The notes under the pieces: generated by a model
What the model was told of the DNA's origin: nothing
The model's input: only the letters and a program-made list of their open reading frames with translations
The model's database searches: none
Translations under genes and position numbers: made by a program
Shown: piece by piece, positions 1 through 64,000 of the stretch
Layout: each line of letters begins with the position of its first letter
Position numbering within the stretch: the stretch's first letter is position 1
From: Malassezia japonica
Lineage: Eukaryota; Basidiomycota; Malasseziomycetes; Malasseziales; Malasseziaceae
Length of the DNA stretch: 64,000 bases
Assembly: GCF_029542785.1 (NCBI RefSeq)
Contig: NC_083372.1
Span: 744,001 to 808,000, forward strand
Direction of reading: 5' to 3'

Positions 1-1
1 A

Positions 2-1063
2 GATATTTTAAAATCACTGTCGCATACTGCACGCAGCCGCGCAGACCAAGTAAAGAGCCGCTTTGATCGCGACTGGCACCACATCGCCGAGGTAGGTGCG
101 CCCAGCTGACGCAGATCACGTCCCAGGCCATGTACCAGGACATTTGGGCGTCGATGGGCATGTGTGGCACAGCACCGACAATATCCCAGCACGACTTTTT
201 ATGGGGCTGGATGTGCACCAACTCGCGCTGTGTCTACATGGACTTGGGGTATGCACAGCACCCGGACAACTTTACGCTTGCGCCGCTACTTGATATGGCG
301 AATCACACGGCCGTGCCGTGGCTTGAATGCAAGGTGCGCTACGATGTGCGTGGTGGCCTCGAGCTCCTTGCACCGAGCCAGCCCCGGCCAGAGCGCGCTG
401 GGCGGCAGGGCTGGCGCAAGGGCGACGAGGTCTGCATTACGTACGGCGCGCACGCGAACACGACGCTCCTTGCCGAGTACGGGTTCGTGCTCCCCGCGGA
501 TCTGCATCCCGACGATGCGTACTATACCGGGAATCGGTACAATGACGTCCTGCTCGACGAGGCCATCATCACTCTGCTGGATACCCAAGGCGATGTGGGG
601 CAGTGGAAGCGTGAACTGCTCGAGAGCGAGGGTTACTGGGCGTAGGTTTTCTGGCTGACGCAGCGACTATTCCATCCATCCCTCCCCCGCACCGGCGCAT
701 CCGTCGCACCGCCTACACACGGCGCTGCGCCTGGTCTGTATGGAGATCGACGAAGCGAAACGCCAAAAGACGCCGGGCGCACGGCCCGAGTCACGTACAC
801 GCACCGATGCCGAGCGCGTATGGCGCCTCGTCACGCGCGGGGGCCGCGAGTCGATCTCGTCTGCCAACGAAGATGCGGTGCGCAAGCAACTCAGCACGCT
901 ATGCAATGCGCTGCACGCGTCCCATGCCCAAAAGCTAGCCATGCTTGCTTCTATACAGGGTACTGATCCCGAGGCAATACGCATCGTACAGCAGGTGCTC
1001 TATGAAGAGCAGCGCATTGCGGAGCTAGTCCGTATTTCCGCTGAAAAAGGCGACGCGTGGTAA
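2..1063 (+). CDS. SET-domain protein lysine methyltransferase (5' truncated)
   Basis: Partial gene entering from the left edge. Exons are <2-91, 115-641 and 664-1063 (introns 23 and 22 nt), giving 338 visible residues. The SET signatures LLDMANH and ITYGAHANTTLLAEYGF are present, followed by a C-terminal helical region of the Rubisco-methyltransferase substrate-binding type. This architecture is that of SETD3/SETD6 and fungal Rkm-type enzymes, which methylate lysine (or histidine) in ribosomal or other proteins; the substrate here is unknown. The last intron matters: without it the SET exon appears to end at 645 and an apparent separate small gene begins at 740. Splicing reads EGYWADYSIHPSPAPAHPSH continuously, as expected for the family. 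The stop codon at 1061-1063 directly abuts the stop of the next, convergent gene. Confidence 0.85.
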
Positions 1064-1876
1064 TTAGGTAGCCTTTTCCTTCGGCGCGAAGCGCTTTTGC
1101 ACGGCCTTGACCATCTTGGAGAACCAATAGTAGTTGAGCGTGTTGAGCACCATAAGGCCGATCGTGTAAAAGAGCTTGTAGCTCAGCGGCACAGGATGCG
1201 CGAGGAGATGCGACGGCGTCCAGACCGAGCTGATCAGGCGATACGAGATGACCACGCCCAGCACGAGGCGTACCGAGATGTACGTACCGAGCAGGAAGAA
1301 CGCATTAATGAGCTGTGCGCGCGATCCCGTCTTGCCGAGCTTGTCAAAGAACCAGTGAATGTTGAGGAACGGCGTGCTGGCCTCCCAGATGAGGATGCCG
1401 AGGCCGTCAAACATGAGGAAGGGATGGTAGACAAAGACCGCCGCCGTCATGGCCAGCGCGCCGTGCACCACAAACTGCAGGGACTCGAAGCGCGCCGACT
1501 GGATCACGTCCCACATAAAGTAGCCGAGAGACACGGCGTACATCTCGCCGACGGTGTAGTCGTAGCCCCACACCAGGTCGGTCTTGCTCTCGTCGACGTT
1601 GAGCCAAAAGTAGAGCGCAAGCGGCGAAATGATGGACGAGTGGATCAGCGAGACAAAGTGCATGTCCCACTGCACGCGCTTGCGCGCGCTCATTGCGCGC
1701 ATCGTCTTGGGAAAGAGTATCGGCGAGACGCCGGCCGACAGCAGCTGGACAGAGTACCACAGGAGCAGCGAGCGGATCACCGTAGCCACATGGTTCGGGA
1801 AGTACGGAAGTCCGAGCTGCTCACAGTAGGGTGTCGTCCAGATGCGGAGCTTGTCCGAAAGATGGACACTATTCAT
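1064..1876 (-). CDS. TLC-domain multipass membrane protein
   Basis: Intronless, 270 aa. Several hydrophobic segments (roughly residues 30-50, 75-95, 110-130, 140-160, 195-215 and 240-260) and the spacing match the TRAM/LAG1/CLN8 (TLC) fold, closest to the TMEM56/TLCD4-like group rather than to ceramide synthases, because I do not see the HH-containing Lag1 motif. The protein probably sits in the ER or endomembranes; TLC proteins are linked to lipid metabolism or sensing, but the function here cannot be read from sequence. It starts at ATG 1874-1876 and is divergent from the isomerase gene (172 bp between start codons). Confidence 0.8.
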   Translation of the reverse strand: MNSVHLSDKLRIWTTPYCEQLGLPYFPNHVATVIRSLLLWYSVQLLSAGVSPILFPKTMRAMSARKRVQWDMHFVSLIHSSIISPLALYFWLNVDESKTDLVWGYDYTVGEMYAVSLGYFMWDVIQSARFESLQFVVHGALAMTAAVFVYHPFLMFDGLGILIWEASTPFLNIHWFFDKLGKTGSRAQLINAFFLLGTYISVRLVLGVVISYRLISSVWTPSHLLAHPVPLSYKLFYTIGLMVLNTLNYYWFSKMVKAVQKRFAPKEKAT

Positions 1877-2006
1877 TGTCGTCTTCCGAAATGAACCCGG
1901 CGGGAACCGGCCCTAAAAAAGATCGGGCTGTCATCGGGAAAAGTCCCATGATGCGGGGTAAAGGGTTGGGTACGGTGGCGGGGTCAGGAGGAAGGGAGTG
2001 CTGCCC

Positions 2007-2013
2007 TATAAAG
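2007..2013 (+). promoter_or_regulatory. Putative TATA box of the RpiB-like gene
   Basis: TATAAAG lies 35 bp upstream of the ATG at 2049. It is one of only two clear TATA-like elements I noticed in this window; the other precedes HAC1. Functional assignment is inference from position and sequence. Confidence 0.45.
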
Positions 2014-2048
2014 CAGGCCGTGTTTGCCACAGCACCCCACCAAACACT

Positions 2049-2540
2049 ATGGCAGCTATCCAGTCACCCCTTAAGATTGTCGTCGGTTCCGACGAGGCCG
2101 GCGTTGACTACAAAGACGCCATCAAAGCCCTCATGGAGCAAGACAAGCGCGTCGCCCATGTCATCGACGTCGGCGTGAACAACGCGAGCGACAAAACCAT
2201 GTATCCCCACATTGCGGTGCACGCTGCGCGGATGGTCGCGAATGGCGAGGCGGACCGCGGCCTGCTGATATGCGGCACGGGCCTCGGCATGGCCATTAGC
2301 GCGAACAAGGTGCACGGCGTCCGTGCAGTGACCGCGCACGATAGCTTTAGCGTCGAGCGCAGTGTGCTGAGCAACGACGCGCAGATATTGTGCATGGGCC
2401 AGCGCGTGGTCGGCCTCGAGCTTGCCAAACGTCTCGCAAGAGAGTGGCTGGGCTACGTCTTCGACCCGCAGAGCGGCAGCGGACCCAAGGTCGATGCCAT
2501 CAAGTCGTACGACGCCAACGGGAAAGTCGCGGCTGTCTAA
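2049..2540 (+). CDS. RpiB/LacAB-family sugar-phosphate isomerase
   Basis: 163 aa, no intron. The phosphate-binding N terminus (KIVVGSDEAG) and the active-site signature LLICGTGLGMAISANK with its Cys base are those of ribose-5-phosphate isomerase B and related sugar-phosphate isomerases. Fungal members include ribose/allose-type and erythrulose-phosphate isomerases, so the substrate remains open. A longer reading from about 1998 exists, but the ATG at 2049 gives a normal RpiB N terminus and follows the TATA-like box. The gene sits close to transketolase, another pentose-phosphate enzyme, with LEU4 between them; whether this has meaning is unknown. It converges on LEU4 with 21 bp between stop codons. 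Confidence 0.88.
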   Translation: MAAIQSPLKIVVGSDEAGVDYKDAIKALMEQDKRVAHVIDVGVNNASDKTMYPHIAVHAARMVANGEADRGLLICGTGLGMAISANKVHGVRAVTAHDSFSVERSVLSNDAQILCMGQRVVGLELAKRLAREWLGYVFDPQSGSGPKVDAIKSYDANGKVAAV

Positions 2541-2561
2541 CAGATAACTATCACATAGGGT

Positions 2562-4370
2562 TTAGAACATGTTCGAAATAGCACTCAGCACCGCCTTGAG
2601 ACTGGTGGCGGTGATGTCTGCGTCGATGCCGACGCCCCAGAAGCCGGGCGCCTTGTTCGCACCGAGCTTCTCGCTGTCATCGGCGCGCACCAGCTCGACG
2701 TACGAGGCGGCCTGCGCGCGCGACTGACCACGCTTCTCCGATGCGTTGCTGCCGATCTGCGCGGCGTCCGCACGGACCGCATGCTCGCTGTACTCGCGCA
2801 CATTGGCCGAGACGTTGAACTCCCTCTCGATCGCGTCGAGCAGGGCCGAGATGGGGCCGTTGCCCTTGCCGCTCACCTCGTGCGTCTTGTCGTTGTGGAC
2901 GATCTTGCCACGGAAAGTGCGCAGGCGCGGCGTCGAGAGGTCTCCGGTCGAGTCGCCCAGCGACTCCTCCTCCGACAGCGTAAAGTTGCGCAGGGCAAAC
3001 TTGCCCTCGTTCTTGCCCTTGCCCGGGAGAGGCAGGTGGTAGGTGTCGCAGAACGCCGTGGTGATGACGTCCGTCGACATCTCCTTGCTGGTCTCGTCGG
3101 CGATCGTCTGGATCACCTGGTAGAACGCCACCTGCATGCGGCGCGGAAGCTCGACGCCGAGGCCCTGGTTCAGCAGGTAGGCGATACCGCCCTTGCCGCT
3201 CTGGCTGTTGACGCGGATCACCGCCTCGTACGTCAGGCCGAGGTCGCGGGGGTCGACCGGGAGGTAGGGCATGCTCCAGACAGGGTCGCCCGCCTTGTTG
3301 CGCTTCTCCTGGGCGTTGAAGCCTTTCTTAATGGCGTCCTGGTGCGAGCCGCTAAAGGCGGTCATCACCAGCTCGCCTGCGTAAGGGTGACGCGGGTGGA
3401 CCGGCAGGTCGTTGCAGCCGGTCACGACCTCGATCAGCGACGGGAGGTCGCTCAGGTCCAGGGGACCCGGCTGGACGCCCTGCGAGAAGAGGTTTAGGCC
3501 GAGCGTAACCAGGTCGACGTTGCCGGTGCGCTCACCGTTGCCAAACAGGCAGCCCTCGATACGGTCACCACCGGCAAGCAGGCCGAGCTCGGCGGCGGCG
3601 ATACCACAACCGCGGTCGTTGTGCGGGTGCAGCGACACCTCGATCTCCTCGCGGTTGGTAATGTTGCGGCAGAAGTACTCGATCATGTCGGCGTAGTGGT
3701 TGGGCGGCCCAATCTCGACGGTCGCCGGCAGGTTAAAGATGATCTTGTTGTCCTTGGACGCCTTTCCCCACGCCTTGCGCACGGACTCGCACAGCTCGAT
3801 CGCATAGTCCGGCTCGGTCTGCGTAAAGGTCTCGGGCGAGTACTCGTAGCGGAAGGTCGTCCCGCCGTTCTCTGGCTTGCTGTAGTGGTCCATCAGCTCC
3901 GAGACGAGCTTGGTGTGGCGCACGGCCAGGTCCGTGGTCTTGGCCTGGTCGTTGCCAAACACCACCTCACGGAAGAGGGGCGAGGAAGCGTTGTACATGT
4001 GGAGAATGACGTGCTTCGCGTCCTTGACCGCCTCAAAGGTGCGGCGGATGAGTTCCTCGCGCGCCGGCGTCAGGACCTGGATCCAGACGTCGTCCGGGAC
4101 CATGCCCGACTCGATGATCTTGCGCACAAAGCCAAAGTCGGTGTCACTCGCCGATGGGAATGCCACCTCGATCTCCTTGAAGCCCACCTCGACGAGCTTC
4201 TTGAAGAAGAGCAGCTTCTGGTCTTCGGTCATGGGGTTGGCCAGCGCCTGGTTACCGTCGCGCAGGTCGACAGACGTCCAAATCGGAGAGGTGCGCTGCA
4301 CCTTTGACGGCCATTGCCGGTCCTTCAGCTCCAGCGGCTGATACGGCTTGTACTTCTGCCCTGGATCCAT
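2562..4370 (-). CDS. LEU4: 2-isopropylmalate synthase (leucine biosynthesis)
   Basis: 602 aa, uninterrupted. It catalyses condensation of acetyl-CoA with 2-oxoisovalerate, the first committed step to leucine. The HMGL-like TIM barrel carries the metal-binding DLRDGNQ near residue 37, HPHNDRGCG near residue 248 and [10 protein letters not shown] about 30 residues later. The C-terminal third is the LeuA regulatory domain that mediates leucine feedback. There is no obvious long presequence before the conserved region, so cytosolic versus mitochondrial location is uncertain. It is divergent from transketolase across a 191-bp promoter with three Gcn4-type TGACTC cores. Confidence 0.96.
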
Positions 4371-4393
4371 TGTCGTTGCGAGCGCCTACCTTC

Positions 4394-4442
4394 TGACTCT
4401 TCTCTGGCTGACTCACCCTCGTGGCAAATTGCTGACTCAGCA
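4394..4442. promoter_or_regulatory. Gcn4/bZIP-like sites in the LEU4-TKL1 divergent promoter
   Basis: TGACTC at 4394-4399 and TGACTCA at 4409-4415 and 4433-4439. The last sits in the 13-bp near-palindrome TGCTGACTCAGCA (4430-4442). TGACTCA is the consensus of Gcn4/AP-1 bZIP factors, and LEU4 is a classical amino-acid-starvation target in yeast, so general control of this promoter is a reasonable inference. A CACGTG follows at 4469-4474. Confidence 0.6.
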
Positions 4443-4561
4443 AGACCCTGAGCGGCCGAACGTTCCGTCACGTGGCGTGCCCGGGCCAGGCGAGACCCTG
4501 CTGTGAAGGGTGGGGTGCAGCCCGCTGCCCTAGCCCTTGTTCTTCCACCTCGACTGCCACT

Positions 4562-6740
4562 ATGACTTTTACTTTCGCTGACGTCGATGAGAAGGCTGTT
4601 GCCACCATCCGTACGTACTACGAAAACATTCATGCTAACCCACAGGTACCCTCGCGGCGGATGTTGTTGCTAAGGTATGTTGCCACGCCCCGTGCTAATC
4701 CTAGGCCAACTCGGGCCACCCCGGTGCGCCCATGGGCCTTGCCCCCCTTGCCCACCTCCTCTGGAGCCGGTAAGTGTTGAAAGGAAAACTCACACCGCAG
4801 CGTCATCCGTTGCGACCCCAAGGACTCGCACTGGGTACGTTAGCCACCACTCACCTCAGGTCAACCGCGATCGTTTCGTGCTGTCGAACGGCCACGCCTG
4901 TGCGCTGCAGTACATCATTCTGCACATGATGGGCTACAAGCTGTCGATGGATGACCTCAAGTCCTTCCGCCAGCTCAACTCGCTTACGCCCGGCCACCCC
5001 GAGGCGAACCACACCGACGGTGTCGAAGTTACCACCGGTCCCCTGGGCCAGGGCTTTGCCAACGCGGTCGGTATCGCGATTGCCCAGAAGAACGTCGCCG
5101 CGACCTTCAACCGCGACGACTTTGACCTGTTCAACAGCCAGACCTTTGTCATCCTCGGCGATGGCTGTATGCAGGAGGGTATTGCGAGCGAGGCGGCCTC
5201 GCTCGCTGGCCACCTGCGCCTCAACAACCTGATCGCCATCTACGACGACAACAAGATCACCATTGATGGTGACGTCGCCTGCTCTTTCACCGAGGACGTC
5301 GAGAAGCGCTTCCTGTCGTACGAGTGGGACGTGCTCCACGTCCTGGACGGTGACAAGGATGTCAAGGGCCTGTACGAGGCCGTCGACAAGGCGCGCAAGA
5401 ACACGGATCGCCCGACGCTGATCCGTGTGCGCACCACGATCGGTTTCGGTTCCCAGAACCAGGGCCTGGCCTCGACCCACGGCTCGCCACTCAAGGAGGA
5501 CGACATCCGCCAGTTCAAGGAGAAGGTCGGCTTCAACCCCGACGAGAAGTTTGTCATCCCCAAGGAGGTCGCCGACGCCTACGCCTCGTACGCCAAGCGC
5601 GGCGCCGAGGAGCACGCCGAGTGGCAGAAGCGCTTTGACGCCTACGGCCAAAAGTACGGCAAGGAGAAGGCCGAGATTGAGCGCCGCATCGCCCACAAGC
5701 TCCCCGAGGGCTGGGAGAAGGCACTGCCCACCTTCAAGCCGTCCGACGATGCGGCCGCGACGCGCAAGCTGTCCGAGGGCGTGCTCAAGAGCCTCAGCGG
5801 CGTGATCCCCGAGATGATGGGCGGCTCTGCCGACCTTACCGGCTCGAACCTCACCCGCTGGGCCGACGCGGTGGACTTCCAGTCCCCGGCGACGCACCTG
5901 GGTAACTACTCTGGTCGCTACGTCCGCTACGGTGTGCGTGAGCACGCCATGGGTGCCATCATGAACGGTATGCACGCCTTTGGCATGCACATTCCCACCT
6001 CGGGCACCTTCCTCAACTTTGTGTCGTACGCGCTCGGCTCGGTCCGTCTCTCGGCTCTGAGCAAGTTCCAGACGATCTGGGTTGCGACCCACGACTCGAT
6101 CGGTCTCGGCGAGGACGGCCCTACCCACCAGCCGATCGAGACTGCCGCGGCGCTCCGTGCGGTGCCCAACCTCGACTTCTGGCGCCCGGCCGACGGCAAC
6201 GAGGTGTCGGCCGCCTACAAGGTGGCCATCGAGAGCTACAGCACCCCCTCGGTGCTTGCGCTGACCCGCCAGGGCCTGCCGCACCTCGAGAACTCCTCGA
6301 TCGAGAAGGCGTCGCTCGGTGGCTACGTCGTCCTCGAGCAGGACAACGCCGAGATCACGATCGTCTCGACCGGCTCGGAGGTGAGCATCTCGGTCGATGC
6401 CGCCAAGAAGCTCGGCGAGCAGGGCGTCAAGGCGCGTGTCGTCTCGATCCCGTGCTTCAGCGTGTTTGACAAGCAGCCGCTCGACTACCGCAAGAAGGTG
6501 CTGCCCTCGGGCCACCCGATCCTCTCGGTCGAGGCCTACAGCACCTTTGGCTGGGGCAAGTACGCTCACGTCCACCACGGCATCAACTCGTTCGGTGTCT
6601 CGGCCCCGGCCAAGGACGCCTACAAGCACTTCAAGATGACCGACACGGACGTTGCCACCAAGGCCCAGAAGGTGATCGACCACTTCAAGAAGGCCGGCAC
6701 GCCCCTCGTGTCGCCCCTCGAGCTCGAGGCCGAGTTCTAA
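4562..6740 (+). CDS. TKL1: Transketolase
   Basis: 685 aa from five exons: 4562-4610, 4646-4674, 4705-4769, 4801-4834 and 4860-6740 (introns 35, 30, 31 and 25 nt, all in the first 300 bp). The rebuilt N terminus reads through ADVVAKANSGHPGAPMG, the invariant thiamine-diphosphate entry motif. The TPP motif GDGCMQEG starts near residue 159, DDNKITIDG follows, and the pyrimidine domain contains YVRYGVREHAMGAI and GLGEDGPTHQPIE. It transfers two-carbon ketol units in the non-oxidative pentose phosphate pathway, in the cytosol. Its introns are longer than those of most other genes here and cluster at the 5' end, typical of a highly expressed gene. It converges on NDUFAF2 (38 bp). Confidence 0.97.
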
Positions 6741-6778
6741 GTAGCACACAGATAGCTATTGGACTGGGTATGGTCTGT

Positions 6779-7322
6779 CTATGCACCGCGCCGCGCAGGC
6801 TTCACCGCCGCACTCTCAATATCGCCCTTGCTCGCCTCGTCACGCTGCGCCGCCAACTCGGGGTCCTCGGCATGCACGCGGCTCTGCTCGATACGCAGCT
6901 TCTCGCGCTGGTGCTGGTCGGCAAGCGCCTTGGCGTGCTCTTGCTCGCGCTGCGCGGCAAGCTGCGCCTGCGCCGCCTGCTCACGCATGTCGAGAACCCG
7001 GGCATTGTGCTGCACCATGCGCTGCCGCTCTAGATCCTTGACTAGTTCCTCGATCGTGGGAGGCTCGCGGCGTGTATGCCGCATCCACGCGTCCCACTGG
7101 ATGGGGACTTCTTTGGGGTTGTAGTCCGACGGTGCTTTCCACACGGCCCACTTCATCACACTGCGTTAGGCTGAATACGTACCGCCGCGTGTGGCGAGGG
7201 TCCATGGAGCCGTGAGGCGACGGCATCTCGTAGTAGGTATTGTTTGCCAAGTCCTTCCCGACCAGGTAGCGGGCATGCCCGATGCGCAGCACCCGCGACA
7301 AGGTCTTCCACACCGACGACAT
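6779..7322 (-). CDS. NDUFAF2: Complex I assembly factor NDUFAF2 (mimitin / B17.2-like)
   Basis: 173 aa from exons 7183-7322 and 6779-7160 with a 22-nt intron (7161-7182). The N terminus MSSVWKTLSRVLRIGHARYL and the junction sequence RRVMKWAVWKAP followed by IQWDAWMRHTRREPPTIEEL match the NDUFAF2 relatives of NDUFA12. The C-terminal half is a charged, Gln/Glu-rich helix. The role is a mitochondrial assembly chaperone for NADH:ubiquinone oxidoreductase, so the organism should have complex I. The start codon lies only 17 bp from the stop of LIN1 on the same strand; an upstream in-frame Met at 7376 would overlap LIN1 and is not favoured. Confidence 0.87.
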
Positions 7323-7339
7323 GGCGACAAAAGTGGAGG

Positions 7340-8230
7340 CTACAAAGGGAGCCCGGCGGCGGCCCAAGCGCGCCACGCTGCGTCGCTCCCGGCGGGGCGG
7401 ACGAGAATATGACTATGGTCGGGGCCAAAGTAGCCTTGGGCAGCCCATGCGCGCAGGTCGGCGAGCGGAAACGGCCCGTAGACCTTGGTATCAGGCTCGG
7501 GAGGGGCGTTGGAGGCTTTTGCAGCGTTGGCAAGGTGCGCAGGCGCCCACTTGTACTCCCACGACGGCGCGAGCGGGGGCACAGCGTCTTCTTCCGTCTC
7601 GGAAACCTTGCGCGAGGGGTCCCAGTCCTCTGGAACGAGCTTTGCGCGCCGCACCTGGCGAACGAGGCTCTCGTACATCTCGTCGTAGATATTCATCTGG
7701 CCAAAGGTCGACATGAGTAGGCTCGTAAGGTGCGTAATGAGGTCGAGCTGGCGCGAGGCGTCGCCTTTTGCGCCTTCTTTCTTCTCGCGCTTCGCAGAGA
7801 CACCAATGCGTTGCAGCGCATCAAGCACCGACTCGCCGGGCTGGAGGCACTCGGCTAACGGCCGCATCGCGTGCTCCGCCGTGGGGTAGACGGCGTTGTC
7901 GGCATCCGCCTTCTCCTTCGCCTCGCGCTCGCGGCGTGCCTGCGCTTCGTTTGCGGCCTTGATCTGTTTCTTGGAGTAGTTGCCGTCGAGCCACCGGTCG
8001 TTCTGCGCAAAGGGATCCTTCTTGTTGCGAACATAGTTGCCGTCCTCGTCGAACTGGCCGCCGGCCATCTCTGCCTTCATATTGAACTGCTCGATCTTGA
8101 AGCCCATGCCCTTCTTGGACCGCGGCGCGTCTTCGTCGTCGGAGCCCGGCGGCGTGCGCTCCGCATCTGCATTGGCATCCTGGTGCCGCGTATCACGCAG
8201 AGCGCGCTCGAGCTCGTACTCGGGGTCCTG

Positions 8231-8270
<40 letters not shown>

Positions 8271-8611
8271 AGCTGCGTGCGTGCGCCAAACTCCTGGCCT
8301 TCGATCTCGGAGAGTTTCAGGAAACGCGGCTCTTTCTTCTGGCTCTCGTCCTTTTTCTTCTCGCCTTCCTCGGCAAACATGTCATCCTCGTCCTGGTCCT
8401 TTTCCTGGGCCCAGTTGCGCTTGTGGGCGCCTTCGTCGTCCGACTCCTCCGAGTCGTAGCCTTCGGTCATTACGCGTCCGTGCCGCGTCTTGCCTTGCCG
8501 CTCGACTTGCGATTCGAGATCAAGATCACCTTCTCCATCTGCGCCGTGGTGTGCGCGCTTCTCGGGTGCCGAGGCACCCGGCCACGCTGCCTTGCGCTTG
8601 GTCCCACTCAT
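7340..8611 (-). CDS. LIN1: LIN1/CD2BP2 U5 snRNP protein with GYF domain
   Basis: 423 aa, one exon. The central block GFKIEQFNMKAEMAGGQFDE, then RNKKDP and DRWLDG, is diagnostic of CD2BP2/U5-52K/Lin1, and the C terminus holds a GYF domain (SWEYKWAP, then VYGPFPLADLRAWAAQGYF). The family binds proline-rich partners and is part of the U5 snRNP and tri-snRNP before activation. An 11-Asp run near residue 115 is encoded by a GAC/GTC trinucleotide repeat at about 8233-8268 and could vary in length. The start codons of LIN1 and CLP1 are only 47 bp apart on opposite strands. Confidence 0.92.
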
Positions 8612-8658
8612 CGTCGGCCCCAGAAACCTCCACAGAAATTCTCGTCTTTGTCGTCGAC

Positions 8659-10503
8659 ATGCAGAGCGAGACGCGGCGCGTGCCGCTCCCGCCGCGGTCC
8701 GAGTACCGCTTCGAGCTGGATGCCGGTGAGGCCATCTCTGTGCGCTTTGTCTCGGATCCGGTCTCGGGACACTATGGCGACGCAGAAGTGTTTGGTGCGC
8801 CGCTCATCGGCGGGGCCCAGGAGCGCTGGTATACCTTTGGCAACGAGGCCAAGGCCGCCATCTCTTCGTGGGGCGGCGGCGAGGTCGAGATTGCTGGCTC
8901 GGCATCGACCGAGTACATGGCCGACGAGCCGTCGCCAGTGTACACGTACGGCGCAAATCTGCACCTGAACTTGGAACGCGCTCGGATCCGTGCTCGTGAG
9001 CAGCTGCGTACCGACAAGGCGCTCGTCAAGTCGCTCAGCGAGCAGGACGTGCGGGGCGAGGGCGCGCCGCCATCCTACGAAGATGGCCAGGGACCGTCGT
9101 CCAACGAGCTCTACCACGCCGCCGGCCAGGGCCCTCGTGTGATGATTGTGGGACCGGAAAGCGCGGGCAAGACGTCGCTCGTCAAGTTCCTGGCGAACTA
9201 TGCGATGCGGTCGCCTGCTCTCGCGAGCGTCGAAGAGGGTGCCGAGGCAGAGCGGGTCGCGCAAGAGGCGCAGGACGACGAACCACTTTCCGACCATGAA
9301 GATGCCCCGGAGGAAAAGGCCGACAAGGCCAAGATCATGAGCGAGATCACCGGATGGTGGCCGATGATTATAGGTCTCGACCCGTCCGAAGGCGCAGTGC
9401 CTGTGCCGGGCTGCCTCTGTGCAATTCCGCTCCGGCCGTCGCCGGTCAACTGCCTCCCATCGCCGTCGCCTGCGCTGCCGTACGGTGTGACGCCGCAGAC
9501 GACCGGAGCGCTTCCTCCCACGGTGTCGACTGCCGAGAGCGTCATGCCCCTTGTGCACTGGCTCGGCAAGCACAATGTGCGTGAGAACGAGCAGCACACA
9601 CACCGCGTGATCGACTGGCTTGCGTACCACGTCGAGAAGCGCCTCGTGAAAGATACGCGTGCGCGCATGTCGGGCCTGCTGCTCGACATGCCCGGCGTGG
9701 TGACGGCCGACTCGCGCAACCGGTACTCGTACATCCAGTACTGCGCGCGTGCATTCAAAGGTAGGTTTCGCGGCTAACCCAGTCGATATGATTGTCGTGC
9801 TCGGCCACGAAAAGCTCAACCTCGAGCTGTCCAAGATCTTTGGGCAGAGCCCGGTGCAGATCGTCAAGGTGCCCAAGTCGGGTGGTGTACGTATCCATGC
9901 TCACACAGGCGGTTGATGTCGATGAAGTGTACAAGCAAAAGCTACAGGACCTGCAGATCCGCTCGTACTTTTACGGAATGCAGCCTGCGATTCCCAAGGT
10001 GGCCGGCGAGGGGGAGCACGCGAGCGAGGCGCTGCCTGGCCATGCCGAGCCGCTCGGCGGCGTGCCGACGCTTAACCCCTACTCGTCGACGATCCCCCTG
10101 GACCTGCTGAGCATCTACCGAGTGGGCCAGGACCGTATTGCGCCGTCGTCCGCGCTGCCGATCGGCGCGGAGCGCGTCGTGAGCGAGCTGCAAGTGAACA
10201 AGCTTGACCCCCTGAACTCGTCGAGCGACCTCTCGTCGCTGCTTCACTCGGTCATTGCGCTAATCGAGCTCCCGAGCGATGCCGAGGAGCTCGGCGAAGG
10301 CGAGCTGCCGAGCGAGGCCACGCTCCTCAGCGCGGGCCTCGTTGGCCTGCTGCATGTGTCGGACATTGACACGACGCGGAAAAAGATGACGGTGCTCTCG
10401 CCCAAGCCAGGCAAACTTCCGAGCAAGACGGCATTGATTGGCGTACGTATGATTAAAAGCAACTATTGACCTTGCGCAGAATTTACATTGGCAGGATGCA
10501 TAG
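8659..10503 (+). CDS. CLP1: mRNA cleavage/polyadenylation factor CLP1
   Basis: 587 aa from exons 8659-9760, 9783-9886, 9909-10442 and 10480-10503 (introns 22, 22 and 37 nt). It has the N-terminal Clp1 beta domain, a P-loop VGPESAGKTSL near residues 164-174, an acidic insertion after the P-loop (residues about 190-225), and the WWPMIIGLDPSEG Walker-B-like region. CLP1 is the CF IA/CF II subunit that bridges Pcf11 to the 3'-end machinery; metazoan members also have RNA 5'-kinase activity. The last exon is only eight codons including the stop and is supported by frame and acceptor alone, so the C-terminal end is the least certain part. It converges on the WW-protein gene (34 bp). Confidence 0.92.
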
Positions 10504-10537
10504 CGGAGATGTAGGTACGATGAGCAATGGACAGCGC

Positions 10538-11257
10538 TTAGAAGTCACCGCCGCCCATATCGCCGCCCATGTCACCACCGCCCATGTCACCACCACCGCC
10601 CATGTCGTCGTTCATCTGGCCCTGCATGTAGCCATCCTGGTACGCGTCATGCTCCATGTGGTCTGCGTTAGTCGTGCAACGTACCCATGCCGTTCATCAG
10701 CGCCATACCACCGAGCATACCGGCACCACCACCGAGCAGACCGGCGCCCATGCCGCCCATGCCGCCGCCCATGCGGCCGCCGCCGAGGCCGCCGCCGAGG
10801 CCGCCGCCACCGAAGCGGTTAAACAAGCCGCCGCCGCCGCCGCCCATCATGGGCTGCTGCATCATGGGCTGCTGCATCATAGGCTGCTGCATCATCATGG
10901 GCTGCTGCTGGTAGGACTGCATCGGCGGAGGCATCTGCTGGGGATACGGCTGCTGAGGAGCACCGCCATAGTTGCGGTTCTCACCGCTGCCGTGCTGGCC
11001 CGGCGGCGCACCCGACGGAGCAGCATACTTGTTGCCCTCGTCCTCCGGGTGGATCCAAGTCGAGCGAGGGGGCGTCTCGCGCGTGTTCACGTAAAAGTAC
11101 TGGTTGTAGCTGGGTCAGCGTGTGTGGTAACCTACTTGCTGTCCCACTGCTTCACCCAACCGTCCGGCAAAGGGCGGTCAGCGCCGCTCTTAGCGGAGGA
11201 CTGAGGCTGGCTGTTCGTTTTGGCGTCGTACGCAGGGGGTTCATCCGTCTTTCCCAT
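10538..11257 (-). CDS. WWM1: WW-domain protein, Wwm1-like
   Basis: 223 aa from exons 11136-11257, 10685-11109 and 10538-10662 (introns 26 and 22 nt). The WW domain (about residues 30-63) is completed only by splicing: LPDGWVKQWDSNYNQYFY, then the second Trp in PPRSTWIHP. The rest is low complexity: a Gln/Pro/Met stretch with repeated QQPMM units, then long Gly/Met runs and a C-terminal DMGGG repeat. The architecture resembles yeast Wwm1, which interacts with metacaspase; that partner is inference. The QQPMM units are encoded by a near-perfect 15-bp tandem repeat around 10848-10908. Confidence 0.78.
10848..10908 (-). repeat. 15-bp tandem repeat encoding QQPMM units
   Basis: About four imperfect copies of CATCATGGGCTGCTG (plus-strand reading) lie within the WW-protein gene, one with a G-to-A change and one with an added CAT. 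Every unit length is a multiple of three, so copy number can change without breaking the frame. Confidence 0.8.
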
Positions 11258-11597
11258 GGTGGCTAAAGAAGGGCTCGCCGTGCCTGGCCGGTGCGGGTGA
11301 ACCTTCCGCCGAGAACTTCTCCACGTGGCTTAACGTCATCCCCGGGCGGGCCCGCGGGCGTGGGGAAGGCGGAGCCACGTGTGGGTGGCGTGTTGAAAAC
11401 GGATGCCCTGGCAGACTATCGCATACGCTCTACGGTGGCTGAGAGAGGAATGTAAACTCTCCGCAGCCCAGAGTGGCCTGAATCAGGCATGGACATGGCA
11501 AGAAACCATCCCAGGAGAATTGCAGTTGGGTGGCAGAAGCAAAGCGCACCTCGCTCCCGCTTCCAGCGCGGCAGATCGGTATATACATTCTTCCTGG
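11258..11597. promoter_or_regulatory. Promoter region of WWM1 with two CACGTG boxes (340 bp, no gene seen)
   Basis: The gap between WWM1 (start) and the PP1 gene (end). It contains CACGTG at 11322-11327 and 11376-11381 and a CRE-like ACGTCA at 11333-11338. I see no supported ORF or RNA gene here. Confidence 0.5.
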
Positions 11598-12648
11598 TTA
11601 CGCAGAGCCCTTCTTCTTCTGCTTACGGGGCGGCGTAACCGGCCGCCCCATATTGATACCCCCGTACGCGTATTTTTGCTTCTTTTCAGCGGGCTTCAGA
11701 ATCTGGAAGGAGCAAAGCAAGGTCTCGTCGACGCTCATCATTGCACCAGCATTGTCAAACTCGCCGCAGTAGTTGGGCGCGGAGAACAGAGTGACAAGTT
11801 GCCGCTTCGCAAAGAACTCGTAGCCATCCTCGACCACCTGGTGAGCACGGCAGATCAAATCCATATCATGTTTTGCCAAGAACCGCGACACGACGTCCGG
11901 ACCAAACGTGAACGACACACCACGGTCGTTCTCCGACCAGCCCGAGATATCCTTGTCAGGGTCCGACCAGAGCAGGTCGCACAAAAGACCGGTATCCGGC
12001 ACATCCGTCGGCCTCATCACGCGGCGGATCTGCTCCATGCTCTGCAGATCGGGCGAAAGACCACCGTGCATCGTAAAGATCTTTTCGTCAATGATAGCAG
12101 CGATCGGCAAGCAGTTGAAGCAGTCCGTAAACGTCTTCCACAGCTTGATGTTATAGCGACGCTTGCACTCGTCGTAGAAACCGTAGATGCGGTTAATGCT
12201 TGCGCACTCGTGGTTGCCACGCAGAATAAAGAAGTTCTCCGGGTACTTGATCTTGTACGCGAGCAGCAGGCAGATGGTCTCGAGACTCTGCTTCCCTCGG
12301 TCCACGTAGTCACCCAGGAACAGGTAGTTGCTCTCCGGCGGGAAGCCACCGTATTCAAACAGACGCAACAAATCGTAGTACTGGCCGTGAATATCACCTG
12401 GTGTGAGCGTAAACACGTACCGCAAATCTTAATCGGAGCCTCGAGCTCCAGGAGAATCGGCTGGTTGATGAAAATGTCACGCGCTGTCAAGCACAGATAC
12501 TTGATCTCGTACTCCTCCAGGTGCACGGGCTTGCCGGGACGCGAGCCACGCACTGCGGTTAGTATGGTGTGGATAGAGACCACGTACCTTCGAGGAGCCG
12601 GTCAATGATATTGTCTATGTCGACCTCGGCAGATTGGTTATCCGTCAT
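11598..12648 (-). CDS. GLC7: Serine/threonine protein phosphatase PP1 catalytic subunit
   Basis: 330 aa from exons 12588-12648, 12421-12552 and 11598-12397 (introns 35 and 23 nt). All PPP-family metal-binding motifs are intact: GDIHGQ (restored by the second junction), GDYVDRG, GNHE, then the C-terminal histidines in [15 protein letters not shown] and the [16 protein letters not shown] loop. Length and sequence are typical of PP1 (Glc7/Dis2). It controls glycogen metabolism, mitosis and transcription through regulatory subunits. The tail is short and lysine-rich. Confidence 0.97.
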
Positions 12649-13097
12649 ATTCAGCGGGTCGTTTTACCCAAACTGGCGGTGTTAGTACCGTCCCACACAC
12701 ACGCTACACACACACACAGCGCGTCTACGGCGTATAGCACGCAAAAACACGCCATGCACGCGCGGAGGATACGTACAGAATTTGTTGGGCACGCAGCAGA
12801 GCACGGCAGGGGAGCGCAGTGGCAAGGTCCAGTCAGGGAGTACAGATAGGTAGAATACCGTGAACAAGCACAGGCAATCCTATTTGAGTCCCTTAGGCAC
12901 TGGGTGACAACGACTGAGACGACACGAGCGCAACGACTCGAGCCGGAGGTGGTGCGATGGCGCAGGTTTTGTTCTCGGCTCGGGTTCCTTTGCTGCCCCG
13001 TTGTTTGGCTGGCACGGCCGAAAAGAGATTTGCAATTAAGATTCTCGTTGCCCGCGTGCCGCGTACCCGATCAAATTAGCCGAGGCCCGATCATTGA
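12649..13097. promoter_or_regulatory. Intergenic region upstream of GLC7 (449 bp, no gene seen)
   Basis: It holds the presumed GLC7 promoter on the minus strand and the 3' end of EMC2. The only distinct feature is a short CA-rich tract at about 12694-12719. A 270-nt plus-strand ORF starting at 12904 runs into EMC2 coding sequence and has no recognisable content, so I do not call it. Confidence 0.5.
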
Positions 13098-14093
13098 CTA
13101 CGCATGCGCTACACTTTTCCGCGCCGCGGCACGCACTGCCGCAGGCGCAGCGTCCTGCGCATCGGGCGCATAGACATTCTCTAGCATGAGCTGGGTGACC
13201 AGCGTGTCGATTTCCGGGACCTTTTCTGCGGTGACCTCGCCGTCAGTCGAGGTCCGCTTGTCCGAGTGTGCAAGGAGCTGCGTCGTGCACTGCATGAGTT
13301 TCGATACGTACCACCTTGAGTCCCCATAGTGTGCGCACCCACGGGCCGCTCACGCGGTCCGATGCACGTCCACTCTTAGGCTTCATGTTGCCCTCGCCCA
13401 GCTCGAGGATGCGCAGGTATATTTTGTAGGCCTTGGCAATCTCGCCCATCGTGTACAGCGTCTCGGCGTACTGCAGCAGGTAGTAGCTGTTGTGCGGCGC
13501 CAGGAGCAGCAGCTCTTCCAGGGCATACGCGGCTTGGGCGTACTTGTTCTGCTCCGTGTACAGCGACGCAAGCTCCTGCCACGACTCCTGGTCGAGGGGG
13601 AAGTGGTCGACAAACTCGGCGAGCGCCTCGGTCGCATCCGCAACCCCGTCCGGCTGCGCGCGGATCGCAGCAATGCGGCGCTTGTTGATCAACTGCATTA
13701 GCAAGAACACATACCATGTGCACAGGCTCGATGCGCAAAAACGTCTCGTACAGGTGCTGCGCCTCGCGCAGGAGTCCTTTCGACTCAAGCACCGTTCCTT
13801 GAAAGAGCACGACTCGCGGCGAGTCGGGGAAACGCGTCGACAGGCGCGACAAGCACAAGTCCGCAAGCTCGTACTTGCCCAGCTCCGCCGCGGCGAGGCC
13901 GACCTGCTCGAGAAACGCCCAGTGTTCGTCACCGAGCGCCGACAGCTCATTGTTGTCCAAAATCCACTCGCCGTAGCGCACGGTATCGTAGGCATTGCGC
14001 TTCGGAGTTCTGCATAAGTCACTCTACGCACACCCGCTGCTCCGCGAGCCAGCCGAGCGCCTCGCTCAGCGTAATCAGCTTCGCGTCCGTCAT
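13098..14093 (-). CDS. EMC2: ER membrane protein complex subunit 2 (TPR protein)
   Basis: 309 aa from exons 14032-14093, 13715-14009, 13312-13692 and 13098-13289 (three 22-nt introns). It is a chain of tetratricopeptide repeats, for example ELGKYELADLCLSRLSTRFP and the PLDQESWQELASLYTEQNKY segment, ending in a short charged tail. EMC2 is the cytosolic TPR scaffold of the EMC insertase for tail-anchored and multipass membrane proteins. For intron 1 the donor GTGCGT is preferred over an overlapping GTGTGC because only it keeps the frame. Splicing gives 62+295+381+192 nt, exactly 310 codons. Confidence 0.88.
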
Positions 14094-14191
14094 GGGCCTG
14101 AGCACGCTCCACGCGACCGCCCGGCGAATTCGGCCGAAGGCCCCGTCCGTCGCCGCCGCGCTGCCTCCTCAGGACCGTATTTGTCTGGAAA

Positions 14192-14557
14192 ATGGTGGGT
14201 AGCCCTGGCTGACCGCAGGGAGCTGGTCCTCGTTATCCGTACCCGAAGGAAGTCTGGTCGCCGTCTGGTACGTACCCTAACTAATTGTAGGCGGCTGGTG
14301 GACGAGGTAGGCACCGCAAACTGACGCAGGCCGAAGAACTGGGCGAGCAGCACCTTTGTCGCTGCGACGGGCATCGGCATGCTTGCATATGGTCTGTGGA
14401 CGCTGAGTGCCGACCGCGAGGTACGTGATTATGCTAACGCAGTGGCGCCACCAGGCCCCTCTGCACCCCATCCCTTCGCAGATGGTAGGTTTTTTCTTGT
14501 CTAACGCAGTGGTCGCGCCAGTTCAAGAACGGCGAGCTGGGAGTCAAGCCTGAATAA
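14192..14557 (+). CDS. 82-aa conserved fungal single-pass membrane protein, six exons
   Basis: Exons 14192-14194, 14219-14267, 14291-14306, 14330-14420, 14443-14484 and 14510-14557, separated by introns of 24, 23, 23, 22 and 25 nt. The protein has the motif PYPKEVWSPSGGWW near its N terminus, one membrane segment (about residues 36-54, STFVAATGIGMLAYGLWTL), then ADREWRH and a C-terminal PSQMWSRQF. I recall similar small uncharacterised proteins in other fungi, with a (Y/F)PKxVWSPxGGW core and a following transmembrane helix. The size and layout suggest an organelle inner-membrane protein, but no function is established here. Coding exon 1 is the ATG alone, so a different upstream start is possible; exon 3 is only 16 nt. 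No uninterrupted ORF covers the gene. Confidence 0.72.
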
Positions 14558-14573
14558 GGTTATAGCATGCAAG

Positions 14574-15578
14574 CTATTGTGCGCTACCAAGGCGGATGGT
14601 GCTCTTGTCATGCAGGTACTCGTACGTCGGCGTCACCGCGCTGTGTCAGTTGTACAACGTACGTAATACAGTCCTGCACGACCTGCGGCTGCTGCGACAG
14701 GTCCTTGGGCGGGCCCTCCTTTGTCTTGCGGAAGCCTGAGGAGTCTTCTGCGGCGGCATGGTAGCTGCCCCACTTGGCCCAGATGTCCACCGCGCCGGGG
14801 TCCCACGAGAGCATGGACTCGGTAAAGGGCACGCCGAGCGCCTTGCAGTACTGCTCGAGCGTTGCGCCGGGGTTCTCGAGCAGCGTTGAGGCATCGACGA
14901 GCGGCGGCGGCATTGCCTGCTTCTGCACGGCGTACGCCGCGTAGCGCTTGTCGTCGGTGGGCGTGTGGAAGGTCGACGTGGGGTCGGCGATCCAGTCGTA
15001 GAGCAGCTTCAGCTCCGCGTACCCCGCTTCTGCGGGGTCAAAGAACGAGAAGCCAGCGGCCTGCTCCTGCGTGCACTTGTAGTAGCTGGGGATGCTCTTG
15101 GCCGGCGTGCGGATTAGAAAGGTGTGCTGGAACCGCTGCAAGAGGGCGGTCGGGAGCACCGTCGGGTTCTCCTTCGGGTTCACCTTGTCCACCGCGCCCG
15201 TCGAGGGGAAGAGGCGCGAGCTGGGGTGCAGCTCGTGCAGGACCTCAGGGGCAAAGATGTACTGGGCCATGTCCTGTGGTCAGTGCGCAGGCGTACCTTG
15301 ATGAAGATGTAGCGGCAGGGTTCGTCCTTGGGTTGGTTGGCGCTCTCGAGGAGGCCTAGCGAGACTTGTTCGATGGACTTTTCGTACGCCTCGCTCTTGC
15401 GGCACTCCTCGTCCGAGTACCGCCTGCACGCACGGTCCTTGCTAAAGTAGAACGGGTCTCCGAGCGGCTCGTGGAAGATGTGCGTGTCTTTGCGCTGCAA
15501 AAACGCACGTTCAAATGCAGTCGAGCAGGACCGGGGATGGCACCAGACAATAATGGGCTTCGGAGAGTCTTCGGACAT
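14574..15578 (-). CDS. P-loop sulfotransferase-like protein
   Basis: 319 aa from exons 15297-15578, 14663-15273 and 14574-14640 (introns 23 and 22 nt). The N terminus IIVWCHPRSCSTAFERAF is the phosphosulfate-binding P-loop of the sulfotransferase superfamily, and HTFLIRTPAKSIPSYYK is the equivalent of the second (3'-phosphate) motif. The enzymatic substrate is unknown; many fungal members are annotated only as sulfotransferase-family proteins. The 3' intron replaces an apparent stop at 14608 by a tail containing PTYEYLHDKSTIRLG, which I regard as the better end. The stop codons of this gene and the 82-aa gene are 16 bp apart. Confidence 0.78.
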
Positions 15579-15679
15579 GCTGGCAGTGGGGAGCAGCGCC
15601 CGCCCTAACGCCCTATGGCGTGCCTTGTTTCCCCAACCTTACTTTAAGTGTACCGGCTTAGTTCCCATACACGTAACAC

Positions 15680-16906
15680 ATGGGCGCCTCGTCGGTGTCG
15701 CGGCATACGGCGCCGCCGCTGTACGTGTGCTATCTGCTGCGCTCGCAGAGTAAGGCGAACACGACGTATATAGGCTCGACGCCGGATCCTGTACGGCGCA
15801 TAAAGCAGCACAATGGGCTCGTCACACAAGGCGCGGTCATGACACGCTTCGCACGGCCCTGGTCCATGGACGTGATGGTGTACAATTTCCCGTCACGCAT
15901 CGCCGCACTCCAGTTTGAATGGTCGTGGCAGTCGCCGCACGTTTCTCGGCACCTGCGCAATGCCGAGCACGGCGAGCACGCGGCGTACTCTGGCCGCAGC
16001 GACGCGCCCCTCTTTCCGCCGGATCGCAAGTCGACGTACGTCGGTCGCTCGGGGCGGCAGCGCACCAAGGCGCGCGTAAGTGGCGTGCCAGAGCAGCGCA
16101 TTCTGGTCATGCGTGCATTGCTTGCATCCGAGCCATTTTGTTTCTGGAACTTGAAAATCGCCTTTTTCAACGAGTGGGCCTATGGCGTGTGGCTGTACCA
16201 CGAGCGCGACGCCGACCTCTACACGCACGGACGGGTGACGGGGCGGCCGCTGCCAGCCAGCTATCCTGAAGTGGTCTGCGACTTTAGCGGCGTGCTCGGC
16301 GAGACGCAGCCCCTGGCTCAGGGCGCCGACGACTGGCCGCCGCTGCCCGAGAGCGAGACCGAGTCGGCGTGGCAGAAACAGAAACGCACGGCAGTGCGGC
16401 CCCGCAAGACCACGCCGCCGCCCGGCGCGTGGCACGAAACGATGCCGCTCGCACGCGACGCCGCGACGCTCGGCCTGAGCTGGGACATGCTCAAAGACGC
16501 ACGCACACTTCCGCCCCGCAAGCGCAAGACACGCTCCCCTTTGCACCACGACGACGATACCTGCACGGATACCGAGCGCGCGCTCGTCGAGCGCATCACT
16601 GATACCCCCTACCCCCACGCTGCGACAATCCTGCACCAGTCCGACCATGCGTGCGGGGTGTGTAGCGAACCTGTGCAGATGCACGAGCCCCACACCTTTT
16701 CGCTGTGCCCCTCGGCGCAGGCCGACGGCACGCGCTGCACCAGCGTCTTTCACCTCACATGCCTCGCCGCGCACTTTCGCGCGTCGACGCCAACGCCCCG
16801 CACGTTCTGCCTGCCGGTCGCCGGGTCGTGTCCGTGCTGCCGCGGCCCCGCCGCGCCGTGGCCCGAGATCGTTCGCCGAGTCTTCCGCCGTGCGGATCTA
16901 GGATAA
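15680..16906 (+). CDS. SLX1: SLX1 structure-specific endonuclease subunit
   Basis: 408 aa, no intron. The N-terminal GIY-YIG nuclease domain shows YVCYLLRSQ, TYIGSTPDPVRRIKQHNG with the catalytic Arg, and the later glutamate in LQFEWSWQ. The C-terminal SLX1-type RING/PHD zinc finger starts at about residue 320 (CGVCSEPV ... HLTCLAAHF ... CPCCRGP). With SLX4 it cleaves branched DNA such as 5' flaps and Holliday junctions in the nucleus. The TAA stop at 16904-16906 directly abuts the stop codon of convergent SYO1. Confidence 0.94.
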   Translation: MGASSVSRHTAPPLYVCYLLRSQSKANTTYIGSTPDPVRRIKQHNGLVTQGAVMTRFARPWSMDVMVYNFPSRIAALQFEWSWQSPHVSRHLRNAEHGEHAAYSGRSDAPLFPPDRKSTYVGRSGRQRTKARVSGVPEQRILVMRALLASEPFCFWNLKIAFFNEWAYGVWLYHERDADLYTHGRVTGRPLPASYPEVVCDFSGVLGETQPLAQGADDWPPLPESETESAWQKQKRTAVRPRKTTPPPGAWHETMPLARDAATLGLSWDMLKDARTLPPRKRKTRSPLHHDDDTCTDTERALVERITDTPYPHAATILHQSDHACGVCSEPVQMHEPHTFSLCPSAQADGTRCTSVFHLTCLAAHFRASTPTPRTFCLPVAGSCPCCRGPAAPWPEIVRRVFRRADLG

Positions 16907-19495
16907 CTATACACTTGCGCGGTACTCGAGGAACGCACGTAGATTCTGCACACTTTCGTGTGCAGCCGCATACAGCGGCACGTTGGCACGGCGGTCGATG
17001 CGCTTGACGAGCGCCGCCGCCGGCGCGACGAGCTGCGCGAGCTTCTCCTGCAGCTGCCCCTGCCTGTAGACAATGTCCCACGGCGCGAGCTCGTTCGCGT
17101 ACGTGTCCATCACCGCATTGATGGCCGCCGCGAGAATATCGACGTGCGCCACGTCGCCGTGTGCAAGCGTCGCGGCCGCGTCGACAAAGAACCCGCCGAG
17201 CTGGGCGTACACCTGGAGGTAGGCGTCCGGCGGCGACGCTGCGCCGTCCTGGCGGTAGGCCTGCGAGCGTGCCAGCACCGCCAACGTGCCGAGGCTCTTG
17301 ATGCGCACGGCCGACAGGCGCGCCGACTGGTAAGCGGCCATGAGCGCGGTGATGTACGGCGCCGTGGCGTGGTCCTGCACCAGCGGCAGCTGGCCCTCGA
17401 GGATGCGTGCGATCGACCAGAGGCACCCGAGGCACGTGTCGACGATCGCCAGGCCGTCGTGCGCCGCATTGGCACTGGTCGGCGGCGCCATGGCTGACGG
17501 GAGCGCCTCTTCGAGCGTCTCGGCGTCGACGACGCTCGGCACGGCCGCCCAGTGCGCCGCAATACGGAAAACATGCGCCCACGCCTCGTGCAGCGCGCTG
17601 CCGACCGGCGTCGCCTCCGCGTCGCTGTCCTCGAGGAAGGCAGTGCCGACCCACTCGCGCCACAGCGCGATGCGCTCGAGCGTCTCTTCGTCGCCCGGCC
17701 ACTGCGACGGCGGAGGGGGCGCAAAGAGTGCGAGGCGCAGCAAGAAGTTGTTCGCCGCCGCGAGCGCGCGCAGCTCGACGGCGCGGCGCTGCGCGCCTTG
17801 GCGGTCCTGGCGCTCGGACGCGTCGCTCGGCGCGGCGAGGCGCAAGAGGACGCCGAGCAGCGGCGTCCGGAGCACCTCGGAAAAGACCCAGCGGTCGAGC
17901 GCGTGGGGCTCGGCGTCGCCACGCGCAATCGCCTCGGGCTCGTCGTCCATCGCGTCGTCGTCAAACTCTTCCATGAGCTCCATTTCATCGTCGTCGTCGT
18001 CGTCGTCGAGCGGCAGGTGCGTGATTGAGAGCTGCTCGACATCCTCTTCGCCGCGGCCCAGCACGCTCATCATCTCGGCGACAATCTCGAGCGCAAGCTC
18101 CGAGGTCTGCAGCGCCTCGCCTTGGCTCTGACCGACAAATGCCTCGGCGTCAGTCAGGGAGAGGAGGTGCGTGAGGCGCGCAAGCACCTCGTGGATCATG
18201 TACTTGCCGAGCGGCCCGTGCTGCGCGACGACGATCGGCGCGGCGTCCGGCCCCAGCGCTTCTGGCGCGTGCGCAGCCCGCTGCACGTTGCACAGGACGC
18301 CGCTTGCCATCGTCGCCAGCGACGCGGCGTTCGCGCCGGCCGCGCCGTCGGTGGGCAGGAGCGCGACGGCCTGCGCAAGGAGCGCGAGGCGGCGGCTGCC
18401 TTCGGCACGCGCCGCGCCCAGCTCGGACGGCGTCGGGAGCACGACCGGCGCCTGCTCGCGCCGCCGAGCCTTTTTGCTCGTTGGCGGGAGGTGCGTCGGC
18501 AGGCCGGCGACGGCGCGGCCGAGGCCATGCTTGGCGTCGTCGCACAGCGCACAGAGCGTATTTGCGCTCGCCGTGCCGAACGACACGAGCGCCGCAGAGT
18601 AGGGCGAAGTGGCCTGCAGGCCGTGCACGCCGAGGCTCACCGCCTCGCACAGCCAGGCGGCGAGTGCGTCGCCTGCAAACGCCTGGCGCTCGGCGTGCTG
18701 CGTATCGTCGAGGAGCGACTGCTGCCAGTCCCAGCGCACCGCACGCACCAGCAGCTTCTCGCTCGTCTCGCAGATGCAGCCGAGAATCGTCACGAGGCTC
18801 TCGCACATCTCCACGAGACACTGCGCTGCAGGGGGGTCCATGGCCGCCAGCGACGCCGGCGCGTCGGCGGCCCAGCCGCGCACGTCGACGGCGGCCGAGG
18901 CGTCCGGCGCAAACTCGGGGTTGTCGGTGAGCGCGCCTTCGTGCATGGTGCCCGCCGCGAGCTTGGCGGCGTGGCGGCGCTCCTTGCGGTTCATCTGCTC
19001 GACGGGCTTGGAGAGGAGGCGTTCGCGAGCCTCGCGCGCCGGTGCCTTGGCGCGCTCCATCTGGCGCTCCTGGTTCTGCAGCCCCATGGTCGCCCAGCGG
19101 AGGCACTGCAACACGATCTCGAGACCGCCCTTGTTGACGAGCTCGCCGAAAATGTCGCTGTCGCCCTCGACGCACAAGTTGCGCAGCGCGCCGCTCGCCT
19201 CGCGGCGCACCTCGAGGTTTGTATCATGCTCCAATTCGTACAGCACACGTGCGACAATGTTGCGCGAGAGGAGCAGGCGCCGGTTGCGTGCGCCGTGCTC
19301 TTCTTCGAGGAGCGACGAAATGGACGCGAGCGCCCACACTTTTTCGCCCGTCGGCACGTCGCTCGGGCCGCCCGGCAGCTTTTCCAGCACCGGCACGACC
19401 TCGGCCTTGACCTCGGACACGGCGGTGGTGCCGCGACGCAGCGGATCGTGCCGCGCGCGCCGCGAACCACTCCAGTCCCTGCGCGATTTCGGCAT
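16907..19495 (-). CDS. SYO1: SYO1 symportin (Rpl5/Rpl11 co-import chaperone)
   Basis: 862 aa, no intron, starting at MPKSRRDW. It is an ARM/HEAT repeat protein (for example NLEVRREASGALRNLCVEGD) with KPVEQMNRKERRHAAKLAAG and a strongly acidic loop of D/E residues near residues 480-520 (17930-18010). This combination is that of Syo1, which carries ribosomal proteins uL18 and uL5 with importin. An apparent N-terminal extension up to 20188 is only the antisense of the kinase gene. The 42 bp between this ATG and the kinase ATG must hold both promoters. Confidence 0.87.
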   Translation of the reverse strand: MPKSRRDWSGSRRARHDPLRRGTTAVSEVKAEVVPVLEKLPGGPSDVPTGEKVWALASISSLLEEEHGARNRRLLLSRNIVARVLYELEHDTNLEVRREASGALRNLCVEGDSDIFGELVNKGGLEIVLQCLRWATMGLQNQERQMERAKAPAREARERLLSKPVEQMNRKERRHAAKLAAGTMHEGALTDNPEFAPDASAAVDVRGWAADAPASLAAMDPPAAQCLVEMCESLVTILGCICETSEKLLVRAVRWDWQQSLLDDTQHAERQAFAGDALAAWLCEAVSLGVHGLQATSPYSAALVSFGTASANTLCALCDDAKHGLGRAVAGLPTHLPPTSKKARRREQAPVVLPTPSELGAARAEGSRRLALLAQAVALLPTDGAAGANAASLATMASGVLCNVQRAAHAPEALGPDAAPIVVAQHGPLGKYMIHEVLARLTHLLSLTDAEAFVGQSQGEALQTSELALEIVAEMMSVLGRGEEDVEQLSITHLPLDDDDDDDEMELMEEFDDDAMDDEPEAIARGDAEPHALDRWVFSEVLRTPLLGVLLRLAAPSDASERQDRQGAQRRAVELRALAAANNFLLRLALFAPPPPSQWPGDEETLERIALWREWVGTAFLEDSDAEATPVGSALHEAWAHVFRIAAHWAAVPSVVDAETLEEALPSAMAPPTSANAAHDGLAIVDTCLGCLWSIARILEGQLPLVQDHATAPYITALMAAYQSARLSAVRIKSLGTLAVLARSQAYRQDGAASPPDAYLQVYAQLGGFFVDAAATLAHGDVAHVDILAAAINAVMDTYANELAPWDIVYRQGQLQEKLAQLVAPAAALVKRIDRRANVPLYAAAHESVQNLRAFLEYRASV

Positions 19496-19537
19496 GAAAG
19501 AAAAGAGCTGAGTCAGCACCGGGCTTGGACACGGACC

Positions 19538-22461
19538 ATGGCCAATGCAGGTGGAGCCATGGCGCCGTTCCAGGGGCAGCGGCGGCTTGTGCCTGGGACG
19601 CGCGTCAAGATTGGCGAGCATGTCGTGACGGTGCAGCGCTTTCTGAGTCAGGGCGGCTTTGCGCATGTCTATCTTGTACAGGCCGACAAGGCGGTGCAGC
19701 TGCCGAGCGGCGAGACGACCGCGACACTCGTCCTGAAGCACATGTGCATCTGGAACAAGGACGCGCTCGCCGCCGTGCGTGCAGAGGTCGCGCACCATCG
19801 ATTGCTGCACGGGCACACGTCGATCGTGCACTTTGTCGAGGCCTCGGCGGCGAACCTGCAGGGCGACGGCTGGGAGATCTTTATCCTGATGGAGTGCTGT
19901 GCGGGGGGCGGACTGATCGACTTTCTCAACACGCGCCTGCAGAAGCGCCTCGACGAGGGAGAGGTTTTGCGCATCTTTCGCGACGTGTGTCGCGGCGTCC
20001 ATGTGATGCACACAATGGACCCGGTGCTCGTCCACCGCGACTTGAAGATTGAAAACATCCTCATGAGCCAGGCGAGCCCACCGCAGTTCAAGCTGTGCGA
20101 CTTTGGCTCGTGCTTCGAGGTGCGCGATCGCAGGCCGGCGCGTACGCCGGACGAAAAGAAACAGCTCGAAAAGGAGCTCAACATGCACACTACGATCTGG
20201 TACCGCGCACCAGAGATGGTCGACCTGCGCCTCGAGCTCGTCATTGACGAGCGCGCAGATGTGTGGGCACTGGGTGTGCTCCTGTACAAACTATGCTTTT
20301 ACACGACGCCGTTCGAAGGGCCAAACGGCGGGCCAGCCGCGATCCTCGCGGGGCGATACGAAATGCCTCCGCACCCGCCCTACTCGCCGGCAATGCGCTC
20401 TTTGATCAGTACGTTACAGTCTCTCACACAGGCTCCATGCTCCAGGTCGATCCGAAACGCAGGCCGACAGTCTTCCAAGTCCTCGATCGCATCCAGCACC
20501 TCTTGCACCCCAAGGGCGCCGAGGCCCAGGCGCCGGCACGCGCAAGCCCCGTACCGCGCCCGGCGACGGCCGCACGCCTCGAACGCACCGACGCACGCGA
20601 AAGCCCCAAGCCGGATCCGCGCGAAGTTGACGAGGCATCGGCACGCTTCCCGAGCCTCGAGGAACTCAACGCAAAGCCAAAGGGGACCGTCAAGGCGATG
20701 GCCGCCAACTTCCGCACCCAAGAAGCGCCGCTCGCGTACAAGCCGCGCGCGCGTCCGGATCGCACACATGCGGCCAAGACCGAGACGCCGGCGCACACGG
20801 CCGTCGACATGCATTCCAGCGACGAAGACGCACCGGAGGACGCTGAGCCGATGAACCTCTTTCGCATCCGCGCGCGTGGCAGCGGCGCGCAGGGCAGCAT
20901 CGCGATCGATATGCCGGATGCCAGCAGCGTCCGGGGGCAAATTCAAAACCTCCAGGACGCGGTCGGCGCGCGGCCCAAGCCGGCACAGCGGCCGGTGCGC
21001 TCGCTCAGCGAACTGCTTGCAGAAGAGAGCGCACGCACCGCTGGCGACACGTCGCTTCCTGCCGAGCCGCCCCAACAGGAGGAGCTCGCATCGATTGAGG
21101 CGCACGAGCGCGCGCTCGAGGCACTCCTCGGGCCGGGGCCGACACCGACCAAAGAGCCGGCCGTCGGCGACTTGCTGGGTATCGAGGGGCTGAGTGTCGC
21201 GGCTGAGCGTGCGCCGGCTTGGGACGACGACGAGGAACGCCCTGCGCCATCTCAGCCCAAGCCCAAGCCACAGATTGCACGCAAGCCGGTGGCGCCGCGT
21301 GTTGCGTCACCGCCGGCGGTCGAAAAGCCAGCGGTCAAGCCCAAGCCGGTTCCCGCCATGGCGCCGCAGCGTTCGTCGACGTGGGACGTCGCGAGCAAGC
21401 CGCCGCCGCCGAAGCCCAAGCCCAAGGTGTACGTCGACGCAGCGACGTCGCCCGGCATCGACGCGAGCCCGGCATCGCGTCCGGTCTCGCCCGCGCCACA
21501 GGCGCGCGATGCCGATGCACTTGACGGCGCGCCGAGCGTCAAGACGCGCATGGAACAGCTGCGCCAGTCTGATGCGCCAAAGCCCGCCGAAAAGGTGGCT
21601 GCTGTCCATCCCAAGCCCAAGTGGCCGCCGGCACCCAACGGTGTCGAGGCAGAGAGAAGAGAGGACAAGGCGGAGAAGCAAGGCAGTGCGCCGGCCAAGC
21701 CCGCTGAAGCGCCCAGGAATGTACAGTCACCACCTGTTGCCGCGCCACGCAGTACTACGTCGTCGCCCAAGCCGGCGAGCGAGCCCCGCGAACTAGCCGG
21801 CGCGCAGAAAGGTGTGTATGTGCCTCCCTTTGAGGATGAGGAAGAGGAGAAGGATGTGAAAGAATCAGGAGTACTAGAAACCGAGGATGAAAAGCAGGCC
21901 GAGATTGCGGCAGAAGCAAAGGAAACGGAGCAGCCCAAGGAGGACCCTAAAGAAACGGAACCCGAGCATGCCAAAGACACGCCCAAAGAGACTAACGAGC
22001 ATGTCTTGATACCGCTGGACGAGCCCACCGAGCCTGCCGAGGCCGAGAAGCCGCTCGAGTCCGACCCCGAGCCTTTTGAGCCGCCAAGTGAGCCCGAACC
22101 TAAGCGTGCTCCCTCCAAGCCCGCGCCGCCCAAGTCGGTCTCGCCCTCCCCCGACCCCTCTCCCAAACCCTCTCCGAGGCCCTCGAGCGACCATTCGGCC
22201 GCCCACGCACAGTTCGGTGCCGCGCTTCTCGCGCAGCGCGAAGGACAGCGCAAGCTCACCAAGCGCCCCGCCCAGAGCTCTGGCGTGCGCCCCGAAAAGC
22301 CCTGGGAAAAAGAAGCCGCCGATGCGCAGCACCGCCAAGGCCGGCTTGTCGCTGCGGCCTTCCGTACCGAGCCAAAAGACGAGGAGAAGGAGGAAGAAAG
22401 CGGCGAGTCATTTGCCGGTGTCAATGCACTGATCAACCGGTGGCAGTCGCGAACTATGTAG
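19538..22461 (+). CDS. NAK-family (Ark1/Prk1/AAK1-type) serine/threonine kinase
   Basis: 966 aa from exons 19538-20408 and 20432-22461 (23-nt intron). The kinase domain spans about residues 20-310: Gly loop LSQGGFAHVYLV, catalytic VHRDLKIENIL, DFGS in place of DFG+x, and WYRAPEM. The intron joins RSLIS to SMLQVDPKRRP, the conserved subdomain XI. The other two thirds are Pro/Lys/Ala/Glu rich and disordered, with a C-terminal PEKPWEKEAADAQHRQGRL segment. NAK kinases regulate endocytosis and the actin cortex by phosphorylating adaptors. The last 8 bp of coding sequence overlap the end of the transporter gene on the other strand. Confidence 0.9.
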
Positions 22462-22872
22462 CTATCATGGAGGGAAAGAGACGTGCAACAATGAACTTGG
22501 CCTGGTACTCGTCGATGACCAGTGCCGTCATCACGAGTGCGACGGTCGTTGGGGCGGTCAGAATGATATAGGACACAAAGATCGTGCCGCTGATCAGGTA
22601 CTCGACGTTGCTGTTGGGATCGCCACGCTGGGACGTGATCTGCGCCAGGGTCAGCGCCGGCGGCGATCCAATCACGAGACAGGCGCAGGCGATAAACACG
22701 GGGTCGTCGACCACCTTGGAGCGCGACACGAGGCAGACATACGTGAGCATCGGGAGCAGCAGGAGCGGCGTGAGGATCATGCGGGCAGTCGTAGCCGCGG
22801 TGATCGTGCGCCACGAGTAGTCCGGCGTAGGGTTGCGCGACTGGATCTCTTCCGGCTCCTCGGTCACCTGCT

Positions 22873-22903
<31 letters not shown>

Positions 22904-23995
22904 ACTCGCATTGTCGCCCGCAAAGTAGGCGCCGAGCACAAGGATCGTCAGAGGAATACTGCAGCTGCCTGCTTGCTTCAGCACCCCGACCAAGGACGAG
23001 AGCGAAACGACAAAGCGCTGCAGCGGCGGAATCAGCGCAACGACAAAGCTTGCAAGCGCAGCCCACAGCGGCACCGTCATAAAGTCGAGCACCGTGCGGA
23101 TCGCCGAGCCAATGAAGCGCTGGACGGCACGCAGACGCGACTCGCGCGCCGGCGCAAAGCGCACATGGCGGTCCGTACTTTCGTCGGCGTTCGGATCGTC
23201 ATGATACGCCTCGGCGCGCGAGTCCTGGCTCTGTGCGCGCTCGGCAAACTGTGTGCGGTGGCGCTGGTCGATCAAAAAGTCGGTCACGTCGTCGGCGTAG
23301 CCAGTCAGCGGGCGGTCGCTCGGCGGCGCGACTTCTGTCGTGACCTTGGCCAAGAGGTTCGCGCCGACGCTCCAGCGCAGGACCGTGCCGAGCGTAGAGA
23401 AGAGGACGAGGTAGGTAAGTGCACGGCCCATCATGTCGTCCGGCGTGTCCGTGTCCGATCCGTCACGCACCCAGTGCAGCTCCGGGACGGAGCCGACGAG
23501 CGACTGGATCAGCGCGACGGGCAGCGTGTTGGAGTTCGGCGTGATGGCACCTGTATTAGTCTTGCAACGTACAGGCAACGACAAAGTAGCGCTGGCCCTT
23601 GGGCAGGCGCAGCACCCACGACATAATGTAGGCCGACAGCGCCGAGACACTCGCCACAAGCACGAAGCCGAACGGCACGACGGCGAGCTCCGTCAGCCGC
23701 TCGGGCGTGAGCGAAAAGGCGACCTTGGAAAAGAGCAGGGCAGGCGTAAGAAGCGACACGTTGAGCTTGTTCAATTTCTGCGTCAGCCGGAACGACGTAC
23801 CGTCTGGGTCTTCTTATCAAGCACGCCCCGGCGGGCCAGGTAGTAGCCGGCGGCGCACATGAGCACAACCTGCAGGATCGACGAGAGCGTCACCTTCACA
23901 AGGTTCAGCATCGACCCCAGTGCCGGCAGCATCATCACCGTCGCGGCCGTGTTCACCACATCGCGGCGGCGCAGCGCTTCCAGAGGGACGTACAT
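22454..23995 (-). CDS. Auxin-efflux-carrier family membrane transporter
   Basis: 498 aa from exons 23801-23995, 23573-23777 and 22454-23550 (introns 23 and 22 nt). The N-terminal half gives five hydrophobic helices with LNVSLLTPALLFSKVAFSL, the signature of fungal AEC/PIN-like proteins; a hydrophilic loop (about residues 200-330) contains Pro/Thr runs; the C-terminal half has five more helices including SPPALTLAQ. Yeast relatives (Ecm3 group) are ER or vacuolar membrane proteins with poorly defined substrates. The start ATG 23993-23995 is the first in-frame ATG; a Met at 23938 is also possible. Confidence 0.83.
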
Positions 23996-24034
23996 CGTGC
24001 GGGACGGCAGCACAGACCCTCCACATTATGTCAT

Positions 24035-24538
24035 CTACGAAGACGCGTGACCGGCGGCGCGCCGCTGAGTGCGGAGGCGCTGGGCACGGTGCAGCGCGCG
24101 CATGCGTTTCCGGCGTCCTGCGCCACGTTCTGTGTGAGCCAAGAGACGTACTGGAGCCGGCAATGCGGACTTTTCCGTCGTTCTCCTCGATGCGCTTGCG
24201 CGAGGCGACGAGCAGCTTATCGACACGGCGCTCCTTTGCCTTGTCGCGCTTCTTGAGCATATTGGCGAGGTGCGTGCGCATAAGTGTGAGGTATTCTTCC
24301 TGGAACGCGACGATCTCTGTAGGAGGCACCACCGTGCTGTATTTCTTTTTTTCGGCGCTCTGGCCGTCGGTCGCGCGGAACAGCAGCGCGCTGCTGTCGC
24401 CTGCGTCAGCGAAACCACGTACTCTTTTTCGTAGTCACATACACCGAGTGCTTTTCTTGTGCCCCGTCAAACAACGCCGTGAGGCGCGCGAGAAACTGCG
24501 TCAGCTACGCTCCGTACCTCGCCCGGCGCAACACGCAT
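24035..24538 (-). CDS. SRP14: Signal recognition particle subunit SRP14
   Basis: 145 aa from exons 24518-24538, 24423-24495, 24152-24400 and 24035-24129 (three 22-nt introns). It reads MRVAPGEFLARLTALF, then LLFRATDGQSAEKKKYSTVV, the core of SRP14, and a basic Lys/Arg-rich tail that in the family contacts SRP RNA. SRP14 is part of the Alu domain that slows translation during ER targeting. The stop lies 39 bp upstream of the transporter start on the same strand, and the ATG is 56 bp from the divergent DUF726 gene. Confidence 0.9.
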
Positions 24539-24549
24539 GGTGGGAGAAG

Positions 24550-24557
24550 TCACGTGA
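24550..24557. promoter_or_regulatory. TCACGTGA box between SRP14 and the DUF726 gene
   Basis: A perfect 8-bp palindrome in the 56 bp separating two divergent ATGs. It equals the extended Cbf1/E-box consensus and recurs at 34980, 50684 and 52105. Confidence 0.55.
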
Positions 24558-24594
24558 TAATACCGGCGCGCTCCTTAGATGGCGGCCAAGCAGC

Positions 24595-27500
24595 ATGCTT
24601 GGGCGCCATGCAGACTTTGACGATGAGTGGGAGGAGATGCCCATTGAGCATGTCGACACCGAACTAGAGGAAAGTGAAAGCGAAGAGGGGGCATACCGCC
24701 CGCTTTCGCCGACGAAACGCGCGGCAAAGGGAGCGCGCGCGCTCGCCGCGCGGCGGACCCACCGCCAGACCTCGCACGCGTACGGCGGGACGACAAACCA
24801 CGCGGGACAGCACCTAGATGTGCACGATGTGCGTGGATACGACTGGCGCACGCGCCCGGAGGACGAGAGTATCGAGAAGCCGGGCGACGCCGAGGGGTAT
24901 ACACAGCTCCGCCTCGACGAAGACGAGGAGGAGGAGGAACTCCATGCCGCCACAGAATACCTCTTTCAGGAGGATATGAATCGTATCGGGGACGCGGGCG
25001 AAGATCCCAGCGCTGCGCCCATCTCGCAGCTCGCCATGACCAAGCGGCTCCTCACCGAGACACAGAAAATCGCATACGTCGGCCTTTGCTGCATCACCGC
25101 ACACGACCTCGTGCGGGAGGTACAGCGCCTCGAGCCAAACGAGCCAAAGCCGGCGTCTAAGAGTACAAGCGAGTGGCTTTTGCGTGTCATGGTACGACTG
25201 TACCAGCACCTGGACATTGATGTCACAGGTACGTGCCGAATCTCACACAGAACAAGCAATGATTGATTCGCTTGCGCACCACGGCATCCTTGCCTCGGAC
25301 CTCGCACGCAGCCTGATTACGACACACACGATCCCGAATCCAGGATATGTGCCGGGCTCTGAGGAAGAGACGAGCGGCGCACCCGAGCCCGAGAGCGCGC
25401 CTGCCAAGGGCGCGGCCGACACGCCGAGCGAGACGAAGCCGTCGGAGGAGCCTGCCGTGCCCGAACAACCTGCAGACGCCAAAGAACCTGCCCAGGCCGC
25501 TTCCGAGCCTGCCCAGGCCGCTTCCGGCGATGCCGCTGCGCCGAGCCCCACCGAGAAACCCGTCCTGACCGACCCCAACTCGGCCGCGCAGATCGCCGAG
25601 CGCGAGGGTCTTGCAGACGCGCATTCCGCTGCGCCGACGGTGCCTTCGGGCGCATTGCATCCGCCGGAAAAGCCGGCGGGGCCTCCCGTTTCGCAAAACA
25701 CGCTCGAAGGCGTCACGACCGAGATCAGCTCGTCGTCCAAGACCATTACGCTCGATATCCGCTGGACTGTGCTTTGTGACCTGTTCCTTGTGCTCACTGC
25801 CGACAGCGTGTATGACGCACGCTCGCGTGTCCTGCTCGAGCGCGTCGCCGACGCGCTCAACCTTACGTGGATGGACCTGACCAAGTTTGAAAAGCGGATC
25901 ACCGACGCCCTTGAGATCGAAGAGGATGTGCAGACGCTCGATGATCGCCGCGTGGCTGCGCTGCGCGAGGCATCGTCGCAGCGCAAGCGTCTCGTCATGA
26001 TGGGCCTCGCGACCGTCGGTGGCGGCCTGGTAATCGGCCTCTCGGCAGGTCTTCTCGCGCCTGTGATCGGTGCAGGCATCGGCGCGGCACTCGGTGGCGT
26101 GGGTATCAGTGGCGCCTCTGCGTTCCTGGGCGGTGTCGGTGGTGCAGCGGCGATTACGACCACCGGCACGCTCGGCGGTGCAGCGCTCGGTGGCCGCGGC
26201 ATGAGCCGCCGTACACGCAGCGTCAAGACGTTTGAGTTCCGGCCGATGCACAACCACAAGCGTGTGAACTGTATCGTGACAGTACCCGGCTTCCTGCGCG
26301 GTCCCGAAGACGATCCTACGCTCCCGTTCGGTGTGATTGATCCGGTGATGGGCGACGCATTCAGTATCATGTGGGAGCCCGAGATGATGCGCGAGATGGG
26401 CAATGCCATGTCGATTCTGTGGAACGAGACGCTGGTGCAAGGTGTGCAGCAGGTCCTTGCCGCCACCGTTGCCGGTGCCATGTTTAGTGGTACGTTTTTC
26501 TTCTGACCCAGCACTCGCATGGCCGCTATGGCTCACGAAACTCAACTATATTATCGATAATCCTTGGTCGAATGCGACCGAGCGTGCGCGTGCCGCAGGC
26601 CTTATCCTTGCGGACGTACTCATGAACCGCCAGCTCGGCGTGCGCCCTGTAACCCTGGTCGGCTACAGTCTCGGTGCGCGCATGATCTTTTATGCCTTGC
26701 GCGAGCTCGCGCAGAAGAAGGCGTACGGCATTGTGCAGAACGTGTACCTGATGGGCGCACCGGTGTCGGCACGCGAGGCCGAGTGGAAGCAGGTGCGCGC
26801 GACCGTGTCGGGCCGCTTTGTGAATGGTACGCCGTCTTGCTAACGCAGCCTTTTCGCGCTCCGATTGGCTCCTTGCCTATCTGCATCGCGCAACGTCGGG
26901 CGGCCTGCACTCTATTGCAGGACTGCACCCGATCGAATTTGATTGCGGGATCGAGAACGTGGATGTGACGCATGTCGTGCCTGGTCACCTGGCGTACCGT
27001 GCGCTGACGCCGCTCGTTCTCGGCGAGCTTGGCTTCAAGACGACCGCGGACTACTTTGACGAGCCCGAGTCGCTCGATCAGGTGCCGGAGCGTGACGTGG
27101 TCTTTGACCTTGAGGCTGAGGCGCCGCCGCCGCCACCACCCAAGTCTAAAATGAGTGGGCTAAAGAGCATGTTCTTCCGCAAGAACCCGCGCGAAGACAA
27201 GACGGCGGCGGCACTCAGCGCGGCCGTCAAGACGACCGCCGCCGAGGCGAGTACGACCGAGTACGACGAGGACGAAGAAGAGCCCGAAAATGGGCGGCGC
27301 AAGAGCTGGTCGGGCGCGCCGCAGCCGGCCGTGGCCGATGCGCGTAGCGTGCAGTCGCGGCCTACGTCGCCAGTGAAGCGCGAGGCACCCCGTGCTACCG
27401 AGCCGCTGAAAGCGGAGGCCAACAAAGCGGCGCCGGCCAAGGCTGCGGACCAAGTTCCGGCGAAGAATGCCGAGGCTGTTCCGGCTGTGTCGGAGCCCGC

Positions 27501-28125
27501 CAAGGCTGTCAATGCTGTGGATGCTTCGAAAGGGCCTGCGCAGGCTGCCGAAAAGGTGACTGCTTCGACCGAGCCCGCTAAGGCGACGCCTACTATTTCC
27601 GAGCCTCCCACTCCCGAGCATTCTGCTGCAGAGCCTCTGCCTACCTCTGCCGACGTGAAAGAGGATGCCAAAGCAGAGCCCGTCCCTGTCGAGCCCGCAT
27701 CTGTCGAGCCCGCATCTGCCGAGCACACTGAGCCCGTCCCGGCCACGCCTGCCGCGCCGCAGCCCGTGGCGCTCGCTCCTGCCGAGCCTGCGGTGGCCCC
27801 TGCGCCGGAACCTACCGAGCCTGCCGACGCCACCCTTGCCGCCCCCTCTAAGCCCAAAAATGCGCTCTCACCGGTCGTCGCAGCTGCCAACCACTATGGA
27901 CTGTCGTCGGACGAGGCGAAACGCCTTGCCTCGCAATTCAGTGGTATGTCGTTCGCTTCCGAACCCACCGCCGATGATGCATGGGACCCCCCGTCGCTTG
28001 CGATACCCCCCTCGCTTCCCCAGCCGGCGCACCAACGCAGTCGCACGGACCGTACGGATACCCTCCCAGGCGCCGAAGACGACGCCGACCTGCCCTCCTG
28101 GGCCGCGGAGAATCCGTGGGGATAG
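24595..28125 (+). CDS. DUF726/TMCO4-family membrane protein with alpha/beta-hydrolase fold
   Basis: 1,154 aa from exons 24595-25228, 25251-26490, 26513-26826 and 26849-28125 (three 22-nt introns). After an acidic N terminus comes a helical domain, glycine-rich membrane segments (GLATVGGGLVIGLSAGLLAP and following, about residues 465-525), then the hydrolase core with TLVGYSLGARM carrying the GxSxG nucleophile elbow, and a Pro/Ala/Glu-rich tail of about 350 residues. The family includes human TMCO4 and yeast YFL034W (Mil1), which binds clathrin adaptors. Enzymatic activity is not established. A repetitive AQAASEPAQAASG segment lies near residue 290. Confidence 0.86.
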
Positions 28126-28153
28126 TGGCCGTAGATCTCGTAACGTCATTGGC

Positions 28154-28159
28154 CACGTG
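28154..28159. promoter_or_regulatory. CACGTG box upstream of the chitinase gene
   Basis: It lies in the 61-bp interval between the DUF726 stop codon and the chitinase ATG, 28 bp from that ATG. ACGTCA (CRE half-site) occurs just before it at 28143. Confidence 0.45.
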
Positions 28160-28186
28160 TGAGAAACGCCGCGCTCGGACCGCCAA

Positions 28187-29460
28187 ATGGGCCGATGGGC
28201 CGTGTACCTCGCGCTTAGTGTTGTTCTCGCTGCCCTGATGCCCTTCCACCTCCCCAACCCGTTCAAGTCCCACCGTGGCTCGTCGAGTGTCGATGGCCAT
28301 GTATCGGTCGGCTACTTCCCCAACTGGTCGATTTACCAGCGTGGGTACAAGCCGAACAACGTCCCGGTTGCGGACCTGACACATATTCTGTACGCTTTTG
28401 CGAACATCAATGCCGAGGATGGCACCGTGTTCCTCTCGGATACGTGGGCAGACCAGGAGATTAAGCACGAAGGCGAGCGCGACCTCGGCGAAGGCAACCT
28501 CTACGGCAACTTTCACCGTTTCCTCGAGGCCAAGAAGCAGCATCGCCATCTGAAGCTCCTGCTCTCGATCGGCGGCTGGTCGTACTCGGGCAACTTTAAA
28601 GGCCTTGGTGACGGACACAAGCGCCGTCGTTTCGTCGATTCGGCCGTCAAGCTGCTGGCCGACAACGGCCTCGACGGCCTCGACATCGACTGGGAGTACC
28701 CTGAATCGCGCGACGAGGCGCGTGTCTATGTCGACCTGCTGCGTGAGCTGCGCCAGGCGCTCAACGAATACGGTTCGCGTGCTACGCCGCAGGAGCCACA
28801 CTACCTTCTTACGATTGCCGCGCCGTGCGCGCCGCAAAAGATGGAGACGCTCGATGTGCGTGGTATGGACCAGTCGCTCGACTTTTGGAACCTGATGGCC
28901 TACGACTTTTCGGGCTCGTGGGACAGCAAGGCAAATGCCCAGGCGAACATGTTTGGCTCGGATCTCTCGGCGGACCGTGCCGTGCAGTTCTTCCGCAAGG
29001 CTGGCGTGCACCCCAGCAAGCTTGTGCTTGGTGTGCCGCTGTACGGCCGCGGCTTTAACCAGACCCAGGGCCCCGGCCAGCCGTACGGCAGCGTGGCCCC
29101 CGGCTCGCTCGAGGCGGGTGTGTACAGCTACAAAGAGCTGCCGCTGCAAGGCGCGCAGGAGAGCTTTGATGCCCGTGCGGGTGCGGGCTGGTCGTTTGAC
29201 CCCAGCCAGGGCCAGCTCATTTCGTACGACACGCCTGCGTCGGCAGACGCCAAGGCCGAGTACATCCAGAAGCATGGCCTTCTCGGCGTGATGTTCTGGG
29301 AGCTGAGCGGCGATGTACCGACGCACAGCGACCGCTCGCTCGTGCGCCGTTTCCGCGAACGCGTACGTACCCCTTACTAACCCAGCTCTCTCCGTTGGAC
29401 ACGAGTGCGAACCACATCCACTACCCCGAGAGTGCGTTTGAAAACGTGCGTCAGGGCTAA
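28187..29460 (+). CDS. Secreted GH18 chitinase
   Basis: 416 aa from exons 28187-29362 and 29386-29460 (23-nt intron). A hydrophobic leader (WAVYLALSVVLAALM) suggests secretion. The catalytic signature DGLDIDWEYP is near residues 162-171, with the acid/base Glu in it, preceded by LLLSIGGWSYSG and followed by the MAYDFSGSW and YGRGF substrate-site motifs. The 3' exon supplies the usual fungal chitinase end (LDTSANHIHYPESAFENVRQ); without it the protein would stop at TPY. It hydrolyses beta-1,4-GlcNAc polymers, for cell-wall remodelling or nutrition. Its stop codon is 7 bp from that of WDR70. Confidence 0.94.
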
Positions 29461-29467
29461 ATAGCAA

Positions 29468-31276
29468 CTACTCCTCGTCGCCCGTCTCTTTGGAATAGAT
29501 GGTCTTGGGCTGCGTCTTGGCGTAGATCGAGGTCCAGCGCGGGTCTTTTTCGGCCTTGTCGGCATACTTGAGCAGCGCCTCGCGGGGGTCCTGCATACGC
29601 AGCTGTGCCTGGTCGAGGTACATGTCCTTGATGAGATGCGTCGTCTCCGAGGTACCGATACGTCCGCCACGGCCCTGGCCACGCACCGGCATCTGCGGCA
29701 GCTTGGTCTTGACGGGGTCGCGGCGCAGCTTGTGGATACGCTGCTCGTCCGTCTCGAATACCGCGTCCTCGTCGTCGGGCATAAAGATGGGCACATCGGG
29801 CGCGTGGCCGTTGGCCAGCTGCTCGATGCCGAACGGATTCGCACGGACCTTGTCGCGACGCTTCACACCGAGCTTGGCGCCGAGCTGCGACGCCTCATCG
29901 TCATAGTATACATGCACGGCGCCAGCACGCGTCGCGGCAAGGACTTGGTTGATGCGCGGCTGCCAGCAGAGGCGCGTCACGCTCGAGCGGTCCACGGGAT
30001 GCACGAGCTCCTGGGCGAGATCCTTGCCCGAGAACACCGCCAGCTGGCCCCACTCGCTCAGCAGGTCGGCCGGGTCGTCCGGCGTTGCGGTCGCCTTGGC
30101 CTGCCGGGGAATCGCGGCGGTGCCGGTGACGACGTGCTCATTGTTCGGCGAAAAGACCACCTCGCAGTGCTCGCTGCTGCACGGCACATTCTCCTGCACC
30201 GCGACTGGGCGCTTGAGGCTGCGCAGGTCCCACAACTTCACAGTATCATCCATGCCACGCGATGCGACCGTGACACTGTCCGACGCCACCGCGAGACCCG
30301 ACGCGCCAGCGTGGTTCGCATGCGCACGCTCGACCGTTGCAGACGGGCGCGCATAGCTCCCACTCGTCGACCACATGTGCAGCGCACCGTCCTGGCACGC
30401 AGCCACAATCGCACGCGCATCGGGCGTGTAAGTGGCGGCCGTCACTTTGGTCTTGGTACCGCGCTCTTTGGACCGCACCACAATCACAATCTTTTGACTC
30501 GCCAAAAAGTCAATGTCCCAGACACGGATCGTGCTGTCAGATCCGCCGGTCATAAAGGTATTGGTATCGGTAGGGTGCCACGCGCCACACGTCGCCTCAG
30601 TGACGTGCCCGGTGGTGTGTTTCATGTCGCGCATAAAGACGTCGCCTTTGCGGTACACGGCGAGCTCGTCGCCTTGGTAGTCGTATACACGGGGCTGTGT
30701 CGTCGCATTCACACAGAGCAGGTTGCGCGAGATTGGCGAAAAATCGAGCTGGACCACCGGATAATTCTCCGCAGGCTCCCAGGTGCGGAATGGGCGGAAG
30801 GACTGCGTCATACCGCCAAAGTCCCAGAGCTTGACCTCGTAGTCGTGCGAGCCGGTGGCGACACGCGTGCCAGAGGGATCGACGGCCAACGCAGAGATGG
30901 TCTTGGTATGATCCTTTAGGGAGACATTGTGCTCCAACGGAAGGCCGGCGTACTCGAGCGTACGTCCCACGCCGAGCTCTGCAGGGTCGTGGCGCGCACG
31001 CTTGCGTGTCGCCTCTTGCTCCTCGTCCGACAGCTCGTGCACAGGTGCGGGCGCGGGCGTAGGCTCCGCCTCAGGCTCCAGCTCCGGCACAGGCGCAGCT
31101 TGGGGTGCGGGGCGCGTCGACGGCACCTGCGGAAACGCGCCAGGCCCGTCGCTTTCTTCTGCACTATCGTATTCCTCTTGAGGTTCCGGCGCAATTTCGA
31201 TGGACGCCTTGCCTTTGCGTGGCGCCTGCTTGCCGAAGCCCATCGGCAGCATCGCACGCAACGCCTCCTCGTCCAT
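29468..31276 (-). CDS. WDR70: WD-repeat protein WDR70
   Basis: 602 aa, no intron. A charged N-terminal third (with a Pro/Ala/Glu stretch) precedes a WD40 propeller from about residue 120: SLKDHTKTISALAVDPSGTR, GSHDYEVKLWDFGGM, FMTGGSDSTIRVWDID, ASRGMDDTVKLWDLRSLKRP. The C-terminal extension with DPREALLKYADKAE and then YAKTQPKTIYSKE is diagnostic of WDR70. In fission yeast and human cells WDR70 supports H2B ubiquitination and DNA double-strand-break processing. The start codon is 25 bp from that of divergent SHQ1. Confidence 0.88.
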   Translation of the reverse strand: MDEEALRAMLPMGFGKQAPRKGKASIEIAPEPQEEYDSAEESDGPGAFPQVPSTRPAPQAAPVPELEPEAEPTPAPAPVHELSDEEQEATRKRARHDPAELGVGRTLEYAGLPLEHNVSLKDHTKTISALAVDPSGTRVATGSHDYEVKLWDFGGMTQSFRPFRTWEPAENYPVVQLDFSPISRNLLCVNATTQPRVYDYQGDELAVYRKGDVFMRDMKHTTGHVTEATCGAWHPTDTNTFMTGGSDSTIRVWDIDFLASQKIVIVVRSKERGTKTKVTAATYTPDARAIVAACQDGALHMWSTSGSYARPSATVERAHANHAGASGLAVASDSVTVASRGMDDTVKLWDLRSLKRPVAVQENVPCSSEHCEVVFSPNNEHVVTGTAAIPRQAKATATPDDPADLLSEWGQLAVFSGKDLAQELVHPVDRSSVTRLCWQPRINQVLAATRAGAVHVYYDDEASQLGAKLGVKRRDKVRANPFGIEQLANGHAPDVPIFMPDDEDAVFETDEQRIHKLRRDPVKTKLPQMPVRGQGRGGRIGTSETTHLIKDMYLDQAQLRMQDPREALLKYADKAEKDPRWTSIYAKTQPKTIYSKETGDEE

Positions 31277-31301
31277 GGTCGTAGCTGACTAATCCTCCAC
31301 G

Positions 31302-32681
31302 ATGCAGCTCACGACGCCGGCGTACCGGCTGCAGCAGGACGCGGCGAGCGTGACGGTGCGCGTGTCGTGCGCCGAGACCAAGGTAGGCATACAAGCTAAT
31401 TCAGGCGGTATCCGCGCGGGCTGTGGCCGAAGGAACGACGTTTGGGTGCTTTATGGACCCTGTATACCTGCCGTACGTAGCACTTCTGACGCAGTCTCAC
31501 GTTCCCGGCGCCTGTCCGACGCCTCGATGTGGTGGTTTCGCTGGATGCGGCGAATACTGTGGACGGATGCAGCTTTGATGCGGCGGCCATGGAGCTCGTG
31601 GTGCGCCTGGAAAAAGAGGTACACGGCACGACATTCGAGGGGCTCGAGCGTCTCCAACCCCAGATTCTATCGAAAACCGAGATGCAGGCACTCGAGCGCG
31701 ATGCGCAGCGTCTCGAAAAGGAAGAGGACAGTGCTCGTTCTGCGCCCGCACCCGTACCCGCGCCGACGCCTGCGCCTGCGCCCACAGTCCAGTTTCCTGT
31801 CGGCCTGCTCTGCGAGCCGCTCGCTTCGCCGGCCTATACCGCGCTGGTCGCGGCCGGGCGCATACCTTATATGGATATCCTCGACCCCACGCCGCTTTCT
31901 AACGCTGAGCGCGAGTGCCAGGCAGAAAAGATGGAGGGCGAAAAGTGGGACGAGGGCATGTACCTGTATGTTGTGCGGCTCACACAGCGATTCCACGGTC
32001 GATCTGGACGGCGAAATCGCGGGCCTCTTGAAGCAGCGTCTTTCGTTTGCCGAGCGCAGCGAAGACATTGCAGAGACACGCACGCCGGCGCCTGCACGCG
32101 CCGCGGCCTTTCTCGCGCAGCTCCTCTTTGCCTACCTGTACGAAGACCGCACGTCTTTCCAGGACCCTACGCCCGAGTCTGCGTGGACCGTGTGCAAGCT
32201 CACGCGCTCGATCGTGTGTTGGACGGATCCGTTGGACCTGTCTCCCGGCCTCGACGCGACACTGCGTGCATCCTATCGCCGCGCACTGACCTATCCGCTG
32301 TACCGCAGCACGGCGGTCTGCGCGCGTGTCTGTGAGGACGCCGCCGAGCTACTTTCCTCGGCGCCCCGCACACGCATCCTGCATGTGCTGCACGCGATCG
32401 ACGCACTCTTTGCCCTCGCACCGACCGGCACGGGCCTCGCAGAGCAGGCGACGACCGTGCTGCGGCTCGTATGGGAGCTATGGATTGTGCCGCTCCAGGC
32501 GTGGGTCTCCCATGCCGCGACCGACGCGCAGCTCGAGGCGGTACGTGCCGCATTTGCACGGCATGCACGCCCCACGCCGTCGTTCCTCGTAGAAATCGGC
32601 ACCCCGGGCGACTGGGACCTCGCCGCGCTGGACGCCGCCGCGGAGGAAGCGCGCCTCCACGGCGAAGGCGAATTTGTCTAA
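31302..32681 (+). CDS. SHQ1: SHQ1, H/ACA snoRNP assembly chaperone
   Basis: 437 aa from exons 31302-31382, 31405-31472, 31495-31965 and 31988-32681 (three 22-nt introns). The N-terminal CS-like domain is scattered over the first exons (YRLQQDAASVTVRVSCAETK, then PVYLPLTFPAPVRRLD); the Shq1 helical domain follows with FPVGLLCEP, LLFAYLYEDRT and YRRALTYPLYRS. SHQ1 holds the pseudouridine synthase Cbf5 before its loading into H/ACA particles. The stop at 32679-32681 is followed after only 8 bp by the ATG of the next gene on the same strand. Confidence 0.88.
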   Translation: MQLTTPAYRLQQDAASVTVRVSCAETKVGIQANSGGIRAGCGRRNDVWVLYGPCIPAVRSTSDAVSRSRRLSDASMWWFRWMRRILWTDAALMRRPWSSWCAWKKRYTARHSRGSSVSNPRFYRKPRCRHSSAMRSVSKRKRTVLVLRPHPYPRRRLRLRPQSSFLSACSASRSLRRPIPRWSRPGAYLIWISSTPRRFLTLSASARQKRWRAKSGTRACTCMLCGSHSDSTVDLDGEIAGLLKQRLSFAERSEDIAETRTPAPARAAAFLAQLLFAYLYEDRTSFQDPTPESAWTVCKLTRSIVCWTDPLDLSPGLDATLRASYRRALTYPLYRSTAVCARVCEDAAELLSSAPRTRILHVLHAIDALFALAPTGTGLAEQATTVLRLVWELWIVPLQAWVSHAATDAQLEAVRAAFARHARPTPSFLVEIGTPGDWDLAALDAAAEEARLHGEGEFV

Positions 32682-32689
32682 ATTCATGC

Positions 32690-34010
32690 ATGACCGATCG
32701 CAAACGGCCGCGTGAGTCGGACGAAGGACAGAGCGTGCAGCGCCCCCGCCCGGGCACGCTCACGGCCGTGCTTGAGTACCACCGGAACATAGCGCGTGCG
32801 ACGGCGGTCGTGCGCAACGCCGGTGCAGACGCGGTCGTGGCGCGAGTCCTCGAGGTGCCCACCGGCGTCGTCCTGTCGCTTGCAGCCGGCACGGCCGCGA
32901 TAGACGTCGATTTGGACTGGCCGCTGGTCGCGGGCGAGTACGCAGGCGAGGTGCATGGCGATACGCAGGTCGTCACGCTCGGTGCACACACGTCTGCGCC
33001 GTACAGCGGCATGCTGCGCCCTCCGTGGGCCGTGCTCGCGACCGAGCATATTCCGGTGCTGGGCCTGGGGTGCGCCGCGTGCCATGCTGCGCTCACGACG
33101 TTTGGGGGCGCGGCGACGTTGCGTGCGCTCCCATCAGAAAACTGGGAGGAGCTCGTGGACGCGTGGATGTGCCATGGCGACCAGCGCCTCAATGCCAGTG
33201 TCGTGCAAGGGCGCGCCGACGTTGAGCCGAGCCGCACGCCCGCCGCGGACGAAATCTGGGTGGGAACACTCCTGCTCAAGGTGGCTAGCACGCAGCTCGT
33301 AGGCGTAGCGTGCGCCAACACAAAAGCCCAAGGGCCTTGGGAGGTACGTACCGGGGCGTCAGTGGACCAGCAGAAAGCTAGCATCGGATACCCACCGTGG
33401 CAGCGGGGCGGCACAGCATCCCCGCGCAGCGTTACGCTCTGGCTGATACTACGGGTCCTAGATTGTGCATTCGCAATACGCCGCAGCGTTGGAACCCCAC
33501 CGTGCTGTGGCCACGTAGGATGCGAGACTAACGCAGGGTGAATCCTTTCCCGTATCCTGCGCGTGCGGCGCCCTGCTCGGCGCAGCAATCGCCAACGACG
33601 CGCCGTGCGCCGTACAGCTCCTGCAGCCAAGCATCGTCCCGATTCCCAACGAAAGACCGCAAGACGCGCTCTTTGCGCAGATCCTCGCGCACTACTTTGT
33701 CGAGCAGGCCGAGCGCCATGCCGTGCACCACTTTCTCATCCAGGAGCTGGGCACAGGTGCGTCGCGCCTCTTTCTCTGGGCGTTCCAGCCGCTGGTCGAG
33801 ATGCACGTCCAGCGGCGCATGGTGGTGTGCAAAATTCTGTACCATACGACCCACACCACGCCCGAGGTGCCCTATATCCCGCTCGCGCTCGCGCCTGCGC
33901 ACTGCGACCAACTCCAGGCCTTGCTGGACGAGAGCAACGCTCTGTATCCCCCCGCCCGTAAGGCTCTCGCACAATGGCAAGTAGGCTTTTTGCTTCGCTC
34001 GTTTGTCTAA
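32690..34010 (+). CDS. UBE3D-like HECT-type E3 ubiquitin ligase (HECT_2 family)
   Basis: 375 aa in the preferred model, exons 32690-33343 and 33537-34010. LPSENWEELVDAWMCHGDQ and the later VSCACGALLG carry the conserved Cys/His residues of the HECT_2/UBE3D family, which binds E2 enzymes. The intron is uncertain: the consensus GTACGT donor at 33344 gives a 193-nt intron, whereas a GTAGGA donor at 33515 gives a standard 22-nt intron and adds 57 in-frame residues. The added stretch uses codons unlike its neighbours (ATA, CTA, GGA, CCA), so I prefer the long intron. The stop codon overlaps that of the convergent uS15m gene by 4 bp. Confidence 0.72.
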
Positions 34011-34957
34011 ATACGCTTTACCTTGGGCATGCCCGGAACAATGACCTCGCCCTCGACTGCGCGCGCCTCGACACCAATCCGGGGCAGGAAGGCTTGGTAG
34101 CGGATCGGGTCGCGCGACTTGAGGTAGCGCAGCACACGCGCACGCTGGTGCACGAGCTTCGCCATCGAACGCCGGTTGCTGTGGTCGTGCCGCGCCTGCC
34201 CGAGGTGCTCAGCCAGGTTGCGGATGCGGTAGGTGAGGATCGCCGCCTGCACCTCCGGCGAGCCGGTATCGGGCCCTTGGCCATTTTCGCGTGCGCCAAA
34301 GTGCTGCACAATCCGCCGCGTGTTTTCCACCTGGATGCCTTTGCCGCTCGCGTTGCGCAGGTCCAGGATACGCGCCAGCGCGGCGGCGCTCTGCTGCTGC
34401 TCCTCTTCGCTCTGGGCGTGCTCAGCAGCAAGGATATCGGCGCCTTGGTCACGGCCGGCGTGCACGCTCGCCGCGTCCAGCACGCGGTCCTCCGTCATGA
34501 CGCGGGGGAGCGACTGGAAGAGCGTACGGCGCTCCTCCTCGCCCAGGCCAAAGTTCAGGCGGCGGGGGCCGCCAAACTCGGCGGCCTGCGCGTCGACTTG
34601 CGCGTCGTCGGGGCGCGGCAGGGGCTCGACAGGCACGAGCTGGCCACGGCGGTCCTCGGCGAGGCCCCACACCTCTTCTTTCGACAGAATAAGCTGCGCA
34701 AGCTCCGAGTTCTTCCAGTATGTATAGCCCTCGTCGTTCAGCTGGTGTGCAAGCACAGGGTCGGGGCGCGACAGCGCAAAGAGGCGCTCCTTGATGTCGC
34801 GGCGCTCCAAATTTGCAGTACGGCGCAGACGCGACGCACGCCGCCGCTTGCTTTCCTCGACGGGAGCAGTGGTATGCAGAGACGCAGTGTGCTCCATGCC
34901 GAGCACGGCACGCAGCCCTTGCGCGAGCTGCGCACGCACGCCGATCGCTCGCAGCAT
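34007..34957 (-). CDS. MRPS15: Mitochondrial small-subunit ribosomal protein uS15m
   Basis: 316 aa, no intron. The N terminus MLRAIGVRAQLAQGLRAVLG is Arg-rich, amphipathic and lacks acidic residues, as expected of a mitochondrial presequence, so I chose ATG 34955-34957 over upstream readings. The C-terminal third is the uS15 domain: GPDTGSPEVQAAILTYRIRN, then HDHSNRRSMAKLV and RVLRYLKSRDPIRYQ. The yeast counterpart is Mrps28. The long region before the S15 domain is characteristic of fungal mitochondrial forms. Confidence 0.92.
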   Translation of the reverse strand: MLRAIGVRAQLAQGLRAVLGMEHTASLHTTAPVEESKRRRASRLRRTANLERRDIKERLFALSRPDPVLAHQLNDEGYTYWKNSELAQLILSKEEVWGLAEDRRGQLVPVEPLPRPDDAQVDAQAAEFGGPRRLNFGLGEEERRTLFQSLPRVMTEDRVLDAASVHAGRDQGADILAAEHAQSEEEQQQSAAALARILDLRNASGKGIQVENTRRIVQHFGARENGQGPDTGSPEVQAAILTYRIRNLAEHLGQARHDHSNRRSMAKLVHQRARVLRYLKSRDPIRYQAFLPRIGVEARAVEGEVIVPGMPKVKRI

Positions 34958-35581
34958 GGTCAAAAGGCAAGTCTTCGCGTCACGTGAGAAGGGTAGAAAG
35001 GCGCGGCCAGCGCGCTTTTGTTCTTTGATCAAAAACGCAAGCGTACGTGGGGGGGTAACACTGACATGACAGCTCCCAGCCACACCCAATCGTTAATTCC
35101 TGCGATGAGGGTGCCAAGAGGGCCAATGGTTCTCGTGGGGGTCGAGATCAACACTGCAACGGTATAGGAATCTGGGCAGAGTCTCGACGATGACTGCTCA
35201 GGGCCGAAAAATTGTAGGACATTTCTAGGTAGGAACTATATTGTGGTGCTAGGACATGCGGTGGGAGGCGTAGCTGGGTTGCTGCTGTGTATTGCATTAT
35301 GACACGCATATGCTTGCCCCATGTGGGAGAAGAGATCCGTGTCGCGCATCCATGACATGGTTTGCCATGTCATGATCCGATCGCTCATGGCTAGGTGGCA
35401 ATTGTTAATCACTCGATTCAGTTCTGCTTTACTGTATCTATAACTCATAGCAACGACATACAGTCCCATTGCAAGCCGTGCCCTCTGCGTCTTCCTCGCT
35501 CGACCGCCCTTCCCTGAAACGTGCCCACGTGGACTAAAATTTCAGTGGCACGGCGCATCTTGACTGCGTCCTCCGCGGACG
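34958..35581. promoter_or_regulatory. Longest intergenic region (624 bp), divergent promoter of uS15m and SYG1
   Basis: It has visibly lower GC than its surroundings. It contains TCACGTGA at 34980-34987 near the uS15m start, CACGTG at 35526-35531 about 50 bp before SYG1, and a perfect 10-bp inverted repeat at 35351-35374. CACGTG is the Pho4-type site that in yeasts drives phosphate-responsive genes, which would suit the SPX protein, but the motif is widespread here. A 77-codon minus-strand ORF (35236-35469) has no recognisable content and is not called. Confidence 0.5.
35351..35374. repeat. Perfect inverted repeat, 10-bp arms, 4-nt spacer
   Basis: CATGACATGG, spacer TTTG, CCATGTCATG. It lies mid-way in the 624-bp divergent intergenic region. 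It could be a protein-binding operator or a hairpin in a 5' leader; nothing in the sequence decides between them. Confidence 0.7.
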
Positions 35582-38329
35582 ATGAAGTTGTACGTACAAT
35601 AATGCTCACAATAGCGCACGGTATCTGGAGGAGAATGCCGTGGACGAATGGCGCAAAGCCTACATTAACTATCGTGGGCTAAAGAAGCTCATCAAGCGCG
35701 TCGACGAGCACTATGAGCTGCGTCAGGCACGCAACTCGCAGATGCGCTTCCCAAATATGCCAGAGCAAGCACGCAACAGAGCCGCGCGGCTGATTCGCCG
35801 CGGCACAAGCGTATTCAAGGGCTCGAATGGGGCGCCCGAATACAAGGACCCTGAGCCGGGCGCCATCGAGGACGAGCTGCCCGAAGTGAGTCTGAAGGAT
35901 ACCGGCCTTTCGCTGCTGCACGGTGCCGCGGATATCGAGGCTCCGGAGGAGGAGGAGCCCCAGCCTGGACCCTCGTCCGCGTCCGTTCATTCGGTGCTGC
36001 ATGCGGACGGCACCAAGACCAACAAGGTCCTCGACGGCGAATCCCGCTTGTCTGAGGAACCCGAGGCGTATGCCGGTCCTACGGTGAAGGACTTGGGCCG
36101 TCACCGCATGCCGACATCGTGGGTCGTGCCGGAAGAAGGCGATAATGATAACATTGACATCCACAAGCTCATTAAGAAGCTGTTTGACTCTGAGGAGCGC
36201 AAGTTCTTCTATGCGCTCGACGACGAAGTGGCGCGTATTGTGCACTTTTACGAGGAGCGTGAGCGCGAGGCTATTGAGCGCCTCTCGACTCTGGTTACAC
36301 AGCTCAGTGAGCTCGCCGAGCACCGTCGCGAGTTCAAAGCCAAGACAAACGAAGTGGTCAACCACGGCGGCCTTTCGCGCATCTTTTCCGCGGTGCCAGT
36401 CAAGATGGATGCCGAGGGTCTGCAGCGTGCGCGCCTTAATGCGCAGCACCTCGCCAAATCGCCCTCGTCGCCCAACACGGCCGATGCCGGCGACAAGCGG
36501 CGTGCACAGGCAATCGAGCACATGCAGGCGCTCAATATCGGCCCGCTGCACCCCCAGGCCCCTGGTGAGAACCAGCTGCGTATTGAACATGACCCAGTGC
36601 GGTACAAAGCCGCGCGCAAGAAGCTACGGGAGGCGGTGATTGAAAACTACCGTGCTCTCGAGATTCTAAACAACTACCGCATCTTGAACCGGACGGGCTT
36701 TACCAAGATCCTGAAAAAGTTTGACAAGACGCTAAACGTCGAGACGCTGCACCTCTACTACTCAAGCCGTGTGATGCCCACGCCGCTCGTCACCTCCGAG
36801 ACGGTGCCAAAGCTGCTGCGTGCGACCGAAGAAATCTTTACGTCGTACTTTGAGCACGGCGACAGTAAGCGGGCGCGCGATGTGTTGCGCGAGCCGTTCA
36901 GCCTGCCGCCAGGTATGCGTGAGCACAATCACCACCAGAGTGTGTTCCGCACGGGCGTATACCTCGGTGTTGCGCTCTGTGCTACGATTCAGGGCCTGCG
37001 CGACGCGCTGGACCCGCAGACGCAAGCGGTGCTGCCGCAGTGGAAGCAGCTTCTGCAGCTGTACGCGGCCGAATTTATTCCGACGCTCTTTGCGCTGCTC
37101 TTTGGTCTGAATCTCGCGGCGTGGCAACATGTGCGTATCAACACCGTCTTTATTTTCGAGTGGGATGCCGGCAATGCGCTCGAGCCGACGCAGTACTTTG
37201 AGATGCCGGCGATCTTCTTGCTGCTGCTCAGCATCTTTTTCTGGGTGTCGTTCGCGAGCCCGGATGCGACCGATATTGCGCCCACAACCTGGCCGTTGGT
37301 CTGGCTCGTGATTGTCTTGCTTCTCTTGCTGAATCCACTGCCCATGTTGCACAGCTCGAGTCGCCGGTGGTTTGTCAAGAGTATTTGCCGTGTCTTTGGC
37401 GCCGGCATTTTTGCTTCGGTCGAGTTCCGTGATTTCTTCCTCGGCGACGAGCTCAATTCGCTCGCGTACTCGATGAGCAACTTGTGGTTCCTTGGATGCG
37501 AGTACCATCACCATTTCCATCAGCCTGACGTGTGTCCCATGTCGATCTCATGGTGGGTCCCGGTGCTCACAGCCATCCCTGCCTTTTTGCGTTTCGTGCA
37601 GTGCTTCCGCCGTTACGCAGACAGTCGGGGTATGGTCCGCATCCATCTGGTGAATGCAGGCAAGTACGCCTCATCGATCCTAAATGCCTTTTTCTACTTT
37701 AATTACCGGCACCACAATTCGCAGGGCACTAAGCACTTTGTGCTCTGGATTGTCTTTGCGGCGATCAGCTCCATCTTCACCAGCTCGTGGGACCTAATTA
37801 TGGACTGGAACTTGCTACAGCGTCACTCTAAATACCCGCTGCTTCGCACAAGTCTTGCATTTGAGGAGGTATGGCCGATCTACTACTTTGCGATTGTCTC
37901 CAACGTCTTTTTGCGCTTCATTTGGGTCATTTATCTGTTTGGCGGCCCTGCGTCTTTGCAGCTGCGCTCCTTCCTCGCAGCACTGCTCGAGATGCTGCGC
38001 CGCTGGCAATGGAACTTTATTCGTCTCGAGAACGAACACATTGGTAACGCGGATTCCTTCAAAATTGTACGCGACTGTACGTATTCTTTGCTCACCCAGT
38101 GCCTTTGCCCTACCCCACCTCGCGTTCGCAGATGGTGGAGAACGACATGGACGACGATGCGCGGAGTTCGTTCAACTTGCGTGCATTCAGCATTCGTTCG
38201 AGCAACTCGGAGGATATGATGCGCATGAACGACGAGCGTGCCCAGGAGACCCTCGAGCGTACACGCGTGGGCCTCCAAGCTGCCCGCCGCCGGAATACCC
38301 AGGAAGTGGAGCACGAGATGGATTCGTAA
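35582..38329 (+). CDS. SYG1: SYG1/XPR1-family SPX-EXS phosphate exporter
   Basis: 899 aa from exons 35582-35589, 35615-38076 and 38100-38329 (introns 25 and 23 nt). The first coding exon is just 8 nt; splicing gives MKFARYLEENAVDEWRKAYI, the classical SPX start. The SPX domain, with an acidic insert, runs to about residue 390 and contains the Lys-rich helix NRTGFTKILKKFDKT that binds inositol pyrophosphates. The EXS membrane domain follows, with NVFLRFIWVIYLF near its end. The 3' intron restores RDLPLPY. The protein probably exports phosphate or senses it at the plasma membrane or Golgi. It converges on EXO84 (24 bp). Confidence 0.94.
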
Positions 38330-38353
38330 TGGACAGATAGACTACATGTACAA

Positions 38354-40416
38354 CTACCGCGCCTCGACGCCGGTCACGGTGAGCGACGGCACGGGCCCTG
38401 TTTCTTCGTCGGGCCGGAGCAGGTCGCTGGGTCAGGAAAAGAACGTACTCGAGTAGGAAAGTGAGCTGCAGCCCGACGTCGTTCAGGATCTGAGCGCAGT
38501 TCATCGTAATCTCCTTCGCCTCCTGGATCACGCCGGGGTCCTGGTCCACGCCATAGACCTGGCGGCGGAACGTCTCGGCATAGGAGCGTACCTGGTCCGA
38601 GGCCCACTGGACAAAGCCTGCGTAAGTAGAGACACGTACCCGAAGCCATTTTGTAGTCTTTGAAGGCGGTCATGTACCAATCGCCCGTGTTTTTGATGAG
38701 CGTAAAGTAGAGCATCGCGAGCTCAGAAATGTACAGGCTAACATCACCCTCGTACTTGATCTGGCGCGTGCGCCGACGGAGGAGCTCGGTGCGCGCCGTA
38801 AGCAGCAAATCGCGTGCCTCGCGGCCTTTGTCGAGGCGCAGCAGCAGACTCGCATCGAGCACGACGGTCGCCTTGCGCTGATAAGGCGACACGAGCTCTG
38901 CACTGATCGCGTTCACCAGCTCACTGGCGCACGAGTTGAAGTTTTCCACAAGGAGATAGAGCGGCCCTTCGGATACAGGCCGGTTGGCGAGTCGACGCTT
39001 ACCCTCCTCGACGAGCGCCACGGCTTCTTCCCACTCGCGCAAAGCAATGTGAACGGCGAGCTCGTCAATCACGCCGTTGAGCCACGGCGCAAGGTCGGGC
39101 TGCTCGGGAGACCGCTCCTGCTTTTCGCCGTCGCCCGGCATGGCGCCCGGCGTAAAGTCCATCGAGTCGGCGAGTGCTTCGGGGCGCTTCGGGTCGGTGC
39201 GCGACTTGCGCTCGCGTTTCATCTTGTTGCCTAGGTCCTCGCCGACACGGCGGAACGCATTCAGCAGCGCGCGCTTGTCCTGGGCCTTTTCTGTGCGGTA
39301 GACAAACACCTCCTTGCCCCGTTTGATCTTGAGCGCATTCTTGAGCTCCTTGCCGTCTTTGAGATCGACAACGACAATCTCAGAGAGACCAAAGCACTGC
39401 TCCGCTACAAGGTGGACCTTGCTGCCGTAATGCCGCTTGCGCTGCACGGCAATCAGCAGGAGATCGTCGAGCAAAAAGAGGGCGACTGCCTGCTTGGGTT
39501 TGTATGTCGCCGCATTCACCTCGACAAATTGGCTCGTTTCCGCAATCAGATGACGTCCAGGCACGTAAGGCACAAACTTTTGCGAACCCTCGATGTTTTC
39601 CCACAGCGCTGCAATCTGCGCTTTGTAAATTTGTTCCAGATCGACCAGCGAGCTGCGGTTGCCTTTGAGTGCGCCTGCGACAACGTCTCCGCCCCACGGC
39701 CGCCCATTGTCGCCGATCGGATCGTCAATCTGGAGCTGCTGCGGAAGCTGCTTCCATTCCGAAAGGAGGTCCTTGAACTCGAGCATATCGTTTTCGAGTG
39801 TCGCAATCTCCTTACTGATCGTAATAAACTCGGAGTAGTTCTTGAATACCTGCGTCTTGAGCTGCTTCTGTGTCGAGTTTTGCGCCGTGGTGAGCGTGTC
39901 CTTGAGGCTACGCAGTCCTGTCTCGTTCTGCTGCTGCAGCTGCGTCGAGACAAATGCGCGCGCGTCGAAATTGTCCTGTGCAAACGCGCCCATATCCACC
40001 TGCGGCGTGCGCGAAAAGGCTTCCCATGCCTCGGACGGCGGTACATTTGGCGAGGCGACCGGCAGCGCAGGCAGCGGCGCATTGGTCTTGCCGGGCGTCG
40101 CCTGCAAGTACGCAAGAGGTTCGGGAGGCGCCTGCTCCGCTGCCGGCTCTCCCTCTTCCTCCTCTGGAACTCCTGCAATCGGCGCAAGCATGCTCAGGTT
40201 GCCGGAGTACGAGCCAGGGACGGCCGTCGCTCCGGACGCATAGCGCATCGACAGACGATTCCGCACCTTGTCCTCGGCATCCGCCTCATTTGGCACGGGC
40301 TTCTTCATAGGCCGCGGGTGCGAGTAGTTCCGTACGCCCGTAGGCATCGACATGCCAGCCACATGCTCATCCTTCGCATACAGCGTCGTCGGACGCGAGC
40401 GCAGCGACCGCGACAT
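38354..40416 (-). CDS. EXO84: Exocyst complex subunit EXO84
   Basis: 672 aa from exons 40640 down to: exon 1 38640-40416, exon 2 38449-38617, exon 3 38354-38426 (two 22-nt introns). It has an N-terminal disordered region, a coiled-coil (LKTQVFKNYSEFITISKEIA), a PH domain around residues 290-400 (LFLLDDLLLIAVQRKRHYGS) and the C-terminal Exo84 helical bundle (WLNGVIDELAVHIALREWEE). Exocyst tethers secretory vesicles at the plasma membrane. The final exons read GFVQWASDQVRSYAETFRRQ and LLRPDEETGPVPSLTVTG. The start codon lies 54 bp from that of DOP1, and the intervening DNA has GCTGACTAA. Confidence 0.9.
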
Positions 40417-40470
40417 GGCGTTGAGAGCACGACCCCGATTTTGCTGACTAAGCATACACCCGCTGCCTCC

Positions 40471-43400
40471 ATGCCTGGCTGGAATCCGGACGCGCTCGTG
40501 TCGCGAAAGGTTGCGACGCACGCGGCCATCAGTGATGTGGGAAGCACATCGGATGCATGGCGCAGTGCGGCCGCAAAGCATGAGCAGAAGCGGTGGGCGG
40601 AGCAGAGCGAAAAAGCGCTTCAAAGCGACGCCACCTTTAAGCGACACCAGACGAATGTCGACAAGGCCCTGTCGCGTTTCGAGAACGTGGGCGAATGGGC
40701 TGATTTTATCTCGTTTTTGTCGCGTCTATTGAAGACGCTGCAGAGCGCGCCCAAGTTCAATGCAATTCCGCACAAGCTCATCGTGGCGAAGCGCTTGTCG
40801 CAGTGCTTGAACCCTGCGTTGCCGTCTGGCGTGCATACGCGTGCACTGGACGTGTACAGCCACATATTTTCGGTGATTGGCGTCGAGGGACTGCGCCGCG
40901 ACCTGCCGGTGTGGACGCCGGGCTTGCTGCCTTTTTTCCAGAACGCAGCGACGTCAGTGCGCCCAGCCGTGCTGCATCTCCTCGATCAGTACTATGTGCC
41001 GCTCGGCGCAGACCTGCGTCCCGTTACGCGTGCATTGCTCCTATCGTTGCTACCTGGCCTCGAGGAAGAGTCGGGCGAGTTTTTCGACCGCGTCGTTGGT
41101 CTGCTGGACCAGATCGCGACGTCGGTTGGCCGCGAATTCTTTTTGCAGACAACGTGGCTGGTTTTGATCTCTTCGCAGCCAATCCGCCTGAGTGCCTTGA
41201 ACTATCTTGCGCGACGCATGCCTAAGCTCAAAGGGTCCAAGGCCGATCCGGAGGTCTCAATTGATCAGAGTGAGACGTCGGTCGATATCGTCGAGGACGA
41301 AGGCATTCCCCTCACGAGCCTGCGCCCCGGGCTCTTGGTGCGTGGCTTCATGCACACGCTCGGTGACGATTCTCTGCTTGTGCGCCGCAATGCGCTCGAC
41401 TTTTTGGTGAGCCATCTGCCGCTCGCCTCGCAGGCTTTTTCGGAAGTTGCCCCGGGCGACCGTGTGCTGCTGATCGACGCCGCGATTAGTGCCGTGCTGC
41501 GCCGTGATATTAGTCTGAATCGCCGCTTGTACGCGTGGCTCCTGGGCGCAAATGACGACGAGGACACGCAACAGGCCTACTTTGTACAGCACGCTCTTCC
41601 TTACGCGACAAGCGCGCTGCGCACCGCTATGCAGGTCAAACCATCGGACGCTGCGGCAGTCCAGCGGCCGTACAAAATCCTTGTCTCGCTCATGGACAAG
41701 AGTGCTGTCGGTCAGCCGCTGCTGCGTGCAATTATCCTCGACGCGTTCCATGCACTTGTCCATGATACCCATCTCAACCCGAGTTCGGAGCTCTTTCCTA
41801 CGGCCCAGATGCTCTTTGAGGCTGTGGACACCTTTGTGCTGTACCAGCAGCTGTTCTTGGCGCTGCGTGACGAGCTGCAGCAAGAGACAAGCGATGTTGC
41901 AAAGCGGTGTGGCTCGGCCATCCAACTCTTTCACGAGATCCTCGTGGTGTTTGACCACCACGACGAGGATGCGGTCGCGGTGCACCTCCCGATTCTTTAC
42001 CTCGCCCTAGTGGATATGGTGCAAAGAGGTATTGAGAGTAAACGCATCGGCGCACCTCTCGTGCTCAACGTGCTGGCGCTGCTCGAAACGCTCCAGGAAG
42101 CACTACCGCCACGCGTCTACGTCCAGGACACACAGTCGGTTCAGAAACCGCTGGGGTATGCCGCGACGTACGTGTACGTCGACGGCGGCGCGCTGGATCA
42201 TGCCGCGACGTTACAGGACCAAGGTCAAGTGACGCACCTGGTCGAGACGCTGCTGCGCATCGGCCTCACGCTCGGCCCCGCGTCATCTTGGAGCAAGGAG
42301 GAGCGCCGTATGATCTCTACGCGGTGCTTCTCGCTGCTGGTTGCCACACTGGAGCGCCTGGATGCTGCGCGCGGCGTGCTGAACGCGTCGTCGGATGAGG
42401 CGCCGCCTACGACCCTCGGTGCCTTTGACGCACAGGCATGGGACGTGAAAACGTTTGCGCACCTGTCGAAGCCGACATCTTTTGCCGAGTACGCGCTCCT
42501 GCTCAAGGTCGCCATGGGGATGTCGCTGAGCGACGCTGTGCCGGGCTCGTTCCGCTTCGACCTGTTTGAATCGTACGAGTCTACCCTGCTGCCCTTGCTT
42601 GCATATCTGCAGCCGAGCGAGTTTGCGCACCACGCCGAGGCCGCCGATTTGTTCTGGGCGGTGAAGAGCATGTCGCAGAACGACTATGCGACAAGCATTC
42701 TGTGCTCGCGTATTTTGGAGCGCACAACGCGTGGCGAAGCGCTGCATGCGCTCGGCACGCTGTGGCGCCTCGGTGAGGGATCCAGCCACGCGCAGGAGCT
42801 CACTGCGCCGATGCTCATTGTGCTTGATCAGCTACGCTCGCACAGCATTCAAGAACGGAGCGACTGTGCGATGTGGCTGCGCACCTATCTCGGCTCCTAT
42901 GACACGCTCTTTTCCATGGTGCTCGACCGCCTGCTCAGCATCCACGCCGAGCGCACGCCGCAGACAGTCACCGTGGCGGAGCAGGCGCTGCAGGCCTATG
43001 TTTACGCGGAACCATTCGATCAGGACGAACAGAACTACTACCTTGCCACGCTTACGTCCTTACTGGACGTCGGCGGTGCCCATCTCGTGGCATCGGCGCG
43101 CGATATGCCGCGTGGCGATGCGATGGCGATTGATGCTTTGACTGCACACCTCGTCGTCCTCCTGCGCTCCGCACCGCCTGCCAAGGATTGGCTCGCGGAA
43201 GGCAATGAGGTGACGCATGCCCTCGCGCTGTCGCTGCTGCAGCAGATCCTCGCTGCAGACACGTTAGATCGCGCCTGGTGTACCGATGTGCAGCACCACC
43301 TCGTCGAGATATTGCTCATTGCTTTGTACCGGCGCAACGGCGCAACGCAGATCGCTGTGCTCCGCACGCTCCTCGAGGTCGTGCAGAAGCGGTCCGATAC

Positions 43401-45696
43401 GCTTGACGACGACACGAGTGTGCTCTTTACCGAGCTCATCAAGCGCGGTCTGCAGTCGACGCCTAATGATGCGGCGTTTTTTGCGTGGACCGAGTTTGTG
43501 CACCGTATTTTGCCGCTTGCGCGCGATTCCGTGAATGAGCTCCTGCTCCCGCTGTGCGCAGCTGTGTGCGAGCTGCTTGCCGAAGCACTCGACATGCTTG
43601 CAGCACAGTGCGGCGACGCCGAGTGGCGCCAGGCTTTTGTGCCTGCACGCACAGTCCATCCGCAGCGCACGCCTGCTACCGAGCTCGAGATCGCGCAGTT
43701 AATCAGTGTTGTTGAGCATGCGCTGCTCCAGGCCATGTCGAGCGGGCAGCTGATCGAGGCCGAACGCCTTGCCGATCTCGAGCTCACCGCATCGACTGGC
43801 TTCCTCGGCAACATCTCGAGCGTCTTTACGAGCGACACGGCATCCGGTACGCCGGCTGTCAATCCTTCGCCGGTGCTGCGGACTGCGTCTCAAGTCGTGC
43901 ACACGCTCGAATACGCGTGGGTCATCTCCAAAGGCCTCGATGCGCACTTCCTGCCGAACGTGTACAAGCGCAGCACGGCCAGCTTGGAGCGCCTGTACCG
44001 CATGCAAACCACGTCGGCCGTGGAGGCGGTCATTGAGAACTGGTGGATCCGTGCATTCCAAGACTCGGACGATGCACGCACGCGAATCGTCAATCGCGAA
44101 ACGGTGGCACTGCTTGAATGCCTCACGTCCAGTCCGCAGGTGCTTGTCTCATCGCTCAGTGACGCGATCCTCTCACGCACGGCACAGACCAATGAGCGCA
44201 AAAAGAGCACCGCGCGGACGTTGGTCGGCGAGCTGGTCCTCTTCCGCTTCCTCGAGCAGTACCTCAACGGCCTCGACACGACGGCCATTGTCCAGGTCTG
44301 GCCGCTGATTTCGCTTCTTGCAAAGAACATCTCGAGCAATCATGCGGCAAACAAGGCGCTGATCTACCACACGCTGCGCATTGTTACAACGGTTGGCACG
44401 CCCCTCGCGCTCTCTCGCGCCTACGAGGACCGCAGGACGCGCCGTGACGTGCAAGACACATTTGTGCGTCTGTGCGAACAAGTGATTTCGCTCTATGCAC
44501 GCGCGCTCGATATCTCGGCAGCGCGCCGCAATGCCAAGGACAGTGACGCACTGTCGGGCATGGATACCCCGGAGGATGCAAGCACTGCAACGACGACTGC
44601 AGCGCCGGCTCCGGCGTACGTCGTCAGCTACATAAGCGCTGCCGTGCTGCCTGCGTTTACCACCTTTGCGATCGAGACAGACAGGGTGGTGGCACTCTGT
44701 ACGAGTCTCGTGTACTATGTCCTCGCGCCTGGATTCCGTGCGCGTGCACGGTCCATGGACGTGGACCCGTTGGTGCTCGAGATGTTGAGCAGCATGTGTC
44801 GCGTCTCGGGCACGATCAAGACGTGGCGTGCGCTGGTGCTTGACACGATCCTCGACCCCAAGTTCTTTTCGCTATCACCGGCAACTGGGAAGCAGTGGGC
44901 CGAGATGGTCGCGGCGCTATATGCGGCCGAGCGCGATCGCCTCGTCGATGTGATCGGTCGCATCTCCAATACTCCGACGAACAACCTGTTCACCTCGCGC
45001 GAGACCGACTTGATGGCGCGTGCGGTGAGCATTCGGCGCTTGTCGTACTCGATCTATGCGGGCGGGCGTGATGTATTCCTGGCGCAGCTTCCTCAAATCC
45101 AAGAAAAGGTGGTCGACATTCTGCGTTCCAATGCACCGGAGCTCGTACAGGCCGAAATCTACCTGTGTATGCGCGTGCTCCTCTGCCGCTTTGCATCGCA
45201 GCATCTCACTGGTTTCTGGCCGATTATCTTGACAGAGTTGTTGCGCCTCTTTGGTATGGCCAAGACGGAGCTGCCGCAGGACAACACGGACTCGATGCAT
45301 CTACTGTTTAGCACGTCGAAATTGGTGGATTACTTGCTCACGCTACAAACGGAAGATTTCCAGATCCACCAGTGGCTGCTTATTACCGACACGCCCGACG
45401 CCATCGATCCTCCGCCGGAATGGCTCGCTGAGTCTTTGTTGGATGCCATTGGCAATCTTGCGATCGAGCATAACCGTACCGCGACACCGGAGCCGTATGT
45501 CTGCGAGCCGGGGCACAAGCGGCGCCCGATGCTGCAAACGGCGCGCGCGGATACCGCGGCGGCACTCGTCCCGTTCTTTATGCATGCGTCGGAAGCGTTC
45601 TACGCCAATGAGTACACATGCTCCGAGCTCGACTGGGACAATATCAACCACGGCTTGCTATGTGATCTGTTTGAACCCATCGTAATTAAGTCATAG
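40471..45696 (+). CDS. DOP1: DOP1 (Dopey) endosome-Golgi trafficking protein
   Basis: 1,741 aa in one exon, the longest complete gene here. The N-terminal Dopey domain (about residues 55-340) includes ENVGEWADFISFLSRLLKTL and CLNPALPSGVHTRALDVYSH. The rest is an extended helical-repeat protein with leucine-rich segments to the C terminus. Dopey proteins form a complex with Mon2 and the flippase Neo1 and act in endosome-to-Golgi recycling and polarity. The open frame extends upstream past 40471 only because it is antisense to EXO84; MPGWNPDALVSRK is a sensible start. Confidence 0.93.
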   Translation: MPGWNPDALVSRKVATHAAISDVGSTSDAWRSAAAKHEQKRWAEQSEKALQSDATFKRHQTNVDKALSRFENVGEWADFISFLSRLLKTLQSAPKFNAIPHKLIVAKRLSQCLNPALPSGVHTRALDVYSHIFSVIGVEGLRRDLPVWTPGLLPFFQNAATSVRPAVLHLLDQYYVPLGADLRPVTRALLLSLLPGLEEESGEFFDRVVGLLDQIATSVGREFFLQTTWLVLISSQPIRLSALNYLARRMPKLKGSKADPEVSIDQSETSVDIVEDEGIPLTSLRPGLLVRGFMHTLGDDSLLVRRNALDFLVSHLPLASQAFSEVAPGDRVLLIDAAISAVLRRDISLNRRLYAWLLGANDDEDTQQAYFVQHALPYATSALRTAMQVKPSDAAAVQRPYKILVSLMDKSAVGQPLLRAIILDAFHALVHDTHLNPSSELFPTAQMLFEAVDTFVLYQQLFLALRDELQQETSDVAKRCGSAIQLFHEILVVFDHHDEDAVAVHLPILYLALVDMVQRGIESKRIGAPLVLNVLALLETLQEALPPRVYVQDTQSVQKPLGYAATYVYVDGGALDHAATLQDQGQVTHLVETLLRIGLTLGPASSWSKEERRMISTRCFSLLVATLERLDAARGVLNASSDEAPPTTLGAFDAQAWDVKTFAHLSKPTSFAEYALLLKVAMGMSLSDAVPGSFRFDLFESYESTLLPLLAYLQPSEFAHHAEAADLFWAVKSMSQNDYATSILCSRILERTTRGEALHALGTLWRLGEGSSHAQELTAPMLIVLDQLRSHSIQERSDCAMWLRTYLGSYDTLFSMVLDRLLSIHAERTPQTVTVAEQALQAYVYAEPFDQDEQNYYLATLTSLLDVGGAHLVASARDMPRGDAMAIDALTAHLVVLLRSAPPAKDWLAEGNEVTHALALSLLQQILAADTLDRAWCTDVQHHLVEILLIALYRRNGATQIAVLRTLLEVVQKRSDTLDDDTSVLFTELIKRGLQSTPNDAAFFAWTEFVHRILPLARDSVNELLLPLCAAVCELLAEALDMLAAQCGDAEWRQAFVPARTVHPQRTPATELEIAQLISVVEHALLQAMSSGQLIEAERLADLELTASTGFLGNISSVFTSDTASGTPAVNPSPVLRTASQVVHTLEYAWVISKGLDAHFLPNVYKRSTASLERLYRMQTTSAVEAVIENWWIRAFQDSDDARTRIVNRETVALLECLTSSPQVLVSSLSDAILSRTAQTNERKKSTARTLVGELVLFRFLEQYLNGLDTTAIVQVWPLISLLAKNISSNHAANKALIYHTLRIVTTVGTPLALSRAYEDRRTRRDVQDTFVRLCEQVISLYARALDISAARRNAKDSDALSGMDTPEDASTATTTAAPAPAYVVSYISAAVLPAFTTFAIETDRVVALCTSLVYYVLAPGFRARARSMDVDPLVLEMLSSMCRVSGTIKTWRALVLDTILDPKFFSLSPATGKQWAEMVAALYAAERDRLVDVIGRISNTPTNNLFTSRETDLMARAVSIRRLSYSIYAGGRDVFLAQLPQIQEKVVDILRSNAPELVQAEIYLCMRVLLCRFASQHLTGFWPIILTELLRLFGMAKTELPQDNTDSMHLLFSTSKLVDYLLTLQTEDFQIHQWLLITDTPDAIDPPPEWLAESLLDAIGNLAIEHNRTATPEPYVCEPGHKRRPMLQTARADTAAALVPFFMHASEAFYANEYTCSELDWDNINHGLLCDLFEPIVIKS

Positions 45697-45842
45697 CTGT
45701 CAACGGGATAAGTGTACAAGCCATGGAAATCGCAGCCAAGAAAATTGGTCCTATTTTCCTCAAGTGGGCCAAAAAACTTAGCGTTTGTAAATGTGGGGTT
45801 CGAACTGAGCTAATTTCATGTGGAGGGCATACATTTGGCGTG

Positions 45843-45849
45843 AAAAAAA
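45843..45849 (-). terminator. RNA polymerase III T-run after tRNA-Arg
   Basis: Seven consecutive T residues on the minus strand, four nt after the discriminator base of the tRNA, a normal Pol III termination signal. Confidence 0.8.
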
Positions 45850-45852
45850 GAT

Positions 45853-45945
45853 TGACCAGCACGGGGCTCGAACCCGCAACCTCCTGATGTGCTCGGTCCG
45901 TAGGACCTTCGTAGTCAGACACACTACCAATTGTGCTAACCGGCC
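45853..45945 (-). tRNA. tRNA-Arg (anticodon ACG) with a 20-nt intron
   Basis: The minus strand folds as a complete cloverleaf: acceptor GGCCGGT paired to GCTGGTC with G-U pairs, D stem GCAC/GTGT, anticodon stem TCTGA/TCAGG, T stem GCGGG/CCCGT around TTCGAGC, discriminator A. The anticodon loop CTACGAA gives ACG (inosine-modified ICG), which decodes CGU/CGC/CGA arginine. The intron is 45889-45908 in the canonical 37/38 position, leaving 73 nt mature. CCA is not encoded. Internal A and B boxes (for example GGTTCGAGC) are intact. Confidence 0.93.
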
Positions 45946-46055
45946 AGTTGTTGTATACTGGATCTCTGTAAGAATATATGAAGGTCAGGTCTTACAATAT
46001 CTCTACCCTATTGTCGAACGCTTAATTTTGGTATGGCTGCTCTTTTCGTCTACGG

Positions 46056-48165
46056 TCACTGATTCACTTCAAAGATCTTGGCGCCGTCCACGTTCCAGTT
46101 TTCTTGTTGTTGTTCGACCTTTTGGCGTTCCTGGTGATATTCTTTGCCGTCTGGACCACCGTACACAAACTCGGGCTCGTCAGGGCCCGATTTCGAGTTA
46201 GGGCGGAACCACTGCGGCTTGTAGCTCTGGCCTGACTCCTCGAGCTGCTTGCGGCGCTCGCGCTGCTCATTTTCAAGAGTGTGCTTGAGCGCCTCTGCAT
46301 CATCCACCTCGCCGTTCTCCAGCGCACGTTGGTCGGGACGCAGACGCGAGTCGGTCGGGGGCAGAACGTTCTTGATGTCTGGCGTGATCTCATTGAGCGA
46401 CAAAGCGAAGTAAGTGAAGCCATAGTACTTGTCAGGGTTCGGCGGCATGGAATTCGCCTCCCAGAGCACCTGCAGGTGGTCCTTGCCGACCTGGCGAGCG
46501 ACCTGCTCGTCCCACTTGCCCTTGATCGAAGCGGTTTCCGAGTTGTTCGCATCATACACCGTACCAGTGATGTGGTTGCGTGAGGCGGGACCACCAAACA
46601 TGGACGACTCCTTGAACTGAATCACGAGACGCTCGTTAGTCTTGAGGTTGACAACGGTCATCTCACCGACGTGCTCCAGGTATTTGTTGCCCGCCAGGAG
46701 ATTGCGCATGAACGAGCTGGGCTTGCTGATACTGTACACATCTCCGCTGTCCAGCTCGACAATGTTGCAACCCTCGGAGATGAGCTCGAGCGACTTGCCC
46801 CAGAACTTGTTCTTGACGGTGCCGCAGGAAGTCGCCTTCCAGCCCTTGCCTTGCGCGTAGGCGGCAACGATCGGAGGGCGGTGCACAACCTTCTCCGCAA
46901 CAAAGAAGAGGTCACGGTCGGTGCGCACGCACTCGAACGTCTCACCTAGCAGCGGGTTGAACGGCTTACGGCTCGAGCGGTGGGCCGTCGACGCGTATCC
47001 ACTGACGGCAAACGCACCAACCAGCGAGATACGGTCGATACTGTCCTTGGCGGTCGCAGCACGCTCCAGCAGGTCAGGAGCGTACTCGTACTCCTCGGCG
47101 GCAGCCTGCAGAAGAGACAAGGGGCAGTTGAAGGTCACAGGGAAGGAAATGGTCGACAGGTCCTTGCCCACGTTCTTCTTAAGCATGCTGAAGAGCGACA
47201 CTTCCTCGCCCGACACCGGGGCAGGCAGCTCCTTGCGATAGGTCACCGCCTTGCCTTGCGAAGCGCCGGTCGGCACGGCAGCGACCGCCGGAGCATTGCC
47301 CTCCTCGTTGTCGCTGTCGTCTTCGCCGCCCTCGTCTTGGTCGTCATCGTCATTTTCTTCACCGGCACGGCCCGTGTCCTCCTCGATCTGGTACTCGACG
47401 CCATCAAAGTCGTCGTATGCATCGTAGAAGTCACCATCATCGGCTCCACTCTGCGACGTCGCCGAGCTCGCGAGCAGTCCCGCACCGGCACCGCCCGCAA
47501 CGCCCGCGGCAGCGCCCGCGCCCACACCCGCGGCACTCGCTGGGGTGCTGGAGCGAGAAACGCTGCCGTCGCCGCGACGCGAGAGCGTCTGGCGGATCTG
47601 GGCGTGCTCCGTCTCGAGCTCCTGCAGGGCAGTGATCACCGCACCGACCTCCGGGATACGCTGCGCCGCCTGGACATTGGTCAGCGTCTGGATGCTAGAG
47701 CGGACGATGTCATCCGCACGGTCGATGCTGTGCACGGCCGGCTTCAGGTCGCTCACGCTAGCATCCTGGCCGCTGCCAACGTGCAGGAACTTGCGCATCT
47801 TGTTACGCCAGGTGTCAAAGTCGGTGTCGCTCAACATTTTGAAATCTTGGGGTAAGCCGGGGTATACGTACGGAAGACGTTCGAGCCACTGTCGACGTGG
47901 ATGGTGCCTGTGTGAGTACTCCCGCAAAATGCACATACCATGGCGGATGTCCGAGCTGACACTGGCGTGGGGAACGTCGATAATGCCACGCGACTCCTTC
48001 TCGGGGGCCAGTGCGTAGGACAGTGTACCGTCCTGGAACAAGATCAGCCAACGCTTGGCGTAACCTGCGTTAGCTGAGGGCGCCGTAGTACATACCTTGC
48101 ATCTTCTTCTTCTTCTTCTTAAGGACCCATCCCGAATGCAGGACAGGGGAGTTGCTTGCCTCCAT
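46056..48165 (-). CDS. OSH3: Oxysterol-binding protein homologue, Osh3 type
   Basis: 673 aa from exons 48096-48165, 47939-48064, 47872-47907 and 46056-47845 (introns 31, 31 and 26 nt; the last acceptor is AAG). The split PH domain reads SGWVLKKKKKKMQGYAKRWL, then TIHVDSGSNVFHFKMLSDTD, as in Osh3/ORP3. An acidic linker precedes the lipid-transfer domain. There the usual EQVSHHPP signature is EKVVHRPP, so the second His of the phosphoinositide-contacting pair is Arg; KFWGKSLELISEG and the C-terminal KWDEQV are present. It likely acts at ER-plasma membrane contacts. Compare KES1 at 57.4 kb, which keeps EQVSHHPP. Confidence 0.88.
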
Positions 48166-48303
48166 CTCGGTTCAGGTACACGATGGACGCTGGGGGAGAT
48201 ATTACCCGGTTAACCGTTCGGTCAAGCCACATGGAACCGGCTGGATCGGCTTACTTAATTCGCCCCGCTGGCCCTACCGCGTGGGGTATGGGGATATAAG
48301 ATG

Positions 48304-50570
48304 CTACGTCGAATCGACCGACATGGAGGTGGAGGGCGATGGCTGGCGGCCGCCCGAAACCTCGTTTTGGAGGACGGCTTCGGCGTACATGACCTTGTAG
48401 CGGACGAGTTCCTCGGCCATCTCCTCTTGAGACAGTTTGGACATGACGACACGCTTGATGAGGTCCACGTGCTCCGAGCTGACCTGGTTCAGCTCCTCTT
48501 CGAGGGCCTGCACCTTGAGACGCAAGTTGCGATTGACCATGCGCAGCGCATCCATCTCGATTGTGCGCTCGTTGGCCGACTTGGCCTGATCGAAGAATTC
48601 GTTCGCAAACGTGTCAAGGGTGTGCGGCGAGATCTTGACGGCAAACGCATCGCGGACCAGCTCGCCGGTCCGCACATGCGGCTCGCCCTTCTTCTCTCCG
48701 TCCTCCTCGGGTTGGGTCTGGGTGAGTGGAGAGAGGCGTACCATGTAGGCGTCCACAAGGTTGAGCTTGAGGAAGTTGAGGCATTCTTCAAAATCCAAGG
48801 TGAGTAGCTTCTCCTCGTTCTTTTGCAAGAGAGCCAGCGCGAAGCGGAACATGGCCTCGATGCCTTCGGCGAAAATGGAGTCGAGAATGCGATACACCAC
48901 TTCCAATGGGAAGCGGTACGAACTGCTGTCAGAGAAAAAACATACAAGACTGGGGTCAGTAGAAATGCAAACGTACGTGTCATGAACCATTGGCTAGCAT
49001 ACATGCTGCTCTTGATTCCACGGCGCACAAAGTGCAGGTGCAGCACCGGCTGCGTCTCTTCCACGAGGCGGTCGAACTGGTACAGGCGCAGCTGGAGTGA
49101 GGGCATATTGGGGATAAAGTGGCCACGCAGGTCGTAGTTCTGCATGAGCCGCACCAGCGTGCTAAAGGCCTCTTCGTCCGGCATGTTGAGCAAGAGGGGA
49201 CCGACAATGAATTGCATACCTTGGCAGTACCCACACTCGGGATCATATAGCGAATATGCCTTGACCACATTGTACAAATGCTCCTGGCCCACACCACGTG
49301 CATCCTGGAAGTACTCTTGACCAGGGAAGGTGCGGTTCAAATCCCGGCGAATCGCACGCTCGTGGGGACACGGCAGGGCGAGATACTTGGCATACTGCGC
49401 CTCGAGATCCTCGTCCTTGCTGCTGCTCAGCAGCTGCCACATCATACCACGCAGCGCTGCGGGGATACCAGAGTAGATTGCCTTGCTCAGCTCGATTGGA
49501 GAAGTGGCCAGGATCGTGCTGTAGTCGTTGATAAGGCCGCCCCAGAATTCCCAGTCGATCTTTTCCGCGGCCTCGTCCGAGAGCTCATGTGCATGAGATG
49601 GATCGTCTTCTTTCAGCACGGTTCCCACGCCAAACTCGGTACTCGCCGCGCCGAGTCCTTCGGCTTCCGCCTCGCTGCGGGCCTGATTCCGCTGCTGCAG
49701 ACGCTCAAAGCTCTGGCGCAGCTTGCCGATACCCAGCGCGCTGCGGCGCATCGCACGTGGGTCCTGGTTCAGCTTGCGGTTCTGTGCGACCATCCGTGCA
49801 AGGATCAGGTCGTATTCCGAGTCGTTCATGCGCTCAGCTTTCTCCGTAGCAGCCATCTGCCGGGCGCCAAGCGGCGGCTTGGACTTGTCCACATGGAGCG
49901 CATCTGCACTCTTGGTCAGTCCCTCGACGTCGGGCTTAGGCGGCGACTGCTCCGAGAAGGGGTTCTGAATATAGGTCGTCGGTTCCAGCATGGACTCGGC
50001 ACCGACCGACGGTGAGAGCGGGTCGGAGCGCGGCGCAGAGGCGACGAGTGCCTTGGCCACCTCGAGATCTAAAGGATCGTTCTTGTCGTGGACAGGCACC
50101 GTCTTTTGCGTCTCACGGATGGCCGCCGAAGACAGGCCCGCGTCGGTGACCGAGGCGGGCCGGCGTTCGGTCGTTGTGGTGTGTGTCGAGGAGGCATCCG
50201 ATTCCTCGTCGTCGTCCTCTTCCTCCTCTTCGTCTTCTTCCTCTTCCTCTTCATCGTCGTCCTCTTCTTCTTCTTCGTCGTCGTCGTCGTCATCGTCGTC
50301 CGTCCGGGTCGAGGACGTGACGACACTTTCGGTCTCGGTCTCGTCGTCATCGTCCTCTTCCGAGCTAGCGGTCTCGCTGTCAGACTGCGTCCGCTTGCTT
50401 CCCGTCTCGTCGGTATATTCGGTCGAATCGTCGCCTTCCGTCTCGGCGGTGCTGGCCGAGGTCTCGGCCTCATCTTCTTCGGTGACCACGAGTTTCGACG
50501 GCGCCTTCTTGCTTGCGCCGTCCTCACGCGTCACATCTGCACCCGATCCTTTCGGGTCACCGCGACCCAT
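48304..50570 (-). CDS. GYP5: Gyp5-type TBC-domain Rab GTPase-activating protein, with a predicted 4-nt exon
   Basis: 738 aa from exons 48977-50570, 48946-48949 (TCTT) and 48304-48922, with introns of 27 and 23 nt. The TBC domain (about residues 345-570) shows GIPAALRGMMW, the arginine finger in IRRDLNRTFP and the glutamine finger in GYCQGMQF. The microexon is inferred: only with it does the conserved stretch read YASQWFMTLFSYRFPLEVVY in frame. A coiled-coil (about residues 660-720) follows. The N terminus is acidic, with a nearly uninterrupted Asp/Glu run of about 33 residues (50209-50308). The family inactivates Ypt/Rab GTPases in ER-Golgi and polarised secretion. Confidence 0.85.
50209..50308 (-). 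repeat. GA-rich codon repeat encoding an Asp/Glu tract
   Basis: Interrupted GAC/GAG/GAA codons (CTC/CTT/GTC on the plus strand) encode about 33 acidic residues in GYP5. It is likely length-variable, in multiples of three. Confidence 0.75.
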
Positions 50571-50606
50571 CTTGGCGATAGAGCGGAACAGTGTGGCAGA
50601 AATCCC

Positions 50607-50624
50607 TCGCTAGCACGCTAGCGA
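50607..50624. repeat. Inverted repeat, 8-bp arms, 2-nt spacer
   Basis: TCGCTAGC, spacer AC, GCTAGCGA, 36 bp upstream of the GYP5 start and about 195 bp upstream of the HAC1 start. A possible operator in the divergent promoter; function unknown. Confidence 0.6.
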
Positions 50625-50683
50625 ATCTCCCACACAAGGTTACGGACAAAGTCTCCGGGGTGCGGGGTCGTGCACGGCAGTGC

Positions 50684-50701
50684 TCACGTGACTAACACGT
50701 G
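50684..50701. promoter_or_regulatory. CACGTG-flanked TGACTAA element in the HAC1 promoter
   Basis: CACGTG at 50685-50690 and 50696-50701 share their edges with TGACTAA at 50689-50695, the consensus of Yap/AP-1-type bZIP factors. It lies about 120 bp upstream of the HAC1 ATG. Confidence 0.6.
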
Positions 50702-50722
50702 GGGGCTGTGGCGCCGTACGTT

Positions 50723-50730
50723 CCACGTCA
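50723..50730 (-). promoter_or_regulatory. UPRE-like TGACGTGG upstream of HAC1
   Basis: CCACGTCA on the plus strand, that is TGACGTGG on the minus, matches the metazoan UPRE core bound by XBP1/ATF6 and lies 88 bp upstream of the HAC1 ATG. It would allow autoregulation, as known for yeast HAC1. Function here is inference. Confidence 0.5.
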
Positions 50731-50760
50731 CCCCACGGGTTGCAGGCCTTTCCTAGTGCC

Positions 50761-50767
50761 TATATAG
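50761..50767 (+). promoter_or_regulatory. TATA box of HAC1
   Basis: TATATAG, 51 bp upstream of the ATG. TATA elements are rare among the promoters in this window and are typical of inducible genes. Confidence 0.6.
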
Positions 50768-50818
50768 CCCAGTGAGGCGCGCACAGAGTGCGGAGGAAGC
50801 CTGTGTTGTATTGGACGT

Positions 50819-52020
50819 ATGACGACCGTATCCACGGCGATTGACCCCACATTACTTGTGCGTGCCGCTGCTGTGGCACCCACGCCCAGTCCCCCGGGCC
50901 TGAAACGGTCCGGGAGCGAGGAGCTCAGCACTCCCCCACCCAAAGTGGCGCGCTCCACCGACGAAGAGAAGAAGGCGCGCTTGATGGCGAGGCAACAACG
51001 CAATCGTCATTCCGCACAAGTGTCGCGCGAGAAGAAAAAGGCACATGTCGAACAGCTGGAACTCGAAGTTGAACAGCTTCGGGCCGAGAAGCTGGCATCA
51101 GAGAAGCGCGAACTGGAGGCACAACAAGAACGCAAAGCCTTGGAGAGTCAGGTGAATGACCTCGGCTCCAAGGTCCAGTCGCTTGAAAAGTTGCTCGTCC
51201 AACTCGTCCAGGCCCAAAAAGGTGGGCCAGAGCACGGCGTGCGAGGCAACTTGACAGAGCTTGCCGAGGTCGTGACGAAGATGTCGGGTGAGTTCTCTAC
51301 GGAGAAGTCTAACTCTGGTACGGATCACGCAAGAGCAGCGCCGGATGCAGCGCCGAGCACGGTGGCGTCCCACAGCCCATTGGAAACTCGCTCGAATGAT
51401 AGCACTTGCCTTCCAGCAGCGGAGGCGACCAGTCGTGCACCGCACGACTTGGCCCAGCAGCGGGTGCAGACACATCAATCGAGCTCGAGTCCAGTGGTGT
51501 CTTGGACGCCGTCACGTTGCCGGCAGAAGCAGCAACCAATGGCAGCAGCATTGCGCAACTCGTACCTGGCGAAGCTTCTTCAGGGGATCTCCACGGCCAC
51601 TCGTACGACGTCGCCAGCCCTATCCTGTTCCCCTCGCTCTCCGATCTCTGGGTCCCACCGGCGGGTCCTTCGGATCCGGCTTCGGATCCCTTCCGACCGG
51701 CTGCACATGGCACTGAAGAAGCACTCGCTTCGCCAGGTGCCTCTGTGAATACCGAGCTGGATATGGACCTCCTCCTGTCCTCTTTTGCGCCGACGCCTGA
51801 CCACGCGTCGCAGTGCTCTGATGCCCTCTCTTTTGTAACGACGCCGCCGAGTCAACTGGACATTGACGCGGCTGTTGCGCCTTCCACTGTGTTGGATGCG
51901 CCTGTTTTCCCTGCTTACGACTACCTGGATCTTGACCTGGCGCTTGAAGGAGCCGTTCCGGCCTGGCTGGACAAGCCGGCGCCGGTGCCCTCCGCGGCGC
52001 AGCAGGGCCTCTGCGTGTAA
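50819..52020 (+). CDS. HAC1: HAC1/XBP1-type bZIP factor of the unfolded protein response (spliced form)
   Basis: The spliced product is 386 aa from 50819-51416 joined to 51458-52020. The unspliced frame stops at 51748 (309 aa). The basic region (about residues 51-74) contains NRHSAQVSREKKKAHVEQLE with the N-x7-R core of bZIP proteins and the Hac1-like SREKKK; the zipper runs to about residue 125. Splicing swaps a Ser/Arg/Pro-rich tail for one with acidic, hydrophobic segments (NTELDMDLLLSSF, YDYLDLDLALEG), the expected activation domain. No conventional GT-AG intron with the local consensus is present. By homology, Ire1 cleaves and the tRNA ligase joins this mRNA during ER stress. Basidiomycete orthologues are Ustilago Cib1 and Cryptococcus Hxl1. 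Confidence 0.88.
51417..51457 (+). other. Predicted unconventional (Ire1-type) 41-nt intron of HAC1
   Basis: Both borders fall in the identical 7-nt loop CAGCAGC, cut after the first G (51416 and 51457), which fits the CNG|CNGN Ire1 consensus. The 5' loop is closed by a 6-bp stem, GCCTTC/GGAGGC (51408-51413 with 51421-51426). The 3' loop (51455-51461) has only two or three closing G-C pairs. Between them AGTCGTGC and GCACGACT form an 8-bp hairpin with loop ACC (51431-51449), which would bring both sites together. Removing 41 nt shifts the frame from the bZIP ORF exactly into the downstream open frame. Confidence 0.85.
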
Positions 52021-52182
52021 CTTGTATAGACCGAACGCTTGTATCCCGATCTCCCGATTTTCAACGCCACGTCGACTTATCCACGTGACATTATAGTTTC
52101 AACATCACGTGAATTACCAGGGGCTTGAAGGAAGCAATCTTCCGCCAGCTTGCGCCTTTACCCACGAACACTCGTCGTCAAG
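52021..52182. promoter_or_regulatory. RPS8 promoter with two CACGTG boxes
   Basis: CACGTG at 52082-52087 and TCACGTGA at 52105-52112, about 70-100 bp before the presumed 5' leader exon of RPS8. E-box/Cbf1-like sites are plausible ribosomal-protein promoter elements; the binding factor is not known here. Confidence 0.5.
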
Positions 52183-52288
52183 GTGAGTCGACTTGACCGG
52201 TCGAGCACGCAGCATGGTGCTTCCGCTTCATGCTTTTGCGCTGCGACGACGCGGTAATCATTTTCATTTACAGTTGCTAACCATTCAG
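52183..52288 (+). other. 106-nt intron in the RPS8 5' leader
   Basis: GTGAGT donor, a GCTAAC branch-like site at 52275-52280 and CAG acceptor at 52286-52288, seven nt before the ATG. It is several times longer than almost all coding introns in the window. I looked for snoRNA boxes in it and saw none that convince. Confidence 0.6.
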
Positions 52289-52295
52289 GCTCAAT

Positions 52296-52919
52296 ATGGG
52301 TATTACTCGTGACTCCCGTCACAAGAGGTCGGCTACCGGTGCGCGCCGCGCCTACTACCGCAAGAAGAGGCAGTTTGAGCTGGGTCGCCAGCCCGCTAAC
52401 ACGCGTATTGGTGCCAAGCGTATCCACGACGTCCGCGTCCGTGGTGGCAACATCAAGCCCCGTGCTCTCCGTCTCGAGAGCGGCAACTTTGCCTGGGGCT
52501 CGGAGAACATCACTGCCAAGACCCGTATCCTGGGTGTGGTGTACAACGCCTCGAACAACGAGCTTGTCCGTACCAACACGCTCGTGAAGGGTGCCGTTAT
52601 CCAGATTGACGCTACTCCTTTCCGCCAGGCGTACGAGAAGCACTACGGCCAGCCGGTGACCAAGCGCCGCGTGCCCGGTGTGCAGCCCCCCACTGAGGAG
52701 GTCAAGAGGAGCCAGCACGTCGAGCGCAAGCTCGCTGAGCGCCGCAAGGACGCCAAGGTTGACCCTATCGTCGAGCAGCAGTTCGGTGCCGGTCGCCTCT
52801 ACGCCGTCATCTCGAGCCGCCCCGGCCAGTCGGGCCGTGCTGACGGTTACATCCTCGAGGGCAACGAGCTGGAGTTCTACGCTCGTCGCCTCCGTAACGC
52901 CAAGTCCAAGCACGCCTAA
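52296..52919 (+). CDS. RPS8: 40S ribosomal protein eS8
   Basis: 207 aa with no intron in the coding part. It starts MGITRDSRHKRSATGARRAY, the invariant eS8 N terminus, and continues with the family's RVRGGNIKPRALRLESGNF and ends with LRNAKSKHA. It is a structural protein of the small ribosomal subunit. Codon choice is strongly biased to GCC/CGC/AAG, as expected for a highly expressed gene. Confidence 0.97.
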   Translation: MGITRDSRHKRSATGARRAYYRKKRQFELGRQPANTRIGAKRIHDVRVRGGNIKPRALRLESGNFAWGSENITAKTRILGVVYNASNNELVRTNTLVKGAVIQIDATPFRQAYEKHYGQPVTKRRVPGVQPPTEEVKRSQHVERKLAERRKDAKVDPIVEQQFGAGRLYAVISSRPGQSGRADGYILEGNELEFYARRLRNAKSKHA

Positions 52920-53237
52920 TCGTGTCTTGGTCTCGACGTGAAAAAGTGGTCCTTGGAAGTGTGGGATGTTGGTCAACGCACCTCCAGCAGACTCTGTCTG
53001 CTCGGTCTCGTACAATCATACATGGTTGTGCCTATTATGTACTCCCCTGGTGCTTTTGATCTAGCTTTGCATCCATAACCTGAAATTGCGACCCATCTCT
53101 TGAACAGGATAGCTCTCCCTCCCTTTTACCGCTCTCCCGCTGTCGGGTGCCTTTTTCGCCGGCGCCGCGCCCCAAGTCACGTGGTAGGCTCGTGCGCCGA
53201 ATCGATCCCAGCGTGCATGCACGTCACGGCGGTCACC
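52920..53237. promoter_or_regulatory. RPS8-SurE intergenic region (318 bp)
   Basis: It holds the RPS8 3' end and the SurE promoter with CACGTG at 53178-53183, 55 bp before the ATG at 53238. An in-frame upstream ATG at 53217 would add seven residues to SurE. No other gene is supported. Confidence 0.45.
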
Positions 53238-54360
53238 ATGGCACAGCCGCAGGTCCTGATTTCGAATGACGACGGCCCACCATCGCCTGTATGTCAATAA
53301 ATCTTACAGTAGTCGTCGCCTTATGTCTTACAGCTATATGAAGCGCTAGTTGCGCATGGCTGGTCAGTGCGCGTCGTCCTCCCCAGCTCGCGTAGGTTGG
53401 CTAGCTCACCGCAGAGAAATCATGGAGTGGCACAAACTATACGGTCCACGATGCCAAAGTACGATACTGGTAGTACGTACCTGTTCTGACCCAGTTATTA
53501 CCCTCTCAAGGGCAATTTTGAGGGGTCGCATCCGGGCACCGAGCAGTGCTGGAGCGACCATCGCCGCCCGATTGACACGGCGCGTGGCGAAATTGCCGAG
53601 TGGGTCCTGGTGGATGGCGTACGTTGCTGTGCTGACGCAGACGCCTTCTACGTGCACTAATATTGGCCTCTTTACGCTGAATGCGCTCCTGGGCACGCCG
53701 GACGCGCCACCTGCCACGCTGGTGGTTTCCGGTCCGAACTTTGGGCGCAATACCGGCACGGCGTTCTCGGTATCCTCGGGGACGCTCGGTGCGGCACTTG
53801 CGGGGTCGCTTGGCGGCGTGCGTGGTGTGGCAATCAGCTACGGCCACTTTGCGTCCAACCCCCCTACGCTCGAACCGCGCGAGAATGTGCCGAAACTGAG
53901 CAAGGAGGAGTGCACCGAGGTGACGGCGCTTGCATGCAAATACTGTGTATCAATTCTGCAACAGCTATGGGACGGATGGGCAAAGGACGCCCAGGTCCAG
54001 GTCTACTCGATCAATGTCCCCCTCTGTGAAACGCTGAAAGCGCCAAAGGTGTGCTGGACACGCATTTGGCACAGCCAACATGTGCAGCAATATCCCCTGC
54101 CTTCAGAGGGCCGCGAGGATGCGGACCGTCTCCTCCCGCTTGGCGTGCCTATCCATGCGGTGCAGCAGGAGGCGAACGCGTCCTACCTCGACTTTCGCCC
54201 GAACCTCGCGCGGGCCATGCGCCCGGTCGGCGACGAGCCGCTGGAAGAGGGGACCGATGCATGGGCCATGTGCCATGGCTATATCGGCATCTCGCGGCTT
54301 GTCGCCTGTTTCGAGCAGGTGCGCTCCGACGACGTCGCTCCGCCCACATGTCCCTTGTAG
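53238..54360 (+). CDS. SurE-family 5'/3'-nucleotidase (acid phosphatase)
   Basis: 336 aa from exons 53238-53288, 53334-53391, 53415-53472, 53495-53618 and 53641-54360 (introns 45, 23, 22 and 22 nt). The active-site motif VLISNDDGPPSP is followed by YEALVAHGWSVRVVLPSSQK, KSWSG and VVSGPNFGRNTGTAFSVSSG, the SurE substrate and metal site. SurE enzymes dephosphorylate nucleoside monophosphates; the fungal role is unclear. Compared with yeast Pby1 there is no tubulin-tyrosine-ligase-like domain. Intron 3 could also use GTAGTA four nt upstream, but the GTACGT donor gives the standard 22-nt length. Confidence 0.87.
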
Positions 54361-54371
54361 TAGGTAGCTAT

Positions 54372-57293
54372 TTATCGTACGACCAACTTGCGCTTGCGCT
54401 GCGCCTTGGCATCGATCTTTTCGCGGATCACGTCCTCGGACAGCTCGTCGATCGGCACCTCGCTGTGCTCGAGGAGCTCGGCGGTGCGGTTCGCCACCTC
54501 CTGCTGCTTGAGGTAGCGCAGGGCCGCAAGGTTGAAGCCGAGCATGGTCTTTTGCTTCGCGAGCACGTCGCGCAGGTGCGTGCGCAGCCGCAGCAGCGCG
54601 GTGCGCATCACGCGGTTCGACACGATCTGCGCGTGGTGCGTGCGCAGGAGGAAGAAGAGGATGCGTGCCGAGAGCGACACGTTCCACTCCTTGGTCACCC
54701 ACACGTCGAGAAACTGCAACAGGGTCACGACGCGATCAAAAGGCAGCACCAGCAGCGCATCTTCGAGGTGCGTCGGCGGCACCTTTTCCACGACCTTGAG
54801 CACGTACTTGTACGTGTCCACCTCTTCGATCGCGTCGCCAAACGCCGCCTGGATCACGGGGTTGATGGGGATCGCACTCGCGGGCTGCCCTGCCTTTTCG
54901 GCGGCCGCACGCTGCTGCAGGTCCTCGTCCGCGGTGGTCAGCGCGTCGAGCACGCGCTCGCCGGCCATCAGCGACTCGGTCGTGGCCTTGGACACGGCGC
55001 TCGCCTCGGCGACCTGCGGCTTGGGCGCGTCGTCACCCTCGGCGAGCTCACCGATACCGAGTTCCTCGTTGGTGGGCGCCGCAGACTCGTACATTGCCTC
55101 GAGCTCCTTCTCGCGCTCTTCCTCGAGGAAGAGGGGCTCGTCGGTCTTTTCCCACACACGGATACTGCGGTCGGCGCCGGCCGTGACGACTAGCTGGCCG
55201 TTGCGGCCGGTTGCCAGCGCCCACACCTCGTTGTGGTGGCCGAGGAGGGTCTGGACGCCGACAAAGCGGTCACCGTCCCAGTACTTGACGCGTGCATCTT
55301 TGCCAACGGTCCAGAAGCGGTGGCTCGCACCTTCGCGGCCGCCCATTAGACCGCCGCCTTGCTGGCCGTGCTCAAAGGCGACGTTCATGATCGAGTCGTC
55401 GTGGGCAAAGATACTCTTGTGGCAGTCGCCAAAGTCGAGGCCCCAGATCTTCACGTTCTTGTCCGCGGAGCACGTCACACAGAGCTTGGAGTCGTCGGAG
55501 ATGTCCAGCGCAAGCACCGGAAGCTTGTGGCCGTACAGGCTCAGGAAGAACTTGAGCGAGTCTGCATAGAATACCTTGACCGTGTTGTCCAGAAGCGAGA
55601 TCGCGAGGAGCTTGCCGTCGGGCGAGAAACGCGCGCAGAGCACGTCGTCGGCGACCTTGAGCGTGCGGGTGTGCACGAGCGAGAGCTGCTGCGTCCCTTG
55701 CACCTCGTCGCCGTCCGCCTCGGGCGTGGTCATTTCAAACTCCCAAAACTTGACGTCCTTGTCTGCACTGCACGTCACCGCGCTCAAGCCGCTGGGGTGT
55801 ATGGCGCAGCTCCAGATCGGCCCCTCGTGTGCCTCGAGGGTCTCGACTGCGAGGCCGGCCGGCACATCAAACGAGTGCAGCGTGCCGTCCTTGCATCCTA
55901 CGAGCACGTAGCGGTCGCCCGGGAGCCAGGTGACACACAGCGCGTAGGCAGAAACAGGCAGCGTCCGGATGCAGCGTCCGGTGCGTACGTTCCACACCTT
56001 GAGCTGCCCCGTGCCACAGACCGAGGCGAGGAGCGAGTCGTCCGACGACAGCGCCACCGCACGTACGTCGCTGCGGTGCCCCGGCAGCTCGAGCGCACAG
56101 GCAATCTGCGCCTCTGTCGCGCGCTTCTCTTCCTTGGTGCGCGGGATGGCGGGAATGGTATGAATTTCTGCCGAGTTGGTCGTCAGCGTGCAGAGCAGTG
56201 GGATTGGCGCGCCGATCTGCGCAGGGTCGAGCGCGCCGCCCGTCGGGAACGAGAAGCTGCGCACGCGGCCGATCGAAGGGCGGATCGTGACGTAGTTTTC
56301 GATGCGCGTCGCCCACGTCACCGGCGGGGCGCTGGTCGTATCCGTCTCGCCGGTGCGCTCGGCCTTTTCGCGCGCGCGCTTCATCTTGCGCTGCTGCTTC
56401 TTGTGGGCCTCGTCCAGGGTCCGGACGCGGAAGATGTGCACGGCGCGGTCGCCGCTGAGCGCCGCAAGCAGGCTGTCGTTGGTCGACGTGCTAAATGCGA
56501 GCTGTGCGACGCGCTGTGCCGCCGGCATTTCCGCCGTGCCTTGTCCCTCGATGAAGCGCTTGCGCTCGTCGGCGCGCAGCCCCGTGCGCAGCGCGTCGCC
56601 CGACGCGAGCCACAGGCGCAGCTGGCCGTTGCTGCCGCCGGTCGCGATCAGCGCGTCGCCGTCGTTGTCCGTATTCCGCGAGATGGCGAGACTGTACAGC
56701 TGCTCGTCACCCGAGACGACTGTCTCGACGCAGTGCTGCAGCCGTAAATCCCACAGCTTGAGCAGTCCGTCGCGCGCGGTGGTCAAGAGGTACGGCGCCG
56801 GCCCCGAGAGGTTTTCCGTGTCTGCGAGAAAACCGACGCTGGAGATCGCCTCGTGGTGGCTCTTGAGGCGGAACAAGCCCGACTCTGCGACGACGTCCCA
56901 CACAATCACGCTGGTATCCTGGCTGCCGCTTGCGAGCTGCACGCCCGCCGGGTCAAATGCGAGCGCTGTCACGGCGCGCTGGTGTCCGTTGAACGTGAGC
57001 AAAGCGGCCCCCGTGTTCTGGTCCCAGATCCTGATCGATCCATCTGCGTACCCCACCGCGAATTTGTTTGCATTCGGGTATGGGGCGCGTGCGATGGCGG
57101 TGACGGCGATGCGGAAGCCGACTTCGTGCCACCCCCCCCGCTCCACGCCGAGTTTCATGTCCCACACCAGCACGTCTTCGAGTGCCGGCAGAAATGCCGT
57201 TTTCCCATCCGCATCCAGCACTCCGTTGGCGGCATTGGAGCACACCAGCGAGAAGGCCGCGGTCGGCTCGTGCCGCTCATACGACCGCACCAT
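54372..57293 (-). CDS. UTP12: U3 snoRNP / SSU processome protein UTP12 (DIP2, WDR3)
   Basis: 973 aa, no intron, starting at MVRSYERHEPTAAFSLVCSN, which matches Dip2/WDR3. Two tandem WD40 propellers cover about residues 20-690 (for example GHQRAVTALAFDPAGVQLAS and LPGHRSDVRAVALSSDDSLL, then GADRSIRVWEKTDEP). The C-terminal Utp12 helical domain holds LDVWVTKEWNVSLSARILFF and a basic tail. It works in the UtpB complex in early 18S rRNA processing in the nucleolus. The stop lies 11 bp from that of SurE, and the start is 73 bp from that of KES1 across an interval with TTAGTCAGCA. Confidence 0.93.
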   Translation of the reverse strand: MVRSYERHEPTAAFSLVCSNAANGVLDADGKTAFLPALEDVLVWDMKLGVERGGWHEVGFRIAVTAIARAPYPNANKFAVGYADGSIRIWDQNTGAALLTFNGHQRAVTALAFDPAGVQLASGSQDTSVIVWDVVAESGLFRLKSHHEAISSVGFLADTENLSGPAPYLLTTARDGLLKLWDLRLQHCVETVVSGDEQLYSLAISRNTDNDGDALIATGGSNGQLRLWLASGDALRTGLRADERKRFIEGQGTAEMPAAQRVAQLAFSTSTNDSLLAALSGDRAVHIFRVRTLDEAHKKQQRKMKRAREKAERTGETDTTSAPPVTWATRIENYVTIRPSIGRVRSFSFPTGGALDPAQIGAPIPLLCTLTTNSAEIHTIPAIPRTKEEKRATEAQIACALELPGHRSDVRAVALSSDDSLLASVCGTGQLKVWNVRTGRCIRTLPVSAYALCVTWLPGDRYVLVGCKDGTLHSFDVPAGLAVETLEAHEGPIWSCAIHPSGLSAVTCSADKDVKFWEFEMTTPEADGDEVQGTQQLSLVHTRTLKVADDVLCARFSPDGKLLAISLLDNTVKVFYADSLKFFLSLYGHKLPVLALDISDDSKLCVTCSADKNVKIWGLDFGDCHKSIFAHDDSIMNVAFEHGQQGGGLMGGREGASHRFWTVGKDARVKYWDGDRFVGVQTLLGHHNEVWALATGRNGQLVVTAGADRSIRVWEKTDEPLFLEEEREKELEAMYESAAPTNEELGIGELAEGDDAPKPQVAEASAVSKATTESLMAGERVLDALTTADEDLQQRAAAEKAGQPASAIPINPVIQAAFGDAIEEVDTYKYVLKVVEKVPPTHLEDALLVLPFDRVVTLLQFLDVWVTKEWNVSLSARILFFLLRTHHAQIVSNRVMRTALLRLRTHLRDVLAKQKTMLGFNLAALRYLKQQEVANRTAELLEHSEVPIDELSEDVIREKIDAKAQRKRKLVVR

Positions 57294-57366
57294 GGCGTTG
57301 GGAAAAAAGTGCAACGACTAATCCTTAGTCAGCACCCGGGGATGTCGCGGGTCGGACAGTGTTACC

Positions 57367-58525
57367 ATGACGGACAAGATGGATGCGGTGCCCGCCGAGC
57401 AGCGCGGCGGCTGGATGAGCGTACGTGCGCATGCTAACGCAGTTTCTGAAATCGATTGCGAGCTTCTCTGGCGACCTGAGCAAGATGACGGCGCCTTCGT
57501 TCATTCTCTCGCCCGTGTCCCTGGCCGAGTACCCGTCGTATTGGGGCGAGCAGCCCGACACGCTCACTGCGATCATCGAGGGCAAGACGCCGGAGGAGCG
57601 CATGGCAGCTGTGCTGCGCTGGTTCATTGCGACGCTCAAGGGCCAATACACCTCGCGGAATACCTCGATGGGTTCCGAGAAGAAGCCGCTGAACCCGATC
57701 CTCGGCGAGCTCTTCCTCGGCGCGTGGCCCGCGTCGGGCGAGCGTGGCGAGACGACGCTCACTGCTGAGCAGGTGTCGCACCACCCACCGATCACCGCGT
57801 ACGCCCTCGAGAACGCCAAGGCGGGCGTCTCGGTCGTGGGCCACAGCGGCCAAAAGACCTCCTTCAACGGCCGCTCGATCCATGTGCAGCAGGTCGGCCA
57901 TGCGACCCTGCGCCTGAAGCGCCCGGAAGGCGAGGAGGTCTACCTGATTACCCTGCCCACGCTCACGATCGACGGCCTGTGGTACGGCTCGCCGTACATT
58001 GAACTCACCGACACGTCCTACATCCACTCCACGACCGGCCTTTTGGCTACGATCAACTACAGCGGCAAGGGCTACTTCTCCGGAAAGGCGCACTCGTTCA
58101 CTGCAAACGTGACCAAGGGCTCGACGTCGCTCCTCGAGGCCGCCGGCGAGTGGTCGGGCGTGTCGCACGTCAAGAAGAGCACCTTCCTGCCGGCCAACTC
58201 GGTGTTCTGGGACTCGAACGCCGTGCCCCGTGAGGAGGTGACTGTCGCCCCGATCGAGAAGCAGGGACCGACCGAGTCGCGCCGCGTCTGGAAGACGGTC
58301 GCCGAGGGCATCCGCACCGGCAACTACGACCTCGCCAGCAAGGACAAGTCGCGCATCGAGAACGAGCAGCGCGCCATCCGCAAGGAACGCGAGGCCAACG
58401 GTACCAAGCACAAGCTCACCTACTTCACGCACATCGAGTCCGACCCGGAGTACGCGGGCCTCGCCGGGCCGTGCAAAGGCCTCCCCGCCACCCAAGAGAG
58501 CTACGTCCGCGCGCCGTCTTCGTAG
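57367..58525 (+). CDS. KES1: Oxysterol-binding protein homologue, Kes1/Osh4 type
   Basis: 378 aa from exons 57367-57420 and 57443-58525 (22-nt intron, 57421-57442). It is a stand-alone lipid-transfer domain: the lid region reads WMSFLKSIASFSGDLSKMTA after splicing, KPLNPILGELFLG follows, and the signature EQVSHHPPITAY is intact, with both PI4P-contacting histidines. The Osh4 group exchanges sterol and PI4P between ER and Golgi or secretory membranes. The next gene (the ATR-type kinase) starts 29 bp after the stop on the same strand. Confidence 0.95.
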
Positions 58526-58554
58526 ATTACATAAGACCACCGCGACGCGTCGAG

Positions 58555-61500
58555 ATGCGCGAAGTGCCGCACGAATCGCTCCCTGCCTGGCTGCAGGAGA
58601 GCGGTGTGCTGCGTGCGGACCTCGGGGGCGATGCGCGGGAGTACGCGACACAGATCGCCGCACGCCGGCTCGTGCGAGAATACATCGAGCCGGTGGCAAA
58701 GGCGACCGCCGTCGACCAAGTCCAAGGTACGTGGCCCCACTCACGTAGCGCGTCTTTCGGAGAGCAGGGGGCTGGGATACGTAGACGCGGTGCAGATGCT
58801 GTGCACCATGCTGGTGGCAGCACCACGCGCACTCGATACGCTCCCGGCACCGGCCGAGGACGCGCGGCACACGACGCTCGACCTGTACCTCGTGCCGCGC
58901 GTCCTTGGCGCGCTCGCGGCGCTCAGCGCACACGCTGCCGCCGCCTCGTCTTTGCACACGGCTGCGCAGCAGTACCCAGAATGGCTCGCAGAAGCGACCA
59001 GCAAGGCGGTCGCCGCGACAATGCAGCTCCTCGGCACCGCACTGCACCTCGGCCTGGAATCGGCTCACCAGCCGGGGCATGTGCGCTACCTGCTCTTTGA
59101 CGCAGTACGGTGCGCGTCCCAGGCCCTTGCACATGCGCACGAACTCGCACTGGGCGACTTGGCACCTGCACTCTCCCCGGCGCTCCTCCAAAGCTCCAGC
59201 GAGCTGGGGTCGTGCACAGCGCCCGAGGCGTACGCACCAGGGCCTGCCGTCGCCCCGTGCGCCGTACCTATGGGTGCAGAGCCGTACGTATGGAGCGATG
59301 ACGACGCCGCACCGCTCGTCCTACCCCTGTCGACGCTGCCGGCAGGCGCCCCCTCGTGCCTCTTGTTTCTGTGTGTGCGCGTCGCTGCGGAACTCGCAGC
59401 AGTGTTCCCTTCGGCGCTGCACGACCTCGTCGAACTGGGTGCACGCGTGCTCATCGCGCAGTGGGAGTCGGAGCTCAGGCCCGGCACAGGCGCACACGGC
59501 GTCTCTCATATTGCCGCGCCGTACCTCGCACTGCTGCGCTACGACGCGTGGATTGCCGCATTGCCGGTGCTGCCGTCGTCGGTGTGCTTTTTGCACGCGC
59601 TCCGCCTGTCGACGACCTCCTTCTCGCTCTTGTTCCACCCGGTCGACGATCCCTACTTTCACACTGAGCCGGGCGCAGGGCCGTACGCGGCGACATACAC
59701 ACAAAGCTGCGAGCGCCTGAGCGATACGCTTCGCACGCTCTACCGCCTCCTCGACAGCGAGCACACCGAGGCGGTGAGCATCGTGTCGGACCTGCGCCTC
59801 TTGCGCGGCCGACTCGTGACCCATATCCTCTCGGGCGACGCAAGCGACGAGCCCCCGGAGCTGCGCAACGCATTCCGGCGCTGCTGCCTCGCATTGCTGT
59901 GCATTGTGCTCACCGTCGAGCGCCTACCGCCGGACGAAGCACAGGCGCTGCACGCATTTGCCCCGCCGTGGGCCTCGAGCGAGGAATGCGAGGCACTGCA
60001 CCACGCTCTGCAGCGCGGGACAAAGCGGGGGAGCGGCGAGGCTCTGGAAGATGCGCCGCGCCGCGCCGCGCCGTCCAAGGACTGGGCGGACAAGGCCCAG
60101 ACGGGCTGCCCGCTGGGTGCCCACTGCGCTTCCTGCGCCGAGCTTCAGCCGGGCGAGGCGTGTACCGGCGAGGCACTCACGACAGCACTCCGGCCGACGT
60201 CCGACGCAGGCACACTCGGCATGCTAGCACGCCTCGCTGTACACGCGCCTACATCGACAATTGCCGCGCTCGACATGGACGCCCTCGCACGTATTATCAC
60301 GCCGAACCTCTCGCACACCGACCGTGCCGTGCGCCTCGCGGCCGGGCGCCTGCTGAGTATTGTCGTCGAGCAGTACGCACAACTGCCACGCGACGCACGC
60401 CCCGACCCCTGGGCAGAAGTCCTAGTACGCCTCGTGCGTATTCCGGCCCCGCTTCTTACCTCGGGAGACGCACGCATTCAAGAGTCGTGTATTTTGACCA
60501 TGGCGCGCCTCGGCCGCGTGCGCCGCGACGAGACCTTTACCGAGGTTGCCGCCGCCCTCGTGCGGTCCCTCTATCTTCCCCATGTCTACCTGCGTGCGCT
60601 CGCCTATACCGAGACGATGCAGCTCGCGGCGCGCCGGCGATGCACCACATTTCAGCTCTTGAGCCAGCACCTGGACGTGATTAGCCCCATTGCTGTCGAT
60701 GCGATGCACTCTGCGCCGCACGGACTCGTCGAGCTCGCGCGCCTGCTCAACATGAGCCAGCAGACGTTTCTGCACACGACGCTCGAGCACACGCTTCCCC
60801 ATCTCGTGCACCAAATGGTGAGTGGGCGCCGCGACGAGGCGTCCCAGGCGCTGCGGGCGATCGCCAGCGCCGTTGGCCAGTCGGTCCCGGCACTGTGTCT
60901 CAACCAGACCTCGGACATTTTTGAGCACTTTTTCCTGCAGCCCGACGAGGTGCGCGACGCAGCGCTCGAGGCGCTGCTCTCGTTGCTTGGCACGCGCGCA
61001 GTGACGATTGCGAGCTTGCTGCGCAGCCGGCTCCACGAAGTCCTGGGCTATCTTGTTGCGCGCCTCGGCGATCCGCAAATGAAGCCGCAGGCGCTTGCGG
61101 GCCTCGAATATGTTCGCCAGGTCGTCACGGCGCCGCCAAGCCGCTGGAAGGATACGGATCTCCAGGGCTTTTTGCGCGACGAGGTCCTTGCGATTCTTAC
61201 TTGGATCAACGAGGAACTCTCGGCGGTGCACGGCAAAATCGCCATGGCGCGCAAGGCGATTACCGCTCGCAGCGTCGGAGAGCTTGTCCAGCTGATCGGC
61301 GCGGTGGCGGCGCGTGTCGCACCGCAGATCCTTGCGTGTCTCAATAGCACGCTCGCCGAGCCGGAGCTGGCGCTCGCGACGCTCGAGAGCTGGCGCGACT
61401 TTGTGCAAGTCCTACGCTACCAGGACGTGGGGCCTTTTGTCGGGCAGACGGCTGCTGCGCTCCTGGCCGTCTGGCCGCGCCTCGGACGTGCAGAGAAAAA

Positions 61501-64000
61501 GGTGGCGGATGCCATTTTGCGGTACACCATCGTGATGCACGGCACCGAGCTCGAGTCATACATCGACCACGTCCCGAGCCTCGATGCAATCGAGGACGAT
61601 ATCCCCGACATTGCGAGGCAGCTGCGCTCGGCGCGACGCGTGTGGATCGACGAGGACCACTTTCGGCACATTCTCGCGCGTGTCGCGCACGACAATGCGG
61701 CCGTGTGCGTGCAGAGTCTGCGCGAGCTACATACATTCCTGCGCGAGCGCCGCACAGTCGTCGAGGCGTGGACGTCGGGCAATGTCTTTCACGAACTCAT
61801 TGGCGAGTGCGTGCGTGTGCTCCTTGCGGTCGCCGGGCGTGCCGAGCTGCCGGACGCGGCTGTGCAGGCCATGTGTCTCGAGTGCCTCGGCATCCTCGGC
61901 GCAGTCGATCCTGACCGTCTCGAGATGCCACTCGAAGAGCCGTTCTTTGTGCTGTTGAGCAACTTTGAGAACAGCGACGAGACTGTGGCATTTGCGACAC
62001 GCCTGCTCACCGACCTGATCGTGCCGGCATTCCGCGCGACGTCGGATACCAAGCACCAGGCCGCGCTGGCCTACGCTATTCAAGAGCTGCTCAAGGTGTG
62101 TGGCTTCACCCCGACGCTCCTCGACGCAGGCGCACGCAGCGTCCCAGAAAAGGTGCGCCGCCGCTGGGAGGCCATCCCCGAAGCGATGCTGCCGACGCTC
62201 ATGCCGCTGCTCAACTCGAAATACGTCGTACAGCTTACTGAGCAGCGGAGACGCCCCTCGCCGGTATACCGCCACTCGTCGTCGTTCCGCGACTGGATCC
62301 AGGTATGGGTGCTGCAGCTCATGCTCAATGTGAGCGATCCCACGGTCGCATCCTTCTTTGCCATCTTTCGGTCGGTCGTACGTGACCATGACGTGACGAT
62401 CGCACGTTACCTGCTTCCCCACCTCGCCCTGCACACGCTCATTTCTGGCACGGCCGAGGCGCGGGGTGCGGTGCTAGACGAGATCCACTGCGTGCTCACG
62501 GACCAGGTCGCGCCGGCCGCTGGGTACTCTGCCGAGCGCCGCCGGCTCACGACACAGACCGTCTTTCACCTGATGGACCACATCGGCCACTGGATGCGTC
62601 GCGTGCGGCTCGTGCATGCCAAGAGCAGCAAGCGCAGCCGCCTCAAGGAAGCGCTGGGCGACGTGCAAAGCGTCATGGATAACATCTCGCAGGAGCTCAC
62701 GGCACAGGCGTCGCTACAGTGCCACGCCTACCCCCGCTCGCTCCTCAACTTCGAGTATAGGATCCGCTCGCTGCGCGCGACGGCGCCTCAGAGCGATACA
62801 CAGCTCCAAGAGCTGTACGAGACGATGCACGAGATCTATGCACAGCTCGACGATCCAGATGGCATGGAAGGTATCTCGACCAAGGTGTTTGCGCCTTCGC
62901 TCGAGCACCAGATCCGCGAGCACGAAAGTACCGGCCGCTGGACCGACGCACAGAGCTGCTGGGAGGTCGAGCTCCAGCAGCGCCCGAACGATGCGCACCT
63001 GCACCTCGGCCTGTTGCGCTGCCTGCGCTCGCTTGGCCACTACGACACACTCCGTACGCACATCCGCGGCGTGCTCAGCGTGCATCCGGATTGGCAGCCG
63101 CAGTTTGCCTCGTTCCAGATCGAAGGCGCCTGCATTCTTGCTGACTGGGACGCCGTCAAGAGCCTCGCGGCCAACTCGCACAGTGTGCCCGAGCTTGCCA
63201 TGGCCCGTGCACTGCTGGCGATGCGCGAGAACGACAAAAGCCAGTTTGGGCTCGCCGTGCACGACGCGCGCATGCAACTCGGCCACCCTCTCGTGGGTGC
63301 CGGTCGCGTGCCGTACACACATGCGTACGATGCCATGACGCAGCTGCATATGCTACATGAGCTCGAGATGGTATTCCACGCTGGCGACGAGCGTGCAGTG
63401 CTCGACAAGTCGCTTGGTGCGCGTTTCCGTGCGACACTTCCTTCGTTCCGTACGCGCGAGCCGGTGCTAAGCGTGCGGCGGTCGGCCTTTCTTGCATGTG
63501 CGGCGCAGTCGCCGCCAAAGCCCGAGATCGGGCAGGCCTGGATTCTCACGGCCAAGACGGCGCGGCGTGCGGGCCATGCTCAGACGGCGTACAGCGCGGT
63601 GCTTCAAGCGCTGCAGAGTGGTGCGCCGTACGCGTTTGTGCAAAAAGCCAAGCTTCTTGCGCACAACGACCAAGTGCAAGCTGCTCTGCAAGAGCTCGCG
63701 CACGCGCTGCAGACTCGCGATGCCGCCGTCGGTGCGGGCGGGACCGAGGCGAGCGCGGCCGACCGTCGTGCGCTGGCGCGAGCGCACCTGTTGCATGCGC
63801 GCCTGGTCGAGGACACGGCGCGTTTCCAGCACAATGAGATTATCCAGCATTACAAGACGTGCACTGCGCTGGACCCCGACTCGGAAAAAGTGTGGTACTA
63901 CCTGGGCCACTTTTACGACTCGCCGAGCGGCGGCACGGTCGGCAACCAAATGCTGCTGCAGCTGAATGTATGCCGCTTCTATATGAAGTCTGCGCAAAAC
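58555..64000 (+). CDS. MEC1: ATR/Mec1/Rad3 PI3K-like checkpoint kinase (3' truncated)
   Basis: Exons 58555-58726 and 58749 to the right edge (22-nt intron), 1,808 codons without a stop. The sequence is a long HEAT-repeat solenoid. A UME-like segment lies near residues 1000-1110 (YIDHVPSLDAIEDDIPDIAR). The FAT domain begins at about residue 1390, with TPR-like helices such as LHLGLLRCLRSLGHYDTLRT, and reaches LNVCRFYMKSAQN at the edge. The kinase and FATC domains lie outside the window, so catalytic residues cannot be checked. The family senses RPA-coated single-stranded DNA and signals replication stress. The choice of ATR over ATM or TOR rests on layout and the FAT sequence. Confidence 0.82.

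Follow-up and report, generated by a model that had tools for sequence, protein, structure and literature searches.

The window, a stretch of 64,000 nucleotides of the Malassezia japonica genome, very probably encodes on its forward strand a HAC1-type, Ire1-spliced mRNA, a reading to which we assign a probability of roughly 0.93. The kind is already known from HAC1, cib1, HXL1 and XBP1, and this Malassezia gene is a further member of it. Under ER stress, Ire1 would cut the mRNA in two loops of the form CNG'CNGN, taking out 41 nt, pairing between the exon flanks would hold the exons together for ligation, and a Trl1-type ligase would join them. The resulting frame switch would exchange the basic C-terminus of the unspliced protein (Hac1u) for the acidic tail that ends the spliced form (Hac1s), and this tail would activate target genes. 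Established by the sequence are the sites, the two frames, their conservation, and the Ire1 and ligase ORFs; the molecular steps are our interpretation of them. The locus is made up as follows.

50819 to 51748, + strand: unspliced ORF (Hac1u, 309 aa), a bZIP protein with a basic C-terminus, from the ORF listing and its translation
50969 to 51196, + strand: bZIP domain common to Hac1u and Hac1s (PF00170)
51417 to 51457, + strand: predicted 41-nt Ire1-type intron, with cuts after G51416 and after G51457, from the loops, the frames and the homologs
51458 to 52020, + strand: exon 2 in the tail frame, the acidic tail of Hac1s, from its composition and its alignment to three Malassezia proteins

The bZIP family PF00170 scores 25.5 bits on the spliced protein, under the cut-off of 27.6, and 29.9 bits for this gene in a search of the genome in which frame neighbours were included; it is precomputed for 21 of the 24 homologs described below. 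The heptamer CAGCAGC stands at 51414-51420 and again at 51455-51461, so placed that the predicted intron has the borders CAG'CAG, not GT-AG. Removal of 51417-51457 carries the bZIP ORF over into a second frame, which runs to 52020, for a total of 386 residues and a stop. The two C-termini are of opposite character: the Hac1s tail has 26 D/E and 2 K/R in the 187 residues from the junction, and Hac1u has 16 K/R and 1 D/E in the 93 residues past the 3' site. An earlier note on this DNA had placed the intron at the same coordinates, between identical loops spaced 41 nt apart, with a second part of 563 nt and a total of 387 codons, all of which we could re-derive from the letters. The identical loops of 7 nt that it described are present twice, but the repeat itself is longer, a run of 10 nt (CCAGCAGCGG) at 51413-51422 and 51454-51463, and because of this length the exact cut cannot be fixed from the sequence of a spliced product alone.

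The evidence that carries the main reading is the conservation of these sites among relatives. A profile search in which 8000 candidates were scored returned at least 24 homologs at E ≤ 1; organisms are named for three of the 24, all of them Malassezia (M. yamatoensis, M. sp. CBS 17886 and M. nana), and among the 24 matches listed, of which these are the only named ones, none from outside Malassezia was seen. The lineage that the earlier note had in mind, the Malasseziomycetes, is borne out by these three names. In the alignment of homologs that the earlier note had suggested, all of the 20 proteins that are unspliced and long enough to reach the sites carry both, as LPA[AV]...[QLR]Q[RW]V, a pattern written after the rows had been viewed. 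This alignment comprises 21 rows (the 20 homologs and the window), several of which are closely related (P0001 at 98% identity). The other homologs are three annotated models (P0020, P0021 and P0025), in which the 5' half is present and is followed by the tail frame, and P0024, which at 178 aa stops short of the site. The two sites have mean pairwise identities of 0.76 and 0.77, compared with 0.20 in the interior (6 columns) and 0.22 in the flanks, and the intron lengths implied for the homologs and the window are 35, 38, 41, 44, 47, 53, 56 and 62 nt. The peptide of the 5' loop, LPA[AV], spells CNGCNGY under any codon choice. At the first codon of the 3' loop, 12 of the 21 rows have Q, 8 have L and 1 has R, residues encodable by CAG, CTG and CGG. 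A tree of the shared part has long branches, with 9 of 21 inner branches well supported.

A further conserved stretch lies upstream of the 5' site, an alanine-proline island (RAAPDAAPS, 51332-51358) in which A, A and P are invariant in 21 of 21 rows and mean pairwise identity is 0.67, against 0.2 around it.

The tail is conserved as well, and its conservation extends beyond the part that overlaps the unspliced frame. It aligns with database proteins of M. yamatoensis, CBS 17886 and M. nana over NGSSIA and LDLLLSS, the starts of these three tails having been chosen by the analyst, and the motif APLFPxYDY is found in CBS 17886 and M. nana and weakly in M. yamatoensis. A search with the tail alone, over a length range that left out the longer annotated proteins, gave one close relative, P0007 (94%).

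51757 to 51801, + strand: conserved motif of the tail frame, LDMDLLLSSFAPTPD, from the alignment to Malassezia tails
51898 to 51951, + strand: motif of the tail frame, APVFPAYDYLDLDLALEG, kept in CBS 17886 and M. nana and weak in M. yamatoensis

Domain and structure matches in the genome of the host (8.43 Mb, 9 contigs) identify an intact Ire1 ORF and an ORF for a suitable RNA ligase. The only Ribonuc_2-5A match lies in an ORF of 1061 aa that also has a kinase domain; against the PDB this ORF matches IRE1 best (2rio, E 6.6e-116), with an alignment that runs through the RNK.HHF stretch. One fungal Trl1-type ligase ORF of 921 aa contains ligase, kinase and CPD domains. Matches to bZIP_1 number nine genome-wide, seven of them above the cut-off, and the gene described here is the seventh by score.

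At the level of RNA structure, two arrangements of the splice sites have to be considered, hairpins that present the loops before cutting and a pairing between the exon flanks.

51408 to 51426, + strand: 5' splice-site hairpin, a 6-bp stem (one U.G) with the 7-nt loop CAG'CAGC, from pairing and the residues of 21 sequences
51431 to 51449, + strand: internal intron hairpin of 8 bp with a 3-nt loop, 51431-51438 pairing with 51442-51449
51453 to 51463, + strand: 3' splice site, the loop CAG'CAGC on 2 bp and then a G.G mismatch, from pairing
51402 to 51409, + strand: exon-1 arm of a possible exon-exon pairing, from the minimum-energy fold
51460 to 51467, + strand: exon-2 arm of the same possible pairing, from the minimum-energy fold and a pairing test from residues

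The 5' stem, which the earlier note had called perfect, does have 6 bp, but one of them is a U.G pair; the internal 8-bp hairpin that it described was found. In a fold prediction of the kind that it had proposed, neither 7-nt loop forms in the minimum-energy fold of 51400-51475, where the 3' site is unpaired. That fold is a three-way junction of -30.3 kcal/mol (z-score -2.2; 11 of 500 shuffles equally stable), in which the 5' hairpin takes a shifted register, 51410-51414 with 51421-51425, of 5 bp and a 6-nt loop AGCAGC. The 5' hairpin in its expected register together with the internal hairpin reaches -19.7 kcal/mol, as against -30.3 kcal/mol. Eight contiguous pairs between 51402-51409 and 51460-51467 are part of the minimum-energy fold and recur when the spliced RNA is folded.

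The other species are known here from their proteins alone, searches of bacterial and archaeal contigs with P0004 and of viral contigs with an alignment having given no DNA of other Malassezia. A loop or pair in them is therefore judged by whether some choice of codons for the residues would allow it, and is not read directly; the controls are the same structures slid by 1-6 nt, and the tested structure was derived from the window, a bias in its favour. By this measure the 5' stem is pairable in 126 of 126 cells (21 sequences by 6 pairs), against 109 for the best of 12 slid versions, and six pairs of the exon-exon pairing likewise in 126 of 126 cells in 21 sequences, against 114 for the best slid version. 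For the 3' stem the figure is 84 of 105, versus up to 100 for slid versions. In P0018 three residues have changed together (H, V and W), which turns the same G-C into A-U in the exon-exon pairing as well as in the 5' hairpin; in P0023 the W is the sole change, leaving G.U at the pair changed in P0018. The exon-exon pairing is a possible second structure, compatible with all 21 sequences, and an exon-exon "zipper" has reportedly been described in the XBP1 literature. All 21 sequences have G.G at the third pair of the 3' stem (51452-51464), a curious feature to be constant in a splice-site hairpin. A search of Rfam gave nothing relevant, its single match (E 2, under its gathering score) being due to chance.

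Three other explanations of the locus have to be weighed. A spliceosomal intron might join the bZIP frame to the tail frame, as a donor GTGAGT at 51288 with CTAAC at 51309 would allow, and the models of three Malassezia species do get to the tail via some predicted intron. However, a stop in the tail frame at 51400 confines the junction to 51403-51748, and the branch consensus CTRAY occurs at 51309, 51797 and 51818 and nowhere within this range. The 51288 candidate also has 22 nt between branch and YAG, whereas YAG follows 1-2 nt past the branch in 26 of 44 intron-like patterns from the window and sampled loci of the same genome (L002-L009 and L011-L014), with a donor-branch gap of at most 60 and with overlapping or duplicate entries counted. 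Shuffled sets gave about 2.4 patterns per set at these distances against the 26 observed, the total of 44 being little higher than the 35.4 of the shuffles. We rejected the conventional intron at 51288 on the stop, the missing CTRAY and the atypical branch-AG distance, and regard a spliceosomal junction in general as very improbable. The models of M. yamatoensis, CBS 17886 and M. nana (P0020, P0021 and P0025) use introns into the tail that these data suggest are probably wrong predictions.

As an observation in its own right, intron-like patterns in this genome are compact, with CTRAY and then YAG 1-2 nt on (26 of 44, duplicates included). The next gene (52296-52919), which we take to resemble ribosomal protein S8, has by eye an apparent intron at 52183-52288 just before its start codon, with GTGAGT and a CTAAC 4 nt before CAG.

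Alternatively, the tail might be reached by ribosomal frameshifting or not be translated at all, with the twin sites kept only as a protein motif. Both frames are open over 51458-51748, itself unremarkable, as the tail frame is open across this overlap in 20% of 20,000 codon shuffles, and the twin loops are absent from the minimum-energy fold, as this explanation would have it. We consider it hardly credible all the same: the conservation falls into two short islands around a spacer that is unconserved and variable in length, a pure peptide motif would not predict a variable residue limited to CNG codons or the linked, pair-keeping changes of P0018, and the tail is conserved past the overlap.

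That the twin loops are a chance Gln/Ala codon repeat in a GC-rich gene, in a window whose + strand has 707 CNGCNGN sites and with an open tail frame that is plausible by chance, has next to no probability, and chance is set aside because both sites recur across homologs (20 of 24), the tail being conserved too. Four of the 707 sites, this 5' site included, have a 6-bp stem; given these stem counts and the open-frame shuffles, the window alone is suggestive, not decisive, and the case for Ire1-type splicing rests on conservation rather than window statistics. The earlier note's interpretation of the gene as a HAC1 mRNA spliced by Ire1 is thus supported by the conserved sites, the frame switch, the acidic tail, the Ire1 and ligase ORFs and a conventional intron that is disfavoured.

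The unspliced protein deserves attention of its own, as its end is conserved in the same bases that encode the acidic tail.

51665 to 51724, + strand: basic motif VLRIRLRIPSDRLHMALKKH, conserved at the C-terminus of the unspliced frame and overlapping the tail frame

Mean pairwise identity over this end is 0.57 (21 rows), against 0.19 in the preceding stretch, and the consensus of the basic motif is roughly LR[IL]R[LF][KR]IP..R[LM]...L.K. A single DNA can account for both the M. nana tail (P0025) and the unspliced end of P0016, its sister row, at 29 of 30 codons; the M. yamatoensis tail is compatible, at 22 of 30 codons, with the basic motif of the window in the other frame (17 at the next best place), and the fit of the CBS 17886 tail is poor and non-unique (17-19). 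When 29 codons of the overlap are compared between the window and the M. nana group, 13 match in the unspliced frame and 2 in the tail frame, a count that comes from one pair of lineages and a stretch picked once the motif was seen. Another island is conserved in both frames, reading QQPMAAAL in the unspliced one (0.79) and TNGSSIAQ in the tail frame. The Hac1u C-terminal motif, searched for across the organism's genome, turned up nowhere but in the gene itself, and a PDB search with the unspliced protein gave nothing meaningful. The conserved end and the codon comparison suggest that the unspliced end may be under selection and Hac1u functional. We speculate, at a little short of even odds, that the unspliced mRNA encodes in Hac1u a second selected regulator, which may bind Hac1s and hold it back, or else guide its mRNA, in the manner of XBP1u in animals, and that the borders are written twice in the RNA. 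If this is true, one locus would give rise to an activator and a brake out of overlapping frames, and its splice borders would be encoded as a pre-cut hairpin and then as an exon-exon pairing for ligation.

In S. cerevisiae HAC1 the frame switch is brought about by Ire1 and tRNA ligase, and metazoan XBP1 has an intron of 26 nt and relies on the RtcB ligase. With XBP1 the Malassezia gene shares the loop consensus, a short intron and two C-terminal frames, but it differs in its 41 nt and its Trl1-type ligase; unlike S. cerevisiae HAC1, with its 252 nt, it has an unspliced protein whose end is long and conserved. We set the gene beside Hac1, Cib1 and Hxl1 by their descriptions and not by sequence comparison. 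The consensus CNG'CNGN, which the Malassezia gene has in common with S. cerevisiae HAC1, is given in the available part of PMC8071499 with introns of 20-26 nt in filamentous ascomycetes, 65 nt in U. maydis and 252 nt in budding yeast, and introns of the CTG-Ser1 clade span 19 to 848 nt in the text available from PMC6222058. Ustilago maydis cib1 resembles the present gene as a basidiomycete bZIP gene with a short Ire1 intron, and a regulatory role has been proposed for its unspliced form (PMC8071499); compared by description only, it differs in its 65 nt from the 41 nt here and the 35-62 nt of the homologs. Cryptococcus neoformans HXL1 is similar in the CAG at each border of its 56-nt intron and in C-termini that differ before and after splicing (PMC3154848). 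Unlike the Malassezia gene, HXL1 also has a conventional intron of 55 nt upstream, and its protein is different. The unspliced XBP1 mRNA is translated and yields a negative regulator, according to the available passages of PMC3154848, which also describe HXL1 as having no 5'UTR complement to its intron.

For the Malassezia gene the outcome was the same. Taking the 100 nt upstream as the 5'UTR, the duplex with the intron amounts to -34.4 kcal/mol, a strength reached by 168 of 500 shuffled introns and by 10 of 59 other pieces of CDS; a translational block by such pairing was rejected on the shuffled introns, the pairing being, unlike that of S. cerevisiae HAC1, not above shuffles. In the promoter, 50721-50730 (TTCCACGTCA) is similar to the element of U. 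maydis Cib1, TGCCACGT with CG or GT after it, as given in the available part of PMC4836707. The TGACGTGK core occurs 4 times in the window against 5.4 expected, no commoner than chance, and the resemblance is a lead only.

To judge by titles and the openings of abstracts, the accessible literature on Malassezia together with Hac1, Ire1, tunicamycin or ER stress contained nothing on this gene, and an earlier prediction is possible, for example in an intron survey of 2011. That survey of Hac1/Xbp1 introns, by Hooks and Griffiths-Jones, may include a Malassezia. The gene provides a defined candidate for the switch of the unfolded protein response in the skin yeasts of the genus Malassezia, with a precise predicted junction to seek in any ER-stress RNA data and an implied series of intron lengths from 35 to 62 nt. 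Its conserved unspliced C-terminus offers a way to ask whether a fungal Hac1u works like XBP1u.
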